From the NCBI RefSeq assembly GCF_018141005.1, contig NZ_CP046582.1:434001-498000 (forward strand): DNA of 64,000 nucleotides, read 5' to 3'. A model generated the notes under the pieces. It was not told the DNA's origin and did not search any database. It was given only the letters and a program-made list of their open reading frames with translations. The stretch's first letter is position 1, and every line of letters starts with the position of its first letter. Of the stretch, positions 1 through 64,000 are shown one piece after another. Source of the DNA: Erwinia sp. E602. GTDB taxonomy: Bacteria; Pseudomonadota; Gammaproteobacteria; Enterobacterales; Enterobacteriaceae. Position numbers and translations under genes: made by a program.

Positions 1-1
1 T

Positions 2-1135
2 GTCTATAACTCGAATGAGGTGATAATTTCCTGGCGCGGGACGGCCAGTTTATTTGATGTGGGGACGGATCTTGCGTTCAGTCCGGTAAATTCAGATCTA
101 TGCGATATAAAAAAAACGGAATGCACGACGTTACTTCCTGCTGGAAAAGTACATACAGGGTTCTGGAGTGGTTATAGTCGGATAGAAAAGAAATTCAAAG
201 AGGAAGTCGAAACATTAAAAGATCTGCTGGCAAATCTTAAGTTGTTTATCTGTGGGCATAGTTTAGGTGGCGCATTAGCCTTAATCCATGCAGCAAAAAT
301 GAAGGGCTATAACCCTATACTTTACACCTATGGAATGCCGCGAACCTTTACCCGCGATGCCGTGAAGCAATTGTCGGAGATTACCCATTTCCGTCATGTT
401 AATGATAATGATCCGATTCCAGCCGTACCCGCGGAAGCCAACCTGGATAATGAGTTATATAAACTCTGGGGATGGCTGGGCGGTACTCTGGGCTTTTTCT
501 GGTCACTGGGTGAACTTCTCGCTTACCAGATGGTTGCCTGGGGGGACTGCTTCTGGCATCACGGCAATACGGTAGCCTTTCTCACCGTCACCCAGAGTCG
601 GGAATGGAAAGAGTGCAAGAGAGAGCTGCCGACTCCGGCAGGGTGTATTACCATCAGGAATTCACTTCCTCTTAAGGCCAAACTTTACCTGGTTCCTGCG
701 CTGGCGGAGCAGGAAATGCAGCTGGCTGGTCAGAAGCAGAAAGAGTTTAAAGCGTCATTAACGCAGGCAGATCTAACGGACTTTTTCCCCAAAGGCAGTA
801 ATCCGGACAGAGGCGCTAATTTAAATATTTTTGAACATTTTATGACATCCTATATGCCCTATATGTATAACACGGTGTTAGAGTTGATTGATAATGCCGG
901 GATAGTGGAAAAGCGTACCTTTACTGAGCATCTGCATAACGTTGATTCATTCAGGGAGCAGATGGCAGAAAATAAAAATGGCATACCGGAGAAAGAGTTA
1001 GTAAGAAATAACATCTTTCTGAATATAGAAGGGCTGCTTGGCGTATCGCTTTCCCCTACGTTATCTATGCCGTCAGGCAACGATACACTTTTGCGGTTTG
1101 CTCAATACGGAGAAGAGGTAATGGAAAATGTATAA
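2..1135 (+). CDS. T6SS-type class-3 lipase effector, 5'-truncated by window edge
   Basis: The frame is open from base 2, so the true start lies upstream; the GTG at 20 is internal. The visible 377 residues carry a lipase class-3 alpha/beta-hydrolase core. Counting from the GTG, the nucleophile elbow is GHSLGG (Ser81), the acid is probably Asp131 in VNDNDPIPAVP, and the base is His180 or His181 in CFWHHG. The last ~170 residues match nothing I recognise. The gene ends inside the start of a lipoprotein gene (8-nt overlap), and PAAR and T6SS structural genes follow. Together this suggests an anti-bacterial phospholipase effector (Tle type) with a downstream immunity gene. Substrate and delivery partner are inferred. 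GC content is clearly lower than in tssM onward, which suggests a horizontally acquired cassette. Confidence 0.8.
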   Translation, partial: VYNSNEVIISWRGTASLFDVGTDLAFSPVNSDLCDIKKTECTTLLPAGKVHTGFWSGYSRIEKKFKEEVETLKDLLANLKLFICGHSLGGALALIHAAKMKGYNPILYTYGMPRTFTRDAVKQLSEITHFRHVNDNDPIPAVPAEANLDNELYKLWGWLGGTLGFFWSLGELLAYQMVAWGDCFWHHGNTVAFLTVTQSREWKECKRELPTPAGCITIRNSLPLKAKLYLVPALAEQEMQLAGQKQKEFKASLTQADLTDFFPKGSNPDRGANLNIFEHFMTSYMPYMYNTVLELIDNAGIVEKRTFTEHLHNVDSFREQMAENKNGIPEKELVRNNIFLNIEGLLGVSLSPTLSMPSGNDTLLRFAQYGEEVMENV

Positions 1136-1898
1136 CCAATCAAAAATTATTCTGCTTTCCTTGGTATTGTTTACTGTGGCGGGTTGCAACATAAGTAGAA
1201 CTGTCAACAAAACATTATACCCGCCTGCGAATACAAAATGGGTCAATATTGAAGTAAAAAATCCATCTCAGTATACGAAACCGTTTCCGATTGAGGTCAG
1301 ATACATCTCGTATGAATGCATGAAAAAAAGAATTAGTGGATTTGATGGCTCAGTTATCACGGAACCCAGCTATAACGTTATTGGGATCCCCATGCAGCAA
1401 GGGAGTAGTGATATCTGGGAAGCAAAAGTAGCAATGACTGGCGGCGGTTCATGTAAATGGGCTTTGAGCGCCGTAACGCTTGGTATTGAATATATTGATG
1501 CTACTCACCTTGGCAAGGATCTTGTACCTGGTACGGCGATAGGTGTGACGCTTGCTTTTGATAATGATGCTTCGCGTAATGGCCAATTCACCTCCTCTAT
1601 AGGTGACTTGAATATTACGCGTAAATATTACCCATATATTCGAGAGAGGAAAATAGCAGAGAAAACAAAATCGCTTTCTCTGTTAGGGAAAGAAAATTTC
1701 CTTTCTTACAGAGTATCTAAGTTTGGCAGTATTTATTTTTACCCTGAAGTTGATGAGATGAAAATTGTTAGATATATAGAGCCATCAAAAAAAACTGATG
1801 GTGTGTACTCCAAAATAATTTATCCGGATGGAAGTGTTGCACCAGAAAAAACACTTTTTCCTGATTTTGATAAGGTTGACAAGATGAAAATTAATTAA
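1128..1898 (+). CDS. Immunity-type lipoprotein, copy 1 (intact)
   Basis: 256 residues with a short signal peptide and a lipobox ending AGC (Cys20). Asn follows the Cys, so sorting to the outer membrane is expected and the mature protein would face the periplasm. The start is the ATG inside the last codons of the lipase gene; its ribosome-binding AGAGG lies in the effector's 3' coding end. This translational coupling fits a cognate effector-immunity pair (Tle/Tli-like). The conserved core includes KNPSQYTKPFP, an EPSYNVIGIPMQQ segment, GGGSCKW and IYPDGSV near the C-terminus. I do not recognise a named domain; the immunity role is inferred from position and lipoprotein character. Confidence 0.72.
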   Translation: MYNQSKIILLSLVLFTVAGCNISRTVNKTLYPPANTKWVNIEVKNPSQYTKPFPIEVRYISYECMKKRISGFDGSVITEPSYNVIGIPMQQGSSDIWEAKVAMTGGGSCKWALSAVTLGIEYIDATHLGKDLVPGTAIGVTLAFDNDASRNGQFTSSIGDLNITRKYYPYIRERKIAEKTKSLSLLGKENFLSYRVSKFGSIYFYPEVDEMKIVRYIEPSKKTDGVYSKIIYPDGSVAPEKTLFPDFDKVDKMKIN

Positions 1899-1922
1899 TT
1901 ATTTTTATATCGAGAATGAAAT

Positions 1923-1992
1923 TTGGCAAAAGGTCTGGTTTTTATTAGTGAGAAAACCTCTCACGGCGGAAAAGTGGATTCCGCCTCTTTGA
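1923..1992 (+). pseudogene. PAAR gene 5' remnant
   Basis: About 23 codons read MAKGLVFISEKTSHGGKVDS-like if the TTG at 1923 stands for an ancestral ATG. They align with the start of the intact PAAR gene at 5673 (MTKGFVLLGDKTTHGGEV). The similarity stops abruptly near 1990, where the sequence turns into the 3' end of a lipase effector in a different frame (stop soon after the joint). This is a deletion scar, not a gene. Confidence 0.7.
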
Positions 1993-2347
1993 TTTTTCCC
2001 CAAAGGCAGTAATCCGGACAGAGGCGCTAATTTAAATATTTTGGAACACTTTATGACATCCTATGTTCCCTATATGTATAACAAAGTTTTAGAGCTGATT
2101 GATAATGTCGGGATAGTGGAAAAAACGTTCCTTTACTGAGCATCTGCATAACGTTGATTCATTCAGGGAGCAGATGGCAGAAAATAAAAATGGCATACCG
2201 GAGAGAGAGTTAGTAAGAAATAACATCTTTCTGAATATAGAAGGGCTGCTTGGCGTATCGCTTTCCCCTACGTTATCTATGCCGTCAGGCAACGATACAC
2301 TTTTGCGGTTTGCTCAATACGGAGAAGAGGTGATGGAAAATGTATAA
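1989..2347 (+). pseudogene. Lipase effector 3' fragment (second, displaced effector copy)
   Basis: The sequence is nearly identical to 778-1135, the last ~120 codons of the effector at the window start. It begins abruptly at a PAAR remnant, so the 5' three quarters is missing. Near 2120 it has one extra base in a run of A (GTGGAAAAAACG against GTGGAAAAGCG), which breaks the frame. Its tail overlaps the ATG of immunity copy 2 exactly as the intact effector overlaps copy 1. It is therefore the remains of a complete ancestral PAAR...effector-immunity unit. Confidence 0.85.
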
Positions 2348-3113
2348 TCAATCAAAAATTATTCTGCTTTACCTGATGTTGTTTTCATCGTCAGGGTGCA
2401 GCATAAGTAGAACTGTTAACAAGACGTTATCTCCACCGCCAGATACAAAATGGGTCAATGTTGAAGTAAAAAATCCGTCTCAGTATACGAAACCTTTCCC
2501 GCTTGAGGCCAGATACATCTCGTATGAATGCATGAAAAGGAGAATCAGTGGATTTGATGGTTCCGTTATCACGGAACCCAGCTATAACGTTATTGGGATC
2601 CCCATGCAGCAAGAGAGCGGGGATATCTGGAAAGCAAAAGTTGCTATGGTTGGTGGTGGCTCGTGTAAATGGACACTGAGTGCGGTCAATTTAGGTATCG
2701 AATATATAGACGCGATACATCTTGGCAAAGATCTTGTCCCTGGTACGGCGGTGGGTGTGACCCTCGCCTTTGATAATGATGCTTCTCGTAATGGACAGTT
2801 TACCTTTGTCACTGGAGATGTGAATTTATCTCCAGGATATTACCCTTATATAAGAGAGAAGAAAATGGGAGAGAGAGAGAATAGCTTATCTCTATTTGGT
2901 AAGAAAGACTTCCTATCATTGCGTGTTGGTGAGATTAGCTCTGTGAAATTTTCCCCTGAAATAGATGAGAGGAAAATAACGAGGTTTGTCGGGTTAGAGG
3001 AGAAAATAAAAGGTAAATACCCAAAAATTATTTACCCTGACGGAAGTGTTGCCCCTGAAAAAACGCTTTTCCCTGACTTTGATAAAGTTGATAAGATGAA
3101 GCTTAAGGAATAA
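2340..3113 (+). CDS. Immunity-type lipoprotein, copy 2 (intact)
   Basis: 257 residues, close paralogue of copy 1 over the whole length. The signal peptide ends SSSGC, a slightly atypical lipobox, with Ser at +2, so an outer-membrane lipoprotein is expected. It follows a dead effector fragment, so it is an orphan immunity gene: its own effector is gone but the reading frame is intact. The N-terminal half is almost the same as copy 1, while residues ~150-230 differ more. This mosaic pattern may reflect either specificity differences or gene conversion. Confidence 0.7.
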   Translation: MYNQSKIILLYLMLFSSSGCSISRTVNKTLSPPPDTKWVNVEVKNPSQYTKPFPLEARYISYECMKRRISGFDGSVITEPSYNVIGIPMQQESGDIWKAKVAMVGGGSCKWTLSAVNLGIEYIDAIHLGKDLVPGTAVGVTLAFDNDASRNGQFTFVTGDVNLSPGYYPYIREKKMGERENSLSLFGKKDFLSLRVGEISSVKFSPEIDERKITRFVGLEEKIKGKYPKIIYPDGSVAPEKTLFPDFDKVDKMKLKE

Positions 3114-3224
3114 TAATGATGTGATAGTTTTGCATCTTAGGTGTGTCGGCTAATTAATTATTGCACTTGCATGCCATTAATATATTGTCATTGATGATTT
3201 ATTATGAAGAGGAGATAATGGGGA

Positions 3225-3995
3225 ATGTATAAAAGATCCAGGGTTTTGCTCCTTTTATTGATGTTATTTTCTGCTAACGGTTGCAATCTTAGTCGGGCTG
3301 CTAACACGACGTTATCCCCACCGGCGGACACAAAATGGATCAATGTTTAAGTAAAGAACCCGTCCCAGTATACGAAACCTTTCCCACTTGAGGTCAGATA
3401 CATCTCGTATGAATGCAAGAAAAAAAGAATCAGTGGATTTGATGGTTCAGTAATCACAGAACCCAGCTATAACGTTATTGGGATCCCTATGCAGCAAGAA
3501 AGCGGGGATACCTGGAAAGCAAAAGTTGCTAAGACCGGTGGTGGCTCGTGTAAATGGACGTTGAGTGCGGTCAATTTAGGTATCGAGTATATAGATGCGA
3601 TACATCTTGGCAAAGATCTTGTCCCTGGTACGGCGGTAGGTGTGGCTCTTGCTTTTGATAATGATGCTTCGCGAAACGGGCAATATAGATCAGTGCAAGG
3701 GGATTTGAAACTATCGCCAAAGTATTATCCTTATATAACGGAGTGGAATCTTAATAAAAAATTGAAAGACCTGTCTTTGTATGGGAAGGAAAGTTTTTTA
3801 AGTTACAGGATCACTGATGGTAATAATGTTTTATTTGAGCCTTCATTAGATGAAAATAAATTAATTAGATATATTGAGCCAGAAAAGAAAATCAAAGGTG
3901 TTTACCCTAGGGTAATATATCCAGATGGTAGTGTTACATCCGATGGAACCGTATTTCCGGGTTTTGATAAGGTCGATAAGATGCAGGCTGAGTGA
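3225..3995 (+). pseudogene. Immunity-type lipoprotein, copy 3 (nonsense mutation)
   Basis: The ATG at 3225 opens a lipoprotein signal (lipobox ANGC) and a normal N-terminus, but codon 42 is TAA (3348-3350) where the other copies have GAA (Glu before VKNPSQYT). Past this stop the frame stays open to 3995 and keeps the full family sequence, so this is a single recent nonsense change. Translation could restart at the internal ATG at 3489, which would give a product without a signal peptide; there is no evidence that this happens. Confidence 0.82.
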
Positions 3996-4110
3996 TAGGA
4001 CTGACAGAAGCATTTAATCTATCAGGCGTGTCAGGCTAGTTAATTATTAGTCTTGCACGTCGGGTATATGCTTTTATAGATAGCCTCATACGGATAAGAG
4101 GTAATGGAAG

Positions 4111-4878
4111 ATGTATAAGAGATTACATTTATTTATCTTGATCCAAATTGCATTTTTGCTAAACGGATGTGCTCAGGCAACAGACAGAACATTATCACCA
4201 CCATCGAATACTGCATGGGTTAATATAAAGATAAAAAACCCTTCATCGTATACAAAACCTTTTCCTCTTGAGGTGCTCTATGTATCAACGACGTGCAAGC
4301 GTGAATTGATGAGTATGCGGGACGGCCAGCATTATGAGAAAGTAGGACTCAATTCAATAAAAATACCTCTTCAGGAGAAGAACTCATCTGATATATGGAT
4401 TGCAAAAATTGCAAAAGATGGCGGAGGTAAGTGTAACTGGAAACTGAGTGAGTTCAATTTGGGTATTGAATATGTTAATGCTACTCACCTCGGTAAGGGT
4501 TTAGTTCCGGGAACCGCAGTTGGTGCAACAATTGTGTTTGATGACAATGCAACAAGAAATGGTCTTTTTAAGGTGTCTGAAAGTTCTGAGATTTTTTTAT
4601 CCCCTGCGTACTATCCCTTGATACAAATTAATAAGCGCATCAGTACAAGCGATATGTTGAATTTATTTGGTGAGAAAGATTTTATGCGGATAAAGATGAC
4701 TTCTCCTGCCAAAAATATCCAGGTGAAATTTAATCCAACTCTTGATGAATCTAAACTGGTTAAGATGATTGCTCCAAAAGAGCATAAAGTCGGAGCATTT
4801 TACAAGATTATCTACCCGGATGGTTCAGTAGTGTTCGATGGAACAACTCACCCTGATGTAAACAGGTTGAAGGATTAA
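4111..4878 (+). CDS. Immunity-type lipoprotein, copy 4 (divergent, intact)
   Basis: 255 residues with signal peptide and lipobox LNGC (Cys20), Ala at +2. It is the most divergent member: it keeps TLSPPSNTAWVN, NPSSYTKPFPLEV, GGGKCNW and IYPDGSV, but the central EPSYNVIGIPMQQ block is replaced by NSIKIPLQEKN. It is preceded by GAGGTAATGGA, which resembles the effector-tail/ribosome-binding segment before copies 1 and 2. It ends 3 bases before copy 5. It is probably an immunity protein to a related but different lipase. Confidence 0.7.
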   Translation: MYKRLHLFILIQIAFLLNGCAQATDRTLSPPSNTAWVNIKIKNPSSYTKPFPLEVLYVSTTCKRELMSMRDGQHYEKVGLNSIKIPLQEKNSSDIWIAKIAKDGGGKCNWKLSEFNLGIEYVNATHLGKGLVPGTAVGATIVFDDNATRNGLFKVSESSEIFLSPAYYPLIQINKRISTSDMLNLFGEKDFMRIKMTSPAKNIQVKFNPTLDESKLVKMIAPKEHKVGAFYKIIYPDGSVVFDGTTHPDVNRLKD

Positions 4879-4881
4879 TTT

Positions 4882-5645
4882 ATGTGTAAGGATATAAATA
4901 AGTTATTCCTCAGTGCGCTAATTTTATTTATTGTTGGTTGTGTCAATGCGGATGATCGTGCACTGTCACCACCAGTGAATACTCAGTGGGTTAATATTGA
5001 AGTAAAAAATCCATCTCAGTATACGAAACCTTTCCCACTTGAGGTCAGATACATCTCGTATGAATGCAAGAAAAAAAGAATCAGTGGATTTGATGGTTCA
5101 GTAATCACGGAACCTAGCTATAACGTTATTGGGATCCCTATGCAGCAAGAGAGCGGGGATACCTGGAAAGCAAAAGTTGCTATTACTGGCGGAGGCTCGT
5201 GTAAATGGACGTTGAGTGCGGTCAATTTAGGTATCGAGTATATAGATGCGATACATCTTGGCAAAGATCTCGTACCCGGAACAGCGGTAGGGTGTCGCTC
5301 GTTTTTGATAATGATGCTTCGCGAAACGGGCAATATAGATCAGTGCAAGGGGATTTGAAACTATCGCCAAAGTATTATCCTTATATAACGGAGTGGAATC
5401 TTAATAAAAAATAGAAAGACCTGTCTTTGTATGGGAAGGAAATTTTTTTAAGTTACAGGATTACTGATGGTGATAATTTTTTATTTGAACCTTCATTAGA
5501 TGAAAATAAATTAATTAGATGTATTGAGCCAGAAAAGAAAATCAAAGGTGTTTACCCTGGAATAATATATCCAGATGGTAGGGTTACATCCGATGGAACC
5601 GTATTTCCGGATTTTGATAAGATCGACAAAATGCAAGTTAATTGA
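4882..5645 (+). pseudogene. Immunity-type lipoprotein, copy 5 (frameshift and nonsense)
   Basis: It begins as a family lipoprotein (lipobox IVGC) but loses one base near 5290-5300: GTAGGGTGTCGCTCG replaces the 16-base GTAGGTGTGGCTCTTG of copy 3. This shifts the frame and ends it at 5358. In the restored frame a second lesion, TAG at 5412-5414 in place of TTG, stops translation again. The 3' part to 5645 is otherwise close to copy 3. Two independent lesions mark it as a decayed gene. Confidence 0.82.
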
Positions 5646-5672
5646 TTCTTATTTATTGTGCGAGGATTAAAC

Positions 5673-5939
5673 ATGACAAAAGGCTTCGTTTTACTCGGTG
5701 ATAAAACAACGCATGGCGGTGAAGTGATCTCCGCCTCTTCCAGGATTACAGTCGATGGGAAAAAAGCTGCTTTGGTTGGCGATATGGTCAGTTGCCCGGT
5801 AGAAGGGCATGGAAAGAATCCCATAGTGGAAGGATCACCGCACCGCACTTTTAATGGTCGGGCAGTGGTTGTTGATGGCTGCAAATGTCAGTGTGGTTGT
5901 ACTGTAATTTCAAGTACTCAGAACAGCACGGTAGGATAA
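5673..5939 (+). CDS. PAAR-domain T6SS spike-tip protein
   Basis: 88 residues, a stand-alone PAAR protein that would sharpen the VgrG spike and carry an effector. It has the short repeating glycine-rich PAAR pattern (GDKTTHGGEV, GDMVSCPVEGHG, GSPHRTFNGRAVVVDG). His and Cys residues that could bind the tip metal ion include His17, Cys45, His50 and a C-terminal CKCQCGC cluster. I chose the ATG at 5673, with AGGA 6 bases upstream, rather than the in-frame GTG at 5658. No effector extension is fused to it. It sits after the immunity array and 3 bases before the next gene, probably in one transcript with the structural genes. Confidence 0.88.
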   Translation: MTKGFVLLGDKTTHGGEVISASSRITVDGKKAALVGDMVSCPVEGHGKNPIVEGSPHRTFNGRAVVVDGCKCQCGCTVISSTQNSTVG

Positions 5940-5942
5940 TAA

Positions 5943-7103
5943 ATGGGCTGGGAAAGGACGAAAGCAACAACAATGGATCTACCTCCAGAGCCATCATTTA
6001 TGGGATGGCTTTTAGCCGGAGGTATTGCTGCGATTGTGGGTATTTTGCTGTTTATCCTCCATGCGTCCGGCATGGTTAAGGCGCTGGCAATATTCAATAT
6101 CTGGTGGCTGGCATCCAGCCCTGTTCTTGGCTGGTTTTTCCTGTTTTGTTTGCGAGGGTGGCTGTGGGGCAGAACCGTCAATGAACATCAGTTTTTGCAA
6201 AAGGAAGCTGAATACGGGCAGCAGCAGTGGGAATCCTGGGCAGGACGTTATCTGGCCGTGCTTGGAAGCAGCATGCTGCTACCTTCTGGAGTGACCTCTG
6301 ACGCCATTGCGAAAAATGAAGCCGGAGATGCACCCCAATTTTTTTCACTGACCAGCCATTTTGATGCTCAATTGGTGACGTCGACCTCCCTGTTGGAACT
6401 GGGTCTGGCCGGTGTACAAAACGCGATCGCGATGTTACCTGCTACAGTGCCGTTCAATGTCACCATCGTTAGCGACATGATTTCGTATGACTTTGAAACT
6501 CAGTTCCACGAAGTATGGGGAAGAATTTACCCTGGGCATGCGCTAACAGGTTCGGTTTCATTTTGTGGAACCCTTTCTTTTTCCTGGATCGAAGAACGCC
6601 TTAAAAATCCCGTTTTCGATATCGATTTGATCCTGATATTGCAGCAGCAAGGTGCTGAACATTATTCCGACGCACTCGCGACCATAATACTTACCAGCGA
6701 TGATGTTGCTGAAAAATATCAGCTTCCTCATTCTGCCCGCATATTGCGACCGATGCCGTTGGACATGGAAAATTTCAAAGCTGATATGGAGTTGTTCCTC
6801 GAAACTCAAACGATCGCCTGTCAGACAACAGGCGTGTTTTGTGACTACGGGCACTGGAATGACGGGTTTGCTGAGTTAATGACAGCATCTCAATCACATC
6901 TGACACCGTGGGAGCCGCAGGAGATTGATGTACTGGAAAATTATAACGGGATTCCAGGGGCAGGGAGTGCGTGGCTTTTAGCCACATTACTGTCCGACAT
7001 CGTGTCTGTTAGCAACAAACCTGTTTTAGGGCTGTTTACCTCAGGTACTGATCGTTTTGTCAGTACTGTTACCTCAGGGAGTAGAAATAATGATGCTGGG
7101 TAG
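5943..7103 (+). CDS. Unrecognised T6SS-associated inner-membrane protein
   Basis: 386 residues. Two hydrophobic segments, at ~20-42 and ~50-72 (rich in W, L and F), suggest an N-terminal membrane anchor followed by a ~310-residue soluble domain, probably alpha/beta. I see no catalytic motif. It lies between PAAR and tssM, begins 3 bases after PAAR, and its last 14 bases overlap the start of tssM, so it belongs to the T6SS operon. Its N-terminal GGIAAIVGILLF and following WWLASSPVLGWFF could position it next to the TssJLM membrane complex, but this is a guess from location. Confidence 0.72.
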   Translation: MGWERTKATTMDLPPEPSFMGWLLAGGIAAIVGILLFILHASGMVKALAIFNIWWLASSPVLGWFFLFCLRGWLWGRTVNEHQFLQKEAEYGQQQWESWAGRYLAVLGSSMLLPSGVTSDAIAKNEAGDAPQFFSLTSHFDAQLVTSTSLLELGLAGVQNAIAMLPATVPFNVTIVSDMISYDFETQFHEVWGRIYPGHALTGSVSFCGTLSFSWIEERLKNPVFDIDLILILQQQGAEHYSDALATIILTSDDVAEKYQLPHSARILRPMPLDMENFKADMELFLETQTIACQTTGVFCDYGHWNDGFAELMTASQSHLTPWEPQEIDVLENYNGIPGAGSAWLLATLLSDIVSVSNKPVLGLFTSGTDRFVSTVTSGSRNNDAG

Positions 7104-10100
7104 TTCATGGAGCAGAGGAGGGCTTGCCGGCATGATAGCCTTCATCTCAGCAGTTATGGTGGCCTTGATCCTTCATTTTGGTCCCTCGCATGGCCTAGAT
7201 ACCCGACTGAAGCAGGTACTTGTATTTGCTGCCGTATGGATAGTAATGCTTATTACTTTCTGTACGCCGTTTATGTTCCGGTTCATGCGGGAAAAGTACC
7301 ACCGCTGGCGGGAACAGAAGAACAATGCTTTGCCTTCTGATGAATCAAGAGTTGCCAGGACTCCACCACGCAACGTCACCGTCGACACCATCCGTATAGC
7401 CATGCGTAATCTCTATGGCCGACGCTGGGGTCGCAAAACCCGTATCCTCTTGGTAACCGGCACCGCCTCTGAAGTGGAGCAGCTAACCCCAGGCCTGACG
7501 GAGCAGCTCTGGCAGGAAGATCGCGGCACGTTACTGCTGTGGGGCGGTGACCTTAACACACCAGCAGACAGCGCCTGGCTGACCGCACTGCGCAAACTTC
7601 GCCACCGTCCGGTAGATGGCCTGGTGTGGGTTACCTCAGCTTTTGACCAGCTGTCGGCTCCAGGACTGGAACAGCCGTTGCCGGTGCCGTCTGCAGGCAC
7701 CATAGATTCCCTGTCTTATGCCATCAGCAGCCGCATGGATACGCTGGGCTGGAAACTCCCGCTGTATGTCTGGTCACTGCACCCGCGTGCCGGGAAGCCG
7801 GATGGTCGCATTATACAGGCGACAGGCTGTCTGCTGCCTGCAGGGTGCCGCCCCGGGGGGCTGGCTGAAAAACTCGCTACCCTGACGCCGGAACTGACCT
7901 CGCAGGGTGTGCTGCAGAGCTGTAATGAGGTGAAGCACAACTTCCTGCTGGCGCTTGCCGATCAGCTCATCCGCGAGCCGGAGAGCGTGACCGACCCGCT
8001 GTCGGTGATGCTCAACCCGTACCGACCGCTGCCGCTGGCGGGCGTGGTGTTCAGCCAGGTTTCTGAGGATGCGGAACGCAGCGTGGCGCATCACTGGGGC
8101 ATGGATAAGCGCTGGGATGTGCTGCCGGATTCGTTGCGCTCGCTGCCCGCCGCGCTTCGGCCGCGCAAGCCGGGCGTGCCGTGGCGCAACGTCCTGCTCC
8201 CCACCACCGCGGCGCTGATGGTGCTGTGGGCAGGCTGGATGCTGCTCTCCTTTATCAGCAACCGCACTGTGATCCAGGATGCGCAGGAGCAGGCCGCGCT
8301 CGCCGCCCGGCAGACGCAGCCGCTGGAGCAGCGCCTGCACGCCCTGCTGGCGTTGCAGAAAACGCTGGCCCGCCTGCAGTACCGCTCTGAGCATGGCGTG
8401 CCGTGGTATGAGCGGGCCGGGCTGAGTCAGAATAACGCCCTGCTGGCGACACTCTGGCCACGTTATCAGGACGGCGCCTTACCGCTGCTGCGTGATGCGG
8501 CAGCGAACCATCTGCAGAGCCAAATCACCGCCTTTAATGCCCTGCCGCCGGGCAGCCCGCTGCGCGAGCAGAGGGCAAAAACCACCCGGGAACAGCTGAA
8601 ACTCTACCTGATGCTGGCACGCCCGGAACATATGGACGCCGCCTGGTTCAGCTCTGCGCTGCTGCACCACTGGCCGACGCGGGATGGCGTGAAGGACGCC
8701 CTCTGGCAGGGCGTGGCCCCGCCGCTGCTCTCGTTTTATGGGGGGCAGCTGGCGGCGCACCCGCAGTGGCGCCTGGCGGCCGACGAAGGCCTGGTGAGCC
8801 AGGCCCGCACCCGGCTGGTTCGCCTGACGGGCATGCGCAACAGTGAGCCGACGCTGTACCAGAAAATGCTTGCTCAGGTGGCGCACCAGTACGCCGACCT
8901 GCGCCTGAGCGATATGGTGGCGGACACCGACGCCGCGCGGCTGTTCAGCACCGAAGAGGTGGTGCCGGGGATGTTCACCCGCCAGGCATGGGAGCAGGCC
9001 GTTCAGCCGGCCATTGAAAAGGTGGTAAAAGCGCGCCGGAACGAGCTTGACTGGGTGCTGACCGACGGCAGGCAGCAGCCGCAGCAGGCGGGCTCGCCTG
9101 ACGCGCTGAAAAAACGGCTGACGGAGCGTTATTTCGCTGATTTTGCCGGGGCGTGGCTGGCGTTTCTCAACAGCCTGCGCTGGAACCACGCCGGCACGCT
9201 GTCGGACTCCATCGACCAGCTGACCCTGATGGCGGACGTCCGCCAGTCGCCGCTGGTGGCGCTGATGAACCAGCTGAACGTCCAGGGCCGGACCGGGCAG
9301 ACCGGCGAAGCGATTTCCGACTCGCTGGTGAAATCGGCGAAAAATCTGCTGGGCGGCGACAACAAGGATGCCATTGATCAGAGTACCGGTGTTCATGGTC
9401 CGCTGGATGCGACCTTTGGTCCGCTGCTGGCGCTGATGGACAAAACCCGCGCCGGCGCGCAGGCCCAGAGCCTGCAGTCCTGGCTGACCCGCGTCACTCA
9501 GGTGCGATTACGCCTGCAGCAGGTGACCAACGCCGCCGACCCGCAGGCGATGACCCGGACGCTGGCGCAGACGGTGTTCCAGGGCAAAGCGGTGGATCTG
9601 ACCGAAACCCGCGACTACGGCAGCCTGGTGGCCGCCGGGCTGGGGCAGGAGTGGAGCGGCTTTGGCCGCACGGTGTTTGTCAACCCGCTGGAGCAGGCGT
9701 GGCAGCAGGTGCTGACCCCGGCGGCAGAGAGCCTGAACGCCCAGTGGCGGCAGGCGGTGGTTGCTGAGTGGAACGGCGCCTTTGGCGGGCGCTATCCGTT
9801 CAGCAGCGCCAGCAGCGACGCGTCGCTGCCGCTGCTGGCGAAATACCTGGACGCCGACGCGGGGCGCATCGCGCAGTTCCTGCAAACCCGTCTTAACGGC
9901 GTGCTGCACCGCGAGGGCAGCCACTGGGTGCCGGACGGCATCAACGCGCAGGGGCTGACCTTCAACCCAAAATTTATCGCCGCGATGAATACCCTCAGCC
10001 ACATCGCCGACGTCGCCTTCACCCAGGGCACCGCCGGGATGCGCTTTGAACTGCGCCCGGGCACCTCTGAAGGCGTGATGCAGACCAGCATGATCATCGA

Positions 10101-10509
10101 CAGCCAGAAGCTGGTGTATATGAACCAGATGCCGCAGTGGCGGCGGGTGAACTGGCCTGCGGACACCGAAGCGCCGGGCGCCACCCTGAGCTGGGTAAGC
10201 ACCCAGGCGGGGACGCGGCAGTTCGCCGATATTCCCGGCACCTGGGGCTGGATCCGCCTGCTGGACGCCGCCACCGTCAGCGCGTATCCCGGCGTAAGCA
10301 GCAGCTACAGCCTGAGCTGGAAGGCGCAGGACGGGCGCCCGCTTAACTACACCCTGCGCACCGAAGCGGGCGAGGGGCCGCTGGTCCTGCTCAGGCTGCG
10401 CAACTTCCGTCTGCCGGAAGCCATTTTCAGCGTGGACGCCACGCAGGCGCAGGGCTCGCTGACGGACACCCATGATGCCAAAACTGCCAGTGTGCAGGAG
10501 GATTACTGA
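7090..10509 (+). CDS. tssM: TssM (IcmF/VasK) T6SS membrane-complex protein
   Basis: About 1139 residues. The inner-membrane protein spans to the periplasm, where its C-terminal domain binds the lipoprotein TssJ and its N-terminus binds TssL. Three hydrophobic segments are visible, two near the N-terminus (~8-30, ~35-55) and one at ~380 (VLLPTTAALMVLWAGWMLL), the family topology. A long Gln/Leu/Ala-rich periplasmic part with the ImcF-related and C-terminal beta regions follows. The P-loop expected in the cytoplasmic domain is not present; the matching stretch reads RILLVTGTASEVEQL. The start is the ATG at 7090 with AGGGAG 8-14 bases upstream; the open frame extends to 7057, inside the previous gene. 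The stop overlaps tssA as TGATG. Confidence 0.9.
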   Translation: MMLGSSWSRGGLAGMIAFISAVMVALILHFGPSHGLDTRLKQVLVFAAVWIVMLITFCTPFMFRFMREKYHRWREQKNNALPSDESRVARTPPRNVTVDTIRIAMRNLYGRRWGRKTRILLVTGTASEVEQLTPGLTEQLWQEDRGTLLLWGGDLNTPADSAWLTALRKLRHRPVDGLVWVTSAFDQLSAPGLEQPLPVPSAGTIDSLSYAISSRMDTLGWKLPLYVWSLHPRAGKPDGRIIQATGCLLPAGCRPGGLAEKLATLTPELTSQGVLQSCNEVKHNFLLALADQLIREPESVTDPLSVMLNPYRPLPLAGVVFSQVSEDAERSVAHHWGMDKRWDVLPDSLRSLPAALRPRKPGVPWRNVLLPTTAALMVLWAGWMLLSFISNRTVIQDAQEQAALAARQTQPLEQRLHALLALQKTLARLQYRSEHGVPWYERAGLSQNNALLATLWPRYQDGALPLLRDAAANHLQSQITAFNALPPGSPLREQRAKTTREQLKLYLMLARPEHMDAAWFSSALLHHWPTRDGVKDALWQGVAPPLLSFYGGQLAAHPQWRLAADEGLVSQARTRLVRLTGMRNSEPTLYQKMLAQVAHQYADLRLSDMVADTDAARLFSTEEVVPGMFTRQAWEQAVQPAIEKVVKARRNELDWVLTDGRQQPQQAGSPDALKKRLTERYFADFAGAWLAFLNSLRWNHAGTLSDSIDQLTLMADVRQSPLVALMNQLNVQGRTGQTGEAISDSLVKSAKNLLGGDNKDAIDQSTGVHGPLDATFGPLLALMDKTRAGAQAQSLQSWLTRVTQVRLRLQQVTNAADPQAMTRTLAQTVFQGKAVDLTETRDYGSLVAAGLGQEWSGFGRTVFVNPLEQAWQQVLTPAAESLNAQWRQAVVAEWNGAFGGRYPFSSASSDASLPLLAKYLDADAGRIAQFLQTRLNGVLHREGSHWVPDGINAQGLTFNPKFIAAMNTLSHIADVAFTQGTAGMRFELRPGTSEGVMQTSMIIDSQKLVYMNQMPQWRRVNWPADTEAPGATLSWVSTQAGTRQFADIPGTWGWIRLLDAATVSAYPGVSSSYSLSWKAQDGRPLNYTLRTEAGEGPLVLLRLRNFRLPEAIFSVDATQAQGSLTDTHDAKTASVQEDY

Positions 10510-12113
10510 TGTCATCCCTGACCGTATTGCTTAGCGCCTGCCAGGCCGATCCCGAAACGTTACGGCAGCAGGCCTGCCAGCGTATCGCGCTGTGGGAAAA
10601 CTGGTTACTGCCGATTCCGGGCGATTCTCCGGCGGGCTCAGACCCGGGCTACGACGATGACTTCCAGCAGATCCGTGAAGAGGTCAACAAGCTGTCCGGG
10701 GCGGATACCGAACTGATCTGCCGGCTGGCAGAAAAGCTGCTGACCGGCAGCGCCAAAGACATCCGCGTGGCGACCTGTTACTGCTGGGCGAAGCTGCACC
10801 GGGAAGGCGAACGCGGGCTGGCCGACGGGCTGGAGCTGCTGGCCGGTTTGCTGGAGCGCTTTGGTGCGCAGCTGCACCCGCAGCGCGACCGCAGCCGTAA
10901 AGCCGCGCTGGAGTGGCTGGCGAGTTCGCGCATCACCGACAGCCTCTCCCTGTACCCGGAAGTGGTGCGGGAAGAGGCGCTGCGCACCGCAGGCGCACTG
11001 TTGCAGATCGCTCAGCTCACCGCCCCGGAGCCGGATGAAACCCGCCCGGAGCTCGGTGGTCTGTACGGCGCCCTCGAATCGCGGCTGCAAAAAGCCGGCG
11101 GCGTGGATGCGCTGGTGCCGCAGAACGTCAGCGACAGCTCACCGGTGGTACAAAACGATGCCCCTGAAATCAGCCGCGTGACCTCCGGCCAGGATTTACT
11201 GGCCCAGGCGCGCACGCTGTCGGCGTATCTGCGCGAACAGCCGGACGGCTGGCTGTCGGCGCACCACCTGATGAAATGCGTGCGCCACGACACGCTGCAG
11301 CAGCTGCCCCCCCTGACGGGGGAGGGAAAAACCCGCATCGACGCGCCGAAACCCGATCAGCGTGCCCTCCTTAAGCGGCTTTATCTGCAGCAAAGCTGGA
11401 GCGAAATGCTGGAGCAGGCCGACAGCCTGTTCGGGCGCGGGGCCAACCATCTGTGGCTGGATTTACAGTGGTATGTCCACCAGGCCCTGCTGAAGCTGGG
11501 CAGAGAGAAACTGGCAGACATTATTGAGGCCGACCTGAAAGGCCTGCTGTCACGCCTTTCCGGGCTGGAAAGCCTGGCATTCAGTGACGGCACACCGTTC
11601 GCTGATGAAGTGACGATCCGCTGGATCCAGCAGAGCGTAACGGACACCGCCGGCGGCTGGGGCGAAGAGATCCAGGCCGCTCAGACCGGATCCGGACAGG
11701 ATGACATCCTGGCGCTGGAGCCCGAAGCCGTGGCCGTAGCCGACAATGACGGCGCAGAGGCGGCGCTGAACTGGCTGCAAAACCGTCCGGGCATCACCAC
11801 CGAACGGCAGAAATGGCTGCTGCGCCTGCTGATGGCGCGCGTGGCCGAGCAATACGGCAGGAACGCGCTGGCGACCTGCCTGTTAAGCGAACTGGGTACG
11901 CAGGCCGACGGCATCACCATGACGCAGTGGGAACCCGCGCTGCTGTTTGAAGTCCGCGCCCGTCATCTCAGGCTCCTGCGCCTGAAAGCCGGGCGCAGCG
12001 AAGCCGATAAAAAACGCCTCGCCCCGGAGATGGAACAGCTGCTGGCCGGGCTGATCCGGCTTGATCCTGCACGGGCTGCGGTGCTCTGTGATCAGGAAAG
12101 ACTGACTTGTTAA
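10509..12113 (+). CDS. tssA: TssA (long, ImpA-N type) T6SS sheath-assembly protein
   Basis: 534 residues. An ImpA_N domain at the N-terminus (about 10-130) is recognisable by LLPIPGDSPAGSDPGYDDDFQQI. A long alpha-helical middle and C-terminal VasJ-like region follow. TssA binds the baseplate and the growing tail end and guides sheath polymerisation. The length fits the ~530-residue TssA class rather than short forms. Translation is coupled to tssM by the TGATG overlap. A second ImpA_N protein, at the end of the operon, should not be confused with it. Confidence 0.88.
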   Translation: MSSLTVLLSACQADPETLRQQACQRIALWENWLLPIPGDSPAGSDPGYDDDFQQIREEVNKLSGADTELICRLAEKLLTGSAKDIRVATCYCWAKLHREGERGLADGLELLAGLLERFGAQLHPQRDRSRKAALEWLASSRITDSLSLYPEVVREEALRTAGALLQIAQLTAPEPDETRPELGGLYGALESRLQKAGGVDALVPQNVSDSSPVVQNDAPEISRVTSGQDLLAQARTLSAYLREQPDGWLSAHHLMKCVRHDTLQQLPPLTGEGKTRIDAPKPDQRALLKRLYLQQSWSEMLEQADSLFGRGANHLWLDLQWYVHQALLKLGREKLADIIEADLKGLLSRLSGLESLAFSDGTPFADEVTIRWIQQSVTDTAGGWGEEIQAAQTGSGQDDILALEPEAVAVADNDGAEAALNWLQNRPGITTERQKWLLRLLMARVAEQYGRNALATCLLSELGTQADGITMTQWEPALLFEVRARHLRLLRLKAGRSEADKKRLAPEMEQLLAGLIRLDPARAAVLCDQERLTC

Positions 12114-12147
12114 GAACATTCTTTCTAAATTCTGAGTGATTATTTCT

Positions 12148-13911
12148 ATGAAAGACCTGACCCTACGTTATTACGAAGCGGAAATGCGTTATCTCCGCGA
12201 AGCGGCGAAAGAGTTCGCCCGGACTCATCCCGACCGGGCCGCGATGCTGGATCTTGATAAGGCTGGCACGCCCGATCCCTACGTTGAGCGCCTGTTTGAA
12301 GGCTTTGCCTTCTCGATGGGGCGGCTGCGTGAAAAAATTGATGATGATCTGCCGGAGCTGACGGAAGGGCTGGTCAGCATGCTCTGGCCACACTATCTGC
12401 GCACCATTCCGTCGCTGTCGATTGTGGCGTTTACGCCGGAGCTGCAGGCCATGAAAATCGCCGAAACGGTGCCAGCGGGGACTGAAGTCTACTCCCGCCC
12501 GGTAGGGCCAAAGAACACCGTCTGCCGCTACCGCACCACGCGCGAAATGAGGCTCAACCCGCTGATTGTCTCCGGCGTTACCATGACCACCGAGCCGGAC
12601 GGGCGCTCGCTGCTGCGTCTGCGTCTGGCCTGCAGCGGCCAGGCGGACTGGTCGCATGCCGACCTCAGCCAGCTGAACTTTTATCTGGCGGCCGACGCGC
12701 CGGTCAGCAGCCAGCTGCACCAGATGCTGACCCGGCGTCAGGCGGCGCTGTATCTGCGTCTGCCCGGTCAGACGGAGCGTGTCCGGCTGGAGGGGCGCTT
12801 CACGCCGGGTGGGTTTGATGAGGGCGACGGCCTGTGGCCGAAAGGGGATGCCGGGTTCAGCGGCTATCAGCTGCTGCTGGAGTATTTCACCTTCCGCGAG
12901 AAATTTATGTTCGTGCGGCTGCACGGCCTGGAGGGCATTACGCCGCCTGCGGGCGTGGCGTATTTCGATATCGAGGTGGTCTTTAATCAGCAGTGGCCGT
13001 CGGATTTGCCCGTGACGGATGACGCCATTCGCCTGCACTGTGTTCCGGTGATCAACCTGTTCACGCTGGAGGCCGATCCGCTGACGATTTCAGGGCTGGA
13101 GAGCGAATATCTGCTGCGGCCGAAGCGTTTGCAGGACGGGTATACCGAGATTTACTCGGTGGATTCGGTCACGGGATCCAGCCGCACCAACGCTGCCGAA
13201 TATGTGCCGTTCAGCAGTTTTCGCCACAAAGGCGGGATGATGCGCCGCCATGCGCCGCCCCGCTATTACCACACGCGGGTGAAGCGCGGTGTCACCGGGC
13301 TGCACGATACCTGGCTCATTCTGGGCGGGATGCACTGGGAGGAGGACCGCAGCGTTGTTCGTGAAACCGTCTCCCTGCAGATCACCGGCACCAACGGACA
13401 GCTGCCGCGCCGGGCGCTGCAGAGCACACTGCTGGATCGCTGCGAGCAGGTGGTGCAGGCCACAGTGACGGTAAATAACCTTTGCAAGCCAACGCTGCCG
13501 GTGTATCCCCCGGCCGAAGACCGGTTTCACTGGCGCGTGCTGAGCCATCTCGGCTCCGGTTTTCTCAATATGATGAGCAGCGCCGAGGTGCTGCGCGGCA
13601 CGCTGGCACTCTACAACTGGCAGGAGGACGAACTCAACAATCGTCGGCTTGAGGCCATCCGGCAGGTCGACCACCACCGCATTCAGCGCTTTGAACAGGG
13701 TTTCCTGCTGCGCGGGCTGGAGATTGAAGTCACCCTCGACAGCAGCGGTTTTACCGGGGAAGGAGATATCCACCTGTTCGGCGAACTGCTTAACCGCTTC
13801 TTTGCGCTCTACGCCGACATGAACCAGTTTAACCAGCTCACCCTTATCGTTCAGCCAGAAGGAAAATGCATCCGGTGGAAAGAGAATCACAGTCCGCGCC
13901 TGCCCGGCTGA
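12148..13911 (+). CDS. tssF: TssF T6SS baseplate protein
   Basis: 587 residues from the ATG at 12148 (MKDLTLRYYEAEMRYL, the family's typical start); a GTG at 12136 is in frame but adds only four residues. TssF forms the baseplate wedge with TssG, TssE and TssK in the cytoplasm. The N-terminal YYEAEMRYLREAAKEFA and PHYLRTIPSLSI match the family. It starts 34 bases after tssA and overlaps tssG by 46 bases, as is usual for this gene pair. Confidence 0.93.
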   Translation: MKDLTLRYYEAEMRYLREAAKEFARTHPDRAAMLDLDKAGTPDPYVERLFEGFAFSMGRLREKIDDDLPELTEGLVSMLWPHYLRTIPSLSIVAFTPELQAMKIAETVPAGTEVYSRPVGPKNTVCRYRTTREMRLNPLIVSGVTMTTEPDGRSLLRLRLACSGQADWSHADLSQLNFYLAADAPVSSQLHQMLTRRQAALYLRLPGQTERVRLEGRFTPGGFDEGDGLWPKGDAGFSGYQLLLEYFTFREKFMFVRLHGLEGITPPAGVAYFDIEVVFNQQWPSDLPVTDDAIRLHCVPVINLFTLEADPLTISGLESEYLLRPKRLQDGYTEIYSVDSVTGSSRTNAAEYVPFSSFRHKGGMMRRHAPPRYYHTRVKRGVTGLHDTWLILGGMHWEEDRSVVRETVSLQITGTNGQLPRRALQSTLLDRCEQVVQATVTVNNLCKPTLPVYPPAEDRFHWRVLSHLGSGFLNMMSSAEVLRGTLALYNWQEDELNNRRLEAIRQVDHHRIQRFEQGFLLRGLEIEVTLDSSGFTGEGDIHLFGELLNRFFALYADMNQFNQLTLIVQPEGKCIRWKENHSPRLPG

Positions 13912-14969
13912 TGGCGCAACTGGGCGACCGGTTGCCGGTCACCAACTTTTATCGTTTTTGTCAGCTACTGGAGCAAAGCCAGCCCGATAAACCGGTAACC
14001 GGCAGCGGCTGGCAGCTGCGTCATGAACCGGTGCGCTTTCGTCCGCATCCGGGAATGGGGTTTCCCGCGTCGGAAATCAAAGGGATGGAAGCGCCGGAAC
14101 ACCCGCATCTGCCGCCGACAATCCGCATCACCTTTATGGGGCTCTACGGCGTTGAGTCGCCGCTGCCTACGCACTATATCAACGACATTACCCAGCGCCG
14201 GGAAGGGTATGAGGCCACGGCGGACTTTCTCGATATCTTCAACCACCGGCTGATTGCCCAGTACTACCGCATCTGGCGAAAATACGCTTATCCGGCCACG
14301 TTTGCCGAGGGCGGAACGGACAAAACCTCACAGTATCTGCTGGGGCTGGCCGGTCTGGGTATCGACGGCTGTGCGGAGACTATCGCCACCCCGGCTTCGC
14401 GTTTTCTGGCGCTGCTGCCGGTGATGCTGCTGCCTGGTCGTACTGCAGAAGGCATGACGTCGCTGGTGCGCCTGCTGGCGCCCGATACGCAGGCGAAAGT
14501 CTGGCATCACGATAAACGCCGGGTACCCCTGAAAAAGCCGCTGTGTATGAGCGTGCGCACGCCTGCCACGCTGGAGGGGCGCCCGGTGATGGGCGCGTAT
14601 GCAACCGATGTGAACGGCCAGGTGCTGATGCAACTGACAACAACAAACCGGGCCGAGGTGCAGGGCTGGCTGCCCGGCGGCGACCTCCATACGGACCTGA
14701 CGGCGCTGCTGCATGTGTATCTGGGTTCCCGCCTGGATGTAAGGCTCCAGCTGCGGGTGGAGCGCAGCTTATTACCGGATGCGACCCTGAGCAGTCAGCC
14801 CCGGATAGGGGACGCACAACTCGGGCGTACGGCGATATTACGGCCGCTTAATCCGGCAAAGACCCTCACATATCCTCAAACAATAACCATCAATCTGGGC
14901 CGCTATGCGCGCGTCCGGGAGAATAATCACCGCAGGGAGACCAATGAAGATGGCGATTACCACTGGTAA
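13866..14969 (+). CDS. tssG: TssG T6SS baseplate protein
   Basis: 367 residues, the partner of TssF in the 2:1 baseplate wedge. Family features seen are NFYRFCQLLEQS near residue 30, VRFRPHPGMGFPASEI, FMGLYGVESPLPTHY, and a C-terminal LGRYARV-type ending. The start lies within the 3' end of tssF with AAGGA just upstream, consistent with translational coupling. The 3' end overlaps the start of tssJ by 26 bases. Confidence 0.93.
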   Translation: MHPVERESQSAPARLMAQLGDRLPVTNFYRFCQLLEQSQPDKPVTGSGWQLRHEPVRFRPHPGMGFPASEIKGMEAPEHPHLPPTIRITFMGLYGVESPLPTHYINDITQRREGYEATADFLDIFNHRLIAQYYRIWRKYAYPATFAEGGTDKTSQYLLGLAGLGIDGCAETIATPASRFLALLPVMLLPGRTAEGMTSLVRLLAPDTQAKVWHHDKRRVPLKKPLCMSVRTPATLEGRPVMGAYATDVNGQVLMQLTTTNRAEVQGWLPGGDLHTDLTALLHVYLGSRLDVRLQLRVERSLLPDATLSSQPRIGDAQLGRTAILRPLNPAKTLTYPQTITINLGRYARVRENNHRRETNEDGDYHW

Positions 14970-15486
14970 AACCCCCATGCTCGTGCTGGCATCGGGCATC
15001 GTGATGCTGCTGGCCGGCTGTGGCCTGACGCAGAAAGTCACCGACGGCACCGTCGCCGTCACAAAGTCGATTTTTTATAAGCAGGTCAAAACCCTGCATC
15101 TTGATATCCGCGCCCGTGAGGCCGTGAACAGCAATGCCGGGGGCGTGGCCCTCTCTGCGGTGGTGCGCATCTATCAGCTGAAAGACCGTAAAACGTTCGA
15201 CAGCACGGATTATCCGTCGCTGTTCGCCACCGACAGCCAGGCCATTAAGGCTGATTTGCTGGCAGAGAAAGATATTCGCCTGCAGCCGGGTGGCGCGGTG
15301 GCTATTAATATGCCGATGGAAGAAGGAGCGCAGTTTGTGGCCGTGGCCGGAATGTTTATGGCCCCGGATCAGGCGAATAACACCTGGCGGGTGGTGCTTT
15401 CACGCGAAGACCTCGACCCGGATAAAGCCCGGGTGATTGAGGCGGGCAATAACCAGCTGACGCTGATACCGCTTAAGGAGCAGTGA
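14944..15486 (+). CDS. tssJ: TssJ T6SS outer-membrane lipoprotein
   Basis: 180 residues from the ATG at 14944, preceded by AGGGAG; the open frame starts 13 codons earlier but without a ribosome-binding site. A basic N-terminus, a hydrophobic stretch and lipobox LLAGC give an acylated lipoprotein. The mature part is a small beta-sandwich with motifs typical of the SciN/VasD family (VVRIYQLKD, FDSTDYPSLF, FVAVAGMFM). It anchors TssM to the outer membrane. Confidence 0.92.
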   Translation: MKMAITTGKTPMLVLASGIVMLLAGCGLTQKVTDGTVAVTKSIFYKQVKTLHLDIRAREAVNSNAGGVALSAVVRIYQLKDRKTFDSTDYPSLFATDSQAIKADLLAEKDIRLQPGGAVAINMPMEEGAQFVAVAGMFMAPDQANNTWRVVLSREDLDPDKARVIEAGNNQLTLIPLKEQ

Positions 15487-15487
15487 G

Positions 15488-15931
15488 ATGCCACATCCCT
15501 CGATCTATGAAACGCTGTTCGGCAACTTCGCCGGCGGCCTCGACCTCAACCAGGTCAGCGAACAAAACCAGGCGATCCTCTCCGTCCTCGACAATATGCA
15601 GTGCATCCTCAACTGCCGTGCCGGTACGCTGGCGCATCTGCCTGATTACGGCCTGCCGGATATGACCATCATCCTGCAGGGGATGCCCGGCACCGCGCAC
15701 CAGCTGATGACCACGCTGTCTGACGTGCTGCTGCGCTACGAGCCGCGCCTCAGCAGCATCAGGGTGAATATGCTGCCGCAGACCCTTCCCGGCGAACTGC
15801 GCTACGCCATTGATGCCGAACTGAAGGGGATTGGCCTGGTGCGCTACGGCACCGAATTTCAGCCGCAAGGCAGGGTGCTGATCCGCCATATGAAACAGCA
15901 GCAGTATCTCGATGCGCGCGCCTCGCTGTAG
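15488..15931 (+). CDS. tssE: TssE (gp25-like) T6SS baseplate protein
   Basis: 147 residues, the smallest baseplate wedge subunit and a homologue of the phage T4 gp25 lysozyme-like family, without catalytic activity. Family signatures include ILSVLDNMQCILNCRAG followed by LPDYGLPDM (gp25 fold) and RYEPRLSSIRV. It starts 1 base after the tssJ stop. A 39-base gap separates it from the last gene of the cluster. Confidence 0.93.
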   Translation: MPHPSIYETLFGNFAGGLDLNQVSEQNQAILSVLDNMQCILNCRAGTLAHLPDYGLPDMTIILQGMPGTAHQLMTTLSDVLLRYEPRLSSIRVNMLPQTLPGELRYAIDAELKGIGLVRYGTEFQPQGRVLIRHMKQQQYLDARASL

Positions 15932-15970
15932 CAGGCGCAGCCCTTCTGTCATCACAATCTGAAAGCTGAT

Positions 15971-17353
15971 ATGAATAACTTATCTGAACGTTACCTGAAA
16001 ACCGGCGGCGATCCGCGCCCCCTGCCGGATTACGCTGCCCTGCGCGACGAGCTGGGCAAGCTGTCTCACCCCGCGCGACCGGACGTTAACTGGCCGCTGG
16101 TTGAAAAACGCTGCCTCTCGCTGTTCGAACATAACGGCGTCGAGCTGCAAACGGCGGCCTGGTACACCCAGGCTCGCGCGCAGCTGGGGGGCCTTGCCGG
16201 GCTGAACGAGGGGCTGGCAATCCTTGAGGCGTTAATCAGCCATCAGTGGGGCAGCCTGTGGCCGCAGCAGGCGCATGCCCGGGTGGAGATCCTGAGCACG
16301 CTCAGCCGTCGTTTGCAGCAGATGATGCGCACGCTGCCGGTCAGCTACGGCGACCTCGGCCAGCTGTACTGCGCAGAACAACAGCTCAATCGTCTGAACG
16401 AGGTATTGCAGCGCCTGGAGCTGCGGCACCTGAGCCAGTTCGATGCGCTGGCCGCGCTGATGCACACCAGCGCGGTGCGGCTGGAGAACAGCGATGCGGC
16501 GGCAGGCGACAATGCCGCGCCACCGCGAAATATCGTCCTGCCGGCTGGCGCGCAGCGCCTGTCTGGTGCTGAGCCGGTGGCTGAAATCCGGCCCGCCGCG
16601 ATCAAGTGGGTGTATGTTGCGCAGGCACAGCCGGAGCCTGATATCGCGTGCAATCCGGAAATATCGCCAAAGCCCGGCCGCTGGCTGCCCTTTGCCGCCG
16701 GTGTGCTCACCATGCTGGTACTGGGCGGGGCGGGGCAGTGGATTTGGCACCACCTGCAGCGGTCCGATCCGCGGGAAACGCAACTGCAGGCGTCCCTGTC
16801 GCCGCTGCCGCTGCCGCTCACCCCCGGGGAGGCTCAGGGGCTGAAACCTGAAAGCCTGTCTGCGGAGGACGTTGTCCGCCGTACGGAACAACAGCTGGCG
16901 CGCTTAACGGCGTTGCCCCCGGACGGGGCTCTGGAATTTGCTCAGCGGCTTATCCGCCAGGCACGGGCGCTTAACGTCGGTGATGCAGCAGTCAACACAA
17001 TAGCCACAGAGTGGCAGCAGCAGCTGAAGGCCGCGGCGCTGCCTGAAGAGGCACTGGACGGCTGGCAGCAGGGGATGGCGCAGTTACAGCAGCTGACGGC
17101 GAAGCTGAATGCCCTTGACGGCCAGCGCGGTAAATATATGACGGTCAGCGAGCTGAAATCGGTGGTGTATACCGTCACCCAGGCGTTCAACCGTTCGGTC
17201 CCCGCCGAAGAGCAGCTGCGCCTCTTTTCACTCAGCCCTTCCGACTTTCAGCGGCGGCAAGTGGAGCTGGCGCTGGAACAGCTGCAGAAGCGCTATTTTT
17301 TACTTAAACAAGAGAATACGGAAGATGAAGCTGAGGGGCGCGGCGCGGGGTGA
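15971..17353 (+). CDS. VasL/TagA-like membrane protein with ImpA_N domain
   Basis: 460 residues. Residues ~10-140 form an ImpA_N-type domain, as in TssA. A single transmembrane helix lies near 235-257 (WLPFAAGVLTMLVLGG), followed by a helical C-terminal VasL-type region rich in Gln and Leu. Known proteins with this layout (TagA in enteroaggregative E. coli) cap the sheath at the opposite membrane and hold it extended. The layout and position at the operon end support such a role here; this is inference from domain order. It is the last T6SS gene. After it, 17354-17556 holds no gene I can support. Confidence 0.78.
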   Translation: MNNLSERYLKTGGDPRPLPDYAALRDELGKLSHPARPDVNWPLVEKRCLSLFEHNGVELQTAAWYTQARAQLGGLAGLNEGLAILEALISHQWGSLWPQQAHARVEILSTLSRRLQQMMRTLPVSYGDLGQLYCAEQQLNRLNEVLQRLELRHLSQFDALAALMHTSAVRLENSDAAAGDNAAPPRNIVLPAGAQRLSGAEPVAEIRPAAIKWVYVAQAQPEPDIACNPEISPKPGRWLPFAAGVLTMLVLGGAGQWIWHHLQRSDPRETQLQASLSPLPLPLTPGEAQGLKPESLSAEDVVRRTEQQLARLTALPPDGALEFAQRLIRQARALNVGDAAVNTIATEWQQQLKAAALPEEALDGWQQGMAQLQQLTAKLNALDGQRGKYMTVSELKSVVYTVTQAFNRSVPAEEQLRLFSLSPSDFQRRQVELALEQLQKRYFLLKQENTEDEAEGRGAG

Positions 17354-17556
17354 GGCGCGTTCCGGGATTTGCATCAAGGCGGGCTTGCGCTGGTGAACAT
17401 CGGAGATGCTACCGATCGCTGTCGGGAAGGTTGCAGCGTGCCGGGCGTTGCATCAATGCAGGGGTACGCAAGGAAGGCCGCTGAGGCGCTCTTTTTAGAT
17501 CTCTGATGACCTGCCAGCGTTCACGCCCCGGTGAAGCCGGTGGTGTGGAGCATCCA

Positions 17557-17592
17557 ATAAAAAGCGCCTGGCCCATAGGGACAAGCGCTTTC
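17557..17592 (-). terminator. Rho-independent terminator of dusB-fis
   Basis: On the minus strand AAAGCGC pairs with GCGCTTT across an imperfect loop and is followed by TTATTGG. It lies 25 bases past the fis stop and also separates fis from the convergent T6SS operon. Confidence 0.7.
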
Positions 17593-17616
17593 GAAACAAC
17601 ATGATAGCCGGGGCTA

Positions 17617-17913
17617 TTAGTTCATGCCGTATTTTTTCAGTTTCTTACGCAGTGTACCGCGGTTGATACCCATCATCAGGGCTGCACGGGTCTGGTTGCC
17701 ACGGGTGTATTGCATCACCATGTCCAACAGAGGCTGTTCTACTTCAGCCAGTACCAGCTCATACAGGTCATTAACGTCCTGACCGTTCAGTTGAGCAAAA
17801 TAGTTCTTCAGTGCCTGTTTAACCGAATCACGCAGTGGCTTTTGGGTCACCTGATCCTGTGAGTTAACGGTTGAAACAGTCAGTACGTCAGAATTTACGC
17901 GTTGTTCGAACAT
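17617..17913 (-). CDS. fis: Fis, nucleoid-associated regulator
   Basis: 98 residues, apparently identical to the E. coli protein along its length as far as I recall it. The N-terminal beta-hairpin arms (residues ~10-30) and C-terminal helix-turn-helix (about 73-95, [22 protein letters not shown]) are present. Fis bends AT-rich DNA and activates rRNA and tRNA promoters in fast growth. It is the second gene of the dusB-fis operon, 25 bases after dusB. Confidence 0.98.
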
Positions 17914-17938
17914 AGTTCTGTCAGCTCTTTATTTCTAA

Positions 17939-18904
17939 TTACGCAAGATTTTCGAAGTATGCCTCCAACGCCTCCAGCTGTTCGCTGGCATCCTCAATGG
18001 CGTTGAATGTGCGCCGAAACTGGTCGTTAGGGGCGTGCTCCTGCAGATACCAGGAGACGTGTTTCCGGGCAATACGGTATCCCTTGCCGTGACCATAAAA
18101 GTCGTGCAGTTCCCGTAAGTGCCCGATGAGCAAGTGCTTTACCTCAGCCAGCGGCTTCGGTGCCAGCAGCTCCCCTGTGTCCAGATAATGCTGGATTTCC
18201 CGGAAGATCCACGGTCTTCCCTGAGCTGCACGTCCTATCATCAGGGCATCGGCCCCCGTATAGTCAAGTACCGCTCTGGCTTTATGCGGGTCAGTAATGT
18301 CCCCATTCGCGATAACCGGAATGGATACGTTCTGCTTAACTGTCCGAATGCTGTCGTACTCAGCGTTGCCGTTGAACAAACACGCGCGTGTGCGTCCGTG
18401 AATGGTCAGGGCCTGAATACCGCAGCGTTCAGCCAATTGGGCAATCTCTACGCAATTGCGGTTGTCGCTGTCCCAGCCGGTGCGAATTTTCAGGGTGACA
18501 GGCACGTCAACTGCATTGACCACCGCCGAGAGGATAGACTTCACCAGCTCAGGGTGTTGCAGCAGCGCGGAACCTGCCATCTTACGATTCACTTTTTTGG
18601 CCGGGCACCCCATATTGATGTCGATCACCTGCGCGCCTGATGCTGCATTGATGCGCGCGGCGGCGGCCATCTCGTCCGGGTCACAACCGGCAATTTGCAC
18701 GGTGCGGATACCGGGTTCGTCACTGTGTACCATACGCAAACGGGATTTATCGCTGGTCCAGACTTCCGGGTTCGACGACAGCATCTCGGAAACGGTCATC
18801 CCGGCTCCCATTGCATAGCAAAGGGTCCTGAATGGCCTGTCGGTAATGCCGGCCATTGGGGCTGCAATCAAACGATTACGAAGCTGGTGATTTCCTATGC
18901 GCAT
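17939..18904 (-). CDS. dusB: tRNA-dihydrouridine synthase B
   Basis: 321 residues from the ATG at 18904 ([19 protein letters not shown]), matching the family start; the open frame runs 28 codons further up without support. It is an FMN/NADPH enzyme that reduces uridine in the D-loop of t[14 protein letters not shown], the active-site [11 protein letters not shown] (Cys as general acid) and the FMN-phosphate stretch [15 protein letters not shown] are all present. It heads the operon that expresses fis, which is its conserved arrangement in enterobacteria. Confidence 0.97.
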
Positions 18905-18936
18905 GAAAAAAAAGTGACCATAGTGTGTCCGCAAGG

Positions 18937-18975
18937 CGGCGTATATTACGCATTTTTTCAGGAAGATGAAAGGCC
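18937..18975 (-). promoter_or_regulatory. dusB-fis promoter
   Basis: On the minus strand TTTCAT (18971-18966) and TAATAT (18948-18943) are spaced by 17 bases and followed by a GC-rich discriminator (ACGCCGCC). Upstream (19030-19085) lies a very AT-rich tract suitable for UP-element and Fis autoregulatory binding. A weak -35 and GC-rich discriminator are what is known for the growth-rate and ppGpp-controlled fis promoter of E. coli. Transcript start not shown here. Confidence 0.65.
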
Positions 18976-19209
18976 AAACTTTGAACAATCCTGCTTCACC
19001 CCCCCATCCAGGGCCTTACAGGATGTGGTAATTTAAATTTTATCTTTAAAATACAGTTAATTATAAAAATTTAGATTAAATTGCGTACAAAGATTTTTCT
19101 TTTTTTGTGAGCGGGATAACAACATAAATCACGTCAGTTTGCCGCATATTCGATACATGTGACGTAAGAAGAGGCCTGGTACAGCGTATCCAGGCTGCAC
19201 CAGTTCGCC

Positions 19210-20091
19210 TTAGCGACGTACGCCGGTAATGCGGCACCACTCCTCTTTTTCGGCTACCGGGTCCAGCGCAAAGGTGTCGGCATACGCCTCGCACACGCTC
19301 TCCGCCTGGCTGGCCAGCACGCCCGAAAGACCAAGGTGGCCGCCGTTGACCGGCAGGACGCTAATCAGCGGAGCCAGCTCGCGCAGCGGGCCGGCGAGGA
19401 TGTTAGCGACCACCACGTCAGCGCTGAGGTTGTCCGGCTGCTGCTGCGGCAGGTACAGTGACAGGCGCTCAGAGACGCCGTTGCGTTCAGCGTTATCGCG
19501 GCTGGCCTGGATCGCCTGCGGATCGATGTCGATCCCGACAGCATGGGCGGCACCAAGTTTCAGCGCGGCGATCGCCAGAATGCCGGAGCCGCAGCCGAAG
19601 TCGATAACCGTCTTACCCTGCAGATCCAGGCCGTCCAGCCAGGCGAGGCACAGCGCGGTGGTCGGGTGCGTGCCGGTACCAAAAGCCAGCCCCGGATCGA
19701 GCATCACGTTGACCGCGTTCGGGTCCGGCACGTCGCGCCAGCTTGGGCAGATCCACAGCCGTTCGCCGAAACGCATCGGGTGGAAGTTGTCCATCCACTC
19801 GCGCTCCCAGTCTTTATCCTCGATCTGCTCGATCTTATGGCGGAAACCGGCGCCGAGCAGCGGATGCTGTTCCAGCCCGGCGACCACGTCCGGCATCTCG
19901 GTTTCGGCGTCAAACAGGCCAATCACGTCGGTATCGCCCCACAGCAGGGTTTCACCCGGCAGCGGTTCGAACACCGGGTTATCGTGGGTGTCCTGGAAGG
20001 TCACCGAGACGGCACCGTTCTCAATCAGCGCGTCGCCCAGCTCTTCAGCCTGAGCGCCGGTGGTGTTGATCTTCATTTGAATCCACGGCAT
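19210..20091 (-). CDS. prmA: Ribosomal protein L11 methyltransferase
   Basis: 293 residues. PrmA trimethylates three positions of L11 using SAM. The N-terminal L11-recognition domain and linker ([15 protein letters not shown]) lead to the Rossmann-type methyltransferase domain with FGTGTHPTT, the SAM motif [20 protein letters not shown], and NPPY-like [10 protein letters not shown]. In E. coli panF precedes prmA; here accC is directly upstream and yhdT and panF are absent. A terminator hairpin lies only ~30 bases before the start, so prmA expression from accBC must be limited or rely on its own promoter. Confidence 0.97.
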
Positions 20092-20118
20092 AGCGGCTCT
20101 CTCAACAAATTCAGCATA

Positions 20119-20145
20119 GAAAAAGGGCCGAACGCAGTCGGCCCC
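20119..20145 (-). terminator. Terminator after accBC
   Basis: Minus strand: GGGCCGA, loop CTGCGT, TCGGCCC followed by TTTTTC, a textbook rho-independent signal. It lies between the accC stop and the prmA start. Confidence 0.85.
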
Positions 20146-20213
20146 TGAAGATGTGCGGGCCAGCTGGCTGGCCCGCGACGGCAGGGCTGACCGCAGTCAG
20201 ACCCGCCCGGCAG

Positions 20214-21563
20214 TTACTTCTCCTGCAGGCCGAGTTTCTTCTCCAGATAGTGGATGTTGGTACCACCCTTCTGGAAGTTCTCGTCTGACATGATTTTCAT
20301 CTGCAGTTCGATGTTGGTTTTGATGCCGTCGATAATCAGCTCGGCCAGCGCATTTTTCATGCGCGAGATCGCCACTTCGCGGGTCTCACCAAAGGTGATC
20401 AGCTTGCCAATCATCGAATCGTAGTACGGTGGCACCGTGTAGCCGGCATAGATATGCGATTCCCAGCGCACGCCAAAACCGCCTGGCGCGTGGAAGCGGG
20501 TAATCTTGCCCGGGCTAGGCAGGAAGGTGTTCGGGTCTTCGGCGTTGATACGGCATTCTACCGCATGGCCGCGCACCACCACGTCTTCCTGTTTGATCGA
20601 CAGCGGCTGACCGGCAGCGATGCGCAGCTGCTCTTTGATCAGATCCACGCCGGTGATCATCTCGGTTACCGGATGCTCTACCTGGATACGGGTGTTCATC
20701 TCAATGAAGTAGAACTCGCCGTTTTCAAACAGGAACTCGAAGGTACCCGCGCCGCGATAGCCGATATCAATACAGGCTTTCGCGCAGCGTTCGCCGATAA
20801 AGCGGCGCAGCTCTTCGGTGATGCCCGGTGCCGGAGCCTCTTCCACCACTTTCTGGTGGCGGCGCTGCATCGAACAGTCACGTTCGGCGAGGTAAACCGC
20901 GTTGCCCTGGCCGTCTGCCATCACCTGAATTTCAATGTGGCGCGGGTTTTCCAGGTACTTCTCCATGTACACCATGTCGTTGTTGAAAGCCGCTTTGGCT
21001 TCCGCTTTCGTCATGAGAATGGACTGTTCCAGCTCTTTTTCGCTGCGCACGACGCGCATGCCGCGACCGCCGCCGCCGCCGGAGGCTTTGATGATCACCG
21101 GGTAGCCGATGCGCTGGCCGTGGGCACGGTTTTTATCCATGTCTTCGGTCAGCGGGCCGTCGGAGCCGGGTACGGTCGGCACGCCGGTTTTTTTCATCGC
21201 GGTGATGGCCGACACTTTGTCACCCATCAGGCGGATGGTTTCCGCTTTCGGGCCAACAAAGATAAAGCCTGAACGCTCAACCTGCTCGGCGAAATCGGCA
21301 TTCTCAGAGAGGAAGCCGTAGCCCGGGTGGATGGCGACCGCACCGGTGATCTCGGCCGCTGAGATCAGCGCCGGGATATTCAGGTAACTTTTAACCGACT
21401 GCGCCGGGCCGATGCAGACGGTTTCATCCGCCAGCAGCACGTGCTTCAGGTCACGGTCCGCGGTAGAGTGCACGGCAACGGTTTTGATGCCCAGTTCTTT
21501 ACAGGCGCGCAGAATACGCAGCGCGATCTCACCACGGTTAGCAATTACAATTTTATCCAGCAT
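20214..21563 (-). CDS. accC: Biotin carboxylase of acetyl-CoA carboxylase
   Basis: 449 residues. It carboxylates the biotin on AccB with ATP and bicarbonate, the first half-reaction of malonyl-CoA synthesis. Visible elements are the N-terminal [17 protein letters not shown], the ATP-grasp glycine loop ([12 protein letters not shown]), catalytic [14 protein letters not shown] and the C-terminal lid domain. It lies 11 bases downstream of accB in the conserved operon. Full-length. Confidence 0.99.
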
Positions 21564-21574
21564 GCTTGGCCTCG

Positions 21575-22048
21575 TTATTCGATGATGACCAGCGGCTCGT
21601 CAAATTCGACTGGCTGACCGCTTTCTACCAGGATCGCTTTCACGGTACCGGATTTATCGGCTTCGATCTGGTTCATCATTTTCATCGCTTCAACGATGCA
21701 CAGGGTTTCCCCGGCGGTGACTTTCTGGCCTACTTCAACAAAGGCTTTCGCATCCGGAGAAGGGGTACGGTAGAAGGTACCGACCATCGGAGAACGCACG
21801 ATATGGCCACTGATCGCAGCAGGAGCCGGAGCTTCCATCGCGGGCACGGTCGCTGGTGCAACGGCGGTTGCCAGCGCAGGCTGTTGCTGCATCATAGGTG
21901 CAGCATACGCCTGCTGCATCATTGGGTAACCCATGCTGGCCGGGGAACGGCTGATGCGTACCGACTCTTCACCTTCAGAAATTTCCAGTTCTGCGATGCC
22001 TGATTCTTCAACCAGTTCGATCAGTTTTTTAATCTTACGAATATCCAT
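21575..22048 (-). CDS. accB: Biotin carboxyl carrier protein
   Basis: 157 residues. The C-terminal biotinyl domain has the EAMKMM motif, whose Lys carries biotin. A Pro/Ala/Gln-rich flexible linker (residues ~45-78) joins it to the short N-terminal [16 protein letters not shown] segment. It lies between aroQ and accC in one operon, 21 bases after aroQ. Confidence 0.99.
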
Positions 22049-22069
22049 GAGTGTGGTTCCGTACTCTGT

Positions 22070-22525
22070 TTAATTAGATGATGATAACAGGCGTTTTACG
22101 GCCGTCTGTAAAGCCCAGGAGTAACCGTCGGCGCCAAGCCCACAGATCACTCCGGCAGAAATATCAGAAAGATATGAATGATGGCGAAAGGGCTCGCGGG
22201 CATGCACGTTGGACAGATGCACCTCGATAAACGGGATGCTTACCGCCAGCAGCGCATCACGCAGTGCGACGCTGGTATGGGTGAATGCCGCCGGGTTAAT
22301 GACGATATAATCGACGTTGCCTCTCGCCTCATGAATGCGGTCAATCAGCGCGTACTCCGCGTTCGACTGCAGATGGCTGAGCCGCACGTGCAGCCGTTCA
22401 GCCTCGGCGGTCAGCCCGCTGACGATCTCGGCCAGCGTGGTGCTGCCATACTTCTCAGGTTCGCGGGTGCCCAGCAGATTCAGGTTGGGACCGTTCAAAA
22501 CGAGTACGTGAAACTTATCCGTCAT
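22070..22525 (-). CDS. aroQ: 3-dehydroquinate dehydratase, type II
   Basis: 151 residues from the ATG at 22525, with AGGAGA upstream; the longer open frame lacks family similarity in its first 22 residues. It dehydrates 3-dehydroquinate in the shikimate pathway. Signature parts are [19 protein letters not shown] (with the catalytic Tyr), [16 protein letters not shown] and [18 protein letters not shown] (catalytic His). E. coli K-12 uses type I AroD instead and lacks this gene before accB. Confidence 0.97.
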
Positions 22526-22629
22526 CTTGCTGCTATCTCCTGCGATAAGTGAGGCATCGCACAAAATACATGGGCAGAAGCGATTTGTCACCTTTTCTGG
22601 TAAAAATCAGCGCGGTCTGAGCCTCAAAG

Positions 22630-22665
22630 GCGGGCATTATAACCATATCACTGCAATTAGCAGCT
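22630..22665 (-). promoter_or_regulatory. Putative aroQ-accBC promoter
   Basis: A perfect TATAAT -10 lies on the minus strand at 22641-22636, ~110 bases before the aroQ start. No good -35 is visible at 16-18 bases (GCTGCT or AGCTGC), so an activator or an alternative start is possible. An inverted repeat, ACTGCGCC/GGCGCAGT at 22696-22721, lies upstream. Confidence 0.5.
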
Positions 22666-22774
22666 AAATACTGGTCGTATCAGCGAAGATGATCAACTGC
22701 GCCAGGACAAAAAGGCGCAGTCGGTTAACGGGAATGTGCCGCAGCGCACGCATTTTAACGGCCGATGGGCCATT

Positions 22775-23380
22775 TCAACGCGTCAGCCACGAACGCAGCT
22801 TTTTGTAGCGTAATGCCAGCAGGATCGCCGCCGCCAGCGCATAAATCCACGGCTGCGGCGACAGGGTTTTCACCGACCACAGATAGTGGACAGGCGCGAG
22901 GATGGCGACCAGATAGACGCCGTTGTGCAACGTCTGCCAGCGCTTACCCAGCCGGTTCTGCGCGCGTTTGAACGAGGTGGCGGCCAGCAGCAGCAAAATA
23001 GCCCAGCAGAGGATGCCCAGCGTCAGGTAGGGCCGCGAGATTAACTCCGATCCCAGCAGGCTGAGGTTGCTCAGCCCCAGCTCCAGCAGCGAGTAGCTGA
23101 CCAGATGCAGGCTTGCCCAGGCAAAACACCAGAGACCCAGCAGCCGGCGCACGCGGATCAGCAGCGGCTGTTTCGCGTAGCGCGCCACCGGCGTGACCAG
23201 CAGCGAGGCCAGCAGGAATTTCAGCGCCATCCGCCCGGTGAAGTGCTGGATATCCTTCGCCGGATCGGCGCTGAACGCGCCCTGATCGATAGCGAACAGC
23301 AGCCAGAGAAAGGGCAACAGTCCGGCCAGGTGCAGCAGCCCTTTCAGCCACGTAATCTGCCTGACCGTCAGGCGCGGCAT
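22775..23380 (-). CDS. msrQ: MsrQ haem membrane subunit of periplasmic Met-sulfoxide reductase
   Basis: 201 residues from the ATG at 23380 ([20 protein letters not shown]). It is a six-helix ferric-reductase-like membrane protein with haem-ligand histidines ([36 protein letters not shown]). It passes electrons from the quinone pool to MsrP to repair oxidised methionine in the periplasm. It is separated from the msrP stop by one base. In E. coli (yedYZ) the pair is at another locus. Confidence 0.95.
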
Positions 23381-23381
23381 G

Positions 23382-24386
23382 TCAGTAGTTCTCCCGCAGG
23401 TCAAGACCGCGGTACAGCGAGGCCACCTGGTCGCCGTAGCCGTTAAACAGCAGCGTCGGCTGGCGCTTCACGTCCAGGATCCCGCCCGGCCCGATAATGC
23501 GCTCACTGGCCTGCGACCAGCGCGGATGGTCCACGTGCGGGTTCACGTTGGCGTAGAAGCCGTACTCGTCGCCGGCCAGCTGGTTCCAGGTGGTGGGCGG
23601 CAGGTCGCGCACCAGGCTGATTTTGACGATCGACTTAATGCCCTTAAAGCCATACTTCCATGGCACCGTAAGGCGGATCGGCGCACCGTTTTGCGGCGGC
23701 AGCGCTTTGCCGTAAACGCCGGTGGTCAGCAGGGTCAGCGGATGCATCGCCTCGTCCAGCCGCAGCCCTTCAACATAGGGATAGTTCAGGCCACCGCCGA
23801 TAAAACGATCCTGCTGTCCGGGCATCTGATCCGGAGCGTAGAGGGTCTGAAATGCCACGTAGCGCGCATGGCTGGTTGGCTCTGCTGCCTGCAGCAGCTT
23901 GCCAAGTTCAAAACCAATCCACGGCACCACCATCGACCAGGCCTCCACGCAGCGCATGCGGTAGATACGCTGTTCGAGCGGAAAACGTTTAAAGATGTCG
24001 TCCATATCCAGGGTCAGCGGTTTGGCAACTTCACCGTCGATCTGCACCTTCCAGTCGGCGGTTTTAAGTGTGCCGGCATTGGCCGCCGGGTCAGCCTTAT
24101 CCAGGCCGAACTCATAGAAGTTGTTATAGCCGGTGACCTTATCTTCCGGCGTCAGAATCAGGTCGGCCTGGTACTGCGCGGGTTTACTGTAGTCAAGCGG
24201 CTTGCCTGGCGGGGCCTTCGGGCGATCGTTGCCTTTAAACCAGGAGAGTACGTCGGCGTGGGCCGCCGTGGGCAATGCCAGCGCCGCGGTGCTGATGCCC
24301 AGCGCCTTCAGCAGTTCCCGGCGGCGGGTGTTAAAGACGCTCTCCGGGGTGACATCATTTTCTGTGAGCTTTCTGTGAGCTTTCAT
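23382..24386 (-). CDS. msrP: MsrP molybdopterin Met-sulfoxide reductase catalytic subunit
   Basis: 334 residues with a twin-arginine signal ([12 protein letters not shown], cleaved near AHA-D) for folded export. The sulfite-oxidase-type molybdopterin fold has the Mo-ligating Cys in [15 protein letters not shown]. With MsrQ it reduces methionine sulfoxides on periplasmic proteins. First gene of msrPQ; the ~380 bases upstream are shared with divergent csrD. Confidence 0.96.
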
Positions 24387-24768
24387 CGGTCGTTACTCGG
24401 GTTCTGAGGGGATTAAGTAAAATCATGGCCTGTCCGGAGCCATTCAGCGAATTTCCGCACGAAAATAGTCCCGGTTGACAGGCTCAGGGTATTGACCAGC
24501 TAACGCGGCGTGGATCTGTCTGAATGAGCGTGTAAGAATTCCCTTAAAAGGGAGCTTCGCTATTTCATCAGTAACAGTAATGACTATACTCGGGAAAAAC
24601 TCATCTTTATCTGAGTGAAAGTAAGCACAAGGTAAGCAAACGTAACCAGAGATGTGATATTTTCCCTCAACTCTGCCAGCGGCCATACCGGTTCGCTCAG
24701 GCCATCAGCAACCGGGCTGCGGCGGCGCGCTAATAACGTGCGATCGTCACAGTGATATGGGCACAAGG
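24387..24768. other. msrP/csrD divergent intergenic region
   Basis: No gene is supported here. A plus-strand promoter candidate TTTCAT-16-TATACT (24563-24590) could serve csrD, and a TTGACA at 24475 has no convincing -10. Two short minus-strand open frames have no homology I recognise and no ribosome-binding site. Confidence 0.4.
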
Positions 24769-26718
24769 ATGCGATTAACCAGTAAACTCTCTGCGATTTT
24801 TTCCCTGCTGTGTCTGCTGGCGGTGCTGCTGATGCTGGCCGGCTCGGCGCTGAGTTTTTTTACCCTCAGCAGCCAGCGCGCGGAAGATCGCCTGCAGCGG
24901 ATGGCAGAGGATATCGACCGGGCGCTGGAGACGCAGCCCGCGGCGCAGATTGAACCCGCGCTGCAGCCGCTGATGAACCCGCTACAGCTGGAGCACATCG
25001 CGCTGTATCAACGGGGGGAGCGGATTTTTCTTATCACCCGCCATCAGCAGCCGCTGATTGATGACCTGCCAAACCGCTATCGCCAGACCCGCCTTACCCT
25101 CTCGCAGCACCCCGACGTGACGCTGGAAATAACCCGCATCGATACCACCAAAACCTGGTTTACCTCGATGATAGGCGCGTCGACGCTGCTGGCGGTGATC
25201 GTGGTGGTGACGATCATGTCGCTGCTGCTGCTGCAGGCCCATCGCTGGCTGCGGCAGCAGTTGCAGGGGATGGAGCGGCTGGAAGCGCGCGCGGCGGCGA
25301 TTATCCGCGGTGAGCGCGCCGGTATCCGCCAGGGGTCGGTTCACGAGTGGCCACCCAAGGCCAGCAGCGCCATCGACCTGCTGCTGGCCGACCTGAAAGA
25401 GGCCGGGGAACAGCATACCCGTATTGATACCTTAATCCGCGCCTTTGCCGCGCAGGACGCGCGCACCGGGCTGAATAACCGGCTGTTTTTTGATAACCAG
25501 CTGGCAACGCTGCTGGAAGATTCGGAAGCGGTCGGCACCCACGGCATGGTAATGATGATCCGCCTGCCGGATTTTGACAGCCTGCGCGAACGCTGGGGCA
25601 GCGGGCCGGTACAGGAGTATCTGTTTGCACTGGTGAACATGCTCTCTACTTTTGTGTTGCGCTATCCGGGCGCGCTGCTGGCGCGCTATTTCCGCACCGA
25701 TTTTGCCGTGCTGCTGCCACACCGCAGCGTCAGGGATGCCGACGGCATTGCCTCGCAGCTGATCAAGGCGGTCGACTCGCTGCCGCCGACGCGGATGGTC
25801 GACAGCAGCGATATGATTCATATCGGTATTAGCGGCTGGCGGGGTGGGCAGACCACCCAGCAGGTGATGGAGAGCGCCGAACTGGCGACCCGCAACGCGA
25901 TGCTGCAGGGGGGTAACGGCTGGTCGCTCGGCGACGGGGCACAAAATGATTTCACCCGCGGCAGCGTCAGGTGGCGCACGCTGCTGGAGAATACGGTGAA
26001 CCGCGGTGGGCCCCGGTTGTACCAGAAACCTGCGGTAATGCACGACGGGCTGGTGCACCACCGCGAGTTGCTGCCGCGCATTTTTGATGGCGATAAAGAG
26101 CTGCTGGCGGCGGAATACCTGCCGCTGGTTCAGCAGCTGGGTCTGGCTGAGCGCTACGACCGCCAGCTGGTCGCCCGGGTGGTGGCGCTGACGGCGCAGT
26201 GGCCGGAAGAGACGCTGGCCATTCCGCTGACGCTTGACTCGCTGCTGCAGCGATCTTTCCTGCTCTGGCTGCGTGACAGCCTGCTGCAATGCACTAAATC
26301 ACAACGAAAACGCATTTTATTTGAACTTGCAGAAGCAGATGTTTGTCAACACATCAACCGTCTGGCACCGGTGTTCCGTTTGCTCTACGGTTTCGGCTGT
26401 CGGGTGGCGGTCACCCAGGCGGGATTAACGGTGGTCAGCACCGCTTATATCAGGCAGTTTCAGGTCGGGCTGATCAAGCTGCATCCAGGGCTGGTGCGCA
26501 ACATTGAACGGCGCACGGAAAATCAGCTGTTTGTGCAGAGTCTGCTGGAAAGCTGTAAGCACACCTCAACGCAGGTTTTCGCCACCGGCGTGCGCTTCAA
26601 ACAGGAGTGGCAGACGCTGGTGGAACTGGGTGTCACCGGGGGGCAGGGGGACTTTTTCGCCACCTCCCAACCGGTTAACAGTAACGTGAAAAAATATTCG
26701 CAAAGATATCGAGTTTAG
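24769..26718 (+). CDS. csrD: CsrD, RNase E targeting factor for CsrB/C decay
   Basis: 649 residues from MRLTSKLSAIFSL, the family start; an in-frame ATG at 24757 is also possible and neither has a strong ribosome-binding site. Order: two membrane helices (~8-30, ~130-155) bracketing a periplasmic part, a HAMP-like linker, a degenerate GGDEF domain (YFRTDF at the active-site position) and a degenerate EAL domain (HRELLPRI in place of EAL). The lost catalytic residues are expected: CsrD does not make or break c-di-GMP but promotes decay of the CsrB/C sRNAs. The C-terminus retains the inactive EAL fold (GVTGGQGDFF). Located upstream of mreB as in E. coli. Confidence 0.95.
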   Translation: MRLTSKLSAIFSLLCLLAVLLMLAGSALSFFTLSSQRAEDRLQRMAEDIDRALETQPAAQIEPALQPLMNPLQLEHIALYQRGERIFLITRHQQPLIDDLPNRYRQTRLTLSQHPDVTLEITRIDTTKTWFTSMIGASTLLAVIVVVTIMSLLLLQAHRWLRQQLQGMERLEARAAAIIRGERAGIRQGSVHEWPPKASSAIDLLLADLKEAGEQHTRIDTLIRAFAAQDARTGLNNRLFFDNQLATLLEDSEAVGTHGMVMMIRLPDFDSLRERWGSGPVQEYLFALVNMLSTFVLRYPGALLARYFRTDFAVLLPHRSVRDADGIASQLIKAVDSLPPTRMVDSSDMIHIGISGWRGGQTTQQVMESAELATRNAMLQGGNGWSLGDGAQNDFTRGSVRWRTLLENTVNRGGPRLYQKPAVMHDGLVHHRELLPRIFDGDKELLAAEYLPLVQQLGLAERYDRQLVARVVALTAQWPEETLAIPLTLDSLLQRSFLLWLRDSLLQCTKSQRKRILFELAEADVCQHINRLAPVFRLLYGFGCRVAVTQAGLTVVSTAYIRQFQVGLIKLHPGLVRNIERRTENQLFVQSLLESCKHTSTQVFATGVRFKQEWQTLVELGVTGGQGDFFATSQPVNSNVKKYSQRYRV

Positions 26719-28075
<1,357 letters not shown>

Positions 28076-28084
28076 TCTGCCTGA

Positions 28085-28117
28085 AGGAGTGCCGGGGCGC
28101 TGCCCGCACTCCTTTTT
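28085..28117 (+). terminator. Partial terminator between mreB and mreC
   Basis: GGAGTGC...GCACTCC stem with a GC-rich loop followed by TTTTTC, 10 bases after the mreB stop. It probably attenuates transcription into mreCD. Confidence 0.8.
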
Positions 28118-28144
28118 CATGTTGTCGAGGAAAACGCCGAGTTT

Positions 28145-29269
28145 ATGAAGCCGATGTTCAGCAGGGGGCCGTCCCTGCAGTTACGCTTATTTTTAGCGGT
28201 TGTGGTGGCCATTGGTGTCATCGTTGCCGACAGCCGTATGGGTGCCTTCACCCAGATCCGCACCTACATGGACACTGCCGTCAGTCCATTCTATTTCCTG
28301 GCCAACGGGCCACGACAAATTCTGGACAATGTGTCTGACACATTGGCCTCCCGCCAGCAGATCGAGCTGGAAAACAAAGCGCTCCACCGTGAACTGATCT
28401 TAAAGAACAGTGAACTGCTGATGCTCGGGCAGTTTAAGCAGGAAAACGCCCGCCTGCGTGAGCTGCTGGGTTCACCGCTGCGTCAGGATGAGCAGAAGAT
28501 GGTCACCCAGGTGATCTCCACCGGTACCGATCCCTATACCGACCAGGTGGTGATCGACAAAGGCAGCGTCAACGGCGTCTATGAAGGCCAGCCGGTGATC
28601 AGTGATAAGGGCGTGGTCGGCCAGGTCGTCGCCGTCGGCAAAATCACCAGCCGGGTTCTGCTGATTTGCGATGCTTCCCACGCGCTGCCGATTCAGGTGC
28701 TGCGCAACGATATTCGGGTGATCGCCGCCGGCAACGGCTGCACCGAAGACCTGCAGCTGGAACATCTGCCGGGCAACACCGACATTCGCGTCGGCGATGT
28801 GCTGGTCACCTCCGGCCTCGGCGGGCGTTTCCCGGAAGGCTATCCGGTGGGCGTGGTTTCTTCGGTGAAGGTTGATACCCAGCGCGCCTACACTGTGATT
28901 CAGGCCCGGCCAACCGCCGGCCTGCAGCGCCTGCGCTATCTGCTGCTGCTGTGGGGCGCTGACCGTAATGGCAGCATGCCGATGGCACCGGAGGAGGTGC
29001 ACCGCGTCGCCAACGAGCGTCTGATGCAGATGATGCCGCAGGTGCTGCCGGCGGCCAGCGAGATGATGGGGCCGCCCGCTCCGTCCCAGCCTGAAACTGC
29101 CGTGCCCGCTGCCGCCGGTAGTAACGCAACCGCACCCGCTACTTCGGCCGTGTCCGGTAATGCGGCTGTGCCGCGCAACGCGACGGGCAATGCCGCTGGC
29201 AACCGCGGCAGCGCACCGGCTACCGCTAATGGCGCCACACCGCCGGCATCACGCGGAGAGAGCCGTTGA
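28145..29269 (+). CDS. mreC: MreC rod-shape protein
   Basis: 374 residues. One N-terminal membrane helix (~17-35), a coiled-coil segment (~70-110) and a periplasmic double beta-barrel (~120-270, [20 protein letters not shown]). It links MreB to the elongasome and activates PBP2. The last ~85 residues are a low-complexity Ala/Pro/Asn/Gly tail, probably disordered. Overlaps mreD by 4 bases. Confidence 0.98.
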
Positions 29270-29754
29270 GCCGCTATCGCACCCAGGGTCGCTGGGTGAT
29301 CTGGCTCTCTTTCCTGGTGGCGCTGGTGCTGCAGATTATGCCGTGGCCCGAGCAGCTGTTTATGTACCGGCCGTCATGGCTGCTGCTGATCCTGATCTAC
29401 TGGGTGCTGGCGCTGCCGCACCGGGTGAACGTCGGCAGCGGCTTCCTGATGGGTTCGATCATGGATCTGGTTACCGGCTCCACGCTGGGCGTGCGCGCGC
29501 TGGCGTTCAGCATTATCGCCTACCTGGTGGCGTTCAAATTCCAGCTGTTCCGCAACCTGGCGCTGTGGCAGCAGGCTCTGATGGTGATGGTGCTGTCACT
29601 GGCGATGGACGTGATCGTCTTCTGGGCCGAGTTCCTGGTGATTAACGTCTCCTTCCGTCCGGAAATCTTCTGGAGCAGCGTGATTGACGGTGTGCTGTGG
29701 CCCTGGCTGTTCCTGCTGATGAGAAAAATTCGCCGCCAGTTTGCCGTACAATAA
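29266..29754 (+). CDS. mreD: MreD rod-shape membrane protein
   Basis: 162 residues with five or six membrane segments ([31 protein letters not shown] and following). It is a partner of MreC and RodA in lateral wall synthesis. The start overlaps the mreC stop (GAGCCGTTGAGC; TTG start). Followed 9 bases later by maf. Confidence 0.97.
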
Positions 29755-29763
29755 AGGAAAATT

Positions 29764-30357
29764 ATGCTATCCCTCTATCTGGCTTCTGGCTCTCCCCGCC
29801 GCCGTGAACTGCTGACCCAGCTGGGGCTGTCGTTTACACGGCTGACAAGTGAAGTGGAAGAGCAGCGCCACGCCGGTGAAGCGGCCGAAGCCTACGTGCG
29901 CCGGCTGGCGCGCGATAAAGCACGGGCGGGCGTCGCCATTGCTCCGCTTGATCTGCCGGTGCTTGGGGCGGATACCATCGTGGTACTCAATGGCGAGGTG
30001 CTGGAAAAACCAGCGGACAGCGCGGCGGCGGCGGTGATGCTGGCCAAACTGTCGGGCCAGACGCATCAGGTCATGACCGCCGTGGCGCTGGCCGACAGCC
30101 AGCGGCTGCTGGAGTGCCTGGTGGTCACCGAGGTGACGTTCCGCCTGCTTAGCGCCGACGATATCCGTGACTATATCGCCAGCGGCGAGCCGATGGATAA
30201 GGCCGGCAGCTATGGCATTCAGGGGCTGGGTGGCAATTTTGTCAGAAAAATCAACGGAAGTTATCATGCGGTCGTCGGCCTGCCGCTGGTGGAAACAGCC
30301 GAGCTGTTCAGCCAGTTTCAGGCGCTGCGTGAAGTGAGAGGACAACATGACAGCTGA
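29764..30357 (+). CDS. maf: Maf nucleotide pyrophosphatase (YhdE type)
   Basis: 197 residues. It hydrolyses dTTP, UTP and modified pyrimidine nucleotides to the monophosphates, limiting their misuse. [15 protein letters not shown] at the N-terminus, EEQRHAGE and [16 protein letters not shown], and [13 protein letters not shown] are the family signatures. Lies between mreD and rng and overlaps rng by 11 bases, so translation is coupled. Confidence 0.97.
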
Positions 30358-31816
30358 GCTACTGGTAAACATTACGCCGTCGGAAACGCGGGTAGCCTAT
30401 ATTGATGGCGGCATCCTGCAGGAGATCCACATCGAGCGCGAAGCGCGCCGTGGCATCGTCGGCAATATCTACAAAGGCCGCGTCAGCCGGGTGCTGCCCG
30501 GCATGCAGGCGGCGTTTGTCGATATCGGCCTGGAAAAAGCCGCCTTCCTGCACGCCTCCGACATCATGCCGCACACCGAATGCGTGGCGGGTGATGAGAA
30601 GAAGAACTTTATCGTCCGCGACATCTCCGAGCTGGTGCGTCAGGGCCAGGATCTGATGGTGCAGGTGGTGAAAGACCCGCTCGGCACCAAGGGCGCGCGC
30701 CTGACCACCGACATTACGCTGCCCTCACGTTACCTGGTGTTTATGCCAGGGGCTTCCCACGTCGGCGTGTCACAGCGCATTGAGAGTGAGAAAGAGCGCG
30801 ACCGCCTGAAGGCGGTGGTGGCCGCCCACTGTGACGAACTGGGTGGCTACATCATCCGCACCGCCGCCGAAGGCGTCGGTGAAGATGAGCTGGCCTCCGA
30901 TGCCGCCTTCCTGAAGCGCCTGTGGACCAAGGTTGTCCAGCGTAAGAAGCGCAATCAGACCCGCTGCCGCCTGTACGGTGAAGTGGCGCTGTCGCAGCGT
31001 ATTCTGCGTGATTTTGCCGGCGCGGCTCTGGACAGGGTGCGCATTGATTCACGCCAGACCTATGAACAGCTGATCGAATTCACCGGTGAATATATCCCGG
31101 AGATGACGGCTAAACTGGAACTCTACGTCGGTAAACAGCCGATCTTCGATCTCTATGACGTCGAGAACGAGATCCAGCGGTCGCTCGATCGTAAGGTGGA
31201 GCTGAAGTCCGGTGGCTACCTGATCATCGATCAGACCGAGGCGATGACCACCATCGATATCAATACCGGGGCCTTCGTCGGCCACCGTAATCTTGATGAA
31301 ACCATCTTTAACACCAATATCGAAGCTACCCAGGCGATCGCCCGTCAGCTGCGGCTGCGTAATCTGGGCGGGATCATCATTATCGACTTTATTGATATGA
31401 GTAATGAAGACCACCGTCGTCGGGTGCTGCATTCGCTGGAGCAGGGGCTGAGCAAGGACCGGGTGAAGAGCGGGATCAACGGCTTCTCGCAGCTGGGCCT
31501 GGTCGAGATGACCCGTAAGCGCACCCGTGAAAGCATTGAGCACGTGCTGTGCAAGGACTGCCCGGTCTGTAAAGGACGCGGCACGCTGAAAACGGTGGAG
31601 ACGGTCTGTTACGAGATTATGCGTGAGGTAGTACGCGTACATCATGCCTATGATTCGGACCGTTTCCTGGTCTATGCGTCACCCGCGGTGGGCGAGGCGC
31701 TGAAAAGCGACGAATCGCACGCGCTGGCGGAAGTCGAGATTTTCGTCGGCAAACAGGTGAAGGTTCAGATAGAACCGCTCTATACTCAGGAACAGTTTGA
31801 CGTAGTGATGATGTAA
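30347..31816 (+). CDS. rng: Ribonuclease G
   Basis: 489 residues. It is an endoribonuclease that matures the 16S rRNA 5' end and turns over some mRNAs. S1-like RNA-binding domain (~35-125; [21 protein letters not shown]), RNase H-like region, DNase I-like catalytic Asp residues (TIDINTGAF and DFIDM) and the Zn-link Cys motif [11 protein letters not shown] are seen. It lacks the RNase E scaffold tail, consistent with RNase G. Followed 15 bases later by yhdP. Confidence 0.98.
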
Positions 31817-31831
31817 CCCAGGGAGACGTGT

Positions 31832-34800
31832 GTGAGGCAATTGCCGAGGATTTTGCTGCTGACAGGCGCAACACTGGTGGTGGTGACGGCGCTGGTGGTG
31901 AGCGGCTTACGCCTGCTGATGCCGCATATGAATGCCTGGCGTGTGCCGATCCTTGAGCGCGTTTCGGCCGTTACCGGCACGCGGGTCGAGGCCAGCTCGC
32001 TGGAAGGCGCATGGGAAAATTTTGGCCCGCGCGTTGAAATTAAAGACGTACAGGCCGCGTTGAACGACGGCGGCCAGCTCAGCATCCAGCGCGTTACCCT
32101 GGCGCTGGACGTCTGGCAGTCGCTGTTGCACCTGCGCTGGCAGTTTCGCGATCTCACCTTCTGGCAGTTCAACCTGGTCACCAACACACCGCTGAGCGGC
32201 GGTAACGCTGCATCCCCCGACCTGCAGAGCGATCGGCTCAACGACCTGTTTTTACGCCAGTTTGACCATTTCGATCTGCGCGACAGCCTGATCGACTTCG
32301 TTACGCCTTCCGGCCAGCGCGCCCGCCTGACCGTGCCCCAGCTCACCTGGCTGAATGAGAAAAATCGCCACCGCGCCGAAGGGCTGGTCAGCTTGTCCAG
32401 CTTCACCGGCCAGCACGGCGTGGTGCAGGTGCGGCTCGACCTCAGCGACAGCAACGGCTATCTCGACAACGGCCGGGTGTGGATGCAGGCCGATGACGTC
32501 GACGTCAAACCCTGGCTGGGGCAGTGGATGCGCGATAACACCAGCCTGGAGAGCGCCCGCTTCAGCCTTGCGGCGTGGATGACGGTCAAAAACGGCGAGG
32601 TGCACGAGGGTGACGTCTGGCTGAAACGCGGCGGCGCGCGCTGGCGGGGCGACCCGCAGATGCACGAACTGCGGGTTGACGATCTGACCGCCCACATCAG
32701 GCGTTTTAACGGCGGCTGGAGCCTGGCCGTTCCGCAGACGCGGCTAATCACCGACGGCGACCCCTGGCCTGCCGGTGAGCTGTCGCTGCTGTGGCAGCCG
32801 GACAACCCTCAGTTGCCGGGGCCGGAGCACAATCAGGAACTACGGGTGCGCGCCACCCATCTCGACCTGCAGCACCTGGCCCCGCTGGTGCCACTGTTTG
32901 CCAAACTCTCACCGCAGCTGCAGGAGAACTGGCAGGCGCTGCAGCCGCGCGGGCAACTGCAGGCGCTGGCGGTGGATATTCCGCTGCAGCAGCCGGAACG
33001 TACGCGCTTTCAGGGCAACTGGCAAAACCTCAGCTGGCAGCCGTGGAAGCTGCTGCCGGGCATGGAGCACTTAAACGGCAGCCTCAGCGGCAGCGTTGGC
33101 GACGGACGCCTTGATTTCAGCATTAATCAGGCCACGCTGCCCTACGCGGAGATGTTCCGCGCGCCGCTAAACATCCACCACGCGGGTGGGGGCATCCGCT
33201 GGCAGTATGGCCCGCAGGGGCTGACGCTGGCGGGCGTTGGGCTTGACGTGCAGGCGCAGGCGCTGTGGGCGCGCGGGGATTTCCGCTATCAGCAGCCTGA
33301 AGACCAGCCGCCGCGGCTGGATATTCTGGCCGGGATCAATCTGAGCGACGCCGCCCAGGCGTGGCGCTACTTCCCGGAACCGCTGATGGGCACCTCGCTC
33401 ACCGACTACCTCAGCGGTGCGCTCAAGGGTGGTCAGGTACAGGATGCCACGCTGATTTTTGCCGGCGACCCGCACCAGTTCCCGTTCCGTCATAACGATG
33501 GCATGTTCGAGGTGGCGGTGCCGCTGCGTAACGCGACCTACGAGTTCGAGCCGGGCTGGCCGCCGCTGGAAAATCTGGCCATTGACCTCGACTTTGCGAA
33601 CAACGGGCTGTGGATGAAGGCGGCAGAGACCCACCTTGGCGCGGCAGTGGGGCGTAATATCTCGGCGGTGATCCCGGATTACACCCGCGAGAAGCTGCTG
33701 ATTGATGGTGATATCAGCGGCAGCGGGCCGCAGATCCGCGACTACTTTAACCAGTCACCGCTCAAACCCTCGCTGGGCGCGGCGCTGGACGAGCTGCAGA
33801 TCGGCGGCAACGTCAGTGGGCGCTTACATCTCGATATCCCGCTGGACGGCGGGGAGGTGCGCGCCAGCGGCGACGTCAGCCTGAACAAAAACTCGCTGTT
33901 TATCGCCCCGATTGGCACCCGCTTCGAGCAGCTCAGCGGGCGCTTCAGCTATGACAACGGCAATCTGAACAGCGAGGCGCTGACCGCGCGCTGGTTTGGC
34001 CAGCCGCTGGGGGTGCGTTTTACCACCCGCGAAGGTGAGAAAGATTACCAGATCGGGGTGGATATGGACGCCAGCTGGCAGCCGGCCACGCTGGAACCGC
34101 TGCCGGATGCGCTGCGCCAGCGGCTGGCCGGTAGCCTGCCGTGGCAGGGTAAGGTGCAGATTAATCTGCCGCACGGCGGCGGCGCGAACTACTCGGTGGC
34201 TATCGACGGCGACCTGAAAAATGTAAGCAGTCACTTACCTGCGCCGCTGGATAAAACGGCGGGCAGCGCGCTGCCGGTCAAACTGGCGGCCAGCGGTAAC
34301 CTGAAAGGCTTTGAGCTGAGCGGCGCGCTGGGCGCGGAGCAGCGTTTCAACAGCCGCTGGCTGCTGGGTAAGCAGCTGCATCTGGATCGCGGTATCTGGC
34401 AGGGCGACGTTAAGCGCACGCCGCCCCTGCCGGAAAACAGCGGCATGGTGCTGAACCTGCCGCCGCTGGACGGCGAAGCCTGGCTGGGCCTGCTGAGCAG
34501 CAACCTGGCCGGCAGCGGCAAAGCGGGCGCTGGCAAAACGGGCACGCCGTCGCTGCCTGGCGATATCCGCCTGCATACCCCGGCCCTGACGCTGGGCGGC
34601 CAGCAGTGGCAGGATCTGGACCTGACGGTGTCGCAGGGCGTCGCCGGTCAGACCCGCGTGGCCGCCAGAGGGCGCGAGATTGACGGCAGCCTGGTCAGCC
34701 AGGCGTCCGGCCCGTGGCAGGCCAGTCTGAAGTACCTCTACTACAACCCGCAGTGGGCCGACGGCGGCGGCGATTCACCGCTGCCTGCCGATGCCAATAG

Positions 34801-35644
34801 CATTGACTTCAGCCACTGGCCGGCGCTGCGGCTTAACTGCGACGAATGCTGGCTGCGCGGGCAGAAATTCGGCCGCATGCAGGCGGAACTGACCCCCGCC
34901 GGCGATACCCTGACCCTGAAACAGGGCCTGATCGACAGCGGCAACGCGCGCCTGACGGTGGCCGGTGAGTGGGTCAACCGCCCCGGCGAGGCGCGCACGT
35001 CGCTGAAAGGCGTGCTGAGCGGCAAGAATATCAGCGATGCTACCAACTGGTTTGGCGTCAGCAGCCCGCTGCGCGACGCGCCGTTTAAGCTCGATTACGA
35101 CCTGCACTGGCGCTCTGCGCCGTGGCAGCCCTCGCTGGAGACGCTGAGCGGCGTGCTCAAATCACACCTGGGAGCCGGGCAGATTGCCGATGTCTCTACC
35201 GGTCGTGCCGGGCAGCTGCTGCGGCTGGTCAGCTTCGACGCGCTGCTGCGCAAGTTGCGGCTGGACTTCAGCGATACCTTCAGCGAGGGCTTTTACTTTG
35301 ACTCGATTAACGGCACCGCGTGGGTTGAAAACGGCGTGATGCACACCGATAACCTGCTGGTGGACGGGCTGGAAGCCGATATCGCCATGCAGGGGAAGCT
35401 GGACCTGGTGAAACGGCGCATCGATATGCAGGCGGTGGTGGCCCCGGAGATCTCCGCCACCGTTGGGGTGGCTACCGCATTTGCGGTCAACCCGGTGATC
35501 GGCGCGGCGGTGTTTGCCGCCAGCAAGGTGCTCGGGCCGTTGTGGAGTAAGATATCTGTGCTGCGCTATCACATCGGCGGGCCGATCGATAAACCGGAAA
35601 TCAACGAGGTGTTGCGTAAACCTCGTAAAAACGATGATAAGTGA
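31832..35644 (+). CDS. yhdP: YhdP, AsmA-like inter-membrane phospholipid transport protein
   Basis: 1270 residues, GTG start. An N-terminal membrane helix (ILLLTGATLVVVTALVVSGL) anchors a very long periplasmic beta-rich groove of the AsmA/TamB family. The C-terminal DUF3971/AsmA_2 part ends ATVGVATAFAVNPVIGAAVFAASKVLG. In E. coli it transports phospholipid to the outer membrane and affects permeability. The full length matches E. coli (1266). It lies between rng and tldD, the conserved position. Confidence 0.97.
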   Translation: MRQLPRILLLTGATLVVVTALVVSGLRLLMPHMNAWRVPILERVSAVTGTRVEASSLEGAWENFGPRVEIKDVQAALNDGGQLSIQRVTLALDVWQSLLHLRWQFRDLTFWQFNLVTNTPLSGGNAASPDLQSDRLNDLFLRQFDHFDLRDSLIDFVTPSGQRARLTVPQLTWLNEKNRHRAEGLVSLSSFTGQHGVVQVRLDLSDSNGYLDNGRVWMQADDVDVKPWLGQWMRDNTSLESARFSLAAWMTVKNGEVHEGDVWLKRGGARWRGDPQMHELRVDDLTAHIRRFNGGWSLAVPQTRLITDGDPWPAGELSLLWQPDNPQLPGPEHNQELRVRATHLDLQHLAPLVPLFAKLSPQLQENWQALQPRGQLQALAVDIPLQQPERTRFQGNWQNLSWQPWKLLPGMEHLNGSLSGSVGDGRLDFSINQATLPYAEMFRAPLNIHHAGGGIRWQYGPQGLTLAGVGLDVQAQALWARGDFRYQQPEDQPPRLDILAGINLSDAAQAWRYFPEPLMGTSLTDYLSGALKGGQVQDATLIFAGDPHQFPFRHNDGMFEVAVPLRNATYEFEPGWPPLENLAIDLDFANNGLWMKAAETHLGAAVGRNISAVIPDYTREKLLIDGDISGSGPQIRDYFNQSPLKPSLGAALDELQIGGNVSGRLHLDIPLDGGEVRASGDVSLNKNSLFIAPIGTRFEQLSGRFSYDNGNLNSEALTARWFGQPLGVRFTTREGEKDYQIGVDMDASWQPATLEPLPDALRQRLAGSLPWQGKVQINLPHGGGANYSVAIDGDLKNVSSHLPAPLDKTAGSALPVKLAASGNLKGFELSGALGAEQRFNSRWLLGKQLHLDRGIWQGDVKRTPPLPENSGMVLNLPPLDGEAWLGLLSSNLAGSGKAGAGKTGTPSLPGDIRLHTPALTLGGQQWQDLDLTVSQGVAGQTRVAARGREIDGSLVSQASGPWQASLKYLYYNPQWADGGGDSPLPADANSIDFSHWPALRLNCDECWLRGQKFGRMQAELTPAGDTLTLKQGLIDSGNARLTVAGEWVNRPGEARTSLKGVLSGKNISDATNWFGVSSPLRDAPFKLDYDLHWRSAPWQPSLETLSGVLKSHLGAGQIADVSTGRAGQLLRLVSFDALLRKLRLDFSDTFSEGFYFDSINGTAWVENGVMHTDNLLVDGLEADIAMQGKLDLVKRRIDMQAVVAPEISATVGVATAFAVNPVIGAAVFAASKVLGPLWSKISVLRYHIGGPIDKPEINEVLRKPRKNDDK

Positions 35645-35743
35645 GTTTGACGTAGCAGCAGATTTGACTCAGGCTAACGTAAACGCATAGACGATATTGA
35701 ACATTAAGGCAGCCGACGGCGGCTCCCTGCTAAGTGAGAATTC

Positions 35744-37189
35744 ATGAGCCTGAATCTGGTAAGTGAGCAGTTACTGACTGCCAATAACATTAGTCACAGC
35801 GACCTCTTTTCCATCCTTGGTCAGCTTTCCGAGCGCAGGCTGGACTACGCCGACCTCTATTTCCAGGCCAGCTATCACGAATCCTGGGTGCTGGAAGACC
35901 GCATTATTAAAGATGGCTCGTACAACATCGATCAGGGCGTGGGCGTGCGCGCGGTCAGCGGTGAGAAGACCGGCTTTGCCTACGCCGATCAGCTGACGCT
36001 GAATGCATTGCAGCAGAGCGCCACCGCCGCGCGCAGCATCGTGCGTGAGCAGGGCAACGGCCGTTCACACACCCTTGGTGCGGTGTTGCACCGTCCGCTT
36101 TACCCGGCGCTGGACCCGCTGCAAAGCCTGTCGCGCGAAGATAAAATTGCCCTCTTGCACCGGGTGGACAGCGCTGCCCGCGCGGCCGACCCGCGCGTGC
36201 AGGAGGTCTCCGCCAGCCTGACCGGCGTCTATGAACTGGTGCTGGTGGCGGCGACCGACGGCACGCTGGCAACGGATGTTCGCCCGCTGGTGCGCCTGTC
36301 GGTCAGCGTACAGGTCGACGATAACGGCAAACGCGAGCGCGGCAGCAGCGGCGGCGGCGGCCGTTCCGGCTACGAATTCTTCCTCGCCGACGAAAATGGC
36401 GAAGTGCGTGCCGAAGCCTGGGCGCGCGAAGCGGTGCGTATGGCGCTGGTTAATCTGAGCGCGGTAGCGGCCCCGGCCGGGGCGATTCCGGTGGTGCTCG
36501 GTGCCGGCTGGCCGGGCGTACTGCTGCATGAAGCGGTTGGCCACGGCCTGGAAGGCGACTTCAACCGTCGCGGCACCTCGGTGTTCAGCGGTCAGCTTGG
36601 TCAGCAGGTGGCGTCGGAGCTGTGTACGGTGGTTGACGACGGTACCATTGAAGGCCTGCGCGGCTCGCTGGCGGTGGATGATGAAGGCGTGCCGGGCCAG
36701 TACAACGTGCTGATTGAGAAGGGCATCCTGAAAGGCTATATGCAGGACAAGCTTAATGCCCGCCTGATGGGCGTGGCGCCGACCGGCAACGGCCGTCGCG
36801 AATCCTACGCTCACCTGCCGATGCCGCGTATGACCAATACCTATATGCTGGCCGGTAAGTCGACGCCGCAGGAGATTATCGAAAGCGTGGAGTACGGCCT
36901 GTACGCGCCGAACTTCGGCGGTGGGCAGGTGGATATCACCTCCGGCAAGTTTGTCTTCTCGACCTCGGAAGCCTATCTGATCGAAAACGGTAAGGTGACC
37001 AAACCGGTTAAGGGGGCGACCCTGATCGGCTCCGGCATTGAGGCGATGCAGCAGATTTCGATGGTCGGTAACGACCTGGCGCTGGATAAGGGCGTTGGCG
37101 TCTGTGGTAAAGAGGGGCAGAGCCTGCCGGTGGGCGTGGGCCAGCCGACGCTGAAGCTGGATAAAATTACCGTCGGCGGCACCGAGTAA
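35744..37189 (+). CDS. tldD: TldD metalloprotease subunit
   Basis: 481 residues. With TldE (PmbA, elsewhere) it forms a heterodimeric Zn protease acting on unfolded peptides, including CcdA and microcin B17 leader. The metal site [14 protein letters not shown] (HExxxH) is intact, and [21 protein letters not shown] is conserved. There are ~100 bases between yhdP and the start, with no clear promoter. Ends at a bidirectional hairpin facing aaeR. Confidence 0.98.
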
Positions 37190-37212
37190 CCTCCCCGGTT
37201 GCTGATAATAAA

Positions 37213-37239
37213 GATTGCCCTCACCCCTGAGGGCAATCC
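37213..37239. terminator. Bidirectional terminator between tldD and aaeR
   Basis: GATTGCCCTCA, loop CCCC, TGAGGGCAATC: an 11-bp perfect stem between two convergent genes. No long U-run directly follows on the plus strand (CTGTTCTGTTTT). Confidence 0.75.
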
Positions 37240-37259
37240 TGTTCTGTTTTCCCCCGCCG

Positions 37260-38177
37260 TCAGGGCTGACGAAACTCCTGATATATCTCCGCCACCTTAT
37301 CGAAGTAGTCGGTCAGGTAGTTGATACACACCTGCACCTTCAGCGGCAGCTTGTCTTTCTGGGTGTAGACCGCATACACCGGTCGCGGTACCGACTGATA
37401 GTGGGCAAACAGGATCTCCACCTCACCGCTATTAATCTCATCGATGATCCACATCAGCGGCACGTAGGCGATGCCGGTACCGGCCTTCAGCCAGCGGATC
37501 AGCGTCTGTGAATCGTTGGTGGCAAAGCGTCCGCGCGGCGACAGGCGGGTGGTGGTGCCCTGCGGGGAGGTCAGCTCAAAGTCGTTATCCGGCCGAACGC
37601 TGTATTCCAGCCACGAGAAGTGGCCGATACCGGCCGGATTTTCCGGCGTGCCGTGCTGCGCGAGATAGCTCTTTGCCGCGCAGACCACCATCGGCATCGA
37701 TCCGACGCGCTTGGAAAACAGGCTGGAGTCCTGCAGCGCACCCACGCGCAACACCAGATCCAGCCCGTCGGCGATCAGATCGGGGGCCGGAATGCCGGTC
37801 ACCAGATTAACCGTCAGGCCCGGGTGCTCTTTCAGCATCTCGGCGGTCATCGTGGCCAGCACGTTTTGCGCCATGGTGGAGGAGCTGCCGATACGCAGCG
37901 TGCCGATCGGCGTATTGTTAAAGGCGTAGAGCTGTTCGTGCACCTGCTGGGCTTCCGACAGCATCCGCCGGCAGCCCTGAAAATAGATCTTGCCGGCTTC
38001 CGTCAGCCCCAGGCTGCGGGTGCTGCGGTTGAGCAGCTTGACCTGCAGCTCGTCTTCCAGCCTGGCCACAATCTGACTGACCGCCGATACGCTCATCTGC
38101 AGCTGCTGCGACGCGGCGGTAAACGATCCCAGCTCTACCACGCGGGTAAACACCGACATGCCCTTCAGTCTTTCCAT
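37260..38177 (-). CDS. aaeR: AaeR LysR-type regulator of aaeXAB
   Basis: 305 residues. The N-terminal winged helix-turn-helix (GSFTAASQQLQMSVSAVSQIVARLE) and C-terminal effector-binding domain are of normal LysR length. Divergent from aaeXAB across a 271-base gap, the standard autoregulating arrangement; in E. coli AaeR activates the efflux operon in response to aromatic carboxylic acids such as p-hydroxybenzoate. Confidence 0.95.
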   Translation of the reverse strand: MERLKGMSVFTRVVELGSFTAASQQLQMSVSAVSQIVARLEDELQVKLLNRSTRSLGLTEAGKIYFQGCRRMLSEAQQVHEQLYAFNNTPIGTLRIGSSSTMAQNVLATMTAEMLKEHPGLTVNLVTGIPAPDLIADGLDLVLRVGALQDSSLFSKRVGSMPMVVCAAKSYLAQHGTPENPAGIGHFSWLEYSVRPDNDFELTSPQGTTTRLSPRGRFATNDSQTLIRWLKAGTGIAYVPLMWIIDEINSGEVEILFAHYQSVPRPVYAVYTQKDKLPLKVQVCINYLTDYFDKVAEIYQEFRQP

Positions 38178-38448
38178 TATTAATCCTGGCTTAAAAGTGA
38201 TTTAGATCACATTGGGTAGAAAAGATATAGTCAAGCGCGTTACTATAGCACCGCCGGGCCATCGTTCCGACGTTCTACTCCCTTTAATACTGGCACGCTG
38301 GATAGGCTATTATTCAGTAAACGCCGGTCTCGCGTCTGTACGTTCATTCACCGTATGAACATAATTTGTCTGCATGGCTTCGCCGATGCCAGAAAGGGAG
38401 CGGGTTGATGGTGCCTCAGGCCCGGTATGGTATCGACAAGGATAAGAG

Positions 38449-38652
38449 ATGAGTGTGCTTCCGGTTATTGTGGTGTTTGGGCTGTCTTTTCCGCCCATCT
38501 TCTTTGAAATTATTGTGTCACTGATGCTGTTCTGGTTGGTGCGTCGGCTGATCACGCCTACCGGTCTGTACGATCTGGTGTGGCATCCCGCCCTGTTTAA
38601 TACGGCGCTCTACTGCTGCCTGTTTTATCTTGTCTCCCGTTTGTTCGTCTGA
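38449..38652 (+). CDS. aaeX: AaeX small membrane protein
   Basis: 67 residues, mostly two membrane helices ([18 protein letters not shown] and [17 protein letters not shown]). First gene of the aaeXAB operon; its exact function is unknown. It ends 7 bases before aaeA. Confidence 0.93.
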
Positions 38653-38659
38653 GGTCATT

Positions 38660-39592
38660 GTGAAAGCGCTAACAAGAAAAATATCCCGTTTCGCCATTAC
38701 GCTGCTGCTGGTGGTGGTGGCCGTCGTGCTGATTTTCCGCGTCTGGGTGTTCTACACCGAATCCCCGTGGACGCGTGATGCCAAATTCTCCGCTGACGTG
38801 GTGGCGATTGCCCCGGACGTCAGTGGCCTGATCACCGATGTGCGCGTGCGCGACAACCAGCTGGTGCAGAAAGACCAGGTGCTGTTCACCATCGACCAGC
38901 CGCGTTATCAGAAGGCGCTGGAAGAGGCTGAAGCCGATGTTGCCTACTACCAGGCGCTGCTGAGTGAAAAACGCCGCGAAGCGTCGCGCCGTAACCAGCT
39001 CGGCACCTCGGCGATGTCGCGTGAGGCGATTGACCAGGCGAACAGCGATTTCCAGACCACCGAGCACCAGCTGGCCAAAGCGGTAGCCACCCGCGATCTG
39101 GCGAAGCTCGATCTGGAGCGCACGGTGATCAAAGCGCCGTCGGCGGGCTGGGTAACCAACCTCAACGTCTATACCGGCGAGTTCATTACCCGCGGGTCGA
39201 CGTCGGTGGCGCTGGTAAAACAGGGCTCGTTCTACGTGCTGGCGTACCTGGAAGAGACCAAGCTTGACGGTATCCGTCCCGGCTATCGCGTTGAGATCAC
39301 CCCGCTGGGCAGCAACCAGCTGCTGCGCGGCACGGTGGACAGCGTTGCCGCCGGGGTGACCAACAGCAGCAGCACCGTTGACAGCAAAGGCATGGCCACC
39401 ATTGACTCGAACCTCGAGTGGGTGCGCCTGGCGCAGCGCGTGCCGGTGCGGATCCACCTCGATCGGCAGCCGGGGAATCTGTTCCCTTCCGGCACCACGG
39501 CCACCGTGGTGGTAACCGGGCCCGCCGACCGTAAAGCCGAGCCGCTGTCGCCGTTTATGCAGCTGATGCATCGCCTGCGCGAGTTTGGCTGA
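38660..39592 (+). CDS. aaeA: AaeA membrane-fusion protein
   Basis: 310 residues from the GTG at 38660 ([10 protein letters not shown]), as in E. coli, with GAGG upstream; the open frame begins earlier, within aaeX. N-terminal membrane anchor, then biotinyl-lipoyl-like halves ([19 protein letters not shown] and [16 protein letters not shown]) around a helical hairpin. It couples the AaeB pump to the cell envelope for efflux of hydroxylated aromatic acids. Confidence 0.96.
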
Positions 39593-39605
39593 GGCCGGGG
39601 GCACC

Positions 39606-41564
39606 ATGCAGTGGTATCGTCTGCGTTTTCCGATCAAGCTTACCTTCGCCATCGTGATGGCGCTGTTTGTCGGCTTTGAATTCAATCTTGAAACCCCGCG
39701 CTGGGCGGTGATGACCGCCGCTATCGTGGCGGGCGGCACCGGCTTTGCCGCCGGTGGCGATCCCTTCTCCGGCGCGCTGCGCCACCGCGGCATGCTGCGC
39801 ATTATCGGCACCTTTATCGGCTGTATCGCCGCGCTGACCATTATGATTGCCACCATTCGTGCCCCGGCGTTAATGCTGATGCTGTGCTGCCTGTGGGCCG
39901 GAGTGTGCGTGTGGATCTCTTCGCTGATCAAGGTGGAGAACTCCTATGCGCTGGGGCTGGCCGGCTATACGGCGCTGATTATTGTGGTCAGCGTAGATGC
40001 CAACGGCTCACTGTTGCTGGCACCGCAGTTTGCCGTTGAGCGCTGTAGCGAGATCATCATCGGCATCGTCTGCGCCATTCTCGCCGACCTGCTGTTTTCG
40101 CCGCGCTCGATCAAGCTGGATATTGACCGCGAAGCGGAGTCGCTGCTGGTGGATCACTACCAGCTAATGCAGCTGTGCGTAGCGCACGGCGATAAAGACG
40201 AGGTGGACAAAGCCTGGGCCGGGCTGGTGCGGCGCACCACCGCGCTGAAGGGCATGCGTACGCATCTGATGATGGAGTCCGGGCGCTGGCACAAGGTGGA
40301 GCGGCGGATGACGGTGATGAACAGCCTGTCGCTGACGCTGATTACCCAAGCCTGCGAAACCTTCCTGATCCAGAACTCGCGGCCGGAATACGTGCCGCCG
40401 CAGTTTCAGCTGTTCTTTGAAAAGCCGGTCACCAGCGTGGCTGACGTGCATAAGCGGATGAAGATCCTGCGCCGGGTGATTACCGTCAGCGGCAGCAGAA
40501 ATACCCCGGCCACGCTGACCAGCTGGGTCGGCGCCGCCAGCCGTTATCTGCTGCTGCTGAAGGGGATCCAGACCAACAGCCGCATCAGCCGCATTGAGGA
40601 AGAGGTGCTGGACGCCGAACCGGTGGTGAAGATGCGTTCGGCGGAAAGCCGTCACGCGCTGCTTAACGGCGTGCGTACCTTTGTTGCCACCGGGGTGGGA
40701 TCGCTGTTCTGGCTGTGGACCGGCTGGACCTCGGGCAGCGGGGCAATGGTGATGCTGGCGGTGATCACCGCGCTGGCGATGCGTATGCCGAACCCGGTGA
40801 TGATGGCGAAAGATTTTGTCTACGGCATGATCGTGGCGATCCCGCTGGGATCGCTCTACTACATGGTGATCATGCCGGCCACCCAGCAGAGCCTGCTGCT
40901 GCTGCTGATCGCGCTGGGGGTGATGGCGTTTATCGCCGGGCTGCTGATCCAGCGCCGGCAGATCGGCACGCTGGGTGCACTGGTCGGCACCATCAACATC
41001 CTGACGCTGGATAATCCGATGAAATTTGAGGTCAGCGTGTTTATGGACGGCGCGCTGGGCCAGGCGATTGGTGCGATAGTGGCGCTGCTGGTGCTGCTGC
41101 TGATCCGCGACAGCTCGAAGGCCCGGGTGGCCCGTACCCTGCTGAACCGCTTTATGTACGCGGCGGTGGCGGCGATGACGACCAACACCGCGCGACGCAA
41201 AGAGAACCATCTGCCCGCGCTCTATCAGCAACTGTTTATGCTGCTGAATCTCTATCCCGGTGATATCGATAAGTTCCGCCTCGCACTGACGCTGATCATC
41301 GGTCATCAGCGGCTGCGCGATGCGGAGATCCCGATCAATGCCGATCTGTCGGCGTTTCATAAGCAAATGCGTCACACGGCGGACCGGGTGATCTCCGCCA
41401 GCAGCGACACCAAACGTCGCCACTACTTTACCCGGCTGCTGTCAGAGTTCGATATCTATCAGCAGAAGCTGGTCGAATATCAGGCTCCGCTCAGCGTCAC
41501 CGAACCGGTCGCCCGGCTGGCGGCGATGCTGAAGAAATACCAGAACACCCTAATCAAGATTTAA
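39606..41564 (+). CDS. aaeB: AaeB aromatic carboxylic acid efflux pump
   Basis: 652 residues from the ATG at 39606 (a TTG at 39585 is in frame). It has the FUSC architecture: an N-terminal set of about six helices ([22 protein letters not shown] onward), a cytoplasmic middle and a second set of helices after ~365, as in AaeB. Starts 13 bases after aaeA. A GC hairpin 7 bases past the stop probably ends the operon. Confidence 0.95.
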
Positions 41565-41990
41565 ATCCCACCGGCAGCTCACGCTGCCGGCTTTCCTTCC
41601 TGGCATGGCGTCTTCTCTCTGCTACCTGGCTGAAATCCCCCATCATCGCGGCTGAAAGCTGCCGGCTTACCTGATCGAAGTGGCTGGGATCAGAGCAGGA
41701 GCAGGCAATCTGTCGCGAGGCCCACGGGGGTTACGCCTGACTTAGCACACAGGGGAAGCGGCGCGACGGCAGGCATGTGGTCGTAACAGGCGTTGTCAGA
41801 GATCGGGCGCGTAGCTGAGGGAGGAAGGATAATGTCAGGGGAAGACGCCGTGGGGCTTGCAGACAAAAGCGCAGCGGGAACAAACGCTGCGCTTTGATGA
41901 TTGGGGACGGCGGGCCAAAAAGGGCCCCGACAAGCGGGGCCAAAGGGTTCGTCTTAGTGGGCCATCGTTCGACGGCCCGGTGACGAGGAA
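41565..41990. other. Gene-free interval with three hairpins
   Basis: No gene supported; a 70-codon minus-strand open frame has no homology or ribosome-binding site. It contains CCGGCAGC/GCTGCCGG at 41571-41590 followed by CTTTCCTT (aaeB terminator), AAAGCGCAGCG/CGCTGCGCTTT at 41866-41895, and the yhcN terminator at 41917-41942. Confidence 0.6.
41917..41942 (-). terminator. Terminator after yhcN-like gene 1
   Basis: Minus strand: GGCCCCGC, loop TTGT, CGGGGCC then CTTTTTGG. Confidence 0.8.
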
Positions 41991-42254
41991 TTACTTATAC
42001 AGCTCGGCAGTGACGTGGTAGTTGTCCTGCAGGCGTGCTTCAATCACACGGAAAGCAGAAGCGCCCTGTTTGTCCGCCTTCTCAGACAGCTGCTGACGGA
42101 TATCGGTCGGTACGCCGTTGACGCCGCTAACGGTAATGGTGCCCGCAGATTGCAGATTCTGTACCTGCTCGCTGGTAACCAGCTGCGCGGCAGACGCGCC
42201 GAAAGCAACGGTAGAGAGCAGGCCGAGCACGGCGATGGTTGTTTTGATTTTCAT
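41991..42254 (-). CDS. YhcN-family (DUF1471) periplasmic stress protein, copy 1
   Basis: 87 residues: a cleavable signal peptide (MKIKTTIAVLGLLSTVAFGASA) and a ~60-residue DUF1471 domain with G(T/V)xxVSGVxGxPxDIRQ and the C-terminal AELYK. Relatives (YhcN, BhsA, McbA) respond to acid, peroxide and cell-surface stress; their mechanism is not known. One of three adjacent paralogues on the minus strand. Confidence 0.92.
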   Translation of the reverse strand: MKIKTTIAVLGLLSTVAFGASAAQLVTSEQVQNLQSAGTITVSGVNGVPTDIRQQLSEKADKQGASAFRVIEARLQDNYHVTAELYK

Positions 42255-42358
42255 TGTTCATTTCCTCAATAAGCTCAATGTTCAACAACCTGCGGGATTT
42301 CACATCTTAACCAGGTCGTCGATGTCACGGTCGGGCACGGAGGTGCCCGCGTCATTAT

Positions 42359-42628
42359 TTATTTGTACAGTTCAGCGGTGGCGTGATAGTTGCCGTTGTT
42401 ATAGGCCTCAATCACCCGGTAGGCGCTGGCACCCTGCTGGTCCGCTTTTTCCGACAGCTGCTGACGGATATCGGTCGGTGCGCCGTCAATACCGCTAACG
42501 CTTACGGTGCCAACCGGCTGCAGGTTCTGGCTGGCAACCTGTTCGCTGGTGACCAGGCTGGCCGCGCTGGCACCGAAGGAGAGAACAGAAGCAAGACCTA
42601 ATGCAGCAATGGTAAAGGTAGTTTTCAT
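42359..42628 (-). CDS. YhcN-family (DUF1471) periplasmic stress protein, copy 2
   Basis: 89 residues with signal peptide (cleavage near ASA) and the DUF1471 core. It differs from copy 1 mainly at residues 30-45 and in YNNGNYHATAELYK. The ~100-bp spacers between copies are long enough to hold separate promoters. Confidence 0.92.
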   Translation of the reverse strand: MKTTFTIAALGLASVLSFGASAASLVTSEQVASQNLQPVGTVSVSGIDGAPTDIRQQLSEKADQQGASAYRVIEAYNNGNYHATAELYK

Positions 42629-42733
42629 AATAGTGACTCCATAAAAGGGTGATGCGATAACCGAAAGGGCTAAAAAGCGTTTATTATTCTTGGGGTTATC
42701 GTACTGATTTTGTTGATGATCGTTTGGCCGGGC

Positions 42734-42997
42734 TTATTTATACAGTTCGGCGGTGGCGTGCCAGTTGCCGTTGTTGTAGGCCTCTACCACGCGGTAGGCG
42801 CTGGCGCCTTGCGCATCGGCTTTGGTGTTCAGCGCCTGACGGATATCCATCGGTGAGCCGCCCACGCCGCTGACGCTAATCACGCCAACAGACTGCAGAT
42901 TTTTTGCCTGATCGGTGTTAACCGATTCTGCGGCAAAAGCACCGAATGACAGGGCAGAAAGCAGGCCAAAGGTGGCAACAGTAGTTTTAACGTTCAT
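42734..42997 (-). CDS. YhcN-family (DUF1471) periplasmic stress protein, copy 3
   Basis: 87 residues from MNVKTTVATFGLLSALS at 42997; the six upstream codons of the open frame are less likely. Signal peptide cleaved near AFA. It is the furthest upstream copy, and the AT-rich DNA before it (43000-43260) is the probable control region of the group. Most like the E. coli position of yhcN next to aaeXAB-argR. Confidence 0.92.
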   Translation of the reverse strand: MNVKTTVATFGLLSALSFGAFAAESVNTDQAKNLQSVGVISVSGVGGSPMDIRQALNTKADAQGASAYRVVEAYNNGNWHATAELYK

Positions 42998-43343
42998 GAT
43001 ATTTTTCCTCGTCAATTTTATTATCTTTGCTTGTTAGTGTGATTTGCATCACGGAAACAAGTATAGATCTAATAACGCGAAATATTAATAGCATGCTAAT
43101 AATTTTTTGTTGGGGTTATTGGTTTCGGATAGGTTTTTTTATAACCGGTTGTTATAAGCAATGCCTTAAATTTAACCACCATCAAAAAAATATGATAAAA
43201 ATCAAACTGATATGTCAAATTAACTATTTGTGCTGTTATTTGTGGTAGATCACATTACTACTGGCGTGATTGTGAACCGTCAGAACGCATCAGGCAGGAA
43301 AAAACCAGCGTATTGTGCTGTTTTAAGGGGAAGGGGAAAGACG
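42998..43343. other. AT-rich intergenic region upstream of yhcN cluster
   Basis: No gene. The sequence from 43060 to 43260 is strongly AT-rich with several TAATA/ATAAT stretches and GTGATTTGCATCAC-like palindromic text at 43038-43051. This palindrome resembles a regulator half-site pair but I cannot name the protein. It would sit ~45 bases upstream of copy 3. Confidence 0.4.
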
Positions 43344-43380
43344 AAAAACAGTCAGAGCCGCGGTGGCGCGGCTCTGACTG
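43344..43380 (-). terminator. argR terminator
   Basis: On the minus strand an imperfect 14-bp stem, CAGTCAGAGCCGCG...CGCGGCTCTGACTG, is followed by TTTTTC. Located ~80 bases after the argR stop. Confidence 0.9.
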
Positions 43381-43457
43381 ATAAGACCGGGGTTAACGGC
43401 CCGAAGTCACGTGCCGTGGCCTGATACTGGCTGTGACGAGCGACAACGCGCTAAGGC

Positions 43458-44354
<897 letters not shown>

Positions 44355-45290
44355 ATGAAAGTTGCTGTTCTTGGTGCAGCAGGCGGTATCGGCCAGGCGC
44401 TGGCCCTCCTGCTTAAAACCCAGCTTCCGGCTGGATCAGAACTCTCCCTGTACGATATTGCGCCGGTGACCCCCGGCGTGGCGGTTGACCTCAGCCACAT
44501 TCCCACCGCGGTGAGCATCGTTGGCTTCAGTGGTGAAGATGCCACGCCAGCGCTGGAAGGTGCCGATGTGGTGCTGATTTCTGCCGGCGTGGCGCGTAAG
44601 CCGGGCATGGACCGCTCTGATCTGTTTAACGTTAACGCCGGTATCGTGCGTAACCTGGTCGAGCAGGTGGCCTCCACCAGCCCGAAAGCCCTGATTGGTA
44701 TTATCACCAACCCGGTGAACACCACCGTGGCGATTGCCGCCGAGGTGCTGAAAAAAGCCGGCGTTTACGATAAGAATCGCCTGTTTGGCGTCACCACGCT
44801 GGATATCATCCGCTCCAGTACCTTTGTGGCAGCGCTGAAAGGTAAGGATCCGCACCAGCTGAACGTGCCGGTGGTGGGCGGTCACTCGGGCGTGACCATT
44901 CTGCCACTTCTGTCGCAGATCCCGGGCGTCAGCTTCTCCGAGCAGGAAGCGGCCAGCCTGACCAAACGTATTCAGAACGCCGGTACCGAGGTAGTGGAAG
45001 CGAAAGCGGGCGGCGGTTCGGCTACCCTGTCGATGGGGCAGGCGGCGGCGAAATTTGGCCTGTCTCTGGTGCGCGCGCTGCAGGGTGAAGCCAACGTGGT
45101 AGAGTGTGCCTACGTTGAAGGCGATGGCGAACATGCGCGTTTCTTCTCACAGCCGCTGCTGTTAGGTAAAAACGGCGTTGAGAAACGCCTGCCGATCGGT
45201 GCGCTCAGCGCCTTTGAACAGCAGTCGCTGGAAGGGATGCTGGAAACCCTGAAGCAGGATATTGCCCAGGGCGAAGCGTTCGTTAAGTAA
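44355..45290 (+). CDS. mdh: Malate dehydrogenase
   Basis: 311 residues. NAD-dependent oxidation of malate to oxaloacetate in the TCA cycle. Rossmann motif [13 protein letters not shown], substrate-binding [11 protein letters not shown], and the catalytic His in [10 protein letters not shown] are in place. Well supported start with AAGGAG upstream. A short GC hairpin (45304-45323) follows the stop, facing convergent degS. Confidence 0.99.
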
Positions 45291-45333
45291 TTCTGCACGG
45301 CCAGCCCCACCGTCCGGTGGGGCAACCCTCAGA

Positions 45334-46395
45334 TCAACTGGCCGGGGTGCCGCTGTCCTGCTGCGGATACTCCTGAACGGTAACCGGTAGCGTCATTTCA
45401 CGTTCGTTACGAATCACCGTGATTTTAATCACCGTGCCCGGCCTGATCTCCGCTACCTGATCCATCGTCTCCAGCGCCGACATCGCCGGCTGGCCGTTGA
45501 CGTGGGTAATCACATCATTGACCTGCATCCCCGCCAGCGCAGCCGGGCTACCGGGATAGACCTCTTTAATCTGAATGCCCTGAGTATGTTCCAGCCCGGA
45601 TACCTGATCCGGCAGGCGACGCTCTTCACCATTAATGCCGATCCAGCCGCGGATCACCCGACCGTCACGGATCAGCTTTTCCATAATTTTGCTGGCCAGC
45701 CGGGTTGGGATGGCAAAACCGAGCCCTTCCGGCGTTTCGCCGTTGCTGCTTTTATCAAAGGTGAGGGTGTTGATGCCCATCAGCTCGCCCAGCGAGTTAA
45801 TCAACGCACCGCCCGAGTTGCCGCGGTTGATTGACGCGTCGGTCTGCAGGAAATCCTGATGACGTGACGGGCTTAACCCCACGCGGCCGGTGGCACCGAT
45901 GATGCCCTGGGTCACGGTCTGGCCAATGTTATAGGGGTTGCCAATCGCCATCACCAGGTCACCAATATGCGCCACCCGCTGCGGATTAATCGGGATCACA
46001 GGCAGGTTGGGGGCGCTGATCTTCAGCACCGCCAGGTCGGTCAGCTGGTCAGAACCGACCAGCATCGCCACCAGGCTGCGGCCATCCTGCAGGCGTACCA
46101 CGATCTGGCTGGCGTCGTTGATCACGTGACGGTTGGTCAGAATATAGCCGCGCGGATCCATAATCACCCCGGACCCCAGCACATCGTTGCCGCTGCTGAC
46201 GTTACGGCTGTAAACGTAGACCACCGCCGGCGCGGCGCGGCGTACCGCGGCGTTATAGCTGACGGGCTGCTCGTCGGCGCTGTCAACCTGCGGCGTCAGC
46301 AGGTTGCCGCCCACGCGCAGGGCGGGCACGGCGACCAGCAGGGCAGCGGCGACAATCAGGCCAAAGATCACGGAACGCAAAAGTTTAGGAAACAT
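45334..46395 (-). CDS. degS: DegS site-1 protease of the sigma-E pathway
   Basis: 353 residues from MFPKLLRSVIFGLIV at 46395; the open frame begins 19 codons earlier without support. An N-terminal membrane anchor, trypsin-like domain with His in TNRHVI, Asp in TDLAVLKI and Ser in NRGNSGGALIN, and one PDZ domain. It cuts RseA when its PDZ binds misfolded porin tails, releasing sigma-E. Lies 80 bases downstream of degQ. Confidence 0.97.
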   Translation of the reverse strand: MFPKLLRSVIFGLIVAAALLVAVPALRVGGNLLTPQVDSADEQPVSYNAAVRRAAPAVVYVYSRNVSSGNDVLGSGVIMDPRGYILTNRHVINDASQIVVRLQDGRSLVAMLVGSDQLTDLAVLKISAPNLPVIPINPQRVAHIGDLVMAIGNPYNIGQTVTQGIIGATGRVGLSPSRHQDFLQTDASINRGNSGGALINSLGELMGINTLTFDKSSNGETPEGLGFAIPTRLASKIMEKLIRDGRVIRGWIGINGEERRLPDQVSGLEHTQGIQIKEVYPGSPAALAGMQVNDVITHVNGQPAMSALETMDQVAEIRPGTVIKITVIRNEREMTLPVTVQEYPQQDSGTPAS

Positions 46396-46475
46396 GGTTT
46401 TAAGCGGTGAATGAATGAACGAAGGGCAGAATAGCATGACTGAGGCGGGCACAGTAGCGGTGCCCGCCGGGGACG

Positions 46476-47849
46476 TTAACGCAACAGCAGATAAATACTC
46501 TCATTGCCGCGGATGACGTTCAGCGCCAGCAGCGCCGGTTTGCTCTCCAGCACCTTACGCAGCTCGGCGATGTTCTGCACCGGCGAGCGGTTGACGCCAA
46601 CGATCACATCATCCTTCTGCAGGCCGAACTGGGCCGCCGGGGTAGATTTTTCAACGTTATCAACGTGAACGCCTTTGCTGCCATCTTTGGCTGCGCCGTC
46701 GCTCAGCGTGGCACCCTGCAGCGCCGGGGTTAGCGGCGCGCTGGTGGCGGTGCTGCTGTTATCCAGCTTAACGCCGACGGTAAGCGGCTTACCTTCGCGC
46801 AGCAGGGTGACCTGCACCTCCTGGCCCGGCGGCGTGGTACCAATTTTCACCCGCAGTTCGGCAAAGCTGTTAATCGCTTTGTCGTTTACCCGGGTAATGA
46901 TGTCACCGGCCTTGATACCGGCTTTCGCCGCGGCCGACTGCGGCAGCACTTCGTTGACGAAGGCCCCGCGCTGCACGTCAACGTTAAACGCCTTCGCCAT
47001 ATCGGCGGTCATCTCGGTGCCTTTAATACCCAACTGACCACGCTTCACCTCGCCAAACTCAATCAGCTGCTGCGCGAGGTTGATCGCCATATTGGACGGG
47101 ATAGCAAAGCCGATGCCGATATTGCCGCCGGAAGAGGCGAGGATCGCGGTATTCAATCCGATCAGCTCGCCGTTCAGGTTGACCAGCGCGCCGCCGGAGT
47201 TCCCCTGGTTGATCGCCGCATCGGTCTGGATAAAGTTCTCCAGCCCTTCGAGGTTCAGGCCGCTGCGCCCCAGCGCGGAAACGATGCCGGAGGTGGCCGT
47301 CTGGCCGAGGCCGAAGGGGTTACCGATGGCGACGGCAAAATCGCCCACTTTCAGCTGGTCTGAATCGGCGATTTTCACCTGGGTCAGCTTGCTGGCACCC
47401 TCCAGCTGGATCAGCGCCACGTCGGTCTGTTCATCGCGGCCAATCAGTTTGGCATCGAACTCGCGTCCGTCACTCAGCTGCACGCGGATTTTTTCCGCCC
47501 CGTCCACCACGTGGTTATTGGTCAGCACGTAGCCTTTTTCGGCGTTAATGATCACCCCGGAGGCCAGCCCTTCAAACGGCTGCTTTTGCTCCTCGCCGGG
47601 TTCCGCGCCGGGCGCACCCTGGCCGAAGAAACGCTTCAACTGCTCCGGGATCTGCTGCTCTTTATTTTCACTGCCTTCAACATGCACGCTGACTACGGCA
47701 GGCAGAACCTGCTCCAGCATCGGTGCCAGGCTGGGCAGCGCCTCGCCCTGAACCTGAGAGGGAAGCGATGCCTGCACAACGGGGATGGAAGCCAGGCTGA
47801 TACCCATACTCAGGGCTAATGCGCTGAACATAAATGATGTTTTTTTCAT
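46476..47849 (-). CDS. degQ: DegQ periplasmic serine protease/chaperone
   Basis: 457 residues: signal peptide (cleavage near VQA-S), trypsin domain with His (TNNHVVDG), Asp (TDVALIQL), Ser (NQGNSGGALVN), and two PDZ domains. HtrA-family quality control protease, close to DegP in design; the absence of the long DegP LA-loop and the degS neighbour support DegQ. Confidence 0.96.
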   Translation of the reverse strand: MKKTSFMFSALALSMGISLASIPVVQASLPSQVQGEALPSLAPMLEQVLPAVVSVHVEGSENKEQQIPEQLKRFFGQGAPGAEPGEEQKQPFEGLASGVIINAEKGYVLTNNHVVDGAEKIRVQLSDGREFDAKLIGRDEQTDVALIQLEGASKLTQVKIADSDQLKVGDFAVAIGNPFGLGQTATSGIVSALGRSGLNLEGLENFIQTDAAINQGNSGGALVNLNGELIGLNTAILASSGGNIGIGFAIPSNMAINLAQQLIEFGEVKRGQLGIKGTEMTADMAKAFNVDVQRGAFVNEVLPQSAAAKAGIKAGDIITRVNDKAINSFAELRVKIGTTPPGQEVQVTLLREGKPLTVGVKLDNSSTATSAPLTPALQGATLSDGAAKDGSKGVHVDNVEKSTPAAQFGLQKDDVIVGVNRSPVQNIAELRKVLESKPALLALNVIRGNESIYLLLR

Positions 47850-47941
47850 CGTGACGACGCTCTCGCTAGCAGGTGCTGAAAGTTCTGCCGGTACAGGCAG
47901 GTGGCAGGCAGAGAGGCGCGGTGCGCCCCTCTCAGTGTGGC

Positions 47942-48343
47942 TTATTTCGTGCTGGTACGCTCACCACGCAGCAGGCCGGTGGCGCTGTCAGGATAGTCGC
48001 GCGGCATCTGCACCGGCGCCTGATCGTTATCGGCTTCTGCTTCGGTCAGCTGCCAGGCAAACGGGTTCTTCTCACCCGGCAGGTTTGGCAGCAGATCGTT
48101 CGATCCTTTGGCCATATGCTGATACAGCTGGCGGTAATCGCGCGCCATATTGTCCAGCAGTTCGGCGCTGTGCGCGAAGTGGCTGGTCAGCTCTTCACGA
48201 TAGTCTGACAGCTCGGCTTTGCTCTTTTCCAGCTCATACTGCAGGCTGCGTTGCTCACGCAGTTTGCGGTTACCAAAACGCATTGCCACCGCGCCGATGA
48301 TAATTCCAACCACTAAGCCAATAAGCGCGTATTCCCACGTCAT
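47942..48343 (-). CDS. zapG: ZapG (YhcB) envelope/division protein
   Basis: 133 residues with one N-terminal membrane helix (ALIGLVVGIIIGAVAMRFG) and a coiled-coil (~30-80), DUF1043 family. It interacts with divisome and elongasome proteins in E. coli. Divergent from zapE. Confidence 0.96.
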   Translation of the reverse strand: MTWEYALIGLVVGIIIGAVAMRFGNRKLREQRSLQYELEKSKAELSDYREELTSHFAHSAELLDNMARDYRQLYQHMAKGSNDLLPNLPGEKNPFAWQLTEAEADNDQAPVQMPRDYPDSATGLLRGERTSTK

Positions 48344-48521
48344 AAATTACTCCCATTTTCTCTTCGTTGTTTCACAGGGCCTTCACCATCAATACTAACC
48401 ACTATAACCGCTAATGTTATCGAAGTGGAATCCTGCCGCTGCTTCGCTTAGTGTAGAGCGACTTTTTTTTCGACGATCGGCGGCCGTGTTCAGGCCTTTT
48501 TTCAGGGAATGTGACCAAACT

Positions 48522-49649
48522 ATGCAAACGATGTCCCCGCTGGCGCGCTATGAGCAGGCGCTGGCAAACGGTGAGTACCAGCCTGATGAGGTACAGCGTG
48601 CCGCCATGACCCGTCTGAACGGGATCTGGCAGGCGTTGAGCCAGCAAACCCCGTCGGCGGTGAGCCAGGGCGGTGGCCTTTTGGGCAGGCTGAATAAGTT
48701 GCTGGGTAAAGGCAAGCCCGAGGTGCAACAGCCGGTGCGGGGCCTGTATATGTGGGGCGGCGTCGGGCGTGGCAAGACCTGGCTGATGGACAGCTTTTTT
48801 CAGTCAATTCCTGGTGAGCGCAAGCAGCGGCTGCACTTTCACCGCTTTATGCTGCGGGTGCATGAAGAGCTGACCCAGCTGCAGGGGCACAGCGATCCGC
48901 TGCAAATTGTTGCCGATCGTTTCAAAGCCGAAACCGACCTGCTGTGCTTCGATGAATTTTTTGTGTCAGACATCACCGACGCAATGCTGCTGGGCACGCT
49001 GATGGAGGCGCTGTTCAGCCGCGGCATCACCCTGGTGGCCACTTCCAACATCCCGCCGGACGATCTCTACCGCAACGGCCTGCAGCGCGCACGCTTTATG
49101 CCGGCGATTGCGATGATTAAACAGCACTGTGAAGTGATGAACGTCGATGCGGGCATCGATTACCGCCTGCGTACCCTGACCTCGGCCCATCTGTGGATGA
49201 CGCCACTGGGCGCAGAGACCAGCAAAGAGATGGAGAGGATGTTCGTCGCGCTGGCCGGTAAGCCGCGGGTTGAGCACGAGCCGCTGACCATCAACCACCG
49301 TCAGCTGCCGACGCTGGGCGTGGCGGAAGGGGTGCTGGCGATGAATTTCCTCGCCCTGTGTGGGGAAGGGCGCAGCCAGCACGACTATATTGAGCTTTCC
49401 CGCCGTTTTCACAGCGTATTGCTGTATGATGTGCCGGTGATGATTTACAAGACCGAAGACCAGGCACGGCGCTTTCTGGCGCTGGTGGATGAATTTTACG
49501 AGCGTCACGTAAAATTGGTGGTTTCGGCGGAAGCATCGCTGTACGAAATTTATCAGGGCACGCGGCTGAAGTTTGAATACCAGCGCTGCGTCTCCCGTCT
49601 GCAGGAGATGCAGAGCGAAGAGTATTTGCGCCTGCCGCATCTGCCCTGA
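48522..49649 (+). CDS. zapE: ZapE cell-division ATPase
   Basis: 375 residues from MQTMSPLARYEQAL at 48522; the open frame starts 36 codons earlier, over the presumed promoter. AFG1-like AAA-type ATPase with Walker A GGVGRGKTWLMD and Walker B LLCFDEFFVSD. It destabilises FtsZ polymers at constriction. The divergent partner is zapG. Confidence 0.97.
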   Translation: MQTMSPLARYEQALANGEYQPDEVQRAAMTRLNGIWQALSQQTPSAVSQGGGLLGRLNKLLGKGKPEVQQPVRGLYMWGGVGRGKTWLMDSFFQSIPGERKQRLHFHRFMLRVHEELTQLQGHSDPLQIVADRFKAETDLLCFDEFFVSDITDAMLLGTLMEALFSRGITLVATSNIPPDDLYRNGLQRARFMPAIAMIKQHCEVMNVDAGIDYRLRTLTSAHLWMTPLGAETSKEMERMFVALAGKPRVEHEPLTINHRQLPTLGVAEGVLAMNFLALCGEGRSQHDYIELSRRFHSVLLYDVPVMIYKTEDQARRFLALVDEFYERHVKLVVSAEASLYEIYQGTRLKFEYQRCVSRLQEMQSEEYLRLPHLP

Positions 49650-49697
49650 AACGTGAATCCGGACCGCAGCAGAACAGGAATTTTATCGCAAAAAACG

Positions 49698-49896
49698 TTC
49701 GATTTTTGCGGATGACTTCTCTATACTCTTGCGACCCCACGTTACTGCAAAGGTTTTTTTCCCAAAACTCTTTGTGCTCTGGTAACTCTATCCGAAGGGG
49801 TGGGCTTGCTGGACAAGATGGTCGTGTGAGCTCCAACCGTTTATTCAAGCGTTTGGGATTTCACCAACGTGTAACTTAATTTGGGTAAGCTTTTAG
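49698..49896 (+). promoter_or_regulatory. rplM-rpsI promoter and leader
   Basis: TTCGAT-18-TATACT (49698-49727) is followed by a ~160-base untranslated leader with several short inverted repeats (CCAAAAC...; GTTACT...GTAACT). In E. coli L13 represses its own mRNA through such a leader. A similar role here is inferred. Confidence 0.55.
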
Positions 49897-50733
<837 letters not shown>

Positions 50734-50764
50734 TCTGTTCTGCTCCGGCAGAATTGGTTATGCG

Positions 50765-50793
50765 AAAACCCGGCGCCTGGCGCCGGGTTTTTT
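50765..50793 (+). terminator. rplM-rpsI terminator
   Basis: AACCCGGCG/CGCCGGGTT stem followed by TTTT, 31 bases after the rpsI stop. Confidence 0.92.
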
Positions 50794-51042
50794 ACATTTT
50801 GTGACTGCAAAAAAAGCGAAACGTCTTCCGCTTTGGCATTTTCCCCGTCAAATCGGCGTTCCCTGCCCCACAAGCTGGCTAAAATCTGGTAAACTGTGTG
50901 TCACTTTGTGCCTATTGGCCGGGTAATGACGCGTGTATCCTGACTCGTTTTAGGGGCGGTCTATCTTCGGGCTAATGGCAACAATGAGTCGCCGCGTGGA
51001 TGGCTATTCGCAGTAATTTTCTCGATAAACTTGGAGGTTTAC

Positions 51043-51684
51043 ATGGCTGTCGCTGCCAACAAACGTTCGGTAATGACGCTGTTTTCTGGTCCGACTGACA
51101 TTTTTAGCCATCAGGTGCGTATCGTACTGGCTGAGAAAGGCGTGAGTGTCGAGATCGAGCAGGTTGAAACGGATAACCTGCCGCAGGATCTGATCGACCT
51201 CAACCCGTATCGTACCGTGCCAACGCTTGTCGATCGTGAACTGACGTTGTACGAGTCCCGCATCATCATGGAATACCTCGATGAGCGTTTCCCGCACCCT
51301 CCGCTGATGCCGGTTTACCCGGTTGCACGCGGTGAAAGCCGTCTGATGATGCACCGCGTCGAGCAGGACTGGTACAGCCTGATGTACAAAATTGAGCAGG
51401 GCACGGCGCAGGAAGCCGAGACCGCGCGCAAACAGCTGCGTGAAGAGCTGCTGGCGATTGCGCCACTGTTCGCCCGCACGCCGTTCTTTATGAGCGACGA
51501 GTTCAGCCTGGTTGACTGCTATCTGGCTCCGCTGCTGTGGCGTCTGCCGCTGCTGGGCATTGAGTTAATCGGTGCCGGTTCGAAAGAGCTGAAGGGCTAT
51601 ATGACCCGCGTCTTTGAGCGTGACTCCTTCCTGGCCTCGCTGACCGAAACAGAGCGTGAAATGCGCCTGCAAACGCGGGGCTAA
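51043..51684 (+). CDS. sspA: Stringent starvation protein A
   Basis: 213 residues, GST-like fold that binds RNA polymerase and modulates stationary-phase transcription, notably by keeping H-NS levels down. Start at 51043 has TTGGAGG 8 bases upstream. N-terminal MTLFSGPTDIFSHQVRIVLAEK and the PHP motif (FPHPPLMPVYP) are conserved. The ~310 bases upstream contain a TAAACT -10 (50890) without a clear -35. Confidence 0.98.
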   Translation: MAVAANKRSVMTLFSGPTDIFSHQVRIVLAEKGVSVEIEQVETDNLPQDLIDLNPYRTVPTLVDRELTLYESRIIMEYLDERFPHPPLMPVYPVARGESRLMMHRVEQDWYSLMYKIEQGTAQEAETARKQLREELLAIAPLFARTPFFMSDEFSLVDCYLAPLLWRLPLLGIELIGAGSKELKGYMTRVFERDSFLASLTETEREMRLQTRG

Positions 51685-51689
51685 GCCAG

Positions 51690-52190
51690 ATGGAAATGTC
51701 GCAACTTACCGCCCGTCGACCTTACCTGTTGCGCGCTTTCTATGAGTGGTTACTTGAAAACCAGCTGACGCCGCACCTGGTGGTTGATATTAATCTGCCT
51801 GGCGTCAGAGTACCGCTGGAGTACGCGCGCGATGGGCAGATCGTACTGAACATTGCGCCCGGTGCCGTGGGCAACCTTGAACTGGGCAACGATGACGTGA
51901 CCTTCAATGCCCGCTTCGGCGGCGTGCCGCGACACGTTTCTGTTCCACTGGCCGCCGTTCTGGCCATCTACGCCCGTGAAAACGGTGCCGGTACCATGTT
52001 TGAACCGGAACCGGCCTACGATGACGTCAGCGAGCATGATGCCGCTAACTTGGCGGACGACAGCAGTGAAACGGTGATGTCGGTGATCGATGGCGATCGC
52101 CCTGACGACAGCGTACCCGGCGATGATGCCGGCCCGGATGACGAGCCGCCGCCGCGCGGTGGGCGCCCGGCGCTGCGCGTGGTCAAATAA
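51690..52190 (+). CDS. sspB: SspB, ClpXP adaptor for ssrA-tagged proteins
   Basis: 166 residues. SspB domain (1-115) with PYLLRAFYEWLLENQLTPHLVVD, acidic flexible linker, and the ClpX-binding C-terminal tail RGGRPALRVVK. Five bases after sspA. Confidence 0.98.
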   Translation: MEMSQLTARRPYLLRAFYEWLLENQLTPHLVVDINLPGVRVPLEYARDGQIVLNIAPGAVGNLELGNDDVTFNARFGGVPRHVSVPLAAVLAIYARENGAGTMFEPEPAYDDVSEHDAANLADDSSETVMSVIDGDRPDDSVPGDDAGPDDEPPPRGGRPALRVVK

Positions 52191-52211
52191 CGCCGAACAG
52201 CAAAGCAGTAA

Positions 52212-52242
52212 CAAAAAAAACGGGCCGCATGGCCCGTTTTTT
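52212..52242. terminator. Bidirectional terminator between sspB and the diflavin reductase
   Basis: AAAAACGGGCC, GCAT, GGCCCGTTTTTT: U-runs on both strands, serving the two convergent operons. Confidence 0.92.
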
Positions 52243-52315
52243 ATTGCCGCCAGAACAGGGTGCTTCCCCTTCTGGTGGTACCCGCAGCGGCCCTAAGCAC
52301 GGGCCGCTCTGTCGG

Positions 52316-54067
52316 TTAATAGACGTCGCGCAGGTAACGTTTTTCTTTCTTCAGCTGGTCGATGTAATCGCCCGCACGTTCCGCCGACATGCCGCCGTGC
52401 TGAACCACGATCTCATACAGCGCCCTGTCGACGTCCTTAGCCATGCGTGACGCATCGCCACAGACGTAGAAGCTGGCACCTTCTTCCAGCCAGGCAAACA
52501 GCTCAGCACCTTTTTCCAGCATGCGGGTCTGCACGTAGATTTTCTCGGCCTGATCGCGGGAGAACGCCAGGTCCAGGTGGGTCAGCAGGCCGCTTTCATG
52601 CCAGGCCAGCAGTTCATCCTGGTAGATATAGTCGTGTTCCTGATGCTGGTCGCCGAAGAACAGCCAGTTTTTGCCGGTGGCGCCTGCCGCCTCACGCTCC
52701 TGCAGGAAGGCGCGGAACGGTGCAATACCGGTGCCCGGGCCGATCATGATCATCGGCGCGGCGCTGTTGGCTGGCACGCGGAACGCTTTATTCGGCGAGA
52801 TAAAGATTGCCGGCTTGCCGCCACGGCCCACGCGCTCGGCCAGATAAGTGGAGCAGACGCCGTTACGCGCGCGTCCGGCGCTGTGGTAGCGCACCGACGC
52901 CACGGTCAGGTGCACCTGATTCGGGTGCGCCTTCGAGCTGGAGGAGATGGAGTACGCGCGGTACTGCAACGGACGCAGCAGGGTGACAAACTCTGCGCTG
53001 CTCAGCGTGCGGCTCAGATCCAGCTGCAGCAGGTCGAGGGTATCTTTGCCCCACAGCCATACGCCCAGCGCGTCCTTATCGTCATGCTGCAGCACGTGGC
53101 GCAGCTCCTGGTTGGTGGTGTTCTGGCCCACCCATTCGATCAGCTTGCGTGACGGCTCTGAGATTTCGAACTGATAGGTCAGCAGGTCACCCAGGCTACG
53201 GTCAAAGCCCGGCACCGGAGTCTGATAATCGGCTTTCAGCTGGGCCAGCAGCAGCTCTACCAGCAGCGGATCGTTGACCGGGATCACGCCCAGCGCATCA
53301 CCGGCTTCATACTTCAGGCCGCTGTCGGTGAGATCAAACTCAAAGTGACGGATCTCTTTGCCTGACGCGTCGCCGGAAAGGCGTTTGTTGGTCACCAGCG
53401 CAGAGGCGTACGGATTATTCTTGTTGCTGCCCGGAATTACCGGCGCTTCAGGGGCGTTTTCCAGCGCTGTGCCGCTGCTGCCGGCGCTGGCCGCAAACTG
53501 CGGCATCGAGCTGTCAATCCAGGCGCTGGACGGCTCTTCAAAATCGATGTCGCAGTCGATACGATCGTAAACGCGCTTCGCGCCCAGCTGCTCCAGGCGC
53601 ATATCGAAGAACTTCCCGGACTGGCAGAAGCCATCGTAGCTGGTATCACCAATCGCCAGTACCGCGAAGTGCATCTGCTCCAGACGCGGCGCGGTGCTGG
53701 CGGAAAGTGCCTGCCAGAACATTTCGGCGTTGTCCGGCATCTCACCTTCACCGTAGGTGGAGGTAACGATCAGCACGTGACGCATGCTGGCGAACACCTC
53801 GATGTCCACTTCACCCAACCCCTGAACGACCGGTACCAGGCCTTTGGCACGTGCGGCTTTTGCCGCAGTCTGGGCCAGCGCTTCGGCGTTGCCGGTTTGC
53901 GAACCGAACAGGATATGCAGTTGCGTGGTTGCCGCAGCGGCAGCACCGGCCTGCGGCTTGTCTTCCAGCACCAGCAGGCGCGAATGTAAACCGGCGAGGA
54001 AACCAGCCAGCCAGAATTTCTGCTCGCCATTGAATGGCGCGTCTTCAGGAATATAAGGAATTTTCAT
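52316..54067 (-). CDS. CysJ-like diflavin NADPH reductase, partner of the divergent glutamate synthase
   Basis: 583 residues. N-terminal helical lead (EQKFWLAGFLAGL, as in CysJ), then FMN flavodoxin domain (FGSQTGNAEALA at 54-65, TSTYGEGEMPDNA), FAD-binding ferredoxin-reductase domain (RAYSISSSSKA, GVCSTYLAE) and NADPH domain (GPGTGIAPFRAFLQER, FYVCGDASRMAKDVD), ending YLRDVY like CysJ. It would carry electrons NADPH-FAD-FMN-partner. No cysI or cysH is adjacent; it follows the large glutamate synthase gene by 86 bases on the same strand, at the site of gltD in E. coli. I therefore suggest it feeds that enzyme. The alternative is a second sulfite-reductase flavoprotein, acting with a CysI encoded elsewhere. 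No signal peptide, so cytoplasmic. Confidence 0.85.
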   Translation of the reverse strand: MKIPYIPEDAPFNGEQKFWLAGFLAGLHSRLLVLEDKPQAGAAAAATTQLHILFGSQTGNAEALAQTAAKAARAKGLVPVVQGLGEVDIEVFASMRHVLIVTSTYGEGEMPDNAEMFWQALSASTAPRLEQMHFAVLAIGDTSYDGFCQSGKFFDMRLEQLGAKRVYDRIDCDIDFEEPSSAWIDSSMPQFAASAGSSGTALENAPEAPVIPGSNKNNPYASALVTNKRLSGDASGKEIRHFEFDLTDSGLKYEAGDALGVIPVNDPLLVELLLAQLKADYQTPVPGFDRSLGDLLTYQFEISEPSRKLIEWVGQNTTNQELRHVLQHDDKDALGVWLWGKDTLDLLQLDLSRTLSSAEFVTLLRPLQYRAYSISSSSKAHPNQVHLTVASVRYHSAGRARNGVCSTYLAERVGRGGKPAIFISPNKAFRVPANSAAPMIMIGPGTGIAPFRAFLQEREAAGATGKNWLFFGDQHQEHDYIYQDELLAWHESGLLTHLDLAFSRDQAEKIYVQTRMLEKGAELFAWLEEGASFYVCGDASRMAKDVDRALYEIVVQHGGMSAERAGDYIDQLKKEKRYLRDVY

Positions 54068-54153
54068 AATGTCGTGTAACTCAATCCCGTTTCGTCGTGT
54101 TCAGTTACCCCTGACCGCCGGGCGCGCCGGCCGTCAGGGTTCTGGTCTTATTA

Positions 54154-57100
54154 TCAGGCTAATTTGCCCACTGCGGCAGCCAGTTCCGGCAGTGCGGCAC
54201 GGGCAAACAGTTCTTCAAAGTCCGGCAGCCCGCCCAGCACCTCGCGGTTACGCGCGTCCTGGTAAATGATCCAGCCGTAGGTGGCCAGGCTGTCCATCGA
54301 GCGAATATTACGCTGGGTCAGGGCAGCCTTATAGTCCGCCATACGCTTGGCGGCGATCAGGCAGGAGAGCTGCTCATCGCTGTAGTTCTCAATCGCCGCG
54401 CGGGCATGACGCTGCAGTTTGGCGATCAGCGCGAAGTCTTCGGTCATCAGCAGGTTACGCACCGCTTTCTCGACCGCCGCATCGTCCACCGCGGTGCCTT
54501 TCGGCAGACGGGAGAGCGCCACCTGCTGCGCCGAGCTCAGCACGGTGTAGTTGTTCAGCAGCACCAGCATTTCCGGGGTATCGGTCGCGCCGTAGGCCGG
54601 AACGGCACCGTTGGCGATCGGCTTACCTTCACGCCAGGCCGCTTTAAACTTGCTGACCTGGTGCGCTGCCAGCGCGGTAGAGAGCTCTTCCAGCAGATCC
54701 TTACGGGCTTTCGCCTTAAGGATCTCCCCGCTGTCCTGATACAGCAGCAGCGAACGCGGCATCACGTAGACAAAGTGCTGGCTCTCGCTCTCCCAGTGGT
54801 CAAGTAACCACTGCGCGCGCGCGGAGCCGGTGGCAGCCAGGTGCCACTGCAGCAGGGTCACCACCGCCTGCAGGTGCACGCGGGCCATCTCATTATCGTC
54901 GGTAATGCTGCCCAGCAGCACCGAATCCGCCGCAACGGAGCCGGCCAGCGTGCCGTACGGGTCGTACTGGTAGGCGAAGCCGCCGCTCATGCCGTTACCG
55001 AAGCCGGTACCGTAGGTACCGAGGTTCAGCACCGCGCCGTTGGTCATGTATTCGCAGCAGAAGTCGCCCACGCCTTCCACCACCGCGGTGGCGCCGGAGT
55101 TACGTACCGCGAAGCGGTCACCTGCCTGGCCCTGCACGAACAGACGTCCGCCGGTGGCGCCAAACAGCGCAAAGTTGCCCACCAGCACGTTGCCTTCGGC
55201 ATCCTGCGAACCGCCGCCCGGCGACAGCACGATAATTTCGCCACCGCACTGGCCTTTGCCCACGCCATCGTTACAGGTGCCGGAGTGGGTCATCATCATG
55301 CCGTCGTTACAGAACACGCCGTAAGACTGGCCGGCAGAGCCGCTGGTGGCGATGGTTACGGTGCGTGGCGCCAGGTAGCGACGGCCGCGATCGTCTTGCA
55401 GCACGCCAGGCAGGGCATTCAACTGTTCTGCGCTCAGCTGATGGTTCAGCCTGCGTTCGATATCGATCGCCAGTTGACCGCCGACGCTCTTGTTACGGTT
55501 GTTCAGCGTCACGCCGTCACCCAGCTGAATATCGCTGGTGCGGGTGGCGACCAGCTGACCGTCGAGCAGCGCTACCCAGCCGTCGTCCAGCTCGAAATCT
55601 TTCTCCAGATAGACCGGACGGGCAATTTTCACTTCCGGTACGACGGTCAGCATGGCGCGCAGATCAAGGCGGCCCACTTCCAGCGGGTGGTCCATCAGGT
55701 GCAGCAGGTCGGAACGTCCGCGGGCTTCGCGCAGCGAGCGCAGGCCAAGACGGGCCAGCATTTCACGCACTTCCTGCGCCACGTTGATGAAGTACTGCGC
55801 CAGCTGCCGCGGATCGCCGTCAAAGGCCTCCGCGTTGGTGGTCAGGCCGGCCGGGCACTTCACGTTACAGTTCTTCGCCATCACGCACTTCAGCATCATC
55901 AGCGCGGTGGTACCAAATTCGAAGCTGTCGCCGCCGAGCAGCGCGGATTTCACCACGTCGCTGCCGGTCTGCTGTGCGCCGGAGCAGCGCAGCAGCACCT
56001 TCTCACGCAGGCCGTTGGCGCACAGCGCCTGGTGCACTTCGGCGATGCCGATCTCGGCCACGCGGCCGGTGTACTTCAGGCTGGTGACCGAGGCTGCGCC
56101 GGTACCGCCGGTGTTGCCGGCGACGTTGATCACGTCCGCGCCGGCTTTCGCCACGCCGACGGCGATGGTGCCGATCCCTTCTGAGGAGACCAGCTTAACG
56201 ATCACCTTCACGCGCGCGGCTTTACAGTCGTGGATCAGCTGGGCGAGATCCTCGATCGAGTAGGTGTCATGGTGCGGCGGCGGGGAAACCAGCTCCACGC
56301 CTGGCGTACCGCCACGCGCGGCCGCGATCTCTACCGTTACTTTTGGTGACGGCAGCTGGCCGCCTTCGCCGGGTTTAGCCCCCTGGCCGATTTTGATCTC
56401 CAGCTCTTCCAGCATCGGATCGGCCAGGTACGCCGCCCAGACGCCGAAGCGGCCGGACGCCAGCTGTTTAATCCGTGACGCGCGGATGGTGCCGTGACGG
56501 GAGTAGTGCTCACCGCCTTCACCGCAGTTGCTCATGCCGCCGACCATATTGGTACCGTGTGCGACCGCTTCGTGCGCCGGGGCGACCAGCGCACCGTGGC
56601 TCATTGCACCGGACGCAAAGGTGCGGGTGATCTCATGGGCCGGCTGCACCTCGCTTAACGGCAGCGACGGCAGGGTGGTGAAGATGCGCGACAGATAATC
56701 GGCCGCGTCGCCGGTAGCGGCGATCTGCAGGCCGTCGGCGGTGACTTCAGCGTGCTCAATCTGCCCGGCAAAACGGTTTTTCAGCGCGGTGGCCAGGGTC
56801 TGCAGACGCTCCGCGAGCGGCTTCAGCCCCTCGATGGCGTCAGTGAGGCGCAGCGTAAAGCGTCCTGCTTCGCCAGCAACGGCTTCGCACACCAGACCAC
56901 GCACGGCAAAGCCGTTGTTGACCAGCGAATAGCGGCCCAGCTTGCGGCTGAACTCGGTCAGGCTGTCGACGTGGGTCAGGTCGCACGGGAAGGCCAGAAT
57001 ATCGCGCAACGCGGCCGGACGGCGTTTACGCTCTTCATGCATCAGGCTGGAGAACTGACGGTAGTCCGGCGTGATGGTAAAGGCGTCGATCACCGCGTCA

Positions 57101-59685
57101 GGGATGCGCTCAAAGCTGCTGTCCTCAAAGGCTTTCGCTTTGATGTTGAAGGCGTTATCCAGCCGTGCCAGGGTCAGCAGGCGAATAAACTGATCTTCTT
57201 CGCGTGCTTTGTCGGAGAAGCGGATCGGCTGCTCCGTCATATCAATAAAGGTGCGCACGGCGATGGTGCCGTAAGAGTGGCCCGCGCCTTCCGCACGCTC
57301 TTTAAACAGGCCGAGCAACGGCACTTCCGCTTCGCCCTGAATTCTCAGTGCGCTCTGATGCCAGTCCACCGCCATCTGGGCGATGGAGGCAAAGCCCGCG
57401 CCACCGACCGGAGTCTTGATGTTCGGGAAGTATTTTTTCAGCACGCGGTCTTCGGTATTCAGGAAGTTCGGCTCGAAGAATTCACCACAGCTGTAGCTCT
57501 CTACGGTACAGAGGCCGACTTTACCCATGGTTTTCATCAGCGCTTTTTCAGCCGCTTTGGCATAGCGCTTAAAGGCCTTGTTACCCTCTTCGCCTTCGCC
57601 GTACTTCTCTTCGGCACGCATCTGCACGCCGAGCGGATAGACGGCTGAGGCACCGAAGCCCAGCGTAGCGGCGATATGGTGTGAAGAGATGCTCTGGCCG
57701 CTCTCCACCACCAGCGAAACGTCAAGACGCAGGCCTTCCTGCACCAGGCGCTGGTTGATCGCTGACACCACCAGCAGCATCGGCATCGCCGCGCGGGTGG
57801 AGGAGATATGACGGTCGGTCAGGACGGCGATGCCGCCCTGTTCGCGGGCGAAGTCCACCACCTGCTGGGCCAGATCGTCGATGGCCTGTTCCAGCGCGTC
57901 GGCGTTGGCCTGACGGCTCTGTGCATCGCTGCCGGTGACCGGCAGGTAGAGCATCTCGAAGCGCGCATACGGCGCCACGTCCTGCTCGCGCAGCTGCAGC
58001 ATATCAAGGTGGGTCAGGATCGGGCTATTCACCACGATCTGACGGCCTTTGCTGCGGCCCAGATGCGGCTTGGCACCGAGCGCCACGCGCAGGGTCATGC
58101 CGTCTGCCTCGCGGATCGAGTCCAGCGGTGGGTTGGTGACCTGGGCAAAACGCTGGGAGAAGTAGTGCGCCATGCCGCCTTCGTGGTCGGACAGGGCGTT
58201 GATGGCGTTGCCGTAACCCATCGCCGAGATCTTCTCAGCGCCGGTGGTCAGCATCGGGTCCATCATGAACTTGAAGCTTTCCTGGTTGTAGTAGTAGGCC
58301 ACAAACCGCTGGTAGGTCTTCAGATCGCCGCTGTAGCGCAGCGGGGAACCCTGTTTCTCGGCCGGGATCACCGGCAGGTCCTGCAGGGTCACGCGCGACT
58401 GTGCCAGCAGCGCCGGGTAGTCCTGTTCGGCGGCCAGCTTCTCCAGCGCTTCCACGGTGGTGTAGCTGCGCCGATCGTTATGGTCCCAGTAGAGCATACC
58501 GCCGGCTTCAATACGGCCGCGGCGCAGTACGCTCTCCGGTGGGAAGGCAATCTGGCCGGCTTCAGACATCGCGCCGATATAGTCAGCGGTTTCCACCGAA
58601 CGCAGCGGGCGCAGGCCAAGGCGGTCAAGACGCGCGCCGATGATTTCACCGTTACCGAAGATCAGCGCCGCCGGGCCGTCATTCTTCTCTTCATACAGCG
58701 AGAAGTACTCAAGCATCGCGCGCACGTTGGCGGACAGCGCGTCATCGTTTTCCCAGGCCGGCGGCATCATCGATACCACGGCGAGGATCAGGTCGAGGTT
58801 ATCTTCCATCAGGCGGCTGTGAATGCTCTGGTCAAGGCGCGAGCTGTCGGACTGCCCTTTAGGGCGAACGATAGTCTTACCGCGCGCGGAGGCCAGCGCC
58901 GACTCCGCAATGCGGTTTTTACGATCGGTATTCAGTTCACCGTTGTGCGCCATCAGGCGGAACGGCTGTGCCATGGTGGTGTGCGGATCGGTGTTGGTGG
59001 AGAAACGGGTATGGAAAAACAGGCCGCGTACGCCGTGATCGGGATCGGTCAGATCCTTAAAGTAAGGGATCACTTCATTAGAGTTGAGGCGCGCTTTAAA
59101 TACCTGGGTGCGTGATGAGAGCGACAGCGGGTAGAGGCCGCCAAATTCACTTTCGGTAAAGGCACGGGCTTCGATATCCAGCAGGGCGCGATAGATGCGC
59201 TTTTCGAAATCGGTTTGATCCGCAAGGTCTTGTGGCGCGGCAAACACCCACTGCACGATCGGCAACTGGGAAGGGATGGCGGCCGGGCGCAGCACGCTGG
59301 TGTCCAGCGGCATATCGCGCCTGAGGATCACCGGCAGGCCATGTTTTGCCAGCGTCTCTTCGACCAGCTGCTCCGCATTGGTGCGCAGTGCACCATCTTT
59401 GGGCACAAAGAAGTTGCCGACGCCAAACTGGCCGAACTCCAGCGGCAGGCCGGTTACCTTGCGGAAGAACTGCAGGGAGATATCGACGTTAACGCCGGCA
59501 CCATCGCCCACGCCCTCTGCTGACATCCCGCCACGATGCGGCACGGTGCACAGCGCGCTGTGCGCCATCCGGAGGACCTCGTGGGTTTGCTCGCCGTCCT
59601 TACGGGTAATAAAACCTACGCCACAACTGTCGCTCTCTTGAGCGGGATCATATAAGCCATAGGGATAAGGTTTTGAACTGGACAT
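54154..59685 (-). CDS. gltB: Divergent long glutamate synthase large chain
   Basis: 1843 residues against about 1486 for E. coli GltB. The N-terminal glutaminase domain has the nucleophile at Cys21 (SDSCGVGFITR), implying a 20-residue propeptide. A central domain, then the FMN/synthase domain (MSHGALVAPAHEA at ~1028, GQGAKPGEGGQLPSPKV, SPPPHHDTYSIEDLAQL) and the GXGXG beta-helix (~1480-1570, ending MSGGFAY) follow. The iron-sulfur cysteines are C1267, C1273 and C1277, CX5CX3C rather than the usual CX5CX4C, and DGGLKTG is SGAQQTG. There is an extra ~100 residues before the synthase domain (~893-1020) and a C-terminal extension of ~150. AAGGAGG precedes the start. Expected reaction: glutamine + 2-oxoglutarate to two glutamate, cytoplasmic. 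Electron donor probably the diflavin protein downstream. Control: possible NtrC/sigma-54 region upstream. Confidence 0.9.
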   Translation of the reverse strand: MSSSKPYPYGLYDPAQESDSCGVGFITRKDGEQTHEVLRMAHSALCTVPHRGGMSAEGVGDGAGVNVDISLQFFRKVTGLPLEFGQFGVGNFFVPKDGALRTNAEQLVEETLAKHGLPVILRRDMPLDTSVLRPAAIPSQLPIVQWVFAAPQDLADQTDFEKRIYRALLDIEARAFTESEFGGLYPLSLSSRTQVFKARLNSNEVIPYFKDLTDPDHGVRGLFFHTRFSTNTDPHTTMAQPFRLMAHNGELNTDRKNRIAESALASARGKTIVRPKGQSDSSRLDQSIHSRLMEDNLDLILAVVSMMPPAWENDDALSANVRAMLEYFSLYEEKNDGPAALIFGNGEIIGARLDRLGLRPLRSVETADYIGAMSEAGQIAFPPESVLRRGRIEAGGMLYWDHNDRRSYTTVEALEKLAAEQDYPALLAQSRVTLQDLPVIPAEKQGSPLRYSGDLKTYQRFVAYYYNQESFKFMMDPMLTTGAEKISAMGYGNAINALSDHEGGMAHYFSQRFAQVTNPPLDSIREADGMTLRVALGAKPHLGRSKGRQIVVNSPILTHLDMLQLREQDVAPYARFEMLYLPVTGSDAQSRQANADALEQAIDDLAQQVVDFAREQGGIAVLTDRHISSTRAAMPMLLVVSAINQRLVQEGLRLDVSLVVESGQSISSHHIAATLGFGASAVYPLGVQMRAEEKYGEGEEGNKAFKRYAKAAEKALMKTMGKVGLCTVESYSCGEFFEPNFLNTEDRVLKKYFPNIKTPVGGAGFASIAQMAVDWHQSALRIQGEAEVPLLGLFKERAEGAGHSYGTIAVRTFIDMTEQPIRFSDKAREEDQFIRLLTLARLDNAFNIKAKAFEDSSFERIPDAVIDAFTITPDYRQFSSLMHEERKRRPAALRDILAFPCDLTHVDSLTEFSRKLGRYSLVNNGFAVRGLVCEAVAGEAGRFTLRLTDAIEGLKPLAERLQTLATALKNRFAGQIEHAEVTADGLQIAATGDAADYLSRIFTTLPSLPLSEVQPAHEITRTFASGAMSHGALVAPAHEAVAHGTNMVGGMSNCGEGGEHYSRHGTIRASRIKQLASGRFGVWAAYLADPMLEELEIKIGQGAKPGEGGQLPSPKVTVEIAAARGGTPGVELVSPPPHHDTYSIEDLAQLIHDCKAARVKVIVKLVSSEGIGTIAVGVAKAGADVINVAGNTGGTGAASVTSLKYTGRVAEIGIAEVHQALCANGLREKVLLRCSGAQQTGSDVVKSALLGGDSFEFGTTALMMLKCVMAKNCNVKCPAGLTTNAEAFDGDPRQLAQYFINVAQEVREMLARLGLRSLREARGRSDLLHLMDHPLEVGRLDLRAMLTVVPEVKIARPVYLEKDFELDDGWVALLDGQLVATRTSDIQLGDGVTLNNRNKSVGGQLAIDIERRLNHQLSAEQLNALPGVLQDDRGRRYLAPRTVTIATSGSAGQSYGVFCNDGMMMTHSGTCNDGVGKGQCGGEIIVLSPGGGSQDAEGNVLVGNFALFGATGGRLFVQGQAGDRFAVRNSGATAVVEGVGDFCCEYMTNGAVLNLGTYGTGFGNGMSGGFAYQYDPYGTLAGSVAADSVLLGSITDDNEMARVHLQAVVTLLQWHLAATGSARAQWLLDHWESESQHFVYVMPRSLLLYQDSGEILKAKARKDLLEELSTALAAHQVSKFKAAWREGKPIANGAVPAYGATDTPEMLVLLNNYTVLSSAQQVALSRLPKGTAVDDAAVEKAVRNLLMTEDFALIAKLQRHARAAIENYSDEQLSCLIAAKRMADYKAALTQRNIRSMDSLATYGWIIYQDARNREVLGGLPDFEELFARAALPELAAAVGKLA

Positions 59686-60023
59686 CGAGGGCCTCCTTAA
59701 CTTCTTTTTGACATTACCTATATTATTTCAAGCACATAGCCAGGATGAGCAGCGCTCAGGGCGATGTAACATTTTCTTTTTTTGCCGCTATAACGCGGAC
59801 ACCACTACGCCGGGCAAGCCATTAAAAGACGTGGGATAACGTCCCTGAATGGAGCCTGCTCTGAATTCCTGGTCTCATTTACGGAGAAACTGATATCACG
59901 AGGGGGTGGTCTTGTGGCAGAGATATGCCAGCACAAGGGCCCTTCAGGATTGCTTCCAGCGGATTTCCAACTTATCGGGAAAGCGAACCAAGGTCAAATA
60001 GGGTTCTTAGTTATGGTTTTTGG

Positions 60024-60040
60024 TGCTAATGAAATGCCAA
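60024..60040 (-). promoter_or_regulatory. Sigma-54-like promoter facing the glutamate synthase operon
   Basis: Minus strand TTGGCATTTCATTAGCA against the consensus YTGGCACGNNNNTTGCW: the key GG (-25/-24) and GC (-13/-12) are present at the right 12-base offset; mismatches lie at -21, -20 and one base of the TT. The predicted start near 60013 gives a ~330-base leader. A weaker second match (CTGGC...TTGAA at 59743-59727) lies nearer the gene but lacks the -12 C. Confidence 0.42.
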
Positions 60041-60145
60041 GTGTTTGATATTCATAGTTAAATTGTCACTTTTTGCTGCTATAGGCGTATATTTAGCAGG
60101 GGCGGAAGTGTGAGCTGACTCACTATAGGGCAGCGAGCAAATCTC

Positions 60146-60162
60146 TGCACCATGCTGGCGTT
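60146..60162. promoter_or_regulatory. NtrC-like site, proximal
   Basis: TGCACCATGCTGGCGTT matches 10 of the 13 fixed positions of TGCACCNNNNTGGTGCA. It lies about 140 bp upstream of the predicted sigma-54 start, the usual distance for an enhancer. Confidence 0.4.
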
Positions 60163-60273
60163 GGGTTTTTTTGCAGCAGAATATGCCGTCGTGGGGTCTG
60201 TAAACACATAAACGCACTGTTTTTAACCCGGCGGCAGATTTGAATTAAACAGGGGGGGTTATAAGCAAAATTA

Positions 60274-60290
60274 ATCACCATAATGGTGCA
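60274..60290. promoter_or_regulatory. NtrC-like site, middle
   Basis: ATCACCATAATGGTGCA matches 11 of 13 fixed NtrC positions. A nearby 13-bp palindrome TCACATGGTGTGA (60298-60310) may belong to another regulator. Confidence 0.5.
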
Positions 60291-60601
60291 TAAATTCTCA
60301 CATGGTGTGATTTGTTATTCGTTTTAGTTAAATGGAGGAGAACGTGGGAAAGGACGCAACATACTGATGAATACGGGCTGTAGCGGCTGGTGCGGGTCTG
60401 CGTGTCGCCCAGAAAGTTATGCAGTCATTAAATTCAGTCAATATGCAACCGGCTTGATTTTCCCTGCCGCACGGCCGCACGCGGCTCTGGCCTGATAACC
60501 TACGGACAGCGCGGCACCGCGCTGGTTTGCCGCCTGCGGCGGGGTGAAAGCGGCGCGGCGTCGAAAATACCGCTATCTCCCGGTTCAGGCGTCAGTGGTG
60601 C

Positions 60602-60618
60602 TGCACCGTTATTGTGCA
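60602..60618. promoter_or_regulatory. NtrC-like site, distal, close to arcB
   Basis: TGCACCGTTATTGTGCA matches 12 of 13 fixed positions of TGCACCNNNNTGGTGCA, the best of the three. It lies ~590 bp from the predicted glutamate synthase promoter and 21 bp upstream of the arcB -35, so it might affect either gene. Confidence 0.5.
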
Positions 60619-60638
60619 ACGTCGGATCGGATCCCGCG

Positions 60639-60666
60639 TTGGTGTTTTAGCCATTTCCGGTATGAT
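60639..60666 (+). promoter_or_regulatory. arcB promoter
   Basis: TTGGTG, 16-base spacer, TATGAT; expected transcript start ~22 bases before the arcB ATG. Good agreement with a sigma-70 promoter. Confidence 0.6.
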
Positions 60667-60694
60667 TACCGTATCGGAGCATAAGAGAATCTCT

Positions 60695-63028
60695 ATGAAA
60701 CAGATACGGTTATTAGCGCAGTACTACGTGGATTTGATGGTCAAACTGGGGCTGGTGCGCTTCTCGCTGCTGCTGGCATCGGCGCTGGTGGTGCTGGCGA
60801 TGATCGTGCAGATGGCGGTGACCATGGTATTGCGCGGCCATGTGGAAAGCATCGACATGGTGCGTTCGGTGTTTTTCGGCCTGCTGATCACCCCGTGGGC
60901 GGTCTATTTCCTGTCGGTGGTGGTGGAGCAACTGGAAGAGTCCCGCCAGCGGCTGGCCCGGCTGGTGGATAAGCTGGAAGAGATGCGCCACCGCGATCTG
61001 GAGCTGAACCAGCAGATGAAGGAGAACATCACCCAGCTCAACCAGGAGATCGCCGACCGTATTAAGGCGGAAGAGGCGCGTCTGCAGGTGATGACCCGCT
61101 TAAAAGAGGAGATGGCGCGGCGCGAGCAGGCGCAAATCGAACTGGAACAGCAGTCCTCCTTCTTACGCTCGTTCCTCGATGCCTCACCGGATCTGGTATT
61201 TTACCGCAACAGCGACCAGCAGTTCTCCGGCTGTAACCGTGCCATGGAGCTGCTGACCGGCAAAAGTGAAAAGCAGCTGATCGGCCTGACCCCGAACGAC
61301 GTGTATGACAATGATGCCGCAACCAAGGTGCTGGAAACCGATGAGAAGGTGTTCCGCCATAATGTGTCGCTGACCTATGAGCAGTGGCTACAGTATCCGG
61401 ACGGCCGCAAGACCTGTTTTGAGATCCGCAAAGTCCCTTATTACGATCGGGTTGGCAAGCGCAGCGGCCTGATGGGCTTCGGGCGCGATATTACCGAGCG
61501 TAAGCGCTACCAGGACGCGTTAGAGAACGCCAGCCGTGAGAAGACCACCTTTATCTCAACCATCAGCCACGAGCTGCGTACGCCGCTGAACGGCATCGTC
61601 GGTTTAAGCCGCATTCTGCTGGACACCGAACTGAATCAGGAGCAGCTGAAGTACCTGAAAACCATTCATGTCTCGGCAATCACCCTCGGCAATATCTTTA
61701 ACGACGTGATTGAGATGGACAAAATTGAACGGCGCAAGGTGCAGCTGGATAACCAGCCGATCGATTTCACCGGTTTTCTTGCCGACCTGGAAAACCTCTC
61801 AGGACTGCTGGCGGAGCCAAAAGGGCTCAGGTTCATCCTGTCGCCGCGGCAGCCGCTGCCGCACAAAATCATCGCCGACGGCACGCGGTTGCGGCAGATC
61901 CTGTGGAACCTGATCGGCAATGCGGTGAAGTTTACCCGCGAGGGCGAGATCGTGGTGCGGGTGGGCTACCGCGAGGGCGACATTCTGTGCTTTGAGGTGG
62001 AAGACTCCGGGATGGGCATCCCACAGGACGAGCAGGACAAAATTTTTGCCATGTATTATCAGGTGAAAGACCAGCGCGGCGGTAAACCGGCGACCGGTAC
62101 CGGTATCGGGCTGGCCGTTTCCCGGCGGCTGGCGCAGAACATGGGTGGCGACATTACGGTGCGCAGCGCGCCGGGTAAAGGCTCCTGCTTCACCCTGATG
62201 CTCAACGCCCCCAGGGTGGTGGAAGAGGTCGAGGACGAGCAGCCGGCAGACGATCTGCCGTTACCCGCGCTGCACGTGCTGCTGGTAGAGGATATTGAAC
62301 TGAACGTGGTGGTGGCCCGCTCGGTGCTGGAGAAGCTGGGCAACAGCGTTGAGGTGGCGATGACCGGCCAGGCGGCGCTGGATATGTTCGACCCGGATGA
62401 GTTCGATCTGGTGCTGCTGGATATCCAGCTGCCGGACATGACCGGGCTGGACGTGGCGCGGGCGATCCATCAACGCTATGCAGGGCAGCCGCTGCCGCCG
62501 CTGGTGGCCCTGACGGCGAACGTGCTGAAGGACAAACGTGAGTATCTGGATGCGGGCATGGATGACGTGCTGAGCAAGCCGCTGGCGGTGCCTGCGCTGA
62601 CCGCCACCATCAAAAAATACTGGGATTATCAGCCGGAGGGTGAACTGCCGGCAGAGGAGAGGATTATGGATGAGAAAAAACTGGCCTTACTCGATATCAC
62701 CATGCTCGAGCAGTATATCGAGCTGGTCGGGCCAAAGCTGATTCATCAGAGCATGGAGATGTTCGAACAGATGATGCCGGGTTATCTGGAGGTGCTGGAG
62801 TCGAACATGATGGCGCGTGACCAGAAAGGCATTGCGGAAGAGGGGCACAAAATTAAGGGTGCCGCCGGCTCTGTCGGTCTGGTGCACTTACAACAGGTGG
62901 CGAAGCAGATCCAGAGCCCGGAACTTCCCGCCTGGTGGGACAACGTGCAGGAGTGGATCGACGAACTCAGACACGAATGGCGTAATGATGTCGCGGTACT
63001 GCGTGAATGGGTGAATGAACGGGGCTAG
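60695..63028 (+). CDS. arcB: ArcB hybrid sensor kinase
   Basis: 777 residues from MKQIRLLAQYYVDLM at 60695 (E. coli 778); the frame extends 27 codons upstream over the promoter. Two N-terminal membrane helices, a coiled linker, PAS domain (~155-270), kinase domain with phospho-acceptor His in STISHELRTPLNGIVG (near 292), ATP-binding WNLIGNAVKF, receiver domain Asp in LVLLDIQLPDMTG, and HPt His in EEGHKIKGAAGSVG. Senses quinone redox state and phosphorylates ArcA under low oxygen. elbB, which follows arcB in E. coli, is missing. Confidence 0.98.
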   Translation: MKQIRLLAQYYVDLMVKLGLVRFSLLLASALVVLAMIVQMAVTMVLRGHVESIDMVRSVFFGLLITPWAVYFLSVVVEQLEESRQRLARLVDKLEEMRHRDLELNQQMKENITQLNQEIADRIKAEEARLQVMTRLKEEMARREQAQIELEQQSSFLRSFLDASPDLVFYRNSDQQFSGCNRAMELLTGKSEKQLIGLTPNDVYDNDAATKVLETDEKVFRHNVSLTYEQWLQYPDGRKTCFEIRKVPYYDRVGKRSGLMGFGRDITERKRYQDALENASREKTTFISTISHELRTPLNGIVGLSRILLDTELNQEQLKYLKTIHVSAITLGNIFNDVIEMDKIERRKVQLDNQPIDFTGFLADLENLSGLLAEPKGLRFILSPRQPLPHKIIADGTRLRQILWNLIGNAVKFTREGEIVVRVGYREGDILCFEVEDSGMGIPQDEQDKIFAMYYQVKDQRGGKPATGTGIGLAVSRRLAQNMGGDITVRSAPGKGSCFTLMLNAPRVVEEVEDEQPADDLPLPALHVLLVEDIELNVVVARSVLEKLGNSVEVAMTGQAALDMFDPDEFDLVLLDIQLPDMTGLDVARAIHQRYAGQPLPPLVALTANVLKDKREYLDAGMDDVLSKPLAVPALTATIKKYWDYQPEGELPAEERIMDEKKLALLDITMLEQYIELVGPKLIHQSMEMFEQMMPGYLEVLESNMMARDQKGIAEEGHKIKGAAGSVGLVHLQQVAKQIQSPELPAWWDNVQEWIDELRHEWRNDVAVLREWVNERG

Positions 63029-63150
63029 AAAAAAATGACCCCGGCCGAGGCCGGGGTGCGCGAATACTGCGCCAACACCAGGGAAAAGGGTCATCTGCGC
63101 TAGTGTAATAAGAGTGTTCAGCACAGGTTCAGGTATTGGGTAAATCAACG
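63029..63150 (-). ncRNA. arcZ: ArcZ small regulatory RNA
   Basis: The minus strand reads TTTCCCTGGTGTTGGCGCAG, TATTCGCGCACCCCGGCC, a GGCCGGGGT terminator arm, then CATTTTTTT. This is the conserved 3' portion (processed form and terminator) of ArcZ as I know it from E. coli. Position matches too: convergent with arcB, its terminator next to the arcB stop. ArcZ is an Hfq-binding sRNA that activates rpoS and represses motility and other genes. The 5' half is diverged and I set the 5' end only by comparison with the 121-nt E. coli RNA; a -10 candidate is near 63156-63161 (TAAGGT). Confidence 0.88.
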
Positions 63151-63810
63151 CTACTACCTTAGCAAATCTATCATCACATGTTACCAGATTCATTAAAATG
63201 TGTGATGTTGAGCAGCGATATTGAACAGGAAACATTAATTCATCCGTTCAGTCAAGTTCGTAATGCAATTAGCGGTTTTTTTGTTTGTATTTTGAACGAT
63301 TGTCATCTTTCAAATTGCCAGCACTCTGACGTAAATAGTCGACAATTTTGCCTGCACCGGATGGAAAGTGTTGTCTGGTGATTAATCCGGCACACCGGGT
63401 ATTAAGGCCCTGTTTTTAGTCTTTTTTTAATTATGGCGCCCTGATTTCCGAAACGTTTTGGTTTCTGCTAGCAAAAATGTGCAGCGCGTAATGATGTTAT
63501 CGAAGCATGCTGACCCAATTCAGCAGAATAATTAACCAGCCACCCCGGAGGAAAGCCACTGTTTTTTGGTCGTCCAGCGCTGTTTTTCGCTGGCAAACAG
63601 CAATATGCCGTAAGAGTTCTTACGAAATTTATAAGCAGCATAAATCATTTGTGCGCATGTCAACTTGCCGGCGGAGTGCGGCCAGGGCCGGCGTTAAACC
63701 GTGTCTGTCGGACGGCGGCCAGGGTGAGAAATCCCTCAACGGCTGCCTGTGTCATAATGGTGGCTGGCCGAATTGAAATAACAGGGAGAGACCTGGGTGG
63801 AGTCTGGTAA
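63151..63810. other. Gene-free interval between arcZ and mtgA
   Basis: 660 bases. E. coli has elbB (217 codons) here; I find neither the gene nor a clear fragment. Short open frames (for example 63507-63776) have no homology or ribosome-binding site. The DNA is AT-rich up to about 63650 with palindromic CAGCGCTG near 63577 and T-runs at 63270 and 63424. Confidence 0.6.
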
Positions 63811-64000
63811 ATGAAGCGTGGTAATGGCCGCCTGATGGCGCGTTGTAAGGCGTACCTGTTGCGCCTGTTGCTGGTTATTCCCGGCGTATGGCTGACAGGC
63901 ATTGTCGCCTTTGCTTTTCTGCCGGTGCCGTTCTCTGCGGTGATGGTCGAGCGACAGCTCGGGGCCTGGTTCGGCGGTAACTGGGGTTACGTGGCGCACT
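63811..64000 (+). CDS. mtgA: MtgA monofunctional peptidoglycan glycosyltransferase, 3'-truncated by window edge
   Basis: The first 63 residues only. A basic N-terminus and membrane helix ([20 protein letters not shown]) are followed by [19 protein letters not shown] and GYVAH, which match the start of MtgA closely. The catalytic glycosyltransferase motifs lie beyond the window. The start has no strong ribosome-binding site (GGGTGGAGTCTGGTAA). Confidence 0.9.

Follow-up and report, generated by a model that had tools for sequence, protein, structure and literature searches.

Glutamate synthase is central to nitrogen assimilation, and the locus described here raises the question of how such an enzyme is supplied with electrons when the gene for its small subunit GltD, a protein that carries FAD and two [4Fe-4S] clusters, is missing from its side. 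In the window, that is, the whole stretch of 64,000 nucleotides of Erwinia sp. E602 that was analysed (positions 434,001 to 498,000 of contig NZ_CP046582.1), an open reading frame for a long GltB of 1843 residues (54154-59685, minus strand) is followed on the same strand, after an intergenic gap of 86 bp (54068-54153), by one for a diflavin reductase of 583 residues (52316-54067), both assigned from the reading frames and their domains. The coordinates bear out the spacing given in the earlier note. An sspA-like gene (51031-51684, plus strand), whose GST-type product is taken for SspA, and sspB (51690-52190, plus strand, with a PF04386 match) lie on one side of the pair and arcB (60614-63028, plus strand) on the other, and gene order and Pfam domains agree with the claim that the pair is flanked by sspB and arcB with no gltD alongside. 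The GltD beta subunit, encoded together with GltB in the NADPH-dependent enzyme GltBD, is thereby absent from the locus. In E. coli K-12, arcB, yhcC, gltB and gltD are found together, in a compared stretch that ends short of sspB. According to a 2021 review (PMC8097209), the electrons of glutamate synthase are supplied by a GltD-type subunit or by ferredoxin, and the ferredoxin-dependent enzyme works without GltD; the word diflavin is absent from the review.

The long protein has the Pfam domains GATase_2, Glu_syn_central, Glu_synthase and GXGXG in the order of the GltB family, and its score with the NCBIfam GltB model is just above the cut-off (1066.3 bits versus 1047). The counterpart of the catalytic Cys1 at the N-terminus of A. 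brasilense GltB is, by alignment, Cys21 (59623..59625, minus strand), and a propeptide of 20 residues would precede it; this position is a cysteine in 84 of 86 long-GltB rows and a gap in the remaining two. The three cluster cysteines are kept in all 86 rows, and so is Met489 (58219..58221, minus strand), the equivalent of the Met479 whose role is given in PMC8097209. The long GltB has both the catalytic N-terminal cysteine and the three Fe-S cysteines by which the GltB family is recognised, and its synthase motifs, among them QGAKPGEGGQLP and SPPPHHD, are invariant over 36 long and nine canonical rows. Domain order, catalytic cysteine, synthase motifs, cluster cysteines and the Met479 equivalent are all shared with the GltB-GltD enzymes of A. 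brasilense, B. subtilis and E. coli, while the core domains and the fold are also those of the ferredoxin-dependent glutamate synthase of Synechocystis (1ofd, 1llw).

The differences from GltB-GltD are, besides the absence of GltD, an altered iron-sulfur loop, a C-terminal domain and, usually, an insert. The loop (residues 1267-1277; 55855..55887, minus strand), which carries the cluster and is the entry point of electrons into GltB, reads Cx5Cx3C in 85 of 85 long GltBs and is one residue shorter than the Cx5Cx4C of the 10 canonical proteins, which is the [3Fe-4S] ligand spacing expected of the NADPH-dependent enzyme; the second loop cysteine is followed by asparagine in the long proteins and by histidine in all 10 canonical ones. 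The insert, of about 102 residues, lies before the synthase domain (residues 900-1003; 56677..56988, minus strand). An insert of about 100 residues is usual in long GltBs, and at least two members, from the Mycobacteriales genomes G627 and G634, are without it (approximately residues 900-1006), with the diflavin gene still adjoining. The C-terminal extension (residues 1650-1843; 54157..54738, minus strand) runs past the end of E. coli GltB, is kept across the long family and is predicted to be all-helical (pLDDT 89.1). Compared with the ferredoxin-dependent enzyme, the long GltB has this extension and a dedicated diflavin gene next to it. Residues 914-932 of the Synechocystis chain, some 20 residues within the synthase domain which we take to be the ferredoxin loop, have no counterpart at the contiguous residues 1062-1067 of the long GltB, and comparison with E. 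coli GltB shows no insertion at that site either. Canonical GltBs from plasmids are 33-37% identical to the long GltB among the matches listed. In a tree made with a quick method, and subject to a long-branch warning, 33 long GltBs are split from 10 canonical ones by a very long branch; the long proteins form a deep clade of their own.

The 583-residue protein is composed of the domains Flavodoxin_1, FAD_binding_1 and NAD_binding_1. Its flavin and pyridine-nucleotide motifs, kept over 86 diflavin rows, are those of NADPH diflavin reductases in the broad sense, and we assume that they mean NADPH rather than NADH. CysJ, the flavoprotein of NADPH-sulfite reductase, likewise has flavodoxin, FAD and NADPH domains, but the diflavin protein is in a clade of its own, has GltB and not CysI as its neighbour, and falls below both CysJ equivalog cut-offs (614.1 versus 668.15 and 514.8 versus 838 bits). 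It passes the generic model for the alpha subunit of sulfite reductase, PRK06214 (472.7 versus 432), and is 39-45% identical to 14 CysJ rows, all 14 of which have CysI beside them, compared with none of 86 long-GltB loci. When the search was reversed, a diflavin match with E <= 1e-120 was found in 68 of 398 genomes of a phylum sample, and the six with the highest scores all have a long GltB next to them. The lowest of these six has 569.9 bits and the match that follows, a CysJ adjoining CysI, has 556.1 bits; given that the bit score alone gives no dividing line, a tree was built. In it, the 32 GltB-paired rows are split, with support 100/99, from the CysJ and nitrate-reductase-fused rows; the remainder of the tree consists of 14 CysJ, eight nitrate-reductase-fused and two other rows, two rows having been left out beforehand. 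The nitrate-reductase-fused label stands for a frame of more than 1300 residues, with the exception of the annotated L110. These assimilatory nitrate reductase fusions join, by annotation, a related diflavin module to an enzyme other than CysI, and they differ from the present pair in being fused, in their catalytic part and in their clade. An orphan, fast-evolving diflavin gene on a Paracoccus plasmid (L109, 6917-8620) falls inside the GltB-paired clade. Within the stretch read there is no GltB near it, and genes of the glutamine synthetase family and for an aldehyde dehydrogenase are nearby; it is possibly a further swap of partner.

The rest of the genome, which is rated 100% complete and consists of two contigs, was searched for a canonical gltB and gltD, as the earlier note had proposed, and neither was found. 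It holds one full-length GltB, the two other PF01645 matches being short and weak (21 bits), and it has no match to PF14691, the N-terminal domain of GltD; the same search matches nine of 14 control genomes, including E. coli. Two proteins of the glutamate dehydrogenase family (PF00208) are present. This genome also carries a separate, adjacent pair of cysJ and cysI (C2:981633-985030), which speaks against the possibility, raised in the same note, that the diflavin protein works with CysI. A further diflavin module is part of a 1349-residue frame (C2:2278190-2279872), which its position in the tree, together with how a relative is annotated, leads us to take for a nitrate reductase fusion.

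The pairing is not confined to this genome. Scanning species genomes yielded 331 relatives, and in the best 80 of these, which were kept, the diflavin gene is directly downstream in all 80, at 55-90% identity. These 80 include Erwiniaceae, Comamonadaceae, Methylophilaceae, Rhizobiaceae and relatives, Paracoccaceae, Porticoccaceae and Nocardiaceae, and the long-GltB clade covers Alpha-, Beta- and Gammaproteobacteria and Actinomycetes. Given that the best 80 are the most similar ones, samples of genomes were drawn as well. Among the matches listed, a long GltB occurs in at least four of 148 genomes of the order sample, with the diflavin gene adjoining in four of four; the corresponding figures are six of 398 and six of six for the phylum sample, and six of 249 and six of six for a sample of the order of Rhodococcus. 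The samples overlap in part: G000, G097 and G021 are in both the order and the phylum sets, G176 is the genome of locus L067, and G097 shares coordinates with L017. On plasmids, the nine records with a long GltB (at least 60% identity) hold the nine best-ranked diflavin proteins and have the two genes adjoining in every case; Ketogulonicigenium vulgare accounts for four of these records. In the four plasmids that were read, the neighbouring genes otherwise show no apparent relationship. The gap between the two genes, measured in 85 loci, ranges from -4 to 189 bases, with a median of 41, and in Tsukamurella they overlap by four bases. In the control, gltD adjoins 12 of 13 canonical gltB loci, which span some kilobases only, and the diflavin gene none of the 13. 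Because the diflavin gene adjoins every long GltB checked, the pairing is not due to chance; the neighbourhood that the earlier note had asked for in other genomes is kept across two phyla and on plasmids. No description of a GltB-diflavin pair was found among the open-licence PMC papers listed; one of them, PMC7536287, gives for an Enterobacter a canonical gltBD together with cysIJ. The pairing is real and general and, as far as the open-licence literature shows, undescribed.

The history of the two genes was compared over 32 pairs. The GltB and diflavin trees share 20 of 29 splits and disagree in nine, and the pairwise distances of the two proteins correlate at 0.95, with a maximum of 0.81 after permutation. 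In both trees the Erwiniaceae group with the Comamonadaceae, apart from the other gammaproteobacterial members, and therefore the pair seems to have travelled together. Of 36 Enterobacterales loci, 33 have the pair between arcB and sspB and the other three are without an sspB match, so that the cassette appears to have taken the very place of gltBD within the Erwiniaceae. Corticibacter (L043, 19781-25509) and genome G021 (C1:515173-526494, L096) each have a canonical gltBD near the long pair, which suggests how a replacement could have begun. In Corticibacter, 61 bases separate the long GltB match from the start of the diflavin gene, and the canonical GltB lies further along.

The content of other holders of the pair varies. 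A match to E. coli GltD (E <= 1e-20) is present in 34 of 51 long-GltB genomes and absent from 17, namely 14 Erwiniaceae, two SAR92 MAGs and Methylobacillus rhizosphaerae; some of these are drafts, and two of them, G097 and G153, are apparently the same assembly, as their PF00208 coordinates agree. In two further Erwinia genomes the GltD matches are only in frames of 651-660 and 1056-1101 residues, which are longer than GltD and, by their length, probably AegA/YgfK-like. Most other matches are in GltD-sized frames, which indicates that many holders keep the canonical small subunit too, and with a match in 34 of 51 the pair is in many a second enzyme, perhaps a specialised one. PF14691 is absent from eight of 13 genomes searched and present in the five Mycobacteriales among them. 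PF00208 has a strong match in nine of 12 holders searched, so the pair need not be the sole route to glutamate; in the two SAR92 MAGs the matches are partial (25-26 bits, against a curated cut-off of 23.4). The draft genome of Pantoea eucrina (G159, L032) gave neither an E. coli GltD match nor a PF00208 match, and its path from ammonia to glutamate may run through the pair alone, although the large NAD-dependent glutamate dehydrogenase lay outside these searches.

By sequence this is a glutamate synthase of the GltB family; given that two features of GltBD and one sequence feature of the ferredoxin-dependent enzyme are lacking, the pair is called a diflavin-dependent glutamate synthase. We consider it probable, at roughly 0.87, that the pair is a third type of glutamate synthase that depends on NADPH, with the diflavin protein as its dedicated subunit instead of GltD or ferredoxin. 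This reading, which agrees with that of the earlier note, is well supported by comparative genomics: the pairing of the genes, the kept catalytic and cluster residues, the lack of a GltD-type domain in this genome and the co-inheritance of the pair are shown, and from them the electron transfer between the two proteins, the docking site and the product are inferred. From what is known of the families, NADPH would reduce the FAD of the diflavin protein and the electrons would move on to its flavodoxin-like FMN domain. This domain would then pass single electrons to the Fe-S cluster of the long GltB. CysJ delivers electrons one at a time to CysI, and the diflavin protein would act in the same manner, doing the job of GltD. 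Electrons from the cluster would reduce the FMN of GltB, as in the family, and this FMN would in turn reduce 2-iminoglutarate, formed from 2-oxoglutarate and glutamine-derived ammonia, with glutamate as the presumed product. The Fe-S loop and the C-terminal domain, together with the insert in most members, may form the docking surface, whose location is a guess given that the predicted core model is poor (pLDDT 66.4, pTM 0.56) and only single chains were folded. Counting against this reading are the missing insert in two paired members, the GltD match in 34 of 51 holders, the strong PF00208 match in nine of 12, the orphan L109, the nine discordant splits and the hairpin in the gap between the two genes. 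The fuller picture also appears quite probable, namely that this is a third, NADPH:diflavin-dependent class, with a flavin-only reductase as direct donor to the GltB cluster, encoded by a two-gene cassette that has spread between bacterial classes and onto plasmids and displaced gltBD at its site in the Erwiniaceae, that it is the only glutamate synthase found in its own genome, and that the shortened loop may hold a cluster of changed potential or type that suits a donor resembling flavodoxin.

Other explanations have to be weighed against this. The long GltB could in truth depend on ferredoxin or flavodoxin, with the diflavin protein only keeping a free carrier reduced. The ferredoxin-dependent enzyme of the review (PMC8097209) also lacks GltD, and in two Rhodococcus loci (L067 and L073, approximately 17258-17626) a free flavodoxin-like gene directly follows the diflavin gene; however, these are two of the best 80 of 331 relatives, the diflavin protein has an FMN domain of its own, and the Synechocystis stretch of about 20 residues is missing from the synthase domain, which makes a free carrier unlikely. 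That the diflavin protein serves CysI or nitrate reductase, and lies beside gltB for historical reasons, is very unlikely: although it scores like a CysJ (614 bits, cut-off 668), exceeds the threshold of the generic alpha-subunit model and is named a sulfite reductase subunit in the annotation of plasmids, the genome has both a cysJ beside its cysI and the 1349-residue frame with its own diflavin module, CysI is found in none of the 86 long-GltB loci, the diflavin clade is separate, and the adjacency to GltB is kept across phyla and plasmids.

The pair might also be a reductive amidotransferase for a different 2-oxo acid. The very deep branch, the altered Fe-S loop, the extra domains and the coexistence with a GltD match in 34 of 51 genomes would fit such a role, but it is quite unlikely, with synthase-site motifs invariant between long and canonical GltBs, with the long GltB as the only full GltB of its own genome, and with 17 of 51 holders lacking a GltD match, of which Pantoea eucrina also lacks PF00208.

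If glutamate synthase with a diflavin subunit is widespread, this would correct the picture of nitrogen metabolism in Pantoea, Erwinia and many rhizobia, whose automated annotations show a glutamate synthase protein and a stray sulfite reductase subunit. If true, it would also reveal how the two [4Fe-4S] clusters of GltD can be dispensed with when a flavin donor drives a complex Fe-S flavoenzyme.

The 86-bp gap between the two genes contains a strong hairpin (approximately 54109-54139, minus strand; -33.6 kcal/mol, z -4.4) without a terminator-like T-run, and no terminator-like site was found within the gap. The hairpin perhaps serves mRNA processing or the control of stability between the two genes, and it might part the two transcripts. 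The long GltB and the diflavin protein are likely encoded on one transcript. Terminator-like sites in the region number five, against a shuffle mean of 7.7, and are not in excess; one of them, a hairpin of 12 pairs with a T-run, follows the diflavin gene (52215..52242, minus strand).
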